The notes beneath the pieces were generated by a model. It saw nothing but the letters and a program-made list of their open reading frames with translations, made no database searches and was not told where the DNA came from. Made by a program: the position numbers and the translations under genes. From contig OY987251.1 in the NCBI GenBank assembly GCA_963920765.1, positions 11,969,219 to 12,033,218 of the forward strand: a stretch of 64,000 bases of DNA, written 5' to 3'. Origin of the DNA: Ulota crispa (lineage: Eukaryota > Streptophyta > Bryopsida > Orthotrichales > Orthotrichaceae). This document shows positions 1 through 64,000 of the stretch, one piece after another. The stretch's first letter is position 1, and each line of letters starts with the position of its first letter.

Positions 1-2608
1 GACCATGCCATGCCTCATGCTATGTCCCACATCCCAACTTTGGAAGGCCTATCTCTACGCAAGATCCCAACTTCAAGCCTTGCCGTGAAGGTTAGCGTCA
101 TTCTTCCCATGAAATATCATTTATCCAAGTGTTGCAAAGCTTGTTGCAGGAGATACCCTAGTAAGTTGACTAAGCAATGATGGAGATTCTATTTACTTTT
201 TCAAACAAAGGGGCTTGTTATTGGTTGCACATTATTTTATGTAGTTGGACAAGTGAGGGAAATTGATGTTCAACATTGTAAACAAGAAGCAAGGCGTTTC
301 CCAAGGGTGAAATCCTAGAGGTTAGCTAGAGATGCTCATAATTGCTTCCTTTTCATCCAAAGTCTCCCCAACCCATTAATTTTCTTGTGTAGGTGGAGAT
401 GCTTTTAACTTGTAAATACTAGTGCAAACATTTTTTGTCCAATGAATGATATAAAAAAACTCTATAATATGAAGAAAAAGTTGATTTTCATCCACTTTTT
501 AGAAGTGATCAGGTAGGCATGATTTGTCTTAGAAGGCAAAAAATAGCCTTATTGAATGCACTCATATTTTTAAGTAACCCAAATTGTGAGAAGATTCACA
601 AACACAATGTCAAGTCCCATGCTATGCTTCTTGCAATTTTCATGAAGATATGATAATACTATAAAAAAATTTGTGGCATTTTGCCAAACCATTGTCAGGC
701 CATTATAATAAGCAGTTACAATGACCAGCTTGTTGTTTTAAGGTTAAAGGTACAAAAGTACAAAGGAAAAATATCTATTGTGTGTAAAAATGTTGGTGGG
801 ACAAGGGCTAAATTGAGTTGGATTTAGCAAAATGGTTGACTCAAACCTTAAGTGATGTCTTACCTTCTTGGTACCGAAACTTTTATGAAGTGATATTGCC
901 ATGCATGCAAAATGAAGTGAACCTCAAATGAGGAATGTGGGACTAAGTGTAATGTGCCAAGTTCCAACTTTTGGTACCAATCACATTCGCAAATTCCAAT
1001 GGAACCTAGCACATGGTGTGAATTGCCCCTAAATTTTCTAAATTCTTCTTGTGCAAATGTTCACAACTAGTGAGAACCAACATAATTGAATAATTATGGA
1101 ACAACTCCCTAAGGACACTCTTTGGAAAATAACCCATTAAATGCTCACACCTACCTCAAAATTTACCCATGCAGTAAAACATTTGTCTTTGTTTAACAAA
1201 CATTCCCTCGCATTAAAGCATTTTTTGGTTTTGTACACAAAGTTTTTACCCACACAGTAAAAAGAACATCACGGCTTTCTCATGCATAAAAATATTATTT
1301 ATTTTTTACATACATGAATTTTTTACCCACATAGTAATCATTCACACAATTTTTGTAAGTATTTTTATATTTTTACCCAAGCAACTTTTTACACATGCCA
1401 TCTTTTACTCATGCAAATTTTTACCCATGCAACAAGTTTTTTAGCCATAAGTTTCCATTATGCATAAGTTTCCATTATGCTGCAACTAATACAAACCAAC
1501 AAACAGCCTAACCTATCACTTGCATGAAATTATTTTTTATTTTTTACCTACACAAATATGTTACCCATGTAATCATTCACATTATTTTCACGTTATTTTT
1601 TACATCTTTTGTTTTCCAGATTTATTGTATAAAAAGACGTGTCACCCATGCAGCGGGTTTAGCTTGCTTGACCGACAGACAAATCTAGTAAACCACCCTT
1701 ATAATTTTTTTTAAAGCCAGATCTATTATTAGTATAGACATGACGTTGTATAAAAGTGTGGTGAACAATAGAATTAGAAATTGTGTTCCAGCAAGTTTCC
1801 AATAAAGAACGTAGGAACTTTGTGGTCTCAATTTTGATTTCAAATAATGGTAATCATTGTGGCCAATTCTAGACCACCATGCAAATCATCACTAAAAATC
1901 TCGAGAAAAACCGATTTGCCACCATAATTTTCACCACCCAGTCACCCACCCACTCTTATTGCAGCTCTGATTTTCACCTACCCGAAAACGTACAAGTTTC
2001 AAAATTTCAAAAATCATCCAAATTCAATTCTGTTCATCCATAATGGATGAAATTCGTCACTGCTTGCTTGTTCCGGCGAACGTGGTGCCCTACGAGAGGA
2101 AACCCAGAAAACCCAGATTCTGCCCCACTTGATGGCATGCGAGTGTTTTTAGTGAAAGGATCCAGAATCTCCGGCACCTCCGCTGAATCCCACACTACTC
2201 TCACGGAATCCGCACCTCACTCGCAGCTGAATCAGAATCTCAGGCTTTGAATCTCAGGCTTTGAATCTCAGGTTTTGAATCTCAGGTTTGAATCTTTCCT
2301 CTCTCTCTCGCAAATTGCGTCCTCGGTATCTCCGCCTGTTTTTATTTCTCCTCAGTCGACGCTCACAAAGTTTAGTTCTAGGTCACGCAAATCTTTCATA
2401 TTCCTGCCAAGTTCTTTTTTCGTCCCTCCCGAGGTTATCAGGGTTTTAACTTAGATCTTGGATATGGAAACACAAATCGATTATCGTTACTGTATAAGTT
2501 TTGCTTGCTTGTGCGGTTTAAATACTCGTCTGTCTAAAACCCCTGTTTCTCTATCAAACCCCCATCGATTTTGCTCTCTTATTTTGCATTTCTTTACAAA
2601 ACTTGGTA
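1..2608. other. Gene-poor left flank with dispersed repeat fragments
   Basis: No exon chain could be built here. About 835-990 resembles 24,340-24,475 in the large intron of the galactosyltransferase gene: both carry wording like 'tcaaaccttaagtgatgtctt' / 'gcaaccttgagtgaagtctt' followed by 'cttcttgg' and a later 'gggactaagtgtaat'-like stretch. This is an old dispersed repeat. From about 1,200 to 1,640 the words 'ttttacccatgcaa' and 'tttttacccacacagtaa' recur irregularly, which looks like a decayed short repeat. The stretch 1,900-2,600 is less AT-rich and could be promoter or leader for the phosphatase gene at 4,010, but no splice structure could be fixed. Confidence 0.5.
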
Positions 2609-2940
2609 AGGTTGGAGGCTCATAAATGGAGCATCTAAGAGCTGAAACTGAATTCTGGGGAGGTGAAAACTTTATGAAATATTTTTTCAGTAAATTTTCT
2701 TTGAAATACAAGAGGAATTGGCATCTCACCCAAGTTGTTTTGTTTTTTTTGGAGCTTTGTGGAATTAGCTGTGAAATTTTGAAGTTGGGATTGCATAGGG
2801 CTTGAAAATGGATCACCTCCTCAAATGTACATTGTCTGTACATTGTTGAAGCCTATGAAAAACAACATGTACAACAATAAAACATTTGAGAAGGTGATCC
2901 ATTCATTTTAGAGCCTGAGCCGAATTAGCGCCTCCTACCG
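2609..2940. mobile_element. MITE family A, copy 1 (TA-flanked)
   Basis: A 332-bp element starts AGGTTGGAGGC and ends in the complementary GCGCCTCCTACCG, flanked by TA on both sides (2,607-2,608 and 2,941-2,942). Its interior ('ctcataaatggagcatctaa', 'gctgaaactgaatt') matches the copy at 34,397-34,723 closely, and a third copy lies at 28,024-28,335. TA flanks with short terminal inverted repeats are typical of Tc1/mariner-derived MITEs. No coding capacity was seen. Confidence 0.75.
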
Positions 2941-4009
2941 TACTACTGTGGCTGTTTTCTTTTCAAGTTCAGCATTACATTATATTCTTTATATGGAGTT
3001 ATGCTTTCTAGCTCTTTTGTGTGCTACTGTTGTGAGAATTTCAATCGCTGTGTCTTGATAGAGTCGCGTATGTTGAGTAGGTTTCTGTAAATTTTGTTTT
3101 TATGAATTTCTCTGTTGGTGAACCTGCACATGAGCTTTTGCCACTTTTATTTTTGCTGTGATTCTCACAATTTGCTTCCAGTCCAGTGTGTCACACTTCG
3201 CGACGATTACACAATATGGATTGAGAAGAATACAACAAAACAGTGACAAAAAAACTTCAACCCTGAAGAGAGACGATGATTGCTTTCAAAAGTTTACTGC
3301 AGGAGTTGTAGGAAAAAGGACATCTAATTTATGCTTAGAAAGCAATTGTTGTCCATACTTTAACTACTTGAATACTTTGATCATGAAGTGCTTCATGTTT
3401 TCTGTGCAAGGCTCTGAATCAGTTCGTATTGAGATGGAAATTCGGAACAAAATACTTGCACAAATGAAGTTCTTATTTCTGGAATCTTCTTAGGGTTTTA
3501 GGGTTTGATTTGCCTTAAAGCTCCATATTTTCATGCCTCTTCCTTAACCCACTCACTCTTGGAGGTTGAGGAACTTCTTTTTAGGGTTTAGATCTTGAAC
3601 ACGTGGTGCTGATGCGCAGGTGCGCAGGACAAATATGTCGTATTTTGTGCCACCGTGCAATTATGGAATGGTGGAATATGATCTAAGCAGTTGTTGTCCA
3701 TTCTTCAATTACCTGAGTGCTTTGATCATGAAGTGCTTCATGTTTTCTGTGCAAGGCTCTGAATCAGTTCTTATTGAGATGGAAATTCGAAATAAAAAAT
3801 CTTGCACAAATAAAGCTCTTATTTCTGGAATCTTCTAGGGGTATGGGGTTTTAAGATTTAGGGTTTTAGGGTTTAGGGTTTGTTTTTCCTTAAAAGCTTC
3901 ATAATATACATGCCTCTTCCTAAACCTACTCACTTTTGGAGGTTAAGGAATTTTTTTAGGGTTTAGGTCTTGAACATGTGGTGCTGATGCGCAGGTGCGC
4001 AGGACGAAT

Positions 4010-6414
<2,405 letters not shown>

Positions 6415-8918
6415 TGCGCTTCCTGAAGACCATGGTGACACGCCAAGTTTAAACTTCTCTCGTCCAGTGCACAGAATTGGTAAGACACTAGTAACCATTG
6501 CCTGGTTTGTGATACATCATAGGGTTTAGGGGCTTACGCATTTGCACAGCTTAAAGCAACATAATAAATTCAAGGTTTAGACCTCCATGTGCAATTGGGG
6601 ATGAGATAAAAATATCTAAATAATCCATTCAGTTTCTACCGCAATCGTAGCAAAGGATATTATAGAAATACGATGGATTGTTTGAAGATTGCTCTCTCAT
6701 CCCCAGTTGCTTTGTTCATTTGATCTTGTCTTGTTCAATTCTAATATCATGTTGACCCAAGTAGGAAGCATGGACAAGAAGAGGTTATGTTTACAAAGCT
6801 TATGTTAAAACCATGTGAGACAACATGGTTCCAAGCTTACCTCTTTAAGATAAAATTACATACTTATTATAAAAAATGCATGTCAAATCTCACCTTAAAG
6901 AGTTTGCTTAAATCCTTGTTATTTCAAATGCTTTTAGCCTGAGCTATGTAAATATCACCTCTTTGTGCTCGTTCTTCCTACTTGGACTAACGTCACGTAG
7001 AATCTATACAGAATAAGCCAAAAATTAAGAAAAAAATGGGATCATTACACATTTAAAGGTTGGGTCTTTTTTTTCCTCAAATTGGTTGCTTCAACTTGTG
7101 CAATCTCAAGCGATCTTTAATTTTATTCTGTAACTGAAATTATAAATCTTTCAGGCATGTTTTGAAATTTTTTACTGAACTCTAAATACTGGTCACTCGG
7201 TTGTATTGATTTTCTAATTTTGACCTTATTTGCAGGTTTTTTGGAGTATCAGCAGTATGTTCCTTGTACAGGCCTTGCGTTCTGAGCACAAGAGAGAGAG
7301 AAAACTGATTACACGAAAGTATAGAGAATTTTGAAACTAGGTTTCATGTATCTCACTTTTTTAATGACAAAGTGTGCCAACTGTCTTTCTGCAAGTTTTG
7401 GTTTAGTATTACAACGTCTTTCTTTTCCCTTTTTTGTGTTTATTTTTATTTTTACAGTGCTTTTTTATTTGCTGGGGTTTTTGTCATGCTCGGCCTATTA
7501 TTGAACTTTGGGTTGTACCTACTTTTTGTATGGTATTTGCAATAATTGTATTGTATAGAAATAATGTGTAACGTTTTGTAAGCTGATGAATCACAATCAT
7601 GGAGTTGCTCTTTTGTAGCGGCTTTCATGTAACAGAGAATATGCATGTTTGAAAGTCATCATGTACTTTTTTTTAGATTGTAACTTATTTGCCGATTATT
7701 GAACTTTATGTTTGATGAACTACACACAATGCCAACAACACCCAAAAACACCAACTACTCAACAATTGCAATTTAAAAAACACAGACGCAAAGAAACATA
7801 CATTTCAATCCTTGTTCCTAAAGGATTTTTCACAATTGTAAAAACACATCAAAACATTTTGTTCAACATATTAAACTTTCTTTGTTTGAAAAAGAGCTCT
7901 AAAATCTATGAGAAGTTTCTCACCATATTGGTTAAAAACCCCAAAAAATAAATTATGGAGGATGGTGACAACAAACATAATTTAAAGCAACAATTCTTCA
8001 AGTAAACAAATCAAATGCAAATATAATTTGCATATAATATTATAATCTACATAAATAAAGCACAAATTTTAAATCTAAGCATAATAATTTCTCATAATTG
8101 TGTTTAAGCTTCAATAATGACCTTTGAAACAATCTTGAATTTTAATAAAATCCAAAATTTGCAAAAAAGCAATTTTTTTTGTAATTTCTATATTTCATTG
8201 GCATTATGCATATGCTAGAACTCCCTTGTACCCTAAATCTTAGATTCAAAATAAAAAAACCCTAAACTTTTAATTTTTAAACCTATGCATGCACAAGACT
8301 AACTTTTGTAGTGTCATAAGCCTTGGATTTATATGCTAATACTATTAAATATTTATTTGAAAAACATAAAATTGATTTTTGACAAATTTAATATTTTTTT
8401 ATTATGAAAATTTAAAATGTTTTAAGTTAGAAAATAGTTGCAACTATTTAAAAGCTTTGATGTAATTTACTTTTCAATAGTTTAATATATAATAACACAT
8501 ATTTAAGTTTTTTTTAATGTTTTTAATTTTATATATTCACATTTATAGACATTTTTTGCATATTTTAAACTTCACTTGGAATCTAATAGTTTTATACAAT
8601 TGTATTTTGAAATTATATACTTACAAATGTAAAACTAAAAGCCATATTCAAGTCTAATATGTTAAAGTTAGAATAACAAAAAATGATTTTGTTCAATGTA
8701 CAAATTAAAATTACAAAATTTTAATTGTTTTAATTTACTTTTTCAAGTTATATGTATGAGATATTTTAAATATTTGTTAAGCATTTTTACTTTGAACATT
8801 TAAAATCTACAACAAACTTTAATTTCAATGTATAATGAGACACTTTTTAGTTTTGAAAAACTTGTTATAACACATAATTAAATTTACAAATGAAAATCAT
8901 TAAACATTAGAGAAATAC
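6415..8918. other. Phosphatase 3' flank and AT-rich spacer
   Basis: After the phosphatase stop there is probable 3' UTR, but no clear poly(A) site was chosen. A stretch near 7,236 preceded by 'tttgcag' could be a spliced UTR segment. From about 7,700 the sequence becomes extremely AT-rich with only chance reading frames. One small inverted-repeat element (6,757-6,985) is listed separately. Confidence 0.5.
6757..6985. mobile_element. Small inverted-repeat element (MITE-like)
   Basis: The left end CCAAGTAGGAAGCATGGACA and the right end, read in reverse complement as CCAAGTAGGAAGAACGAGCA, form terminal inverted repeats that stay similar for about 40 bases. The total length is about 229 bp. A related terminal word 'caagtaggaagtacaagcac' occurs near 34,338. 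No convincing target duplication was seen, so the superfamily is open. Confidence 0.6.
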
Positions 8919-10464
8919 CACTACAAGGAAAAATGGCTTTTAATGGACATAAAGTTGACATAAAAATTTCTAAAATTACACAATGACTATTCTAGTTCAT
9001 TCATTGTGTCAATTTATAAGTTATTTAAGACCTTGTGTCATTGGCACAAGGAAGTGGGTTCTAATCAACACGAAATTGACATAGAAATGTCCGAATTGAC
9101 ACTATAACACATTTGGTTTGCTCATTGTGTCAATTTTTGAGATTTTCAAAAAAAATTGTCAAACTTTTGTCATATACTTCAAATCTTCAATGTCGTAATA
9201 ACATCCATTATGTTTTGACAAAAAATTCATTATTCCAATAATGTGACTTTAAATTGGAATCTCTTAGAACAATTTTAGAATTTTTTTGGAATTTTTTGGA
9301 ATATTTGAAAATCTTTTTGGAATCTTTTTGAAATCTTTGAAATTTTTTTTAGAATCCTTGAAAAAATTTGAGATTCTTCTAGAATTGTTAAGAATCCATT
9401 TAGAATCTTTGAGAATCTTTGAGAATCTTTGACAATCTTTTAGAGCCTTCTAGAATCTTCTTTGAATCTTTTTGAAATCTTTTTGGAATTCATTAAAATA
9501 CTTCAACATCTTATATATACACACAAACTTTTAGAATATCTTTAGAATATTTTTGGAAAATACAAAAATCTTCAAAATAATACACAATCTTTTTTAATTT
9601 TTTGAATCTTTTGGAATTTTGATTGTATAATTTTAAGATTTTATTTCCATAACTTTCACAATTTTATGTTTTTTAAAGCTAGCTATCTAGGATGGATATT
9701 TGAATCTAATAAAGGTTTTTTTTTCAAAAAAATATAACTACAAAACAAAAATGAAGTTAACCTTCATTTGCAACAATTCTTTTGCAATTTATGATTTCCA
9801 ATAAAAAGCAATAAACAAAAATAAAAAAGGTGGCAATAATTATTATTTTTAGCATTTTTGAACATCCTATCTCATTTTTACTTATAGCCTTTAGTTAAAA
9901 AGTGGAAATCTGAAAAAAAGTTGTTGCCTGTGAAAGTAGTTCACATTATACAATTTTTTGTAGCTTTAAGTTTTTTTGAAAAAAAACTTTTACAAAGCTA
10001 AAATAGCCTCCAAAACGTGCAAGCTTTGTAAAGTACTAAAAACATTCACGTGTAGGATATACTTTTTAATTCTTGGTGTACACAAATGCATGTGAGTTAT
10101 GTAGTGGATATATGGAATGTGGTTGAATGCTTAGACTTTTAATTTGGAGATCTAGGAATTGACCCCTGTCTCCAATTGCATTAGTGGCAATCTTCAATGC
10201 AAGCCTAAAGCTGCCCACCAATTCTATTCTACATTCAGAATTTAAAAAAAAAATCAAATAAAAATTTAAAAAATATTTGAAATAAATAGCAACACATGAA
10301 TTTCAAATCAACATTTGAAATCAACACAATTATGTCAACTCTCTTGTACAAATTGACATAATTATGTCCAAAAGGACGTTCAAATCACCACATCCTATTC
10401 AACACTAAAGTTGATACGTTCATGTCAATTTTGTGTCAAATATGACCATGTTTTCCTTGTAATG
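8919..10464. mobile_element. Non-autonomous CACTA-type (En/Spm) element
   Basis: The left terminus is CACTACAAGGAAAA and the right terminus is TTTTCCTTGTAATG, inverted with one mismatch. The element is flanked by the 3-bp direct repeat TAC (8,916-8,918 and 10,465-10,467). CACTACAAG(G)AAAA ends plus a 3-bp target duplication are diagnostic for CACTA transposons. Subterminal regions carry repeated short words such as 'attgacat' and 'cattgtgtcaattt' in both orientations, as expected for transposase-binding repeats. The interior (about 9,250-9,610) is a decayed array of 'gaatcttt'-like words. No transposase frame is present, so it would depend on an element elsewhere. Confidence 0.88.
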
Positions 10465-11578
10465 TACTTTTTTTTTAAATATTGAAATTTTATGATTTGT
10501 GCAAATTTATAATGTTTCATTTTTTTAATTTTAAAATACATATATTTATTTTTTTTCTTACGTGGTCCACATTTACACTGTCCAATTTTGTTGAGTTTAG
10601 AATGTATGGTTTATGATATATTCATGGCCTATGAATGGAGATAGTAGACGTCATTGTCGTCCTACTTTTGCGGTTGGTCATGGTTGCAGCTTTACTAAGT
10701 TAGCGGACGTCATTGTCCATCTCTTCTTAGAATTGGTCCTTATTGCAACTTTATTGAATGTAGATGATTTTAGAGCTTCAGAGGCATGTTGTAATTGTAG
10801 TCAATGCGAGGTTACAATAATATTCTAAAAATTGTAGTTTATATGAATGCATTATTATAATTCCAAAAAAAAAAACATAGTTTTCTTTTGTAAAAAATTA
10901 TTCAATTAATAGTCTAATTTTATAAAATCAAAATATTCATATTTTCATAAATCATTTAACTTTTGCGTAAATAATTTAAATACATTTTACAATTTATTTC
11001 ATATCAATTTTAAAATTAATTATTGCATTAAGATATAATTATATATTGACATGACTAATTCAAAGTAAAATATATTTAAATTTAGTGGAAATAATGAGTA
11101 ATGATGAAAACAAAACATTTTTTTATTTATTAATGATCATACTTATCTTCAATCTTGTTATTTGCACACGGAATTTATGCTCTTTGAAGTCATTTTTTAC
11201 AACAAAAAAATATGAGGTAATTTTTGGAAAAATTGAATCTTTTGCTAGATTCCAAGTTGTTGTGAGAAAAGATGATGAATGTGCTTTTGGCGTTCTTCAA
11301 TTATGTTGGGAAAATATAAAAAAATTATCAAAAGTGAAAATTAGAAATTATCAACACTATTACAAAATGCTATATTTTTCTTTATAATAATTTTTTTTTA
11401 AGATTGTGATTTAGAGTTTAAACTTATTTCTAATCAAACATATTCTATTAGACACTGGTAATCAAAGTTTATATTCACGTACTTAAATGATAACAAACCA
11501 AAAACATAAAACAATACTATGTCTTGCGCAATGATGTAATGAAATAATGTTGGCAAGAGAAAGAAAATGTAATGTAAA

Positions 11579-11609
<31 letters not shown>

Positions 11610-13308
11610 TAGTTTGATTTATAACAAAATTTGACATTTATAGAGATTAAATCTACATAGTATGTCTTTGCGGTTGTATAAAAATATTCTACTATAAAAT
11701 ATAAATTTTGTTGACAAGATTATATGCTGAATTACATTTATTGTGTACAATTAACATGAGAGATGTTTCATCTTAGCTAGATATGTTAATACAAAAAATA
11801 TATAGCATTTGTAACTGTCAATTTTGTAGCTCTTTATTAAAAATATGATTTTTTTTTCAATATTGCATCATTAAACATTATAATCTGTCACAATTCATTG
11901 AAAACAAACTTAACATAAAATATAACAGTAGCAAGAAAAGTAGTTTGCGATAAACTACAAAGAGGAACTTTAAAAATTATCTAAATGTAAAAACCACAAG
12001 CTATTGTATTAAGAAAGAACCTTATGATTATTTGATTTGAAGTTAATTGCTAAAGTGAAATGTTGATGCAAAAATTGTAGACATATTGAAACAAATTTAG
12101 ATTCAATTCCAAAAAAAATAATGAAAGACAACTATACTAATAATGTTATTTAGTGTTGACAGTATGATTTGTAAATCTTAATATTAAATGTGAACAATCT
12201 TCTTAATGTTACAATACCAAATGTCAACAAATGTTTTATTTATTAACTATTATAAATTTTGAGAATATAATCTTTTATAAGTTCACAATTGGTTTTAAAA
12301 ACTAATTTTTTTGGTTACAATAAAAATATACCAAATAAATGTATGAATAAACATTTGATTAATAAGCAAATGCAAGTGTATTGATTTATAAAAAAAAAGT
12401 AATTCATTGCAAATAAACATTGCAATTAATAAAATTAATAAAAAAATAACTCAAGCTGAGTTGACTGCTTAATGATATTAAACGCATTAATTTTTTTGAA
12501 TTCAATATTATATTTATAAAATTGACATTTTTTAGTTTTTTTAAAATAGAAAAAATATTTTTTTATTTTCTCAAACATGATAACAAAGTCAAATAAAAAC
12601 ACTATTTGATACAAATTGCAAATACCACATACAAAACATTTATTATAATACTAAATTATTCCAAAATATACAATACATAATGCAAAATATATCATACAAA
12701 TTGGAAAATGAAATATATATATTCATATTTGTATATAATACAAATTTGATAATATATATTTAGTTTGGCCTGGCATATTGAACTATATCTTGTTAATCAA
12801 ATTATACATTATGCTTAGCAATTATGTCTTAATAATGTGGAAATAATCAATTTACATTCTAAAAATAAATAATACTGAATGGCATATTACAATAGATTAT
12901 AGCCTTTCCAACATAAGACATATTATTACAATCTAATTGCATATTAACATCTTCACCAGTATTGATGTTCAATTAAAAAAAATCTCTTGCTAAGATTGAT
13001 AAGTTTATTGGACCATTGACCATCATCAGGAGCTATAATATACCATGCATTTGCTGCAATTTTTTCAATTTTTTTGCTTCCCACTGTTTAATTAAACTAT
13101 ATTTTATCTTGGAAATGATAAATGTGGTAGCAACCTTACAAATATAAATTATATATATAGGCAAATATTTCAAAATAGTTAGCTTTTCAGCTAACACAAT
13201 TCTTAATTTTAAATGATATTTTAATTGGTACAATTATCACTCCATTTTTTTAATTTGTTGGTGCACATCAATTTGAAATGCCTAAGATACATTGAAATTT
13301 AAAAAAAT
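10465..13308. other. AT-rich spacer without recognisable genes
   Basis: About 2.8 kb of very AT-rich DNA. A (TA)n microsatellite lies at about 11,587-11,612. The longest frames are about 100 codons, rich in Ile, Lys, Asn and Phe, and have no recognisable motif; I treat them as chance. Confidence 0.5.
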
Positions 13309-15137
13309 AGGGTAAATTTCATGGATACCCCTGAAGTTTGCAGAATTATCATGGATACCCTTGAAGTTTTAGAAATATCACGAGTACTCTTTGACTAGCA
13401 ACTTCTTTATTGACTCTCCGACTTCTTTTCGGAATTTTTTGATATTACTGAACTTCAGAATATTCTTGATAATACAGCCAACTTCAAGGGTATCTGGGAA
13501 AATTCCCCTATCGTTTTTTCTTGTTACAGCTCCATTCGCAACAGTCAAGGCTCATGGTTGGTTAACTGAAAAAATATTTTAGGCTCTTTTAAATAGCCTT
13601 TGTAAAAAGAAGCTAGCAGTAAATCCTACCACTTGAATCTCTTTGAATTCTCAAATTTTCACTAATAAATAACCTAAAATTGAGGTTTGACAATTTTTTA
13701 TCATGTTTTAAAGTTTTAGTCACTAAAAAATGCTTACATAGAAATTATTTTTTAAAGTTTTGGAATCAATAAAATGAAAATTTGCTGGAGAATTGGGTCA
13801 ATAACAAAAAACACCCTACTTTTAATCAAGTCTCACCAATATTTTTGCTAAAGCTCTTTTAACCTCTAAAGGACCACTTATCCCTACGGGGGACAAATGG
13901 GATTTTGGGCATGTACTTAAAGCTAAAGTACTTTGTGTAATTTTTTGAGACTTTTATGGAAGATGCAAAATTCAAAGATCTGTGTGGGCATCTAATTTTT
14001 TCCTCATTCCAACATTTCTTGAAGAAGTTAAAAATGAATATATGAGAATTTTTGTTCGACGGGCAACCCAAAAACTTCTTTTAAATTTTTATTTTTTTAC
14101 AATAAAAATTTGAGGTTAGTTCTTTAGACTTACGTATATGTGAGAAGCTTTGAATCATTCAATTCTAATAGTTGAGCTATAAGATATGAGAAGTTTTAAT
14201 TTGCGTGTAGGCATAGTTTTGAGCTTTTCCACACTTACCCTCAAAATAGAACTTCTCATATCTTATAACTCAGCAATTAGAATTGAATGATTCAAAGCTT
14301 CTCACATATACGTAAGTCTAAAGAACTAACCTCAAATTTTTATTGTAAAAAAATAAAAATTTAAAAGAAGTTTTTGGGTTGCCCGTCGAACAAAAATTCT
14401 CATATATTCATTTTTAACTTCTTCAAGAAATGTTGGAATGAGGAAAAAATTAGATGCCCACACAGATCTTTGAATTTTGCATCTTCCATAAAAGTCTCAA
14501 AAAATTACACAAAGTACTTTAGCTTTAAGTACATGCCCAAAATCCCATTTGTCCCCCGTAGGGATAAGTGGTCCTTTAGAGGTTAAAAGAGCTTTAGCAA
14601 AAATATTGGTGAGACTTGATTAAAAGTAGGGTGTTTTTTGTTATTGACCCAATTCTCCAGCAAATTTTCACTTTATTGATTCCAAAACTTTAAAAAATAA
14701 TTTCTATGTAAGCATTTTTTAGTGACTAAAACTTTAAAACATGATAAAAAATTGTCAAACCTCAATTTTAGGTTATTTATTAGTGAAAATTTGAGAATTC
14801 AAAGAGATTCAAGTGGTAGGATTTACTGCTAGCTTCTTTTTACAAAGGCTATTTAAAAGAGCCTAAAATATTTTTTCAGTTAACCAACCATGAGCCTTGA
14901 CTGTTGCGAATGGAGCTGTAACAAGAAACAACGATAGGGGAATTTTCCCAGATACCCTTGAAGTTGGCTGTATTATCAAGAATATTCTGAAGTTCAGTAA
15001 TATCAAAAAATTCCGAAAAGAAGTCGGAGAGTCAATAAAGAAGTTGCTAGTCAAAGAGTACTCGTGATATTTCTAAAACTTCAAGGGTATCCATGATAAT
15101 TCTGCAAACTTCAGGGGTATCCATGAAATTTTCACTA
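13309..15137. mobile_element. Long foldback (inverted-repeat) element, hAT-like termini
   Basis: Two arms of about 0.9 kb are near-perfect reverse complements, meeting at a short unpaired centre around 14,205-14,245. The ends read (TA)GGGTAAATTTCATGGATACC and the inverse of (TA)GTGAAAATTTCATGGATACC. The same terminal sequence bounds elements at 33,892-34,799 and 61,222-61,538 and a remnant near 52,430-52,530. The 317-bp copy at 61,222 has an 8-bp target duplication, which points to the hAT superfamily. The mirrored 63- and 70-codon frames on both arms are products of the symmetry, not genes. A transcript crossing the element would fold into a very long hairpin. Confidence 0.85.
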
Positions 15138-15202
15138 AAAAATAATAATAATCTATCCATTTTGTTAGTAGTGTTCTATAAATTATTTTAGAAACATCAC
15201 TA

Positions 15203-15929
15203 TTAACCCCTCAAGGCTGAGGCAGCGTATTTTGAGCTATCTGGTGATTTTGGGCAGGTCACAACAAATGGGTTTTGCATTTCTTTTTATTTTATTTTCA
15301 CACATGAAGTACCCAAGGAGTAGCTTTAAGGCCCAACAGTTTTCATAACTTTTGACGACATGGTTCAAAAGTTATTGCATGATTTGTTGTTTTCTTTGCT
15401 TGTCAGAGCAACCAAGGCAGCTCAAAACTTCTTTAAAAATTACTTTTCAAGTTTGTATTTTTTTAAAATTGGTTCCTTAGACTTACATATAGGTGGGAAG
15501 CTTTGAATTATTCAATTTCCATTAATGAGATGAAAGTTATGAGAAGTTTTAGTTTGCGGGTAGGTGTGGAGTCAACCTAACCGCAAACTAAAACTTCTCA
15601 TAACTTTCATCTCATTAATGGAAATTGAATAATTCAAAGCTTCCCACCTATATGTAAGTCTAAGGAACCAATTTTAAAAAAATACAAACTTGAAATTAAT
15701 TTTTAAAGAAGTTTTTGAGCTGCCCGGACTGCCTTGACAAGCAAAGAAAACAACAAATCATGCAATAACTTTTGAACCATGTAGTCAAAAGTTATGAAAA
15801 CTGTTGGGCCTTAAAGCTACTCCTTGGGTGCTTCATGTGTGAAAATAAAAAAAAAAAAAAATGCAAAACTAATTTGTTGTGACTTGCCCAAAATCACTAA
15901 ACAGCGCTGCCTGGGCCTTGAGGGGTTAA
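15203..15929. mobile_element. Second foldback element (TTAACCCCTCAAGGC termini)
   Basis: The element begins TTAACCCCTCAAGGC and ends GCCTTGAGGGGTTAA. Arms of about 360 bp pair across a centre near 15,565-15,580, with a few mismatches and small indels (for example an extra 'gaaattaatttttaaa' variant near 15,690). The terminal TTAACCC-type motif resembles family D at 50,804-51,031 and 45,953-46,317. It starts only 65 bases after the larger foldback. No coding capacity. Confidence 0.85.
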
Positions 15930-18482
15930 GGCCTCTAATAAGATAATTTCTAGTAGAGTTAATAAATATTAGTATTGAAGCTTTATCATATCTCAAAGTT
16001 TTTTTGAGATTTTTATAACCATAAATTTAAAATCTTCGTTTGAAATTGGTACAACATATTTAACTATATTGTTTTAATAAAACCCTAATGTACGACTATT
16101 GGTAACATTAACAACAAAATAAGTTTCATCAATGTTTTCAACAAGATTTATATTTAATAAGCCAGATTGGAAACCTTAACACAATAAATCTAAATATTAT
16201 GTTGTTTGCATTTCAGTTAGTTGTTTTTTTTTTGCACTACATGTTTGTTTGTCATGTTGAGGTAATAACACAATATTATGAATATTTATAAATTATAGCA
16301 TCCAACTATGATATATATTTTTTGTAAACAAATATTATCTTTAGAATCTTTGAATTCATTTTCATAAGTATAATTTGAACTCACAACATGTTATGTGCTA
16401 ATTTAAATAATACACTTAATAAAAATTTAACTCAATTTTATTTAAAATTTTCAAATGCTTCAACTAAATTTTGGATGAAGCCATTGCAACCAAATAGAGT
16501 GTTTATAGCCACCTCATGAAGCAACTTTTGTACGCATATGTTTTTGCATCTCATGACAACTTTTACAACAAGACAACGTCAAGTTGAAATATTTGTCAAA
16601 GTCATTGAAACAGTGGTTACGCGTTTTCCACCACTGTGATGCCTTCACAAAGTTGGCACTTTTCTGTTGTTGAAATTGTTTTGAAAAAGCTCCAATCATG
16701 CGTACATATAAGCCTTGAACATCAAGCAATTTTTCATGTTCAATCATCTAGGTAACAACATTTTTACGTACTGCAATAATAGTTGAAACTTACTACCGTA
16801 CTTGTAAAAACGGCAATATAGTGATTTAAATCATGAAGATGAAGAAAGCCCATGATGCCAAAAAAATGAATACTTTGAAAAATAAAACATAAAACAAAAT
16901 CCAATATAAAATAATAATAATTTAGAATGACATGACACATTAGTATTTGAAAAAACATTCAATAATTAATAGAAAAAACTAAAAATTTAGATTCAAACAC
17001 AAGAAGATTAAAAAAAATTATTTAAATTAAATTAGATATAAGTATCAAGTTTTTTTTAATTAAAAAAATTACTTTAATTTTTATCAACTCAAAATTTAGA
17101 AAAGAAAAGAAAAAAATCAGATGAGTTGAGAGAAAGCACAAAAAAAGATGTACAAATTATAGAGTGAAGTCAATGAATAAATGTATACAATTTGTGCAAA
17201 AAATCCAAATGACAACTAATCAAACAATATTAAAAAAATTATCTAAACATGCAGTGTCACCCATGCATCAACTACAGACAAATAAAGCATACATGTAATA
17301 AAATCAGTTAATAGAATGGTCCTTCACTAAGCTATACATTCACGTTTGGAAAATGAGTAAGTTTATGAGACACAAAGAAGAAAAAGCTGGATATTAACCT
17401 CCTTTCACTAAACTCTCATTATATGTCTAGGAAGGTTATGATCACTAGACCTAAGTTCAAAAACTAATATAGCAGCATCTATAAGCGTCAAACTAAGAAT
17501 TTTGAAGCAAGAAAATCAATTGATGAACTTCAAACAAAATGTTATTTAGTTAAGAAAGAGAAACAAAATATATTGGCATCAATTTCAAAGTTCTAATTGC
17601 AAGCTTTTGCTTACAAAGAGTATTCAAAATTCAAAATCACTAAAATTGTATGGTAGTGTATAAATGATGTTAAAAAAATGCTTATTGGTTTTTTAATAGT
17701 GAAATATGACATTCAAAATTATCATGTTAGTGAGCCAAAATTACTACTTTGTTATCCATAATCATCACTTTGTCATTTAAAACCATCACTTTCTCACTCA
17801 TAATCATTTGGTTTTGTATTTGTTAATTGCTGATAGTATTAAGTGATGCTCCTAGAAACATGACAAAGATGGGTGTTGCTACCTTAATCACAAAAGCTAT
17901 AATACATCAAATATCACGGTTGTACTATAGTTTAAAAGATAATTAAGTCAAAATTTTGTATCAAGTTTCAAAATTAAAATGAGTAAAGTATATTTTAGTT
18001 ATTAGGGTTTCAATGAAGTAAGCTCAAGGTTAAGCACAAATTTGAAATTATCCCTATTATCATTTCTTTAAAGATTTCAGTTTTTATACATGATTACATT
18101 TTGTCATTTTTATCTTTAGACTTCATTTTTTTTCCTCACCTTTGTGGTCATTCATAATTCCTGTGTAAATTAACAAATTTTAGTTGTTTTTGGTGTTTTC
18201 TTATTGACATTGCTAATTTGCTGTAGCTAAGACCTTGGGGTAATAAATTGTATGTCTAATTGAGGTCTTCATAGCTAATATGTTCTATTTCCAACAAATT
18301 TTGGTCACATAGAAAAAAATTGCATTATTAAGTAAAGAACTTTGATACTTTTTTTAATACCAATAAATCAAAATTTGAAGCAAATACCTAAAATGTATGA
18401 ATTTTTGAAGATACAAAAGTAATAAAAGAGGCAAATGGTAGTAGGGTAAACTACTTGTACCTTATTTTAGTATGGACCCTTT
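15930..18482. other. AT-rich spacer with one possible ORF remnant
   Basis: No splice-consistent gene was found. Apart from the minus-strand frame at 16,514-16,747 (listed separately), open frames are short and of low complexity. Confidence 0.5.
16514..16747 (-). other. Unidentified 77-codon frame with protein-like composition
   Basis: This minus-strand frame has a more protein-like composition than its AT-rich surroundings: it includes QFQQQKSANF, WWKTRNHCFNDFDKYF and CCKSCHEMQKHMRTK. Trp, Cys, His and charged residues are well represented. It ends at a stop, after which similar coding texture fades. It could be an exon or a fragment of a transposon protein. I do not recognise the family. 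Confidence 0.25.
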
Positions 18483-18805
18483 TACTTCTACACTAAATAT
18501 TGTGTTTAGGTTGCCTCACACTAATTTTTCCACATTTCACACTATATAAATATTTATTGTTGGTATAGTATTTTTCATCAAAAAATATTGTAAAAAACTT
18601 TTTTAGAGGGCTTATTAACAACAATGAAGCTGCAAAAAGACAAACTAGTGGCTTCCAAGTCACAAATCATGTGAAATCTAAACATTTAGTGAGTTACATG
18701 TGCCTTCAAGTGGACAAGTGATGAATCATGAGGTAACTTACCGGGGCAAGGCAACCTAATTGTCAAGGCAACCTAAATGCAATATTTAGTGTAGTATATG
18801 AAGTA
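18483..18805. mobile_element. MITE family G, copy 1
   Basis: The left end TACTTCTACACTAAATATTG and the right end (inverse TACTTCATATACTACACTAA) form imperfect inverted repeats continuing into 'tttaggttgcc' / 'ggcaacctaaa'. It is about 323 bp long. A related segment at about 61,187-61,560 has the same 'gaggcaacctaaac.aaatatttagtgtag' order but is split by a family C element, making this copy useful as an empty site. Confidence 0.7.
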
Positions 18806-19738
18806 CTTGCATTTTCTTAATTGTTACTCAATTCATGTCAAGATTAGTAAAGAAACAGAGATATAAATAAGTGATATGTAATTGAATTTATTTGGTTATT
18901 ACTAGCATTTTTAAATAAGCAAATTGATAATTTTACTAATTTTGTAAAGTAGGTGATTCACGTATTCTAGCTCTTCTATTTGGATTTAATCCTAACAGGT
19001 TTGCTTTGAGCTTGTACTTTGGATGACACTTAATGGCTGGTGAGTGCAACAACCTGATTCATGGAATCACAACCCTCACACCCTTTGAATTGCTAGAGAT
19101 CATCTGATAAGTTTATGCTTAACTTTTTTTAAATATTTTCCTAGTAGTAAAAATGTGCAATATTATCTTCAAACTCTTGGGCATTTTGATGTTTGCAATT
19201 AACTATCACAAATACTATAATATTACTACCCTTTAAAGCTTTCTATTCATCAACATTTTAAGACCCTCTTGGACCAAGGTGTAATGACTTCTCAATAAAA
19301 AAATATACAAAAATGTTTAATTTTGTTGTCCAACAAAAAAATTACCTACAGCATGATTGCCAAAGGGCAAGGGTATCGAGCAACAAGTAGAAACTGAGCA
19401 ACAAGCAACAGAGCTGGTGTAGCGGAGCACGTACTGAGTAGCAAGCAACAGAGCAGGTGTTGGGATTGAAGCATTGGCTAAAGTTTTTCAGAGGTATGAT
19501 GGAATTGAGTAGTTGCTAAGGAGCAGCAAAACCAAGGAAGTCGCATGAGCAGTCGAAAGAGGTTGCAAGGGCAGCCAAAAAGAAGTTGCATGGGAGTAGT
19601 AGCGCGACTAGGGTGTACGCTGAAAGTCATGGTTATGCAAAAGTTGAAATAGAGAGGTAGCTCAGAGGAGAGAAGAGATGAAGGGCTTTGTGGATTATGG
19701 CAAGATGAGAGATTAAGGCAACAAAGAGTGGTGTACAT
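18806..19738. other. Spacer without recognisable genes
   Basis: No gene was recognised. Around 19,380-19,460 a short imperfect repetition of 'gagcaacaagcaacagagc'-type words appears. The minus-strand frame over 19,478-19,744 has no motif. Confidence 0.4.
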
Positions 19739-20598
19739 TACCAACTAGTATTGATAGGTAGAACCTGTTTTGGTATTCCAAAAAATTTTGTATAACAAAA
19801 AATGTAAAATTCATTTCAATCTCATATTTTTGGTATATGATTCTCATGCAATCTTGATTAACCATATCAAATCTGGGTTACTAAAAACCAAAATCCTGTT
19901 TTTGGTAAGTTGTTTTGTGTCAAAATCATGGTTTTACAAAAAAGTTGATTAAAACACATTGGTGATGAATTTTTGAGATTTGACTGCATGGATAGGTAGG
20001 AGACATCCATAGGCACATCTTTCCTTTTAACAAACATCTTCAAAAAGTTTAAAATTTGTCAATAGAGGTTCAAATGCTCAAGTGATCATGACTAAATGTA
20101 GTAAGATAAATATCTCCATTTTTTAATTAGCTTTTGGCAAAATAAACATATCATCATGTTCAAAGGTATAGATTTAATCATAACATATGAGTCAAAAAGC
20201 AAAATTTAATTACCTAAAAGAATTATCTATTTTACTAAATTTAGTCATGATCACTCCAACATTGGAACCTCTATTGAAGAAATCTTGAACTTTTTGAAGA
20301 TATTTGTTAAAAGGAAAGATGTGCCTATGGATGTCTCCTACCTATCCATGCAATCAAATCTCAAAAATTCATCACCAATGTGTTTTAATCAACTTTTTTG
20401 TAAAACCATGATTTTGACACAAAACAACTTACCAAAAATGGGATTTTGGTTTTTAGTAACCTAGATTTGGTATGGTCAATTGGGATTGCATGAGAATCAT
20501 ATAACAAAAATATGAAATTGAAATGACCTTCACATTTTTTGTTATACAAACTTCTTTGGAATGCCAAAATAGGTTCTACCTATCAATACTAACTGGTA
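19739..20598. mobile_element. Full-length palindromic element, family E
   Basis: The termini TACCAACTAGTATTGATAGG and the inverse TACCAGTTAGTATTGATAGG lead into arms of about 400 bp that pair to a centre near 20,165. Arm divergence is modest. Mirrored 60-codon frames on opposite strands (19,770-19,952 and 20,385-20,567) come from the symmetry. A diverged single-arm relative can be read around 32,640-33,080, sharing 'cattggtgatgaatttctgagatttga' in part. Confidence 0.8.
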
Positions 20599-20688
20599 TT
20601 GTACAATGAAAGCAACTCTAGCTGTAAACTACTTGACATTTAGAGTGTGTGAGGTAAAAGTGCAAGTAACACTATTGAAAACATAACA

Positions 20689-21113
20689 CTAAGGGAATTG
20701 ATATGTGTACTACACCCTTTGAACTACTATACCACACCCATGGAGTAAATTTTAGATTTCTACTATTGAAAAGCTGAATTTGAGAATTAGTAATTCCAAT
20801 TTGGACTTTGAGACCATGATTTAGCCTAAAACCATAAAAAAAATTGCAATTCAACAACATCCAATGAATAAGCTTATCTTTTTTTACAAACAAAAATAAA
20901 AGTAACTCATTTCGCCCTAGCTAAACTTTGTCATTAGGTGTTGTTAAATTGCAACTTTTTTTTATGGTTCTAGACTAAATCATGGTCTTTAAGTTCAAAT
21001 TTGAATTCCAAATTCTCAAATTCAGCTTTTAGGTGGTAGAAATCTAAAACTCACCCAAGGAGGGTGGTAGAATAGAATAGCTGAAAGGGTGTGGTAGACA
21101 TATCAATTCCCAT
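20689..21113. mobile_element. Palindromic element, family F
   Basis: The left end reads (CT)AAGGGAATTGATATGT and the right end reads ACATATCAATTCCC in the inverse sense. The arms, including 'ctaccacaccc' and 'gcaattcaacaa' / 'ttgttaaattgc', pair around a centre near 20,900-20,935. Related ends occur at about 52,209-52,330 and 62,264-62,316. No coding capacity was seen. Confidence 0.7.
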
Positions 21114-21172
21114 ACCATTATTAGTGTAGTGAAGAAGCAAATAAATCCACACAAATTATATAAGGCAGGAGC

Positions 21173-21532
21173 ACCCATGGGAGTCATTGACAAAGTCAAA
21201 TAGAAAAGCAAATGGTTACATGTACTTAAGTGATAGTTATGGGTGATTAAGTGATGGCTGTGGGTGACTGGGGTGACGGTTTTGAGTACCCATCTCACTA
21301 TTAAAGAACCAACAAGCCTTGTTTTTAGCATCTCTTACACATGATTCCTAACAATTTTAGTGATTCTGGACTTTAAAAAATCCTTGTGAACAAATGCTTG
21401 CAATTGGAACCTTGAAATTGATGCCTATATTTTTGGTTTCCACTTCCTAACTTATAGTATTTCTTTCAAAATTAGTCAATTGTTTTACCTACTCCAAAAC
21501 CCTTATTTCCACGCTTATGGGTGCTCCTACCT
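21173..21532. mobile_element. MITE family B, copy 1 (TA-flanked)
   Basis: It starts AGGCAGGAGCACCCATGGG and ends CTTATGGGTGCTCCTACCT, with TA on each outer side (21,171-21,172 and 21,533-21,534). About 360 bp. Further copies lie at 39,002-39,424, 40,016-40,399 and 61,961-62,261, all sharing the ...GCACCCA... terminus. Structure fits a Tc1/mariner-type MITE. Confidence 0.75.
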
Positions 21533-21620
21533 TAGTATGGTGAATTCAACAATAACCCGCCTTCTAAACTCAACACTGATAAACCAATAAGTTTGGGGGC
21601 AGCTGCACAAATGAAATACG

Positions 21621-21925
21621 CCCCACTTTTTTGTTTGAGCTGCCCCACTCTTTTATTTGAGCTGCCCCAATTTTTTTTGGAACTGCCCCAATTTTTTTGG
21701 AACTGCCCAGATTTTTTGGGAACTGCCCCAATATTTTTTGGAACTGCCCCAATTTTTTTGGAACTGCCCAGATTTTTTGGGAACTGCCCCAATATTTTTT
21801 GGAACTGCCCCAATTTTTTTTAGCTGCCCCAATTTTTTTTAGCTGCCCCAATTTTTTTTAGCTGCCCCAATTTTTTTTGTGGAGCTGGTTCAAATTTGTT
21901 TTTGAGCTGCCCCCAAAATCCTTGG
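21621..21925. repeat. Minisatellite of about 20-bp units upstream of the galactosyltransferase gene
   Basis: About 14 tandem units of the type 'ctgccccaattttttttgga' run up to roughly 260 bp before the start codon. Three variants (CCCCAATTTTTTT, CCCAGATTTTTTGG, CCCCAATATTTTTT) alternate in the middle as a roughly 57-60-bp higher-order unit repeated twice. Both strands stay open in several frames because the unit lacks stops, which explains the repetitive open frames here. Confidence 0.9.
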
Positions 21926-22182
21926 GTGGTGTTTGCTTTTGGTGTTTGGCGAAGGATTCTCGCACCATTGCAGACGCACTGGCGACTGGCGAGTGTGGCA
22001 GGAGTGGCGCTCTTCCTCCGCCATCGCTCCCTTCTCTCTCTCCCCCTTCGTCGTGTTTGTGCCACTCCATTGCCAGCTCTGCCGCAAACAAGCGACATTG
22101 CTGCATTCTTAAGCTCTTCAAAGTCCCGTACCAGCACCACTTTGAGCATCAAAAGCAGCAGGAAAAGCAACGGCACCGATCG

Positions 22183-25100
22183 ATGAGGTCGAACCACCAC
22201 AGGGGATCCAGTGGATCCCTGCTGCAGCAGCAGCAGTACAAGAGCAGCGTGAAGAATAATGACAGCATGACCAGCGTCGTCATGCTCATGGTGTCCCTGT
22301 TCGCCTTCTCCTACATTGCTGGCAGGTACGGTGCGCTCTCGCAGAGGGTTTGTATAGTTCTCGAACATTCTTTACTCCGATCGTTACTCTCAGAAATTCA
22401 TCTCATCGAAATCTTCGAATATTGCTGACATGTTAACGAGCGATTGCTGAACGTAGTGTTCATTGAGACGTTGTGTTATGTTCTACCATTTCTAGAATCG
22501 AAGTAGACAGCATTTCTTGTAGGAAGTTCTGTCTCTTGCGACATTGTACGAATTAGGGTTTCGTTTATATCGAAATATTAGAATAGTTCGCGTCTGTATA
22601 GATTAACCAGGAATTGTGAGGTTTAGTTTTCAGGAAGGTTGTTGCGGTTTTATAGCGTTTGTAGAGAACTAGCTTGCATTCCTTGGGGGAAACTCTGTCT
22701 ATCGTGACATTCTTAGAAATTAGGGTTTCGTTTATGCGAAATTTTAGATTTTGCTTACATATTAACGAGAGATTGCAAACGTAGTTTTAATTGAGACGTT
22801 GTGCCCTTTTTCACTATCTCTAGAATCGAATTAGGCAGTATTTCTTGTAGGAAGTTCTGTCTCTTGCGACATTCTACGAAAATAGGGTTTCGGTTATATT
22901 GAAATCTTAGATTTGTTCACGTCTGTATAGATCAACGATGAATGTAAAATTTTGTAGGAAGACTTTTGCCTGTTTTATAAGGTTTCTAGATTTTCGAGCC
23001 AGAGCTAGCTTAAAATTTCTTGTGGAAAACTCTGTCTATCGTGACATTCTTAGAGATTAGGGTTTCGTTTACATCGAAATTTTAAACTTGTTCACTTCTG
23101 TCTAGACCAACGAGAGATTGCAGAACGTAGTGTTCATTGAGACGTTGTGCCATTTATCACTAAGCTTATTTCTAGAATCGAACTAGACAGCATTTCTTGT
23201 AGGAAGTTCTATTTCTTGCAACATTCTACGGAATTAGGGTTTGCTTACATCGAAATCTTTGATTTGTTCAAATCTATGTAGATCAATATGGAATGTTAAG
23301 TCTAGTGTTCAGGAAGGCTATTGCCGTTTTCATAACGTTTCTAGACTCTCGAGCCAGAACTATCTTGCATTTCTTGTGAGAAAACTCTGTCTACAGAGAC
23401 ATTCTACGAAATTAGGGTTTTGTTTACATCGAATTTTTAGACTTGTTCACTTCTGTTTAGTTTAACGATCGATGTAGAGTGTAGCTTTCATGGAGGCGTC
23501 TTTTGTCGTTTTACATCGTTTCTAGACTGTCGAGCTGGAACTAGATAACATTCTTTTTATAAAGTTCTATGTCTTGCGTCGTTCTGAGAAATTAGGGTTT
23601 CGTTTTTCACGGATTCATGGATTTTGCCAGCTAGATTTGCTTCCAGCTGGAGAACTGTGAATTTGTTGTAGAAGTTTTTAGATGCGTAGGTACTGTTCTA
23701 GATGGTGCAATAGCTTTAAATGGCTTTGGATTGGCTCTTAGGTTAGGGATTTTGTATGGGAGTTGTAATACCCGGAGGTATAGATTTTCTGTAGAAATTT
23801 GAAAGGTTAATGTCGAAGTGTATTTCTGAGTAGAAATTGTGTGGTGTTGTAATGTTTCTAGGCTCTCGAGCTGTAATTCTGTAGCAAGATACGTCACTTT
23901 TTTGTACATGAAGATTTTAACTTTTAAACGTCTGAAAGACCCTTTGCGGCCAGTACAATACAAGGTTTTTTTCTTGTATTTGGAATAGATTCACACCCTT
24001 ACTACGTTTGAGATCAACAAAGAAATTGGAATATAATCTAATGCGGTTCTAGTGAGCTATTTGAGATCCCAAAGTTAAATTTCTTGTTGTTAGCAACTGT
24101 GAGTTATATGGCAAACGTATCTGCTAGGCCTATGGGACGTTCAAGGATTAATCTAACAAAGAGGTTAGGGTTTCTTCATTCATTGATTGGAATTCTTGGC
24201 TAGATCTTAGGGCGGTTCACATTACGTCCCACGTCACATCTTTGCAAGTCCCACCTCAACATGAAGTCCCAGCTTAACTGGGTTGTGAAGGGCAAATAGG
24301 GCTGAAGGACTGAAGAAAACCATGAATATTTTATGCATATAGATTGTTGGGACTTGAGCTGAAAGTTGGGTTGAGCAACCTTGAGTGAAGTCTTGGCTTC
24401 TTGGCGCCAAAACTTCCTAACCTTTGGCTCTCAACCAATTAGATTGTGAGACTTAGTGTGAATTTCCCTTATTTGAGTTTTTGTAGTGGAGAAGCGTGAA
24501 AGTATCATGGTTATTCACACCAGAAAAAAATTGTTGTTTAGAAGCTAAGCACGGGTACTATTTTCAGATATAGTCAAATCTCTTACATTCTTGTTAGCAA
24601 ATTGAATTGTGCGCCAAAGTTGCAAAATTTACCATATTCAGAAGTTGTAAGGGTTAAAAGTATTATGGTAGAGCACTTAGAATTAACAGAAGTTTGTTGT
24701 GAAGGTGATATACATTTTTACTATCCATAAGGGTTTCAGATTTTGATATTTTGTGTTTATATTGGATATAACATAGGCGCTTGTATAAAATGGGTTGTTT
24801 TCAAGTTAAAGAATAGGTTGTGAGGTAACCCCAATTCTCATTCCATATACACCGTTTTTGAGAAATGATCTTGTTGAAGTCTGAAACCCCTAATATGTAC
24901 TCCATGTGCAATATTATAGGGTTTGAAATTTAGTTGTACGTCGCACTTAGATGTCTCTGTATTTCAGGTGTTGTTTCACACTATCCATAAAATTATTTGC
25001 CACTTGTTCTAGTCGTGGCATGTCGTTCAGGACTTTGGGTCAGCTTCTCGGTTTGAGTTTTTTTTACAAGTTTGAAATTGGAGGATGATGGCATTTGCGG

Positions 25101-28100
25101 GAATTGAAGTAACGAAAAATCAAAACTTCATCGACCTGGAGGTTTTGAATTGTGGGCTAGGGTTAGCTTGAAGCTGGGGACACCTAGTTCTAGGGAACAT
25201 CTTTTTGTTGACATCAATGTATAGAAGAATCTCAGGACTATAGGCGTTCACTAAAGATCTGAAGGACTCCAGATCCGTGAGCAGATGATCTTAAATCTTA
25301 GAAAGCTCAAGTGTGACCGGGATTCTATTGCATAACTGTTAAGTGATTTTTTTTTTCTTGCCCTGTTTTTTGACACGTGGCAACGTTGAGTTTCAGGCTT
25401 TGGCAGGATGCTGAAATACGTTCTCAGTTGGTCAGCATTGATCCAAGTATGGGACGACAGGTTCTTTTTCAAAACCCTAAACCACCTGCATTAATGTTCC
25501 TTCTTACTTTGAAAGCGTTCACCATGAAAATTGCAAAGTTTGGTATTCATTATTTCTTGTTAATATCAAACTTCCCGTATTTATGCACTATTTCTTTTTG
25601 TTATTTCTTCGTTGCAGGAACATGATGCAATTTCAGTAGATGAAACACTGAGGTTAATCGCTTGCAAGTAAGGATCTTGCATACTTTCCTGTACTCGTGG
25701 TGGAGATTCCCTACTTGAGCTTTGGTCAAATTCTCTGTGTACATTCTCCGCATGCTCACCCAATGTCAAATCATTCAAGAATATTTAAATAAATTCTAAG
25801 ATATTTATTTAATTTCATAGATTTTACATAGATTATAATTGTAGTTTTTTTTTCTTTCTCTAACTCCTAGCTTATTCAACTCTGTAAGACATTTCCATGC
25901 CCAGAAGGGGCTTGTTCGATGACCTCAACTTGTTTAATATGAAAACATTTGATTCTCAGTTGCTGACTGAAGAGCTCAAGGTTTGACTAGTGTCAATTTG
26001 ATTGATCATATTATGAGTTACTTATAAATCAGATCTTGCAAAAGTGAAGAAAATTGCATGTGGTTGTCAATAAGTGAAGAAAAATCAGTCAAAATTGCTT
26101 CAAAGTAAAGGAATAATTTCCTATTTTGATGACCTTAGCTTTATGACTTGTATGATTTTATGGAAATTTTCTTTTGCAGGGAACAACAGAAGAAGCTAAT
26201 GGATGTGAAATTGGAGTTAGCTGCAGCAAAGACTCAAGGGTTTACTCCCTTCAACAACAGAACCCTCTTGGGTGGTCGCAAAACTGTGGTTGTGGGCATT
26301 TTCACCACTTTTGGGGGCCTCTCTCGCCGCACTGCCTCACGAAAGAATTGGATACCCACTGGTACTTGTTTTACCCCTCTTACTTTTTGATTTTTTAATT
26401 CTGCTAAAGAGTTGGGTGGAAACTCAGCTTTGAACTTAAGTCACACCAAAGTTCTCGCTTGCTTGAAATATTCAAGGCTTTTTTGAAATGTCGAAATTTT
26501 TCTGGAACAGTTTTCTATGTCCTTTATAACTCAACATGGGACGGGGGACTTACTGTGAACTGCCCCCTTGCTCTAAGTTTACTTGTAATTTTTATATGTT
26601 TTCTTACAATAAAGAGATTGATTGATTAACTGTGAGTGATGATCTTTTAGTTTACACCAAAACACATCATGTGCTGTAGGCGATCAATTGAAGATGAGAA
26701 AGAACTAATGTGGCTCACAAGAATTGTGTTTAATGAGGTTTCATACTATTTTTGCCGCTTTCAAGGGTTTGAATATATATAGAAGTTTATTTTGTTGCAG
26801 CTTCTAAATGCTACTTGGTTTAGTGTTGTATGCAAGCCTTACTGCTTGTCAATTTAGTGAACTTAAATTACATTGAAGTAGTAATGTGAAGCACGGCATT
26901 TTGATTTTTCTTTGCTTTTTGTTTCTTGTGGTCGCAGCTGCTGCATTGAAGGAACTTGAAAATGATAAGGGTGTTGTCATTCGCTTTGTTATTGGACGCA
27001 GGTTGGTTTTCTGTAACCTTTCATATAGGCGTCCCACTTGAATATGTATATATATTTTTGCGTTCTTCTTGTTTGAGTGATTTTTTTTGAGCATTCCTTA
27101 GTCTATGTGGAAGACTAGTAGTTTTTATACTGCTGAATGCAATGAATGGTGCCAATGTTGTGATGTAAACAATCTTAAAGCTCGGATTGGATGCAGCGCA
27201 AACAAAGGCGATACGTTGGACCTTCAAATTGATCGAGAGAGCAATGAAACAAAGGATTTCCTCATTTTGGTATTCAAATTCTAACTGCCCCTCCCCTCCC
27301 CTCCCCCCCCGCGCGTCAGACAAACTTTAAAAAAAGAAAGGATCTAAGTTTAGTAATTGACTTTTGGTATCCCATCCTCTTCATGTGTCTTGGTTATAGG
27401 ACTAAAATCCTCCTTTTTTTAGATTTCCTTCATTGTATATTGCTCACTTGTTGTATTGTGTAAAGTAAAATCCAAAGACATCTCATACTTCTTTTGAATT
27501 TTGATAACCTCCAATTCTGAAAGTTTTGTTGGAGTGGCTTATCTTTGTGAAAATAGCTCATTGTAGAAAGAACCTTTAAATCAAGTTGCAAGTACTTTGG
27601 TAGTTAATACGGCTCTTAAGGACATGACCCATCATTGGGTTTCTCGTTGTCTACGCACCTCCTCTCCTTTAATCTTCTCGTAATTGGTATGTACTCCAAT
27701 AGCGTCCCCCTTAAGTTGGTTTTTTTCTAAACCCTAAACCGGCATGGTCTCCCTTCCCAAGCCTATTTTTCCCTCTTATCATTACCAAATAGTTCTGTTG
27801 GGGGTTTTGGACTAATAGTGGTATGGTTTTCTACAGGAGGACCATGTCGAGAATGATGATAGCTTGACTCAGAAATCTAAGCAGTTTCTTAGCAAAGCGG
27901 TCAATACTTGGGATGCAGATTTCTATGTGAAGATGAATGACAATGTTGGTCTAAATATAGGTACGAAAATAAATTTCCTCTTGATTGATTTGGTAATCTT
28001 CAGTTAATTCAAACTCTTCTGTAAGGCAAGGAGGTGCTCAAAAGTGTCCTTTTAAGTTCTCACCCAGAAGGCCTGCACACCTTTAAACATTTTTTAGTAG

Positions 28101-30991
28101 AATCCCCTCGACAGGAAAATGGAAGTTGCTGTTAGTATATTTTTATCCATAGTTTTTGAACTCTTGTGGAATTAGTTATGAATTTCTGAAGCCGGAATGC
28201 TTATAAGGCTCTAAAAGCGTCCTCACTTTTGAAATGTTCACTAGACTGCAAAAGGTACATGTTGCATTCTTCAATGCAACATTGTTCAATGTATTGAAAG
28301 GACGTTTTTTGAGCCCAAACTAGCACCTCCTACCTTACTTACTTGAGAAATGAGAGTCATGTCCAAACCCTGTTATTTTAGGCACACTTATACTGGAGAT
28401 GTATTTTGTATTTTTCACATTGGTTACATTGGTGGAACTACGTAGAATTTGTCGCCCATGGTAATGACTTACAACAAGGAAACTGGCAGAGTTTGAATTG
28501 CCCGATTATTACCTCCAAATGCAGTTTTCATAGATTTTACAGTTCTACCGTCACGTGAAATGATACATTTTTGGTGCTCTGGTATTTTCTTATAGCAAGT
28601 ATGACCATATTGGCTTTAGATTTTTGGCATTCGCCCAAAACTTGTGAAATGCACTAGTTTACCAAATGCAAGGCTTAGTCGACAGAACCAGTTCTTACCT
28701 CAAGCTTGCCAACGTGGCTCACTCTCATTGAATCCCATGGCAGTGGTTTTGAATTGATGATTTAGCTTTGCAAAAATAAATCTGCAAGAAGATGTTGAAA
28801 GATTGAGACATTACAATAGACAAATACTATTGAGTCACAAACTAGGCTTTAGATGACAAGAAGTTATGTAAGTCAATGCTTTTCTTGGTGCCGGTCATTG
28901 CCCATGACCTAACATGCAATCTCGCTCAGCTTGCCTAATTTTGTGGGCTTGCACGCTGGTTTCTGGCCCCATAACTGGCTGCAAAAAATCCATCATCTAA
29001 TGCATAAACATTAGGACTTTTAGAGTTATGGATTTTATAGTTTAGAGTTTTGGTATTAATCATGTGGTGTTCATGTTGTTGTGGAGCAGATATGCTGGCA
29101 AACATGCTAGCAAGTCACCGAGACAAGCCCAGAGTGTACGTGGGTTGCATGAAGTCTGGGATAGTTGTAAACGATCCGTAAGTTTCTCTGAGCTTGGTCT
29201 TTTGGAATATACGGATGTTACTTGCTTACATTCCTGAAGTTTATAAATTAATCGTTTGCTCTCTTTTCAAAGTTTCGGTTCAGTTAACCTTTTGCGCTGT
29301 TAGTGTCAAAAACACTATTATAATTTAAATCTCGTGTACTGAGATAATTACACCTTTAACAGTTAACTTGAGGTCGTTTTCTAATAATAGCGAATTGCGT
29401 TGTTTATAGATATTCTTTGGTTTTAGTTTATCTTTTTTCAAGTTTAGACATTTGGATCTGTTCTTACTTGAACCCGGTGCTTTATAGACATCTTCTATGG
29501 AAAGTTGCTTATTATAATCGTTTTACTAGCTTTTGCCTGTCTATGACTGTTGAATTTGTGGTCCTTGTGATGCAGGAATGCCGAATGGTATGAGCCTGAT
29601 TGGTGGAAGTTTGGAGAAAAAACATCAGAGTAAGTAGCAATGCTTAAAGTTAACATGATATTCATATAACTGAATAGAAATATTGAGTCTTTTCCCACCC
29701 AACAATATCACTTTGTTTGCCATGATATTTCGTGTTACTGAAATTACGTGACTGTTCGATTTTACCCACGCCTCCCCCTCTCTCCTTTTTCAGCACTCAC
29801 AAAGTTGCGAGGTTCTGTATGGCGGGTTTGCATTTTTTCTTTTTTTTTACTTGAACGTTTAACGCTTTCCAATTAGTGGTTAGTAGTCCCCAAATGGTTA
29901 AATTCAGTGTCTTTTGAAATTTTGAGCTTCACCGGCTAAAAACCCCGACGTTTCTCATTTTCAACTGGTTTTTGAGTGCAAGCATTGAATATTGCCGACA
30001 CCATAATTGGGTATCTTTGAAATCCGGCTAGTATTATCCGGTAGATTAAAATTATGACTAGTTTTGCTGCCATTTTATTTGGCTGAATTTCTATTGTTTT
30101 GCAGATCTCCTTGCTCAGTTTGGTTAGAATTAGTAATTTGGGAACGCAACAATGTGCCAATAGAAAGAATAATCTTACCTTACATTTTTGATCTATAGGA
30201 ATGTCTGATGAGTTGCCAACTATTCAATTTCGGATTGGAAAATTTGTTCTAAGCTTTGGCACTTGGGGGTTAATATTATTCCATTGCTTCTTCTTCTGCT
30301 CTCCTTTTAAAGTGGCGGCCTTTGTGTTGCACATGTACATCTCTAGTAGTTCAATCTTAAGTATATTGATAGTAATTGCATTTGCTTGTGGATCAGGTAC
30401 CATCGGCATGCTGCTGGTCAAGTTTATGGACTTTCGAGATCATTGGCCTTGTACATCTCAATTAATAAGTGAGTTTACCACCAAAATGTCCATTTATACC
30501 ATTTGTTTTGGCTTCTTTTTCCTAGGTACTTGCTATTGTTCTCCATATTATAGTGTTGTGGAGGTTTTATACTTTTGTTTTATGCTTTTCTTGCAGTGCC
30601 TACCTCAAAGAGTACAAGAATGAGGATGTAGCGGTTGGAAGTTGGGTGCTGGGCTTGGATACCGAGCACATCGATGACCGGAACCTGTGCTGTTCTCCAA
30701 TTCCTGGTCTTTTTCTCATCCGATATTTCTTTTCACTTAATAATACAATAGCTTTTATTTGTTCTTTGCAAATTCATGAAATCCCATTCCTTCAAGTTAT
30801 TTGGCATTCTTGTAGTATTTCTTGCACTTTCTCTTATTGCCATGCGAACTTTGGTGAGGACTCTCGAGCAAATGGACTCTCTGAGTTTCTCAGTTTCTTT
30901 GAATGTTTGTTCCTGACACCGTTCTAATTGTGTTTTCTTGCAACTTGGAGTTGTGTCAATGCTTACAGGTGCTGTCTGTTGGCTTCACTAA
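22183..30991 (+). CDS. Hydroxyproline O-galactosyltransferase-like beta-1,3-galactosyltransferase (GT31, HPGT type)
   Basis: Twelve exons: 22183-22325, 25397-25460, 25618-25667, 26180-26361, 26938-27001, 27197-27269, 27837-27960, 29090-29177, 29576-29629, 30397-30468, 30597-30706, 30969-30991. All introns are GT-AG and the sum (1,047 nt) is an unbroken 348-residue frame, close to the 340-350 of plant HPGTs. Layout: a short basic cytosolic tail, a membrane anchor (VVMLMVSLFAFSYIAG, about residues 31-46), a charged stem (KEQQKKLMDVKLELAAAK), then the GT31 domain with GIFTTFGGLSRRTASRKNW, VIRFVIGRS, WDADFYVKMNDNVGLN, YVGCMKSG, WYEPDWWKFGE, YFRHA-like YHRHAAGQVYGLS and DDRNLCC. EPDWWKFG, CMKSG and the very short tail after LCC are HPGT features. 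Expected role: Golgi transfer of the first galactose onto hydroxyproline of arabinogalactan proteins. Odd: the metal-binding DxD region reads N-D-N. The last exon (GAVCWLH, then TAA) is the least certain. Confidence 0.9.
22430..23610 (+). repeat. Tandem degenerate repeats of about 330 bp inside galactosyltransferase intron 1
   Basis: Between the first and second exons a unit recurs at about 330-345-bp spacing, roughly 3.5 times. Two landmark words alternate: 'gaagttctgtctcttgcgac' (near 22,522, 22,851, 23,200, 23,563 in variants) and 'aaactctgtctatcgtgaca' (near 22,690, 23,026, 23,383). Each is followed by 'attagggtttcgttta'. The two halves resemble each other, so the unit may itself be an old dimer of about 165 bp. 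No splice sites are affected. Confidence 0.85.
23917..24151. mobile_element. MITE family D, copy in galactosyltransferase intron 1
   Basis: The interior ('cttgtatttggaatagattc', 'tttgagatcaacaaagaa', 'atgcggttctagtgagcta') matches the family D copy at 50,804-51,031. The ends are eroded relative to the TTAACCCTTAAAGG terminus of that copy. About 235 bp. Confidence 0.75.
28024..28335. mobile_element. MITE family A, copy 2, in galactosyltransferase intron 7
   Basis: It starts AGGCAAGGAGGTGCTC and ends GCACCTCCTACCT, with TA outside both ends (28,022-28,023 and 28,336-28,337). The interior shares 'tttgtggaattag'-type and 'tgttgcattcttcaatg'-like segments with the copies at 2,609 and 34,397. The intron keeps its splice sites at 27,961 and 29,089. 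Confidence 0.75.
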
Positions 30992-33891
30992 TGGTGAGTT
31001 TTGCTTTGTAACTTGCTTTTATCATCTTAATTTTAAACTCTTGGGTGCATTTTTATCTTTTTGTAAGTCATATAAGGGAACATATTGCAAAACTTGCGCC
31101 TTATAGCCTTGCTCATAGAGGAAAGCAAGAGGTGTAAAGTTTTATCTGTGACTAGAATCAAATCAACCAATCACGTAATTTTAATGCTACGATTTCCATT
31201 GTCGGAAAAGAATAATTGGTTGGGGAAAGACGCAATTTCTTTTTAAGTTACAGGATTAGCCCAGTGAAGTCATTTATGTACTTTTTATAAAAAATAACCT
31301 TTTTTGTTAAGCGTTTTTGAAATCTCCAAGAGTTTCATTACTAGCTCAGAAACCTATTGATCAATGAACAGTGTCTTGTCAAAGTGACATGGTAATGCAT
31401 TTAGTTTGATGCTCCATTTCAATCATATAATTTAAAATATGATCAACCCTGGTATTTCTAACACATGTACTCTTGGTCTTGTAGGGGCTAAAATGGATTT
31501 TGTCTAAATATGCATGTTAGGGTATTATTTGACTTGATATCAGCAGTATTGATTAGTTTTCTTTTGGTTTTGCACAGATGAGTGAAGAAGTCCAAACTTT
31601 GTGTTTCTAGGCAGAGAGCATCTTTCAAGCACCTCTGAAGACCTGACACCTGCTTCCAAAAACCAAAATTCCAAATGAATAACAGGTATTGAATCGACCA
31701 ACTTCAGTTGTCACGTAGCACCAAAATAATTCACACTAATTTTCAGCAATCAAAAAATGACAAATGTCATTTGAGAGATGTTTTGGACTTATTGTTCACA
31801 AATATGGCTAGATTTAGCATTACTTCTATTTGTAATGTATGTAGCCACAAAAACTTTGAACCTCAAACCCCCAATATTTTGAAATATTAGTGGAGGTTTT
31901 TTCTGAATGATTTGCAGTGTTTTACAGGACAATTAAAAAAAAAATGAAGGGATTTGAAGGTAGTCACTTGCAAAACAGAGTTGGATGCTGAAGGAACCAC
32001 TTTACGATATGAGGTTTAGGATTTAAGTATTTTTTGAGTGGTTAAGATTGCTCCCAGGCAGCCAAGTTGTGTGTACATTTATTTATTTATTTTGAAAAGT
32101 CCATATTTGAATGAGTTTCAGTTTTTCATTGTTTTGATTCGCCCTCACATTCCGAAGAAACTTTGAAGAAATTTTTGAAAGAGAAAGTTGTAATAGGACG
32201 AAGTTACTTGTAAGATAGAACAATTTAGAAAGAAGAATTATAAACAAACATTATATTTTTGTTTGTTATTTGACTGTGTGTTGGCTTAGTTGCTATTTGT
32301 ACCCTTTACTTGGGGACAATGATATATATCATTAATGCTTGTTTTTTGAAGGCTTATCTGAATCATGTTTATTATTGCATAAAGTGTAACATAACTTTTT
32401 GTAACATTTGGATTGAAAGACTCTTTGGAGATTTTTGATCATGTTAGCAATTTAGGATTTTTGTGCACTCTGTAAAAAACCTAAGTTAACGTTGGAGTCA
32501 TTTTGCGTTGTTTTGGAGGTTAAGAATTTCCTTCTTTACAATGGATTTTGGAAGTGGAATTGTAATCTTGTCACTTTAACATACACGCCTTACATGCCTT
32601 AAATGAGAACAAACTCTAGAAGTTTTGAAAGTCTTTTTGTTTTGAGTATAGTGCCACTCAATGTACTCTACAATATCCTTCAACAATGATACACTCGGCC
32701 TATTCTGTCGTCCAATGAACTTTGCAATTTATAGAGTAAATTGGCATTTCCTTACCTTGCATCACGGTTTTGTAATTCTTATGCAATCTCAATCAAGCCA
32801 TTTCAAGTTTCAATTCCAAAAAATCAAAACTCCACTTTTTGATGAAATATTTTACATAGAATTCATGGTTTTATATGATAATTGATCAAAAAACATTGGT
32901 GATGAATTTCTGAGATTTGATTTCATAAATATGTTGAAAACACTCATATGTACCTTTTTCATGTTAAGGCAAATACCATTAAGTAATAAAAACATTATCT
33001 ACAAAGAAATCAACTTGGGATGTGATAGAACAAAAGTTTGAAAAATAGATGTCTCTATGTCATATTTTAATATCCTCTCAGTCCCAATACTCGGTTATAT
33101 GGAATTGTTTGGACCTGAACTTGCAAGGCTTTACCTCTTACTTTAAAGTGACCCCAAGTGTTGCTGGCCTAAGCTAGAGTAAACTTTAATGAAAAAGTAA
33201 GCAAATACTGCTTTTCGTGGAGAATCAGGTTCCCGTTATATTTTTATTGATGCCATCACCAGCCATCTTTCATCCTTCCAATGACAGAAGTTCAGATGAA
33301 TGAATGTAGGATGGACAATTGAACGGATCTATGAACCGGCCCTGAACCCGGTTCTTGAGTGGCCTAGGCTGCAATGTTGATACTAACTTTAAAGTAAACG
33401 TACGACACATTATTTCTCCCTATAGACGTCAATGCATATCTAATGTGCTCCAAGTGCTTATCAAATTTTATGTCGAAATCACATTGCATTTACAAGTGCT
33501 TGAAAAGAATAAACTCAACCTTTAAACCGTAACATAAATGCGTTCTCAAGTTGTTCTTGCATTGATTTAATTTGAAATGATTTCATTATGAATACGATGT
33601 TGTTTTATATTTGATTCTTGTCCTCTAAAATGTCTATTTAATGCATTTTCAAGATTGGGTAAGTGCAATTTCGGTACCCAATTGTGGTACTCGGTAGAAT
33701 AACATTGAAAATGCATCAAACTCATCCTTAATTTTTTTTTAGGGCTAACTTATATTGTGGCTTAAAATCTAAGAAATGCAGATATCACTTAGGAGCTACT
33801 GAATCATGCATGGGAATATGCCAGAAAACGACAAAACAGGAAATTGAAAACGGAACCCTAAGCAAGTTTTTGGGATGAAACAGAACAAAAC
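30992..33891. other. Galactosyltransferase 3' flank and spacer
   Basis: After the TAA at 30,989-30,991 the sequence probably holds 3' UTR, perhaps with a spliced segment, since 'gtgag' follows at 30,994 and 'ttgcacag' ends at 31,576. About 32,640-33,080 is a diverged relative of the family E palindrome. No gene was recognised. Confidence 0.45.
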
Positions 33892-34799
33892 TAGGGAAAA
33901 TTACATGGATACTCCTGAAATTTGCAATATATACATAGATATCCTTACTTTTTCAGAAATTACACTAATATCCTTGGATCAGAACTTTCAAGTGTTTGTT
34001 TTGCCGTGCATGCCACTTGTGAAATGGCATCCAAATTGACATGTTCAAATTGACTACACGTGTCTAAATTGATAGAAAGATATCTAAATTGACCAATGTC
34101 CAAATTGACAAAATATTGTTCAAATTGACATGTCCAAATTGACAAAATATGACCGTATTGACAACATTCCCTTGTAGTGCAAGAAAAACTATCCATAGTG
34201 AAAAATCCAAATTGACTAAATGTGTCCAAATTGACAAAAAATATCCAAATTGACACTATTCCCTTGTAGTTCCTTTCTTCCTTTGTGCACAAGTTTTGTC
34301 TTTTTTTGTTTCATTCTATTACCTTCTTCAACATTGGTCAAGTAGGAAGTACAAGCACAACAAACAAACACCTAAATTTTTTGGAACAAGTGTATAAGGT
34401 AGGAGGCTCATAAATGGAGCATCTAAGGGCTGAAACTGAATTTTGGGTAGGTGAAACTCCTTGAAATGATTTTCAGTAAACTTTCCTTGAAAGACAAGAA
34501 GAATCTACATCTAACCCAAGTTGTTTCATATTTTTTGGAACTTTGTGGAATTAGTTATGAATATTTGAAGTGGAAAGGCCATAGGGCTCTATAATGGAGC
34601 ACCTCCTCATATGTACATGAGCTGTACATTGTTGAAGGGTTATGAAAAACAAGATGTACAACATGAGTACACTTGAGGAGGTGCTCCAAATTTGAGCCTG
34701 CTCCAAATTTGAGCCTCCTACCTTATGTGTAATTTCTGAAAAAGCAGTGGTATCTATGAAAATATTGCAAACTCCAGGGGTATCTATAAAATTATTCCA
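33892..34799. mobile_element. hAT-like family C element, interrupted by a family A MITE
   Basis: The left end is TAGGGAAAATTACATGGATA and the right end, in reverse complement, is TTGGAATAATTTTATAGATA; the subterminal 'aaatttgcaatat' / 'atattgcaaact' also pairs. Inside, 33,990-34,260 holds many copies of a 'tccaaattgaca' word spaced irregularly. A family A element (34,397-34,723) sits within it, so the original element was about 580 bp. Confidence 0.75.
34397..34723. mobile_element. MITE family A, copy 3, nested
   Basis: AGGTAGGAGGCTCATAAATG at the left and GAGCCTCCTACCT at the right, bounded by TA (34,395-34,396; 34,724-34,725). Very similar to copy 1 at 2,609, including the 'gctgaaactgaattttggg' stretch. 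It lies wholly inside the family C element and so inserted later. Confidence 0.85.
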
Positions 34800-34942
34800 A
34801 AAAATTAAGTGTTTTAAGGTTTTTCAAGCCTAAAAATGTTGATTACCATCGCTATTTCATATACAAATTGGAAGTTTGCCATTGAAATTGCAATTCTATG
34901 CTGCTTTCTATCCTTCACCTATATGATCGTCACCAATACACC

Positions 34943-35132
34943 TATTAGGGGGTTTCAATTATACCATTTTGCAAAAAAATTGTCCACGTGAACGAGATTT
35001 GTGAAAAACCGGCGCAAACCAGCCATGACGACCTGTGAAGGTTGTGGCAGCATGCTCACCGCCGCGGTGGACGAAAACTCAATCACGTCAATTAGTTCAT
35101 GATTTTTTCGAGATATCTGAAACCCCCTATTA
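34943..35132. mobile_element. Short inverted-repeat element, family H
   Basis: The ends CTATTAGGGGGTTTCAA and TGAAACCCCCTATTAAAG are complementary, enclosing about 190 bp. The same terminal word bounds 53,406-53,733. No target duplication was assigned. Confidence 0.6.
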
Positions 35133-35217
35133 AAGTTCATTCCTATCGATGAATCGTCGTGAACGAACAAGCTTTGGATGAATCTGCAAATGAACCTGTA
35201 GATAACTACTTCGTATC

Positions 35218-35411
35218 CCGCCCAGAACCGGGTGGTCTGTACAGTAGCCCGGGTTTCGTAGTGGTCTGTATAGTAGCCCGGCCTTCATAGTGGCCTATAT
35301 AATGGGCCGGGTCTCTTAGTGGTCTCTACAGTTGGCCCGGTTTCGCAGTGGTCTGTACAGAGGGCCGGGTTTCGTAGTTATCGCTATAGTTGGCCGGGTT
35401 TCATGGTGGTC
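35218..35411. repeat. GC-rich minisatellite, unit about 33 bp
   Basis: About six tandem units of the form 'gccgggtttcgtagtggtct' plus 'gtacagt', with drift between units. It lies 1.1 kb upstream of the first unknown paralogue and starts a GC-rich island unlike the AT-rich DNA to its left. A short (ACG)n run follows at about 35,449-35,471. Confidence 0.85.
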
Positions 35412-35897
35412 CCGCCGGGCCCAGGCAGGCCAACGGCTACCGGGAAAGCACGACGACGACGACGACGACGATGACCGATCTGACAAACTCTGCACTCGAG
35501 CTTTGTTACGCTTTTCTCGCACCTGCAATTGCACCCGTTCGCGCACACTCCGCTCAGTTTCTGCGCCTTGATTCATGGGATCGGACCATCACATTTGCAT
35601 CTACCGCCCCTGCTGCCTCCCACGCTTTCCTCGCAACCTCACACACCTACGACCTGGCCAATACTGACTCTATATCGGTCGAATCGGTCGTTTTCCGTAG
35701 AATGTTCCGTTGAGAATTGCGATTGTTCGTTGCAACTGCGTCGATTTTGCTCTTTTACTTTTTGACGGCGGAGAGACAAGCTGCGAGAGACACTATATAA
35801 CTCTCAGCTATTACTCCCTCGTGCATCATGTTGTGCTTATTTGTGTTATTTTCCGAACTTGTCTTGCATTGCCGGACGATATATTGCGTTTTGGCTA

Positions 35898-36264
35898 AGT
35901 ACGAGGCTGATATTGGATGCTGAGAGTACACGCGAGAGTTTACAAGCTTCAAGGAACTTGACGTCTTCCGATCGGTACATGACAGACGTTTTTGGATGAG
36001 TAGATGTTTAATTTGGCGGCCGTGATTTATTTATGAGAGAGTCTTTATCTTTTGTTTGATGAGGTTAAACAACTGCTTGTGTGAGGCTCATATCGGATGC
36101 TGAGAGTTCACGCAAGAACGTTTTAGTTTCAAGGAACTTGACGTCTTTGCGATCGGTACATGACAGACGTTTTTGGATGAATAGATGTTTATTTTGGCGG
36201 CCTTGATTTTTTTATCTGAAAGATTTTTATCTTTTGATTGTTGAGGTTAAACAACTGCTCGTGT
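35898..36264 (+). repeat. Tandem duplication of about 183 bp upstream of the first unknown paralogue
   Basis: Two units, roughly 35,898-36,080 and 36,081-36,264. Both contain 'ggatgctgagagt', 'caaggaacttgacgtctt', 'cggtacatgacagacgtttt' and 'gaggttaaacaactgct', in that order, and differ by scattered substitutions. Position suggests promoter or 5' leader; no function is shown. Confidence 0.85.
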
Positions 36265-36534
36265 GAATGAATTTAGTTGTTCTTGAAGCGGCAGAGTGTG
36301 ATTTTGGTTGTGCAAGTACTGGAAGATATACGTACGTGCTTTTTGAGATCTTGAACACTCACCAGCATGTTCTCTTTCGACATATTATCCATCTCTCTGT
36401 TTTCCTGATTATGTGCAACGTTGTGATGTGCAGGTTTTGTCATCTATCTCCGCGTCATCCACACGACAAATCACGCGGTGTCGAGTGCGCTTGGACTTGA
36501 TTCGCACTTGGTATACATATCCGAGTTTTAAGAC

Positions 36535-37086
36535 ATGGCCGTGTTATTGCTCGCGACTCCTTTCGTGCAATCGAACGCTTTGAGAAGCAAGGCAACGATT
36601 GCCAACGTGCGAGGTCTCCAAGGTCCGAAGATGTTACGGATGGCGTGTCCACGGGCCTCAATTTCATCAGCACAAAGATCTGATTCCAGCAAATTCGGAG
36701 TCCGCCAAACCGGAGTCACCGTTCTCCAATCGTTGAGTAGTCCACTCCTGAACCTCTCACCGGCGGATTTGATCGCCGCGTTTTTGGAGGAAGAGATACA
36801 CGAAGAACTCTCACCCGCGGACTTGATGATCACCGCGTTTTTGGAGGAAGAGACTCACGAAGAAGAGCAGCGTGACGAAGTAGCACAACCTCTGAAGAAA
36901 GTCGAACCGGTTCTGGAGGAGCAACAAGTGGCGCGACGGAGATCGGGGCGAGTCGTCTTCACGGAGGAGAAAGCTCGACGCATGAGGCAGGAGAATCGCG
37001 CCACACAAACGTTCCACGACAAGTGGTATCATTCCGCCATCGCCAGCAGGCTCGCAGCTCCCGAGTCCCGAGTTGATATGCCATGA
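36535..37086 (+). CDS. Unknown single-exon protein, paralogue of 48,474-48,923, possibly plastid-targeted
   Basis: The 183-residue frame starts ATGGCC with a favourable context. The N terminus (MAVLLLATPFVQSNALRSKA) is hydroxylated, basic and nearly free of acids, like a transit peptide. Residues 73-112 hold two copies of an LSPADL..AF.EEE.HEE block, encoded by a 57-bp internal duplication (about 36,754-36,864). The C-terminal 50 residues carry the module shared with the paralogue: RRRSGRVVF, EEKAR, QENRATQTFHDKWYHSAIAS. Weak similarity also links VRGLQGPK and SPLLNLS. I do not recognise the family. Conservation between the two copies is concentrated in the basic/aromatic C terminus, so that is the likely functional part. 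The GC-rich frame contrasts with the surrounding AT-rich DNA. No intron is needed, though a leader intron is possible. Confidence 0.75.
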   Translation: MAVLLLATPFVQSNALRSKATIANVRGLQGPKMLRMACPRASISSAQRSDSSKFGVRQTGVTVLQSLSSPLLNLSPADLIAAFLEEEIHEELSPADLMITAFLEEETHEEEQRDEVAQPLKKVEPVLEEQQVARRRSGRVVFTEEKARRMRQENRATQTFHDKWYHSAIASRLAAPESRVDMP

Positions 37087-39001
37087 TTGCCATCCTAAAC
37101 TCTCGATAATCAGACGTCTGTATATTCATTCCTTCATATTTAGATCCTTCTTTTTCAGATCCTTCATATTTAGATTCTTCGAGTCTAGTGACTAGTTGGC
37201 GGATCGTAGACAGTTACTAACTTCCGAACATTTTTTGAGCAGACAAAGATTTAGCTGCTCCCTATTTTAGAAGCTCAGGAAAAACTTACCCTGGGTAAGT
37301 TATACAGCAACCACATCACAGTGTATGGACTATGGAGTAGAGTTGCGCTATTAGAAATTTGATTAGAAGGTCAAACATTGAAAGACCGCTTCAAAAAATT
37401 TAAAATTGTTTAGGATGAGTGTTGTGCATTTCCTTCAAAAGATCTGCACACATTAGGCAGTGATTCCAGTGTCTTCAGACACTTTTGTGTGCACTTTATC
37501 CAATTGAATACAAACACTTTTGATCCGATAGATATCATTCATAGTATTTGTGGTGTGTTATTTGAACTTTTGTGTTTACTTTGTCTACAATTTGGCGAGG
37601 CGTTTGTTAGGATGCTTGGCAGAAATCCGAGGGCTGCCTGTAGTAACACCATTCTCGGGGTCGAGGGTACATTGATCCTCACGGATCTTCAGCAAATAAT
37701 CTCATATTTCAAGCAGTTTCCAAATAAACAGTGAAGTTTACTTCTACTGAAGAGAATATGGGAAATGAAGAGGACAATTAAGAAAGGAGAGTAGCATAAC
37801 TAAGCCCATAAATGGGAACTCGTCCTCACGTGCACAAAAGCACCCACAAAACATTGAAAAACTGTAAATCTGTTCCCCCATGCGGAAATCGTGACAAATG
37901 AAAAACCTTCGACCACGAGAGACTTGCACTAAGACTTAGTGTTGAATTGAATACTGCTCCAATATTCTTCATCTCCAATAACATTTTTCACTTTCATAAG
38001 ATGCTTGGTTTGTTTTTTCGCTTTTTCCGTTGGTCGTGTGACAAGCACCCTAGTTTGCACGCAGGTAAAGAAAAATATGGAAAGTATCATCCATGTGCGC
38101 ATGGCCATCCGCATACAGTTAGCAAATATGAGTAACTTTCATCCAGAACATGCACAACTGTTGGAACTTTTGAGAGGGATTCTGGGCATTTCATCGATTT
38201 TTCACCCAACATTACCCTCGTTCTAAGGTCGCCAATGTCAAAGACTCATCAAATGAGGTGAAATTTCTAGCAAAAACATTCCCAAATGTGAATGTGCTGT
38301 AGCCACATCGGAACTTTTCTACTTGTTTTTTTCCATTGTCAAGCAACACGCCCCTAGCTTAGGTGTACGCAAAAGAAGCATAAAAGAATAGATAGAAATC
38401 ATGCATGTGTACTGACATTCATCCATACCATCAACTCATACAGGCAAGCCTCATCCAAAATCACGCACCCCAAATGTTTCGTGGAAAGAATTTGATAATT
38501 TCGTTTGTTATTCCACCTCATTTTCACCCAATTCTCCCCCCCCCCCCCCCTGTTTTCCTCGTGTTGTCCTAGCCAATGTCAAAATGAGGGAAGGTTCTAA
38601 TAAAAATTCGCCCAAAAAATAAAGGTTCCGTGATGGCCGGATGCAACGTACCTGCCCACCATCACACGACTGGGCAACAGTAAACCTCATGCATCCCAAA
38701 AGAGACCGATCTACGAACATCGCAACACCCCTCATGATCAATAGACATGTTGGGTTTTCTGTCCTCTCCCCCTTCCCCCGGGAAGTTTGATAAAAGTGGA
38801 CAGGGATTGGTGGTTGCAAACTTGCACCTTTACTGGAATGAATTTTAGTAACAATTACACCTCTGCACTTTTGGAAGCGACGGGCACGAGGCAGACCAGG
38901 GCCGTCGAAGGAAAGCGCGTTCAAAAGGGAACTGAAAAAGAAGCCCTTCTGGAGGCAAATTAAACGAGATAAAACTCTCCCCCTGATCTAATGATAAGGT
39001 A
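37087..39001. other. 3' flank and spacer without recognisable genes
   Basis: Downstream of the first unknown paralogue no exon with a recognisable product was found. A C homopolymer of about 13-14 bases lies at about 38,537-38,550, which is prone to assembly or polymerase error. Confidence 0.45.
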
Positions 39002-39424
39002 AGGTAGAAGCACCCAAATGCGACACTTACCTCATATGTGGTAATCGGGCGGGTCCTTTGAGAATCTTGTGGCATGGGCTTGTTAGGAAATGGATATAGA
39101 TGCAAGGAAAATTGTTTTTGGAATTTTTTGAGATCATATGAATAAATTATGAATTGTTGGAGACAACTCTCTAGACTTACCTATTGTAAACACTAGACCC
39201 CTGAAAAAGCGGCAACAACAAAACCATGTCATGCGCATGTCACATCCAATCAAAATTGCCAGCTTCGCAATTTATGTTCCTTTATGTCAACTTGCGTGTC
39301 TGATTTGGGTGCATTTGTGCCTTGTTTGGATGCATTTGTGTCTTGTTTGGGTGCAAATTTGTCTACTCTAGGTTAAATTTTAGATGTTTGAGAACGATTG
39401 GTGTTGCAATTGGGTGCTCCTACT
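39002..39424. mobile_element. MITE family B, copy 2
   Basis: The ends are AGGTAGAAGCACCCAAATGC and TTGGGTGCTCCTACTT, with TA at 39,000-39,001 and 39,425-39,426. The interior shares 'aaattgtttttggaattttttgaga' in part and 'gtgtcttgtttgggtgcaa' with the copy at 40,016. Confidence 0.8.
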
Positions 39425-40015
39425 TTAGACACACCCATTCCCAACCCCACCCCAATCCCGCACCCTAGATTTGAGGCTTTCACCACCACACACTAATGAA
39501 CCCATAGTGTAGTAGTGAATGTCACTTGCACAAGCAAATTCTACCACATGTCAATTGTTAAGCTACTTTGAGTGATTGGGATTGGGACCACCTAGTGCCA
39601 CTATAGGGAAATATCCAAGCACTTTCAAGGTAAGTTTAGAGTCACTAATAAGAACCCTATGAATTGCAACTTTGCCCTTTAATATATAATATATTCTATA
39701 ATATTTTTTTCCAAAAAAATTACATTCCATAATAGCTTGTTGAAAGGCTAACCGTACAACAACAACAAAAATACCTAAGTTTTCCTAGACCTTGAGGTAC
39801 CCCAAAAGTCGGGAATGGGCATGTCTACCTTATGTGATCTCCGATGTCCTTGCTTGCTTGCTCAGGTGTAGTGGTGCACTAGCACTGATCTGGGGTGCCC
39901 TTGGAAACCATCATGATTCAACAACATCAACAATTAAACCCTTGTCTCGTCCTCACACGTGGTGGGTTATGCTTCCTGATTTGCAAGTTGGGTACTCTTG
40001 TGCAACCTCACACTG
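39425..40015. other. Spacer between two family B elements
   Basis: No gene or element was recognised. The stretch 39,775-40,010 has more even base composition and includes a 74-codon open frame, but no motif or splice structure supports it. Confidence 0.4.
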
Positions 40016-40399
40016 AGGTAGAAGCACCCAAAAGTGACACTTATTTCAGAGTGATAATTTGGAGGGTCTTTTGAGATGGGCTTGTTATGAAATGCTTACA
40101 GACGCAAGCAAAATTGTTTTTGGAATTTTTTGAGATTGTATTAATAAAGTACAAATTGTTGAAGGTAACTCTCCATATTGATCTATTGTGGACACTAGAC
40201 CTCTAAAAAAATAACAACAAAAAGATCATGTCACATTCAATCATAAACCACCACTTACATGATTTTTGTTTCCTTGAGTTAACTTGCGTACATCTAATCT
40301 AGGTGCTTGTGTGTCTTATTTGGGTGCAAGAGCGATTAGATTTAGATTTAATTTTAAATGTCAATAAACATCTAGTGTCACTTTTGGGTGCTTCTACTT
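40016..40399. mobile_element. MITE family B, copy 3
   Basis: The ends are AGGTAGAAGCACCCAAAAGT and CACTTTTGGGTGCTTCTACTT. TA follows at 40,400-40,401; the left flank reads TG instead, a likely point change. Closely related to the copy 600 bp upstream in the same orientation. Confidence 0.8.
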
Positions 40400-40794
40400 T
40401 ACTCCAAAGAGGAGAGGGCAAGACGCCATGACCTCAGTGTTTGCTGGACTCCCCTTGGGGCATGACAACAAGGGATGACCCCTCACCCTCTTCTAGGTTG
40501 CAAATTTAATCAAATGAAAGGAAGTAAGGTGGCAACATCTCATAAAATTTTCACATATACTAGTACTTGGCGCTTGCTACACTACGCATTCACAATTATA
40601 ATTTTATTAAGATTTTCATACATTACATAGAATCCAAAGTAAAAACATCAAGAAGTTTTCAAATTGTATTTATGTGATAATATCATAAAGGTTGGAGATG
40701 TGATATTAGAGAGGTTATTATGTGATGTTGAGGTCAATGAGATTGTATCTATAATATCAGAAAGATTGAACATGTGATAGGACTTGTGCATATA

Positions 40795-42120
40795 ATGTTG
40801 CTGATCAACAACATACATTCCTCTCACAGGACATGCCACCAAATTACGTATGAAGAAGAGAGAGAGACGGGAACAATTTCACAGCGGACAAAGCATAAAG
40901 ATGTTTATAGGGAGCTCATATCCATACATGAGAAGCTTAACAGGCACGGGAACAGACACACGTACTTGCATGTAAAGCGCACTACGGCTCCACGACTCAA
41001 ATTGACTGCGACTTCCTTCCTACAATCACGCAAAACCTGACACAACTCCTACCCTGCCACCGCACTGCACTGCAGCAACTCGATCTTCACAAAACCGTTC
41101 GTCACGCAAATGGATCTTGAATGATGCTTTACCTAAGATCGCTTCTCAAATGAAATTTCACTCTGCTTCCGAGTCAGCGAAATGCAACGCCTGCTGGTTC
41201 GAAACTACTCAATATCAGCGCAATTCTCCCGATCAAGACAAGCAAAACTTCAAAATCATAAAACAGGCTATGATAAAGATGGATTAAGTAAGATCACATG
41301 CATACGTCCGTGAGGAGCTTAATTAGCAGACACAGAAACAGACTTGTGTTCTGACAATCGACATGTGCATCGTGCAACGTCACTTCATTCAAATGTACGG
41401 CGACTTGCTATTCACGTTTACGTAAAACTAACTTGACGATTAAATTAACCGGCCATTGTCGTCACGAAAAACCACAAGTCACGCCTCGATGTGCAAAAAT
41501 TCTCACCTCGGATTGATTCTCAAGAAAATTCACTCCGCTTTCAATTTAGCAAGATGAAACGCCTGCTCACATCGAACTTCTCAAAATCAGCACAATGCGA
41601 GACATGCAGACTTTTCGAACCTGCTGCGCTCGCCACTTATAAACTTTCCGCAGCTGCAGTAAAGAGTGCCTGGCCCGCAGAACAGAGCACGTTTTCATCC
41701 ACGCGGTTCGAAAAGCACAATGAGCAAATAACGCGAAACAGCAACTGAAGGGCACAAACAAAAGTGTGTACCCGAGTATATTCCCGTGATATATGCAATC
41801 AGCAAATGGCCGGTTCATAGTTAAGCACTTGGTACGAATTTTACATCGCTGACCGGCGCGTGAGGAGGAGAATTGCGATTTGCGATGTCCGGCAAAAGTC
41901 GAAGCGAAATTCGCGCAACAAGTGGAGGTGGTGCACAAGAACTATCGACGGACACGAGAAGCCTGGCGACTTCTGTAGAGTGTAGAGTGCCGTCCGGGGC
42001 GCTTGACGTCGTCCTTGTGCAGTTGGCCCGCCGGGGTGCGTGGCGCGGGCCCGGCGTGGGTCAGGTTGGGTAGACCCGAGCCGGTTTCGAGGAGGGACCG
42101 TTCGAAAATTGACGGCATCG
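40795..42120 (-). repeat. Inverted copy (left arm) of the upstream region of the second unknown paralogue
   Basis: This 1.3-kb segment is the reverse complement of 47,060-48,345 with a few percent mismatch and small indels. Landmarks pair in order: 'cctctcacaggac' (40,820) with 'gtcctgtgagagg' (48,320); 'gtgcaaaaattctcacctcgg' (41,491) with its complement near 47,660; the GC-rich core 'gcgcgggcccggcgtgggtc' (42,043) with its complement near 47,120. The coding region of the paralogue (48,474 onward) has no counterpart to the left of 40,795. Opposed frames 41,873-42,073 and 47,070-47,309 are mirror images. Confidence 0.9.
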
Positions 42121-45100
42121 CCGGGTTAGAGCATCATAAATGTGTACACTGCGAATGGGACTCAGAATGGGACTCAGAAGTAGTCGGTCCTGTGTCGCTC
42201 CTCACTCCTCGATACCTAAAGGATCCTGAGGATAGAATGTGTCTTCAATCAATTTTTGAAGTTAAACAAAACTTCATCAAATTACAATTTTTAGTAATTT
42301 ACATTTTTGAAATTTTTTTTGAAGTTTAGTTTTAGCTTCAACAACTTGATTTTGCAAATGATTGATTACATATGATTTTTTTATTCAAGATTTTGTGCAC
42401 GAGTGTTCATTGCAATCTTGACTTTATGCGGTGTTGAGGGCGCTTGGGAATGAGTCTCCAATACACTAGATCTTTGAGAAAAAATCACATTAGAAATTCA
42501 TTTAAAAAAATTGTAGAGTAGATTTTGAGATGTCATAACTTGACTGGGGTTATGCATGTTAGGCCCTTTAACCTCATATTTTTATTGGTGACCAAGTTTT
42601 TAAATTTGACAACTGAAAAGAAGATTGAAAGACTTCAAATCACTTTCATAGTTTTAACACCCTCATGATCAAACATTATAAGCTTTCAATCCATAAGAGA
42701 TATTGTTGTGTTTTCTTTTCTAATGTGATCTCTAACATGTCTAATTTGATTTTATATGGTTACAATTCAAAAAGAATTGTTACAAAGTGTTGACTTTTTG
42801 TTCAAATTAGAATAAATTCCTAGAAGCTCAAGAAATTCTAGGGTTCTTTAGGGGTTACGTATGCATGCAGTTCCTTTTGCAAGCTAGATTCTCCCAATGC
42901 TGACGTAACTCTTGTTGTAGATTCAAGCACGGTAGTAGAAGAATGTAAGTACTTGCAAGTTGTTGCCGGGAAATTGCAAGCTATCACAAGCAATGTTTCA
43001 CTCATTCAGCAAATGTAGTGCACATTGGGAAATGAGCAAGGGCATGGAGAAATGAGAAAATATGATGCCCAAGGAGGTGGTTCTAAAGAGGTCAAGTCCT
43101 GCTTTTCTGTTCTAGTGTTGACGTTGGAGCTTTAGAAGTCCCTAAACCTCTCGTTGAAATGGTCGACCACCAAACAAAATGCTGGCTCATCTCTTTCTAA
43201 GTGTACACATTGATGATGCTCTCTGAGAGCTTTCTGATGGTAACGAGCACACAACATAGGACACACAATTTGAGAGATCTCAATGTGACAAACATCCAAA
43301 CCAACAAACAACATGAATTAAGGTATTGATGTAAATAATGGTTTACATGTGAAGAGAGGATGGAAATGAGTATGTTAATGAGTATGTCAATCTGAACACT
43401 TTTTACAAGTGGGAGGAAGGTTGTATACATTACAACATACTATAAGACAATTGCAAGAATATGGAAGTTGGAGAGGGCGACAATATGAGGTGTAGAGTTG
43501 GAATTGAAGGCGTATCCTTGTATTTGAGTAGACTATTTTTTTGAGATATAGGCCACATTTAATCATTTTGAGATTGAAGCTTGCCTAGGTACATATATAA
43601 TACTATTCTATCTATTATAAATAAAAGTTGTATATCAAATGTTGGTTGATAAGAGGTGCCACCTTTATAGAGTAGGTAATTTTTTGAGCGCCAAATATTG
43701 AAAAAGGATATTGGGGCATTGGGCATAATATGCAGCTTTTCTATAGAATCAAAAATGTTCACTTATATTGGATTGTTCATGGCACTCATGCTCCCATTGA
43801 GTAGCAGGGTGATTTCAAGAAACACTTCTATTATTTTTTGTCCCCTTCACCTCATGTTGGTGCTTTTTGGCTTATAACTTTTGTGCAATAAGCTTTTTTG
43901 AGTTGAAATTTCAAAGGAAAGTATATGTCATAGTTACAGACCTTTGATGATTTTTGTAGTTTTTTTAAAGTTATTTTACTATTTTTAAACAGCCCCCAAA
44001 TAGGTGTCTGTCTACCTTGGCCATTTTGGGGTTTTTTAGTACTATTTTGGGTCCAAAAAAGCAAATCTCATGCCACAAATCAAGGAAGTTGTTCATCATA
44101 AAGCATTAGGTGGACGCGTAGAAGGGTTTCACAAAATTCTAAATTCCATACCATGCATATTGGCTCAAAGTGGACATCCTATCTCCTTGCCTAGGTAATA
44201 GGCAAAAACATTAATCAAAAATTGATTTACATGAGGCAATGGGTTAGTAGTAGCTCAAAAATGGACATTTTATGTTTTATGTTTTTGAATGTTTCTACTG
44301 TTTTCTAAAAAGCAAAAAAGAAATTTTCTATTTGGGTGTAATTTTTGTCCCTCTATTTTTGTGCATAACTTTTAGAATAAATTTTTTCTAGATTTGAATT
44401 TTCACAAGCATGCTATTTTAAGTTCTTTATAAATTGTCCATATTTTATTTTATTTAAAAAATATATATTTCAAAAGCTCATAGTACTACCTAAAACTACT
44501 AGTTTTAAGGGTGTTTGAGACAAAATAGTGAAGTGTTTCTTGGAATCACCGAGCACAATAGAAATAAATACATTTTGGTTTATACCAAACAATTTATCAT
44601 TGCCTTAATATCACAATGTGATGTTATGTCCAAGTTCTATATGTGTTGTAATAAAAATGTTGAGAAGAGAGTTTATCCACACAGGTTTGCACAAATACAA
44701 CCTTTTGCATGAGATAAGACAGAGTAGCGCAATATTGTCACTTTGATAATTTCTCATGTCTAAGGTTCATCAAAATATGAAAGAAAATTATATTAGAGAT
44801 GTATAAACCGAAGCATATTATTCTAGATGTTCAAAGCAAACATCCATAGCTTTCTATTGTTGATATGAGCCGGGCTTACGTTTGTCTTTTTTTTACCTCA
44901 ATTGAACCTATGTGTCTTTACAATGATTATCCAATATAGTCATTCACAACCAAAAAACAACTTTGAGAATCCTCTCTAATGAAGGTTAAATTTTTCAATA
45001 AACTATGGCTTTTTATCTCACTTTTGCTGCCAAAGAAGCGTACTTAGCATGTGTAGTTATATTGCTTTATTGATGCTATTACATGTAAATACAAAGAAGT

Positions 45101-47059
45101 GCCGAGAGAAGTGCCAATAAAATATGTAGTAGATCCTCGAGTAGATCTTTCTAAATTTGATTTTTTGTTGATAAATCGGAAGAAAACCATAAGAAACATC
45201 TCTGGAAGTTCTTTAACCAAATTACATTTTTAATGGTATGAACAATGACAAAATTCATCATTATCATTTAATGAATTTGACCTTATATAGTGAGATTCAA
45301 GTATGTTATATTGGTGAAAAGATAAACAATATGTTATGCAAAAACGCAAAGTAAAGGATTTGAAAAGGAAAAGTTCATTTTCAATTGTATTTGTTTGCAA
45401 AAACAGTCATGAAATTATCTCTTAATCCTTTTTCTAGCAAAGTTTGACAACTTTATGAAAAGGCATGTCCACGAGATTTGCATTCATCTTCTTAAATCAA
45501 GTTATATATAAATGTTGCTCCAAATATAATTTAGTTTGATTCATTTCACTAAAATGATAAATTGGCAAGTCATCTTTCTCTTTGATTATGCACACAAAAC
45601 TAGGGGCTCATGAGATGATATAAATGTAAACTTCAGTATTAGTTTTCTAATTGTACATCCTACATAAAAGCATAGACTAATAGTATGTTTGTTTGTTGTT
45701 TCTTTCATTAACTTTTTAAATGAGGATGAAAATTTACAACATGCTCTCATGTTGGATTTTCTTTGCTCTCATATTGGATTTTCCTTGTGTAATATTTAAT
45801 AAGATATATCAGAAATTTCTTTGGACATCTACATTTATTCATTCACCAACATGTGCAATGTTGTTTGTTACTTTTGGATTTAAATTAATCTTTATAAATT
45901 ATAAATTTATCTTCAACTCAATCAATTAATTGGTCACACATTAACTCATATGTTAACCCTTAAATGCCAGGCTGATACCCACGGCTTGCTTTGCAATGTA
46001 GCAATACAGTGTTGTGATAGGTGCCCACCCTATAACATTGTTTCTTAAAGTTGTAAAAGTCAATAGTGTATGGTGCCCTCACAAAATTGCAAGAAGGGCA
46101 GCATGGGACCTAACACCGTGTCTCTTAATCTTCTCACAATTTTGGTTATCAAAAACTATGAGCATATTTGGTGAGGTTTTTATTTACCATCCATGATGGA
46201 CCATGTGTCTATTTTTGCTTTCAAAAAAATCAAATGAACATAAAGTTTTTTCTATGCTACAAAGTGTTTTTTTGTATCTAACAGACTAAAAACGTTTGCC
46301 TCAGCGTTTAGGGATTAAAGGGGTGTACAACTTCACTGACAGAGGTAAGGTAGGTATACCCATACCCAACCATTTAAGGGTCTGGGGTACCTCAAAGTCT
46401 CAAAAAAATTAGGAAAAAAATCCATTGGGTTAGACTTTCAACAATTTGTCATGGAATGTAATTTATGTGAAAAAAAGTATTGTAGATTATTATGTATTAC
46501 AGGGTAAAATTGCAGCTCATAAGGTCCTTATTAGCAACTCTAGACTAACCTTGGAATTGCTTGGATGTATTCCTATATATGTACTTGCATGTCTCAATCC
46601 CAACCCTCTCATACTAGCTCCTAAATTGACATGTGACTAGATTTGCTTATGTAAATGGCATTCACCATTCCACTTTGGATTCAACAATGTGTGAAGAACA
46701 CCCAAAATGTAGAGTGCGGAAATGGGGCTTGGTCAGGAACAGGTTGTCCTACCTTATATCCTGAAAAATTTGCACAACAAAAAGACCATTGGGGTGACAC
46801 AGACCAAGGTCCCAAGAAGAACCAACTGCTAATTCAAAACCAGCCAATTGAAATGAGAAAAAATTGTTTGCGATTTATAAACATCGGTTGAAAAACCAGT
46901 TAAAAATCTTTTAGTACAATACAAAAATTAAAGGAAAATCAACCGAAAATTCTCAAATATTTCCAGGACCCTGAGACGGGCAGCCCACCTAGTCACGGTC
47001 TTAGGTTCCACCAAGACTTAATCAGGCGGGCCAATAGCGACAGGCGTCAGACCTAAGCC
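42121..47059. other. Spacer between the inverted arms, no recognisable genes
   Basis: About 4.9 kb of AT-rich DNA. Only short chance frames were seen. A family D-like element lies at about 45,953-46,317. Parts of 44,500-45,600 have faintly protein-like frames, but no motif could be named. Confidence 0.4.
45953..46317. mobile_element. Possible family D-related inverted-repeat element
   Basis: The left end TTAACCCTTAAATGCCAGGC and the right end, in reverse complement TTAATCCCTAAACGCTGAGG, are imperfectly inverted. The interior shows no strong pairing. The terminus resembles 50,804-51,031. Confidence 0.45.
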
Positions 47060-48345
47060 CGCAACGGGGTCAATTTTCGAACGGCCCCTCCTCGAAACCG
47101 GCTCGGGTCCACCCGACCTGACCCACGCCGGGCCCGCGCCACGCACCCCGGCGGGCCGACGCCACAAGGACGACGTCAAGCGCCCCGGACGGCACTCTAC
47201 ACTCTACAGAAGTCGCCAGGCTTCTCGTGTCCGTCGATAGTTCTCGTGCACCACCTCCAATTGTTGCGCGAATTTCGCTTCGACTTTTGCCGGACATCGC
47301 AAATCGCAATTCTCCTCCTCATGCGCCGGTCAGCGATGTAAAATTCGTACCAAGAGCTTCTGAACCGGCCATTTGCTGATTGCATATGTCACGGGAATAT
47401 ACTCGGGTACGCTTTTGTTTGTGCCCTTCAGTTGCTGTTTCGTGTTTCTCGTTTGCTCATTGTGCTTTTCGAACCGCGTGGATGAAAACATGCTCTGTTC
47501 TGCGGGCCCGGCACTCTTTACTGCAGCTGCGGAAAGTTTATAAGTGGTTCGAAAAGTCTGCATGTCTCGAATTGTGCTGATTTTGAGAAGTTCGATGTGA
47601 GCAGGCGTTTCATCTTGCTACATCGAAAGCGGAGTGAATTTTCTTGAGAATCAATCCGAGGTGAGAATTTTTGCACATCGAGGCGTGACTTGCGGTTTTT
47701 GTGACGACAATGGCCGGTGAATTAAATCGTCAAGTTAGTTTTACGTAAACGTGAATAGCAAGTCGCCGTACATTTGAATGAAGTGACGTTGCACGATGCA
47801 CATGTCGATTGTCAGAACACAAGTCTGTTTCTATGCTTGCTAAGCTCCTCACGTACGTATGCATGTGAGCTTACTAAATCCATCATTATCAAAGCCTGTT
47901 GTGTAATTGTGAAGTTTTGCTTGTCTTGATCGGGAGAATTGCGCTGATATTGAGTAGTTTCGAACCGGTAGGCGTTGCATTTCGCTGTCTCGAGTGAAAT
48001 TCTTTGAGAATCGATCCGAGGTAAAGCATCATTCAAGATCCATTTGCGTGACGAACGTTTTTGTGAAGATCGAGTTGCTGCAGTGCAGTGCAGTGGCAGG
48101 GTAGGAGTTGTGTCAGGTTTTGCGTGATTGTAGGAAGGAAGTCGCAGTCGATTAGAGTCGTGGAGCCGTAGTGCGCTTTACATGCAAGTACGTGTGTCCA
48201 GTCCCGTGTTTGTTAAGCTTCTCATGTATGCAGATGAGCAACTTGTCTTCAACTTAATCATTTATCCAATGTGAAATTGTTCCCGTCTCTCTCTTCTTCA
48301 TACGTAATTTGGTTCTAAGTCCTGTGAGAGGAATGCATGCTGTCA
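47060..48345 (+). repeat. Right arm of the inverted duplication; upstream region of the second unknown paralogue
   Basis: This arm ends about 130 bp before the ATG at 48,474 and probably includes the promoter and leader. Its first 270 bases are GC-rich with several CG dinucleotides, in contrast to the AT-rich spacer next to it. It pairs with 40,795-42,120 in opposite orientation. The match stops before the coding sequence, so only regulatory or leader DNA is duplicated. Confidence 0.85.
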
Positions 48346-48473
48346 GCAACGTTGTACATACATACAAGTGCTCGGCTGATAGTTTGAATTTTAATTGTAT
48401 TTAGACACTAGTTCTCTATTGTATTTCGGCATTTGTAGATAATTTTCGTTGGTTGTGGAAGCGACTCGAGAAA

Positions 48474-48923
48474 ATGGCGACTCTGGAGATCGCTTCAGCC
48501 TTTGTGGTGTCGAGCCCGTTGAGGAAGCGTGCATCTACTGGTGCCGTGCGAGGGTTTCGGGGGCAGAAATCGTTGCAAGTGTCATGTCGACAGAGTTCTG
48601 GTGATGTTGAAGGGCAACGAAATGCCGGTAGCGAGAGCGACGACGGAGACCAGGAGGTCGTGAGCATTTCCCAGTCGTCCAGAAATCCGCTTCTCAACCT
48701 CTCGCAAGAAGAGTTGGCTGCGCTGGCTGAAAAAGAAAATTGCGTTGACGGCGCCATTGTAAACCCCGCGGCAGACTCAGGAGCGCGTCGACGCTCGGAT
48801 CGGGTGATTTTCACCGCTGAGAAAGCTCGACTCTTGAGGAAGGAGAACCGCGCCACGCAATCCTTTCACGACAAGTGGTACCATTCCGCCATCGCCAGCA
48901 AGTTGGCCATGCCGGAGGACTGA
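48474..48923 (+). CDS. Unknown single-exon protein, paralogue of 36,535-37,086, possibly plastid-targeted
   Basis: The frame from the ATG at 48,474 gives 149 residues. An upstream in-frame TTG at 48,453 is not a plausible plant start. The N terminus (MATLEIASAFVVSSPLRKRA) is basic and Ser/Ala-rich, like a plastid transit peptide, and is followed by VRGFRGQK and SCRQSS, which match VRGLQGPK and ACPRAS in the paralogue. The middle is acidic, with one NPLLNLSQEELAALAEKE block where the paralogue has two. The C terminus contains RRRSDRVIFTAEKAR and KENRATQSFHDKWYHSAIAS, the most conserved part. Function is unknown. Both genes are on the + strand 11.4 kb apart, and each has its own repeat-rich upstream region. 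No intron was seen. Confidence 0.78.
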   Translation: MATLEIASAFVVSSPLRKRASTGAVRGFRGQKSLQVSCRQSSGDVEGQRNAGSESDDGDQEVVSISQSSRNPLLNLSQEELAALAEKENCVDGAIVNPAADSGARRRSDRVIFTAEKARLLRKENRATQSFHDKWYHSAIASKLAMPED

Positions 48924-50803
48924 GTTTTTGTGATTAATTCGAGAAACAATAGTGTGTACATAAAACTTTTTGAGGCTGCGATCCTATGGCAAAGTATATG
49001 CCACTCGGATCCCTGTATCGATGAGAGTATTCACTGTATAGACCAACTCCGAGCAGACAGAAAATTGCTGCCCGTGAGTTGAAATTTATAGTTGAAATCG
49101 GGGTATCAGCACAAACGTTCTGTACCCCGGGTATTGTAGCAGTGAAGTGTAATTGCTACTAACTTAGAACGTTTTACTCATTTTCTTAGGGACAGATTTG
49201 GTGTTACTAGGAACAGACTGTTCCAGATTCGCACTTTTTGAGCAGACTAATAATTAGGAGCGGACATTAAACTCTAGGAATAGCAAATTAAATCCGCTAT
49301 TCCTTTACTCTATACAAATTGGTATATTAGCTAGCGTCTGTGCATGATTGTATGCTTTTGTATTGCTGTTCATCTTTACCTATCATTCGCTGTCGTAAGC
49401 TGAACTCCTTTGCTTCTTCTGTGTTCTCGTAAATCTCTATGTTTGACTTGTGGTGCAGTAGCAAAAGAATTTTGAAACTTTTGTCTCCGATTTCTCTCGA
49501 AGAGATATTTTCTACTCTGGCAGGTACGTTAATTCTTGGCTGAATTCACATTCTGAATAGTTTAGAATGAAAGGTTGGATTTTCGTTTTCAATTTTGGGA
49601 GTCTTCCTTCTTGCTGCCGACAGACAGCTGTTACTATCTACAAGTCATGTGCATTCGAAGTCTCTTAATTGATATTCAAGTTTCACTTCCGGATATTCGC
49701 TTAATTCTGGCGTGCCCTGATGTATGTAGGTGCACTGAAGATCCAGACAAGTTCAGCCATCACATGGCTTAATTTGGAGTTCGAAAAGGCATCGTCATCA
49801 AACACTAACCGCAAGGTACAAATGCACAATGAATGCCATCAACAGTAAATGCTCTGATTATGGTATTCTCGTTTACAAGGACTAATTTTCTAAAACTTAC
49901 AAAAGCTGAATACCATTATCCGGACGGTCGAAGTGGGACGTCAATAGACAGAATATCAAAACACGAAGCTCCTACATCCCATACCCCTCCAATTATTCAC
50001 AATAAGGATTCTCTGAGTTCGTGGTTTAAGTACGCAAAAATGTCATTTGTTTCCACATCTCAACTCACATGCTTCTGCCACACTGTCTCTAAATCCGGCC
50101 TCACATAATTCTAAACTCCATGTACAGTATGTGCTAGCACCCCCTCCACCTCCCCTCTTGCAAAGAGTTCAAATCTCGTTGTCCAAATTGCCTCCATTCT
50201 TGTAGCACTAGTCCTGAACTCCGCTGCCCCTATTGACACATTCCCAGAAACCGAAAAATAGATGGTGAAACTGCCGAACTACAATGGGTTTGGAGCAAAG
50301 TTTTTTGTTTGGACAATTAAATGCCCAATTGCCTCAAAAAAGAAGGTGAGCTTCAAGCCTACATACAAACAAGGGGGATTTTTTTTCAAAAAATGCCAAA
50401 TCGCAATAATGAAAATTGCATTGCAACCTAGGCTTTCATGAATTTCTTTTCAAATTGAGAATTGATACCATCATTTTATGATGAGGCAAATCCAAGTGCA
50501 CTATCAAAAATGTTGATAGTGCCAATTTCTTCTTAATTTCATTATTAATATCCATGATGTTGCAAAAATCCATGCATGGGGACCACCTTCAACTCCAACC
50601 AAAAATAGGATGGGAGCCAACAAGCTACAAATCATTTTCAAAAAATGCCACACAACTATTGGTCAAAAAACCAAAAACAAACCTTGGTTTGGAGATAGTT
50701 GAGATGTAGAATTCAAGAAATGATTTTCCTAGAACCGTACAATTGAGGGCACACACAAACTATGTTCAATGTTGACGAGGTAAAGCAGTGCTTTAACCCT
50801 TAA
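48924..50803. other. 3' flank of the second unknown paralogue and spacer
   Basis: Probable 3' UTR then anonymous sequence. No gene was recognised between 49,300 and 50,800. Confidence 0.45.
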
Positions 50804-51031
50804 AGGACCGATGAGCCCTTTGCAGTCAACACAATGTTTGGTATTTTCTTGTATTTGGAATGCATCCATACCTTTACTACATTTGAGATCAACAAAGAAG
50901 TTAGAATATAGATCAATGCGGTTCTAGTGAGCTAGTCAAAATCCCAACTTAAAACTTTTTATTGGTAGCAAATGCCAGTTATACAGCAACGTATATACTA
51001 TGTAATACGTAGAGCGGTCCTTTAAGGGTTA
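50804..51031. mobile_element. MITE family D, best-preserved copy
   Basis: It starts TTAACCCTTAAAGGACCG and ends CGGTCCTTTAAGGGTTA, near-perfect termini, about 228 bp. The interior matches 23,917-24,151 in the galactosyltransferase intron. Confidence 0.8.
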
Positions 51032-51207
51032 GCTCTCGGCAGCTGAGCTGCATCAACAAACTCTAAAAAAACCTGTGTACTCACAGATTTTATCATATTA
51101 CAAAAGAAATCCACATCTGGCTCGCATGCCGCTGTTGTAAACAGGAGAGAGCAGTATCTGTAAATTTACAAGTTTGATCAATCTGACAGCAATTAATATC
51201 CCCAGAA

Positions 51208-51610
51208 CTAGCCCCTGATCTCATCATCAATCTTCTCCGTAGACCGAGGGTTCTTTGCGAAGTATTTATCAAGCGTCATCGAATGAAAAGCAGCCAGAAA
51301 CAAAATCATAAGCCCCCTTGATAGCATTAGTACGTAGTAAACAGTTTAAGTTGAGAACAAGAGTTTGATTAGAATACAGAATAAAGATCCTACTTATCAC
51401 TCCCAATTGCCTGTAATTATTTAACCCCATTTGTAAACAAAGGAAAAATACAGAAATTTTTCAAATCAAGAAATCATGTATGGGCTTTGTAGGGATTTGT
51501 GAAAATACCTTCTGTTCCTGTACCCCTGCGATTTCCTTGTCAATTGCTACAATTTTCTTCTTCGAGTCTTCCTCTTGTTCTGCAGCCTTGGCTATCTGTT
51601 CTTTCATAAA
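51208..51610 (-). CDS. Possible minus-strand terminal exons of an unidentified gene
   Basis: Two pieces look coding on the minus strand. Near 51,509-51,605 a frame reads QIAKAAEQEEDSKKK and IDKEIAGVQEQK, a charged coiled-coil texture, followed by a GT donor-like 'aag/gtattt'. At 51,208-51,327 a second frame ends MTLDKYFAKNPRSTEKIDDE and IRG before a stop, after a short hydrophobic run (LMILFLAAF). No acceptor joins them cleanly in frame, and nothing recognisable precedes them upstream (higher coordinates), where repeats begin. It may be a truncated gene end or two chance frames. Family not recognised. Confidence 0.3.
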
Positions 51611-52918
51611 CAGAACAATAATTATTCTATTCATTAAATTGAGTAAAATCAGATTCCTAAAACTCGGTTTAAGGTGCTTACCTAGTTCATTCCCAAAATC
51701 AGGGTTTCTTCCGAAATTAACTAATATGGCGTTTATTGGTCGTTTTGGTGTATTAATATACTCTAACGAAGTGAAATAAAAATAAAAACTGGGCAGGAAA
51801 CGCCTGTCTACAGAAAGGACATCACAAGAGATGCTGACAGAGTAAGAAACACCAGAAAGAACAGAACTAAAACATGGCTTCTTCATCTTTAAAATCAAAT
51901 GGGATTTAGCATTTTCTCACTACTAAGACTACGCATCTTAATGGATTTAGTGTGTGATACACTATTTTAATATTAAGTTTAATGCTAATTTCAAGATCAT
52001 ATGTTAATGTAAATTTTGATGAGCAGTGTTCTCTGAGCTTTAGAACTCATGTAGACCACTTGTTGCGTAACCTCTTGACTAAATGACTATGAGCTCAAAG
52101 GTTACTCGACGGTGATTCCAAGGAGTACAATCTAACTGAAATGAAGAGTGTATTTACTCTATGGATAGCTATTTTGGTATTACAACAAATCGTGGATGAC
52201 ATTAAATTTAAGGGATTTGATATATGTATAACCCCTTTTTGACTATTCTACCACACCTATTATATATGGTCAAAATTTACAATATGAAAATAGATGTGGA
52301 TCTTGGGAAAAACATCATTATTTTAGAAACACAACTTGACATAGAAGTTGCAAGTTTTAATTTTGTAATTTAGCTTTGGATCCTCCACATAATATTAATT
52401 AAAAAATCTAAATTAACAGTCAATAAAGAAGTCACTTGGTCAAAGGGTACTTGTGATATTATTGAAATTTTAGGGATATTTGTGATAATATTGCAAACTT
52501 TAGGGGTATCCATGAAATTTTCCCTAGAAACTATATTAAATCCTTATGGCTTATAGTTTATGAGATTTTAGCATTTGAAAATGAGATTTATCAATTAATA
52601 GATTTGGTTTCATTAGTTGGGTAGTTGGGTGTTGCTCCAAGAAGATTAAATGATTGTGATGTGGTAGTTATTCTTATTTCTATGGTTATGTGGCGGTTAT
52701 GGTCGTCCTTGGGGATGGGGTATACACGGGAATAGGGGGTGAACGCCTAGAGAAGGAGGCAAAGTGTGTAGGTAGGCATAGTACAAATAAGTTTATTGTA
52801 ACAAAAAGGAAAAGAAGCCTGAAGAAGGTGATTATGAGGAAGATCATGTTGATATTTTTGCAAGGACCCCCTCCTGTGATGGCCCTCCGCCGGAACGGCA
52901 AGTACAAGGGTCCACTAG

Positions 52919-52919
<1 letters not shown>
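51611..52919. other. Repeat-rich spacer
   Basis: This holds fragments of known families rather than genes. About 52,209-52,330 resembles the left end of family F ('aagggatttgatatatgtat'), and 52,430-52,530 is the right end of a family C element ('aggggtatccatgaaatttt'). A moderate frame over 52,690-52,920 runs into a microsatellite and has no motif. Confidence 0.5.
52430..52530. mobile_element. hAT-like family C remnant (right end)
   Basis: The stretch contains 'ttgcaaactttaggggtatc' and ends 'catgaaattttcccta', whose complement TAGGGAAAATTTCATGG is the cleanest form of the family terminus in the window. 'gtcaaagggtacttgtgata' matches the subterminal part of the 13.3-kb foldback. The left end is missing. 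Confidence 0.7.

Positions 52920-52969
<50 letters not shown>
52920..52969. repeat. (TA)n microsatellite
   Basis: About 24 TA dinucleotides in tandem. It produces an Ile-Tyr string in any overlapping frame. Confidence 0.95.
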
Positions 52970-52971
<2 letters not shown>

Positions 52972-54540
52972 CAAGTGCTTGCAACTTCAAATCTTGTGCT
53001 CTAGTATCTTGTAGCTCATGGGGTTATATTACACATCATGTTTGTGTTGACAATTAATGTTCATATTGGATACTACTTTAATGCATGGTGAACTACTTCC
53101 ACACCAATTTACATTTTCTTGGGTGGAAATTTAGTTAGCAATTAGTGCTAATATTGACATCAAGTGTTAGTTTGCAAACTCAAAATTTTGCTATTAGTGT
53201 AGTAGATGCATACAGTAGGGGTTTCAAATACCCCAAAAAAGTAAGTACACAAATGGTTGTAAACAACTTTTTGTTCACCAATGAATATGTTGTCACAACT
53301 TTAGGAGGTCGTCATGGCTCATTCATGGAGTGACTTGGCCCAGTTATTCACCAATTTCATTCACGTGAACAAAATTGGTGTTGAATGGCATATTTGAACC
53401 CCCTATTAGGGGGCTTCAAACTTAAACTTTTTCAATTGACTCATGTTGCAATTCACCTTTGTGAATTCACTAGTGAATAGAGAGGTGACTCACCTATGGA
53501 ATCCACTCCTAACATGATTCACGTGAACTTCAAAAACTCACTTTCAAGCGTCCCATCCTTGCATCTGTCTCAAACGCTCAAATCCTGACTTGCTCACAAA
53601 ACCCTAATTGCAAATTCACAAGTGTGTCAGATTTTTGGTGTAGGAGTGAACGAAAATAATTCACTAGTGAATGGGGATCTTGTGAGGTGAGAAACTTGTA
53701 GGCCAGATTTCATGTTTGAACCCCCTATTAAAATGAGGGGTGGTGCAAAAAAATGTCACTTGCAGCGGTCTGAACACTCCTCACGACCACCACCGCTGCA
53801 TTGTCAGATCCCCACGTTGGTCGACGTAGATACGCTTTGAGTTGTAGAGAGGGCTCTCTCTTTGACTATCCAAGCTTCCCTTGACACTCTTGCTCTATTG
53901 TGGGACATTCTAGCTCACTACGTACTAGAGAGCAAGCAGGTATTTGTCGATTCTAGAATTTAGCGAGCCCAGAGGGCAAGCTAATTTCTAGAATTGGCAA
54001 ATACTTGCCCGCTCTCTTGCAATAAGGGCAGGGGAGGCCGTATTTGGCAATTTCTATGATATACGATACTGTATAGTTTTTGTACATACTGGACGTCATT
54101 TTTGTACTCATACTCTGCTTCGTGTTTCTTGATGCCAAGTGTCCGCCTCTTGTTGCTTCTTCGCTGCTCGTTGTTTCTCTGCTACTTCTCTACTGCTAGT
54201 TGTTTCTTTGTAGCTCGTTGCTTTTTTGTCTTCTTCCGTTGCCAACCTGTTCACTAGTGCTTTGAGCTGTAGTGATGGAAACTTGGAGGAGTGAAAGCAC
54301 ATTTTCTGAGGCTTATGATGCTGTGTTTGAATCCGAATTGCGCCATTTTGATACACATGGAGCTTTTATCGCATTCCCGATGTTAATTCCTAGTGAATCT
54401 CATTTTCCTATGTGTACGTGTAGTTGCAACATGCGTCCAAAATAACTGTATTTAGAGAGTTTTTGCAGGTGTCGATTCTCTAGGTCAGAGGGGGAATTGA
54501 GACTCACCGGGGAATGAACACCAGGAACGCAATATCAGTT
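52970..54540. other. Spacer without recognisable genes
   Basis: No gene was recognised. One family H element is listed separately. Around 54,108-54,356 'gctgctcgttgtttctctgc'-type words repeat loosely. Confidence 0.4.
53406..53733. mobile_element. Inverted-repeat element, family H, second copy
   Basis: The left TATTAGGGGGCTTCAAAC and right GTTTGAACCCCCTATTA are complementary. The interior has repeated 'attcactagtgaat' palindromes. A further 'gaaccccctatta' just left of the left end (53,396-53,409) suggests two copies once abutted here. Confidence 0.6.
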
Positions 54541-54986
54541 GTCTGTGATAGTGAAGCAGATTAGTTTGATTGTACATCTACTTTGATTAGTGATATTGAT
54601 GCTGGTGATATTGATGCTTCTAAGATTGTTCAGATGTATTGCTTTGCATTTGAAGATGCTTCTAAAATTGATTTGATTGGCAAAATTCCTTTAGTTGCTG
54701 AGATTAGTTGCTTTAATCAATTCAATAAACTCTTCAAAGATGCTCCTTGGCTGGTTGACAAGGAAGAGGTTAGCGTTTTTTATTTCATAACTGAACTTGG
54801 TGAGGAAGACGTGTTTTTACTTCTAGGAGATGGAGCAAGTGAAATTGTGCCTCCCGTGCATGTTCTTGATCCACATAGCAATGACAGAATCGAGTACTTG
54901 AAGAAGCCAGGGATTCATGCAAATTGACAAAGAAGAGGTCGAGCTTGTAAAATGAGGTGGCAATTGAAAGTTGAAAGTCAGTGTAC

Positions 54987-56850
54987 ATGGAACGCTGGGT
55001 GCTCAACAGGTTTAATGACTGGCGGAAAGTTAGTGGCATCTCCAGTGACACTGAAATAGAAGAGTTGTATGAGATAGCTTTAGCAGAGCTGAATGAGTTA
55101 TTCTTGACTTTTTTCCTTTAGGTCTTACAAAGAGATGGTAAAACCTAACCTGGTGAGACCTTGGTTGGACTCTTGCATGCTTTAGGCCGCATCATCCATG
55201 GCCATTGTGAGAAGAAGAGCATAGAAATGAGTTTAAGGATGGATAAGTTTTACATTCTTGACGATTCTCGTTTCAAAAAACTTGCACATCATGTTTAGTA
55301 TCAGTGTAGCGCTCTGCCAAGGTTGGAATTGGTTGGAAGAAGAAGAATACTGATGGACTTACTCCACATCAAGTCCAAGCCATTCTTGCTCAAAATTTCA
55401 TGAGTAGAAGTGATAGGCGTGGCTGTCAGATGCGGGTGGCGTTCTTTGCTGTTCATTTTTGTGTCCGTGCTCAACAAGAGCTATACAACTTGAGCATTTC
55501 TGATTTTGAAATTTCTCATGATGCGTTTGGAAAGTTTGTTAGATTTGATGAATGTTCCTCAAAGAATCACAAGGTTGATTTGAAACACTATCAACCAGAG
55601 AAGCTGCGTTGACCTATCACTTGCTATCATCTAGATGTTGTTGCTACGTTTGAAACGTATTTTGCTCATCAACCAAAATGGAGTTGTGAAGAAATTGAGG
55701 AAGGAATTCATCCTCTATTTCATAGAGCAATTGATGGGATATTGAGAGATCATGGTGTTGTAAGATTTTTTCCCAGAAGATCTCGTTCTTGAACTTGATT
55801 ACTGGCTTTGCCACTAGTTTTGCAAGTCCTTGTCAATATCATCAATCATTAAATCTAGGAGATCTAGGGGTGTAGATTGTCGATCCATTGTTGACATTCT
55901 TTATCACTGAAACTAGTTGATGCTTCAACTTACTTCTTATTGGCCAATTTCCGTTTCCAACTTGAAGTTCTTATCAGCCAATTTTTGTTCCAACTTGAGG
56001 TTCTTATCAACCAATTTCTGTTCCAATTTGAGGTTTTTATCAGCCAATTTCTGTTCCAACTTGAAGCCTGAACTACTATTTGAATTTCTAATCAATCTTC
56101 ACTTTCTTGTTCCAGTGGTATTCTAAGAGCCGAGTTGGATTGAAGTCCATTTCAAAATGGCTTAAGCTCATGGTACAAGACATTTCAAGATGTGATGTAA
56201 GCAATATAATGAATAAGAGTGCTAGGGTCACAGTTGTTAAGCAATTGAATGCTATCATGGGGGTTCTAGCAGAGATTGGCATGAAATTGGCTGGACACAC
56301 ATCTCGTGAAGGTTACATGAGATACGATACTGATGTAGAAGGCATAGAGATGCGGGCCTTGCAAAATATTGCTAGGGCTATTCCTAGAACTAATGGCAAC
56401 ATTTTTTGGAGTGCCACTTTGCAATACAAGTGACAACAATATGAAGAAGTTTTTAGCTGGAAGCCATCACTGTCAAAGGCTTTGCCTACCAAACCTCCAT
56501 CAATCGATATTGTAGCTTTTGAAGCAGCTAATTCTACAGCTTGTTTGAAGCAGCCAACACATTCAAGTTTTGATAAGAGTGCTATTCTTTAGCGCCAATC
56601 TTCTTCAGATTTCGATTGGTGGTCAAACCTTGACGTTGTTGAGGAAATTGATTGTCAAGTGATTTCTCACAAGAAGCAAGCTTTGGAGATGTCTTGTGTG
56701 GTCAACACAATTGGAAGTAGTATCTTTCATTGAAACTTGAACAACTGCACAATTCATCTAAATGTTACAAACGCTGTTTCAGCAACAACAATTCTCAAGA
56801 ATTTGGCTAGTCCAAGTAGCAATGGCTGCAGTGCAATGAATGAGTGAAGA
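54987..56850 (+). pseudogene. Decayed Crypton/QRICH1-type tyrosine recombinase-like gene
   Basis: Fragments in different frames fit one protein in order. From 54,987: a helical N-terminal part (RWVLNRFNDWRKVSG, then RDGK and ETLVGLLHALGRIIHGHC, DSRFKKLAHH), as in the core-binding part of DUF3504/Crypton proteins. A frameshift near 55,320 moves to DGLTPHQVQAIL, AFFAVHFCVRAQQELYNLSI and KHYQPEKL. A GTAAGA at 55,759 and an AG at 56,114 may bound an intron with a minisatellite. From 56,115: WYSKSRVGLKSISKWLK, KSARVTVVKQL and GHTSREGYMRYDTD, giving Arg, His-x-x-Arg and Tyr in tyrosine-recombinase order. A tail ending NNCTIHLNV follows. In-frame stops (near 55,122, 55,158, 55,300, 55,612, 56,431 and later) mark it as dead. 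An open frame at 54,583-54,927 may be a 5' part. Family assignment rests on motif memory, not a search. Confidence 0.65.
55945..56075. repeat. Minisatellite inside the recombinase-like pseudogene
   Basis: About four units of roughly 33 bp: 'cttatcagccaatttctgtt' plus 'ccaacttgaggtt'. It lies in the stretch bounded by the possible GT (55,759) and AG (56,114) splice signals, between two conserved blocks of the protein. Confidence 0.85.
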
Positions 56851-57221
56851 CACCATAGCAGTTGAATTTCATTTAGAAATGGTAGTTGAATTAGATTTCA
56901 GTTCACAATTTTCTAAACCCTTTGAACTGTTTCTTCAAAGAATCAATACATTGAAGATTCCGATTATACTCATTTATTCTTGAAAAATACAATCCATTTC
57001 ATCCATACAATTACTATATATGTTATGTGAGTACTTTTGGTAGAATACGGTATGATAGTGATTTTGAATTGCGTAAATACATTTCATAATTGGTAGGGGG
57101 TCACGGCTTACCAATTCAGCAAAAGAATCCAGCTCAATAAGAGCCAAATCGGCCTCCCTTGCCCTTAATGACAAACAAGGTGTCGCAATCCACGCACCTC
57201 AACGCCCATCGCATCGCAACC

Positions 57222-58888
57222 ATGTCAGTCAGCGAGCTCGCCTGCACGTACGCCTGCCTCATCCTCCACAACGATGGCATTGCCATCACGATACCCTTCC
57301 TTTCCCATTCCTATTTTGAATTTAGGATTTTAAAAATTGGGTTGGAGGACAAGGATGTCTCCAATTTTGTTGTGATCTTTGTGGTGGCAACTCCATTAGT
57401 ATAGCGCTAGCTCCACAAAAGTGCTTAAGCCTTTGAGATATTGTGAACATTTTGTGGTGAGATATAATTCTTAGGGTTTAGGGTTAAGGAGCAAGCATCA
57501 ACCAATTATAGGGTTTAGGGTTCCATTCTTTGTGCTGGTGGTGTTCTTAAGGCATTACAAGGTGTGTGATAATGCCCTAGGCTTCAAGATGAGGAGATTT
57601 TTTGATATGAAATAACTTTGAGGGTTTTTTTTTTCTTCTTCCAAATTTGGATTTTGGATTTTGGAGATGACGCTGAGAGAGGTTTTTAGCAATTGTTGTG
57701 TTACTTTTGTTGCTGTTTCTTCTCTTGGTGTATTGAGATGACGTCACGGGTTTCAAGTTTGAAAATTTTGTGGTTAGATGTAGCTTTTAGGGTTTATGGT
57801 GCCTTTATTTTCTACCTTGTAACTAGGGTTTGGGGTTTTGGACCTTAGGTTTTGTGCGTTGACAGTGCTCTCTGTATATCTATTGGCTCCTTTAGTACTT
57901 AATGAGCTTAGTGCATGTTGCCACTCAAGACATGGAAGCTTTGTAACTTGATAAGATATAGTTTCTAGGGTTTCTAATGCCGAGTGTCCCATGCTAATTA
58001 CAGGCCAACAAGATTGCTGCTTTGGTGAAGGTTGCCAATCTCTCAGTGAAAGGCTACAGGCTTACACTTTTCGCCAAGCTCTATGAAAAGAGGAATGTCG
58101 AGGACCTCATTACCAACGTTGGAGGTGGTAAGTATCTTTCAAATTTTGTGATGTTTATTTTCATGCATGTCCCATTTCTAAGCATGAATTTTAGAATATT
58201 CTAATTTTATCTTCTTGTCCATTTTAGGTGGTGGTGGTGCTGCTGTTACTATAAGTGTTGCACCTTTTGCTAGTGCTGCTGACCCAGAGGCACCCAAGGA
58301 AGTGGAGAAGGTAATGAAACTTGAATTCTAATCATTTGACTATCTCTCACAATCACTCACCTATTTGATATCCATTTAGTTGTGTTGCTTTGTTAAGGGA
58401 GAGCATGGTTGTCATTTTGCCGCTGGAACAAAAAGTGCATGTCATTTGTCAAAGTGTTGAACCTATCACTTGATGACATTTGTCAATCTTGGTTCAACAT
58501 TTTCAATCATTTTGTACCTAACTTGCATTTCTTTGAAAGTAATAGTACCTAAATTAATGTGAAAACAAAATTACACCAAATTTTTTTTCAAGTTTGTGAG
58601 TTCATCAGAAATTACCGTGATTTTTGTACATGTGTGACGTCATTTGTTTGCTTGGAAAATGGGAATCTAACGTCCCTTGCCTTTAAGAGCTCACATAGAG
58701 CTTTGAAAATAATATGTATTGGATCTAGTAAGGATTGTGAGGTGTTTTTGTTGCACCACCTGCTTGAGGATGATTTGTTGTAATGTTCTTTTGTGCTCTG
58801 TTGATTAAAATTTTCTTAACAAAGTGTTCTTTTGTAGGAGGAACCAAAGGAGGAGAGTGACAACATGGGCTTCAGCTTGTTTGATTAG
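57222..58888 (+). CDS. 60S acidic ribosomal protein P1 (stalk protein), possibly impaired copy
   Basis: Exons 57222-57290, 58004-58127, 58228-58310 and 58838-58888 join into 108 residues, the normal P1 length. It starts [20 protein letters not shown], continues [17 protein letters not shown] and [17 protein letters not shown], and ends [16 protein letters not shown], the universal stalk tail that contacts elongation factors. P1 pairs with P2 on P0 in the large cytosolic ribosomal subunit. Introns 2 and 3 are GT-AG. Intron 1 is abnormal: the exon that ends ..GIAIT is followed by ATACCCTTCC, not GT, while its acceptor is a normal CAG. The usually invariant YWP motif reads YRL, and one Asp of the acidic run before MGF is missing. 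The open frame is otherwise whole. It may be a recent pseudogene, or a gene with a non-canonical (AT-AG) intron. Reading through the donor gives an unrelated tail to 57,404. Confidence 0.8.
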
Positions 58889-61221
58889 AGTTTTGGATCT
58901 TACAAGGATATTGCTCATGCCAATTTTGTGGAATGGCTTTCCTTACCAAAAGCATTTTCTTAATGCACGGGGAAAGCTCTTTGCTTGCAGGTCTTATCAT
59001 GCTTTGAAATCCCATGGGTGAATTGAACTTTGCATTGATCGCCACCTTTGTAATCTAGTCATATGATTGAATTTGAGATTCACAGGAGAAAAAGTTTTAA
59101 AGGCTTTTATATTTCTCCAGGAGTTGTTTGCTTTGTTATTATACTTCTATTAAGCTTTATGAGGTTCTTAATGTGATTACAATCATTGACAAGAGAATGG
59201 AGATGTTTTTGATAAGATGTTGCTTTTAGACTATTCGTAATTTGTATCTCAAGTTCTCACAAGTGTGTTTGTTTGACAGTTTACCTACCAGAGTCCCTTT
59301 GCACTTACAGATATTATCTGCATTTGTAGATGCCACTTTAGCATGTTGACAAATGTTGAGAGTTATTTAATCTCATGTGGCATTTGGGAAAATAAACATT
59401 TTATTATTGGGAAAAATAGTTTGTTGCCTACTTGGAAAAGTGTTTTTTATATCTCCTAAATGTTACTATATGGTTCTTCTTAGCATCCTTGTAGAGTCTT
59501 CCAACAAGAATCTAGTCCCATTCCACAGTTTATGAAGGCTATCCTTGAATTTTTTTCTTCTGCAAGTTCATCTAGGCTCTTCTACGTTTTCCTCCTAAGA
59601 AAGATCCACCAAGTAAATGCAAAATTAAGGGATTTTCAATTGGTTTGATTCCAAGAACAATACATATCTTGATGTTTTCATTCCAACAACTTGATGCTAT
59701 AATAAAAAATTGTAGCTGTCCAAGTGTTCAAGAATAAATAAATTCTTCACCATTTGCCTTCAAATTGTCGTGGGCCATATTATTATTACACTTTTTTCTC
59801 TTGATGCTATTTTCCCTTTGGTTTGAAATCAAAAAAATTGAGCCAACAAAATTAAAGAAGCAAGTTCAAGAGGCTTTGTTCCTAAACTTTCTCAAGGTAC
59901 TCTAGATGCAAAGTCTCTTCCCTTGCAGTCTAGAGTCAATAATATAAGGGCTCATTGTGGCATCTCCAACATTCTTTTTTGATAAAAATTTGAAAGCAAA
60001 TGGATTACTTTAGCCAAGAGAAATCGATCATGCTAATAGTCCTTTAAGACATTGTAGAAATGACAAAAACTTATCTAATTGGAATAATTATTGCAAAATT
60101 GGAATGTAAATTGACATTTTAGCTATTAAAGAGTTCTTAGTCAACATACTTCTTTACCACAATAAAACACCAAACCCTCTTAGAAACTTATCTTTTAGTT
60201 TACAATTCAAACCATATTGCAATGAAGCTATTTAGCAACTTTTGCAAGATTTGGGCCAATACTTGAGGAGATTTTTGAGCATCACCAAGTAAAATCCAAT
60301 ATTTTGCAATTTCAACTAATTTTCCTTGAGCATGCATGTTATGTTTTTTTATCATCATATCACAATAGACTATGATTATTTTTTTGGAAAATATGACAAT
60401 TTTTTTTTAATAATTTCACATTTCAGTTGGTTTTTTTTGCCATTTCAATTGGTTGACTTTGTATTGATAGCTAGTTTTTTCCCAATCCAAAGTTCTAACA
60501 ACAAACTTTGTTCTTGAACAAATGGTCCACTCAAAGCAGTTTTAGGGCCACATTGTTTTGAGGCCTAGGCTCATTTTTGAGTTGGCCCAAATCGCAATAC
60601 ATCATGTCATCAATTGGGCCCAGGTTTTGACTAAGCTCTAATTTGAAGCCCATGGGCTCAATTATCCAATTTCTAGTTAACTAATAAAGGTCCATGTTCT
60701 TGAATTAAATCAATGTATAGTGAAAACCCAATTTTTTAAAACTTGGGCTTAATAATTGGCTCTAAAATTTTACCACGTAGGTGAACATGTCATCAATAAG
60801 ACCAACTACACAAAATTGTGCATTTAGGTTCCCTCAACAATTAAATTGCCTTACCTTGGAAAGTTGTCTCATGATACATTGCTTGGTCACTTTGAGGTGC
60901 ATGCAAATTTTTAAATTTTTAAATTTCACATGATTTACAACTTGAACACCGTTTGTTTTTTTATAGCTCAATAAGGATTTATCATGCTACTAAAATTATT
61001 ACAATCTCTATAATATCACATCATGCCCTTTGTAATATCACACCTCCACTATGTGTGATACAATTTGAAGACTTACTAAGAATTTTACCTCGCATTTTAT
61101 CTAACATATGAAAATCCTAATAAAACTATAGTGGTGAATGAGTAGGTAGCAAGCACCAATTGCTAGTAAAGTATAAAATGTCAAGAAATTAGTGTGAGGC
61201 AACCTAAACAAAATATTTAGT
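58889..61221. other. Ribosomal P1 3' flank and AT-rich spacer
   Basis: No gene was recognised. The frames are short and Phe/Leu-rich. The sequence just before 61,222 belongs to a family G fragment that the next element split. Confidence 0.45.
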
Positions 61222-61538
61222 TGGGAAAATTTCATGGATACCCCTAAAGTTTGTAATATTTTCATTGATACCCTTGCTTTTTTAGAAATTTCACAAAATA
61301 ATACCCTTGGACCAAAATTTTCAAGTGTTTGTTTTTTTATGCATGCCACTTCCCTTCTTCCTTTGTGCACATGCATAACAAGAAAGAAGCAACGTACACA
61401 CAAAAGGAGAAGGAAGTGAGATTCACAAAAAAAAAAACGCATGAAAATTTTGGTCCAACAGTATTTATGAAATTTCTGAAAAAATAGGGGTATCTATGAA
61501 AACATTGCAAACTTCAAGGGTATCCATGAAATTTTCTG
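61222..61538. mobile_element. hAT-like family C MITE with 8-bp target duplication
   Basis: The 317-bp element begins TGGGAAAATTTCATGGATAC and ends CCATGAAATTTTCTG. TATTTAGT flanks it on both sides (61,214-61,221 and 61,539-61,546). The flanking sequence without the element would match the family G copy at 18,483, which is therefore an unoccupied equivalent. An 8-bp duplication and these ends fit hAT elements. Confidence 0.88.
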
Positions 61539-62632
61539 TATTTAGTGTAGGCCAACTGTCATCATAAAACCTCAAAGCCTAATAAATGTCCCAATTCTAG
61601 GATTTTAGCAATCCCATTGGTTAGGGTTTAATTTCTTGGCAAAATTATGCCTAAATCTTACCTTGAAAGTCTACTGGCAATCATTACACTAAAAAATCCT
61701 TGTGAAATGATGGATAAAATTGCCAAATCCTTCCTAGAACAAAATCCCAACTTACCAAATTTTGGATGAAAGCAGCTTGTATTAGCCGTTTTTTGAATGA
61801 ACCTCCGTATGTCATTTATTTGTCCCAAGTTTAGAGAAATTTTCCTTACCTACCTACATTTTGGGGTGGGTCGCTCTACCTTGACAAAAACAAAAATTAA
61901 GTCCTGCCATTGGTTATTAATTGAGCCAACAAATCGGGTCCTTCTATAAAGTAGCACATAAGGTAAGAGCACCCATAAGCGTCAGTGTCACATAACCGTC
62001 ACCTCTAAAATCTTGAAAAATTTATGGAAGTGAATAAATGTAATTACAAGGATGTATATGTGAACATGAAACCTTAGAGTTGATTATAAGAGCAATGACA
62101 GTTTGCTCTTTAAAAATTCACAACTTATTCTCACAATATCCAAATAATACATTCAAAAATGCAAATTCATCATTTTTCTCTAGAATCCTATAATTTACTA
62201 GATGTTTATTAATAAAAATCATGCTCAAAACCCTTAGTTTGACTTATGGGTGCGCCTACCTTAGTAGGAGGTGGTAGAATAGTCGAGAAAGGGTGGTACA
62301 TGTATCAATTCCCTTTATAAAATGGCCCTAAATGTCCATCTGCGTTTCACTCCCTTACCAGAGCGAGTTTTTTGTTCGAAAGCTTTTGCCAGAATCCAGC
62401 CGCCACCTGCCCGACCCCTCGCAAATCACACCACTCTTCCCACAAATCCTTCCCTTCACAATTCCTTTGCAAAGATCAACCGTCCTCACTCACACCATAA
62501 CACTCCACTCTCAAACCCCCTAGCCAGTAACAAAATCCACAGCGAATGCACAGAACAACACCGATGACCTAATTTATCTCTACAACTCCAAAACAAACTT
62601 CAATTCCCGTTCTCGCAAGTGATTCAACAGCC
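61539..62632. other. Upstream region of the plastid-protein gene
   Basis: It holds a family B element (61,961-62,261) and the right-end piece of family F (62,264-62,316). The remaining 300 bp before the start codon are richer in C and poorer in repeats, as expected for a promoter and leader. No individual regulatory site was assigned. Confidence 0.5.
61961..62261. mobile_element. MITE family B, copy 4
   Basis: The ends are AGGTAAGAGCACCCATAAGC and GACTTATGGGTGCGCCTACCT, with TA at 61,959-61,960 and 62,262-62,263. It is about 300 bp long and lies 370 bp upstream of the plastid-protein start codon. Confidence 0.8.
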
Positions 62633-63855
62633 ATGGCCGTATCCTCGCCATGCCTCACCACCTCATTATCCACTCTCGGCGCCACTTCTCGTCGAAATTC
62701 CAGCTTTTGTGGAACTCGCATCCACATCCCCGACAATGCCAATGCCGTCACTTTCTCCAATTCTCGCACCGGAGAATCCTCGCAGGTATCATGTCTCTAT
62801 TTATTCAAATTGCGAGAGTTTTGTTTGTTTGCTACTTTGAGATGATTTATTGATAAGCTCCTGTTTTGTTTGATTCTGTTGCTGTGTCTTCTCCGTGTCT
62901 CTATTTATTCGAAATGGCGAAAGTTTTGTTTGTTTGCTACTTTGAGATGAATTGTGAATAAGCTCCTGTTTTGTTTGATTTTATTGCTGTGATACATTTG
63001 AAGGAAAACTACTTGCTGTTTGAAAAAGAAGTAGAGTCGTTATTAATTTCAATGTTTGTAAGGAAATAAGTTGATTTGCCAATGCCAATGTCGTCACTTT
63101 CTCCAATTCTCGTGTTGGAGAAACCTCGCCGGTATCATCTTCTCCGTGTCTCTATTTATTCATTTTAAAGAAAAAAATGGCGATAGCCTTTTTGTTTGCT
63201 ACCTTGAGATGATTTGTGAATAAGCTCCTGTTTTGTTCGATTTTGTTGCTGTGAAACACTAGAAGAAAAACTAATTGCTGTTGAAAAAGAACTAGAGTCG
63301 TTATTAATTTCAGTGTTTGTAAGGAAACAAGTTGATTTCAAAGCTTTTTTTCGTTTTTTTTTTTGGTTCTTTTTAAATTTGAGGTTATCAATTTGCCTTA
63401 CAATTTGCAGGGTTTGATGTGACTAAGTGTTTCTGGAAGTGGAGTTTAGGGTTTAGTGATAGTGATGGAACCGGTTGGTGCAAGATTGAGCTATTTTTTT
63501 TCTCCGTTTTGTAGTTTTCTTGTGTTTTCTAAGCTTACCATTTTTGAATGTGAACAGATTAGGGCAGAGCTCGAAGGCTTACCGAGCGTCGAAACGAGCA
63601 ACAAGGTAAGTAGCAGCAGCAGCAGCTTTTTCCTTTCTTTCTTGCTATTAGGGTTTAGAATTCATGTTGAGGTGTTGATTTAATTCGTTTTCTCAGTGAT
63701 ACTGTTTGTTTGGAGGCTTGTAGAAAGTGGCTTGGAGAGGAGTTCCAACGAAGCTCAACACCACTCCGCATTCCAGAGAGATTCGGCAGTATTTCTACAA
63801 AGATGTGTGCGACGCAACAAAGAATGCCGTCTCTGATGGAAAGCATAAACTCCGG
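62633..63855 (+). CDS. 5' exons of a probable plastid protein, possibly DUF1995 (LPA3-like); runs off the window
   Basis: Exons 62633-62785, 63558-63605 and 63724-63855 have GT-AG junctions, all in phase 0, giving 111 residues so far. The next donor is at 63,856 and the rest lies beyond the window or could not be placed. The start has a strong context (acagccATGGCC). The first 35 or so residues (MAVSSPCLTTSLSTLGATSR, then RNSSFCG) are Ser/Thr/Arg-rich without acids, a typical chloroplast transit peptide. The third exon reads GVPTKLNTTPHSREIRQYFY and KDVCDATKNAVSDGKHKLR. A helix ending in ADGK/SDGK before a basic strand is how DUF1995 domains start; LPA3, a photosystem II assembly factor, and related plastid proteins carry it. 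This assignment is tentative because only the domain's beginning is visible. Confidence 0.6.
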
Positions 63856-64000
63856 GTGTGCATCTCCTTGTGCTTTGAGTCTTTTGTTTTGCTTAAAATT
63901 TATACTGCCATCTGTACATATTTCAGCAAACAGAAACAGAAGTGTCAAGTACTCTACCACGTTTCCTTTTCCTCGTGAACTCTGAGATCTCATCCTGTTG

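Follow-up and report, generated by a model that had tools for sequence, protein, structure and literature searches.

Among described transposons, Cryptons stand closest to the element reported here. In the portions of the survey by Kojima and Jurka on which we draw throughout (2011, PMC3212892), Crypton recombinases have an R-H-R-Y tetrad, and Crypton ends, which are hard to define, bear direct repeats of 4-6 bp in fungi and oomycetes or no terminal repeats in animals. The family described below shares with Cryptons a tyrosine recombinase as the sole enzyme recognised so far, DUF3504 relatives, non-autonomous derivatives in which both ends are retained, and the absence of a consistent target-site duplication. 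It differs from them in having K-x-x-R where Cryptons have H-x-x-R, and also in its ends: these carry a terminal hairpin and inverted repeats that are asymmetric, whereas Cryptons, in the same portions of the survey, have no inverted repeats. Cryptons in land plants are little described: the word Crypton is absent from the main text of a land-plant review (PMC9033089). Among the titles listed from the open PMC literature there was no paper on such an element; a meta-analysis, in the part cited here, already lists Crypton among the superfamilies present in all groups studied (PMC4438587).

DUF3504 and phage integrase are one superfamily, according to the part of PMC8371274 used here. In the genes KCTD1, ZMYM, QRICH1 and WOC, a QRICH1-like region is followed by DUF3504, the same order as in the present family; animal DUF3504 genes have lost the catalytic set, the catalytic Tyr included (PMC3212892, as above), whereas several element copies keep the set, with scores below the Pfam cut-off. 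SSV1-type integrases are viral integrases of archaea, unlike this transposon, and resemble it in their catalytic consensus, R..KxxR..Y (PMC8371274, same part). Helitron2 elements, or Helentrons, likewise have asymmetric inverted repeats, a terminal hairpin and, in some families, no target-site duplication, but they have a Rep-helicase where this family has a tyrosine recombinase, and other end letters, repeat and hairpin lengths, and target (PMC3627910 and PMC5148889, in the parts cited).

The window, that is, the whole stretch of 64,000 nucleotides analysed here (C10:11969219-12033218), probably carries a decayed DNA transposon with its own Crypton/DUF3504-type tyrosine recombinase and with unusual ends. 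Lineages with defined ends would supply concrete substrates for a recombinase of this group.

Results

The recombinase relic

A preliminary description of the window had proposed a relic of a Crypton/DUF3504-type tyrosine recombinase, and this was borne out by profile alignment and by better-kept copies elsewhere in the genome, presumably a plant's (274.8 Mb in 157 contigs searched). All the strings quoted in that description were found on the + strand, in order, in the window sequence and its open frames. Five collinear fragments within 54975-56430 align to a profile made from the genome's own copies, the window itself being one of its members. All lie on the + strand. Fragment 1 (54975..55118; profile positions 13-61, E 1.3e-13) corresponds to the region that is QRICH1-like in other copies, and fragment 2 (55149..55295; positions 74-118, E 1.2e-13) holds the LLHALGR block. 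Fragment 3 (55310..55609; positions 126-227, E 1.3e-39) holds DGLTPHQVQAIL and FCVRAQQEL, the latter with the first catalytic Arg, and fragment 4 (55613..55789; positions 229-269, E 8.5e-14) follows it. Fragment 5 (56092..56430; E 4e-20) is the catalytic core, with NKSAR (KxxR) and GHTSREGYMRY (His, Tyr). The gap between collinear fragments 4 and 5, after which WYSKSRVG comes next, is a probable intron (55790..56115, +); a 33-bp tandem repeat lies inside it at 55934-56066. When L019, a foreign copy, was used as phmmer query, three of the five fragments were recovered (E 2.4e-4, 2.5e-6 and 2.8e-3).

On either side, DNA homology to a copy on C4 continues beyond the fragments. Upstream, an acidic open frame (54565..54924, +), perhaps the protein's N-terminal region, lies within DNA homology to the C4 copy, which begins at window position 54611; this frame matches no Pfam family at cut-off. 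Downstream, a C-terminal tail (..NNCTIHLNVTN..; 56434..56847, +), broken by stops, is homologous in DNA to the same copy up to 56819. At least seven stops separate the collinear pieces of the window copy, which also contains one frame change. Three other loci match the stretch in DNA (E down to 1.9e-174), and further loci match it in protein. AlphaFold predictions made without an alignment for two window fragments were uninformative (mean pLDDT 46 and 54), and an Rfam scan of the window gave nothing at gathering score.

Family membership and catalytic residues

Taken singly, the window fragments (8 pieces) have no DUF3504 or phage integrase match in Pfam at E<=1, so the window's link to these domains runs through better-kept copies. 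The profile comparison suggested in the preliminary description thus succeeded through other copies, at scores below the Pfam cut-offs, and failed for the window fragments alone. The best DUF3504 match of the family, in the joined pieces of L056 (C3:16.95 Mb), reaches 26.0 bits (E 1.1e-5) against a Pfam gathering score of 29.7 for PF12012, as for a remote relative; L019 (C5:2.26 Mb) reaches 25.2 bits, with a weak QRICH1 match. DUF3504 is matched at E<=0.1 in 7 of 12 alignment rows, some of which are parts of one copy. Directly after DUF3504, L056 matches the C-terminal third of phage integrase (E 0.023), and L061 (C5:14.75 Mb) matches its C-terminal end (E 0.017); these PF00589 scores, 14.9 and 15.3 bits, are below the curated cut-off of 27.1. 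Searched against PDB sequences, the family profile found no match at E<=1. None of the 8 window frames scanned matched a Pfam family at cut-off.

The R..(H/K)xxR..(H/W)..Y order of the tyrosine recombinase superfamily (DNA_BRE_C) is found in the family. In the window, the set comprises the Arg in FCVRAQQEL, the Lys and Arg in NKSAR, and the His and Tyr in GHTSREGYMRY. The preliminary description had read GHTSREGYMRY as HxxR; instead, it contains what we take to be the third-box His, with the Tyr nine residues on, as in XerD, and the HxxR position is K-S-A-R, that is, KxxR. All five catalytic residues are kept in the window, L049, L050, L054 and L056, and in L051 once an intron is spliced; the remaining copies have lost one or more. 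The His position of HxxR is Lys in 23 of 24 readable copies and Arg in L061, and in none is it His. By our reading of the alignments, 13 of 21 readable copies retain the first catalytic Arg; the residue has become His in L023 and three B1 copies, Gln in L027, and Cys or Leu in the three E copies. L019 lacks the second Arg through a four-residue deletion relative to its relatives. In lineage C the Tyr is separated from the rest of the site by an intron (GTAAGT..CAG), whose donor is GTAAGT and whose acceptor is intact in L051 and changed in L019 and L060; an earlier reading of this Tyr as a stop codon was rejected for that reason. From the alignments, the predicted catalytic set reads R, KxxR, H, Y. 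A Lys at the His position is consistent with an active enzyme, because SSV1-type integrases, which have KxxR, form a covalent intermediate with DNA (PMC8371274, as above).

Ends of the element

Borders shared among copies define the whole element as 53922..57169 (+; about 3.25 kb), with GTACTA at the left and ..CCTTAAT at the right, to within one base. The other copies and their boundaries, which the preliminary description had proposed looking for, were thereby found. The left border is common to L062, L063, L064 and L023, with the hairpin shortened in L063 and letters changed in L023; the right border is common to L025, L026, L028 and L024, together with three gene-less copies. The left end is a hairpin (53922..54020, +; arms 53927-53970 and 53974-54017, 82% complementary), for which folding with RNA parameters gives -68.7 kcal/mol over 134 nt, and which recurs in L062 and L064. 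Inside it lies the left arm of an asymmetric terminal inverted repeat (54021..54048, +). This pairs with 57143..57169 on the - strand, which is the element's right end.

Several controls bear on this assignment. The repeat arms score 22, whereas none of 4960 random places in the window exceeds 15, and the 20-letter core of the repeat has 2 matches in the window against 0 in 100 shuffles. In a uniform search, the window repeat was the best inverted repeat around the gene (E 7e-4). Genome-wide, the repeat pattern has 7 matches, the window and L025 among them, and the reversed pattern none. End motifs at a score of at least 13, scanned for at 27 loci, occur in 6 of 9 A loci (the window, L023, L024, L025, L026 and L028) and in none of the 18 others; among the nine, right ends were matched in five and left ends in only two. 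L021 has no motif match, yet its homology to L026 extends to the right end of L026. In L028 the best-scoring inverted repeat (E 0.005) overlaps the copy's own right-end motif, and the hairpin beside it is weak (13). Hairpins led by GTACTA were seen at 4 of 65 sites, and eight control words gave 0 to 4 at 44 to 174 sites; taken alone, therefore, the shared start letters are weak evidence. Relative to L064, two-sided changes keep 2 of 42 hairpin pairs in the window and 0 of 42 in L062, against 3 and 4 broken, so there is no strong covariation in the hairpin. A piggyBac-type TTAA duplication at the window ends was considered and rejected, as the TTAA belongs to the repeat and is itself palindromic, and the border that the copies have in common is 99 bases outside it.

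The three gene-less copies, L062, L063 and L064, consist of ends only, 0.3-0.4 kb long, with the two ends joined. L062 is identical to the window at 82% of the left 162 bases and 86% of the right 157 bases. These copies look like internal-deletion derivatives.

The same layout in other lineages

In lineage E, L043 has a 122-nt hairpin starting with GTACTA, followed by a repeat that matches the right end (43 columns, score 35); its relatives L042 and L029 have half the hairpin and a diverged one, respectively. An initial view of a 249-nt inverted pair in L043 as classical terminal inverted repeats was set aside, because the copies read as a hairpin and an asymmetric repeat. For lineage F (C3), the flank was fetched afterwards as a test of the prediction: the best hairpin and the best inverted repeat proved adjacent. 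The hairpin scores 19, more than any other of the 2059 windows scored in F and B2, and the repeat has E 0.022. In lineage C, L019 has a strong hairpin and then a repeat, whose best downstream partner sits where L051, a 94% relative, stops matching; the repeat score, 16, is below the 17 reached by shuffles, and the repeat is supported by position only.

As a uniform control, each of 15 loci, a set outside which G falls, was searched for its top hairpins upstream of the gene and its top inverted repeats surrounding it. A hairpin directly outside the top repeat was obtained for the window, L043 and F only. Because the inverted repeat of lineage C was not recovered in this test, the claim for that lineage is weakened. 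Inverted repeats as good as or stronger than that of F occur in L021 and L022 but lack the order with the hairpin outside. Neither B2 (C6:3.03 Mb, a single copy) nor a BTB gene described below showed the hairpin-repeat layout in this control. For B1, represented in it by the single copy L044, there was no clear support: a hairpin is followed by a repeat 77 bases further in (E 0.014), the right arm of which lies inside another inverted-repeat element. The layout can thus be taken as firm in A and E, as likely in F and as partial in C.

Two repeats were noted beside these copies. A 68-bp stretch at the right end of E (L043:3106-3173) has at least 28 further matches in the genome at 76-90% identity. 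Upstream of the copy in L019, at reverse positions 2743-2826, an 80-bp stretch has at least 30 matches at 90-96% identity, and is a young, high-copy repeat as judged from the 40 candidates scored out of 2232.

Spread, age and selection

The family is dispersed over at least 28 distinct loci, a lower bound obtained with protein and DNA queries, on all ten large contigs (15.8 to 41.4 Mb). In a tree of 25 rows and 334 columns, from which L025 and L060 were left out for their short length, separate lineages are formed by E (100/100), A with the window (100/99), C (100/100), B1 and B2 (100/100 each), and F; G and F are on long branches, and the rooting on G is arbitrary. The BTB gene goes with the C/B/F group at 98/97, outside that group and beside A. 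Introns are kept in many copies, and intron content varies by lineage: L019 is open through three sites at which the BTB gene has introns. The intron-free first part of L019-L051 had suggested a retrocopy, which was rejected, as no poly-A was seen at the break.

The recent or horizontal entry into the genome that had been suggested is not supported: at least 28 loci fall in several deep lineages, and a scan of viral contigs with one copy as query found no relative. Nor is the idea that the window copy died recently supported by its synonymous differences from other A copies, which range from 24% to more than 75%; against the copies on C4 and C2 they are 42-45%, with 15-18% non-synonymous. In the oldest pairs, synonymous sites are near saturation.

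Constraint is evident in pairs of which both members carry the right end. Between the window and L028, 123 of 154 synonymous and 192 of 602 non-synonymous sites differ (p 2.2e-27); between the window and L026, 58 of 78 and 91 of 321 (p 4.3e-14). It was seen also in E, B2 and B1 pairs (p 0.028 to 3e-48), and in L019-L056 (2.7e-29) and L019-L059 (0.0046). Young or short pairs gave no significant constraint: p was 0.69 for the young L019-L051, 0.46 for the window and L025 (54 codons), 0.09 for L021-L026 and 0.08 for L022-L027. These substitution patterns indicate that the recombinase was under purifying selection in the past. The enzyme thus evolved under constraint as the family spread, with decay on the recent branches.

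Neither a target-site duplication nor a direct repeat at the element ends recurs consistently among the copies whose flanks were read; the copies are old, and short duplications could have been lost. In L019 and in L043 the two flanks have four or five letters in common, which is not so in other copies. By eye, and with L024 excluded as unclear, T precedes 8 of 10 left ends and G follows 7 of 12 right ends; no precise target rule emerges from these flanks. The flanks of L063 were matched nowhere else in the genome, and so no empty site was seen.

A BTB fusion gene and candidate domestications

At L020:1462-5302 (C5:23.02 Mb) lies an intact-looking gene with eight exons, which by our own reading have fitting splice sites and encode 788 residues when spliced. 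Its product has a BTB domain (55.2 bits) after DUF3504 (21.9 bits) and QRICH1 (16.7 bits) matches, both below cut-off, and the catalytic His and Tyr are replaced by Pro and Asp. An intron in this gene occupies the same place and phase as the lineage C intron before the Tyr. KCTD1 isoform b is an animal protein in which DUF3504 is fused to BTB (PMC3212892, in the portions cited), and the C5 gene is like it in the domain order and in the loss of catalytic residues; we infer that the two fusions are independent, and the C5 gene may represent a second instance of a KCTD1-type fusion. Its sequence suggests that L020 was probably domesticated by the host, and hence that the family was domesticated at least once. 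Descent of the BTB gene from a transposon is the simplest reading, since E, A and F have hairpin ends and C has a hairpin.

The B1 copies (L044, L046, L047, L048 and L052, on C1, C2 and C10) may represent a second domestication. The B1 pairs tested combine near-saturated synonymous divergence with strong constraint (omega 0.055-0.22), and the first catalytic Arg is His in three of three readable copies. Some B1 copies carry stops.

Discussion

Three other explanations were weighed against that of a transposon with its own recombinase. The main rival, though an unlikely one, is a non-autonomous Helitron2-like rolling-circle transposon that captured a DUF3504 gene long ago and whose Rep-helicase would be encoded elsewhere; the window frames scanned include none. 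In the part of PMC3627910 cited here, the inverted repeats of Helitron2 elements are asymmetric, the first lying at the 5' end and the second immediately before a 3' hairpin, and the window element read in reverse has this order; moreover, target-site duplications are absent from some Helitron2 families and variable in others (CRe-1 to 3), and Helitron2 can carry genes such as Fanzor. The details differ, however. According to the same part, the Helitron2 repeats are 8-15 bp long, the 3' repeat lies 20-30 bp from the end, and the 5' end is T, one family inserting after TTTT; the window element has a repeat of about 28 bp, a hairpin of about 100 nt, ends of the form GT...A(C/T), and flanks unlike TTTT. 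Also against a Helitron2-type capture, purifying selection acted on the recombinase during the divergence of copies that carry these ends.

Considerably less probable is an ordinary host family of DUF3504 genes, multiplied by gene duplication and leaving pseudogenes behind, with ends that are unrelated small repeats inserted nearby by chance. Such a family would agree with the retention of introns in several copies, with the great age and constraint of B1 and its altered first Arg, and with the intact-looking BTB gene; B2 and the BTB gene are without such ends, and B1 has none clearly. Against it stand the concentration of end motifs in A, the layout in E and F, and gene-less copies that join exactly those two ends. 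A host gene family is a better account of B1 and the BTB gene than of A, E and F. Derivation of the recombinase from a DIRS-type YR retrotransposon is very improbable: DIRS elements also carry a tyrosine recombinase, and intron content differs between lineages, but the profile matches are to DUF3504 and QRICH1 and many copies keep introns.

If the element is a transposon with its own recombinase, the enzyme would pair the two inverted repeats. The two ends would be joined, probably in a circle, so that the hairpin would then lie between the inverted repeats; integration would proceed without target duplication, and gene-less copies could be mobilised in trans. Recombination on folded DNA has precedents in integron attC sites and in CTX-phage hairpins. 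A broader proposal, which we put forward tentatively and regard as possible but doubtful, is that these elements form a distinct class of land-plant tyrosine-recombinase transposons, characterised by KxxR, an end palindrome of about 100 nt, recombination of a folded or palindromic junction, gene-less hairpin elements, and at least one recombinase-BTB domestication parallel to vertebrate KCTD1.

Other features of the window were recorded. Related foldback repeats are found at 52436-52537 and 61210-61536, with relatives in L023, L026 and L042. Two similar open frames, at 36532-37086 and 48405-48923, end in FHDKWYHSAIAS.LA; neither matches a Pfam family at cut-off, and the second has no PDB match. 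Tandem arrays occupy 21629-21879 (20/61-bp units) and 22405-23605 (units of about 175/355 bp). Finally, the stretch 8001-14000 is very AT-rich, with 22-25% GC against 30-44% in most of the window.
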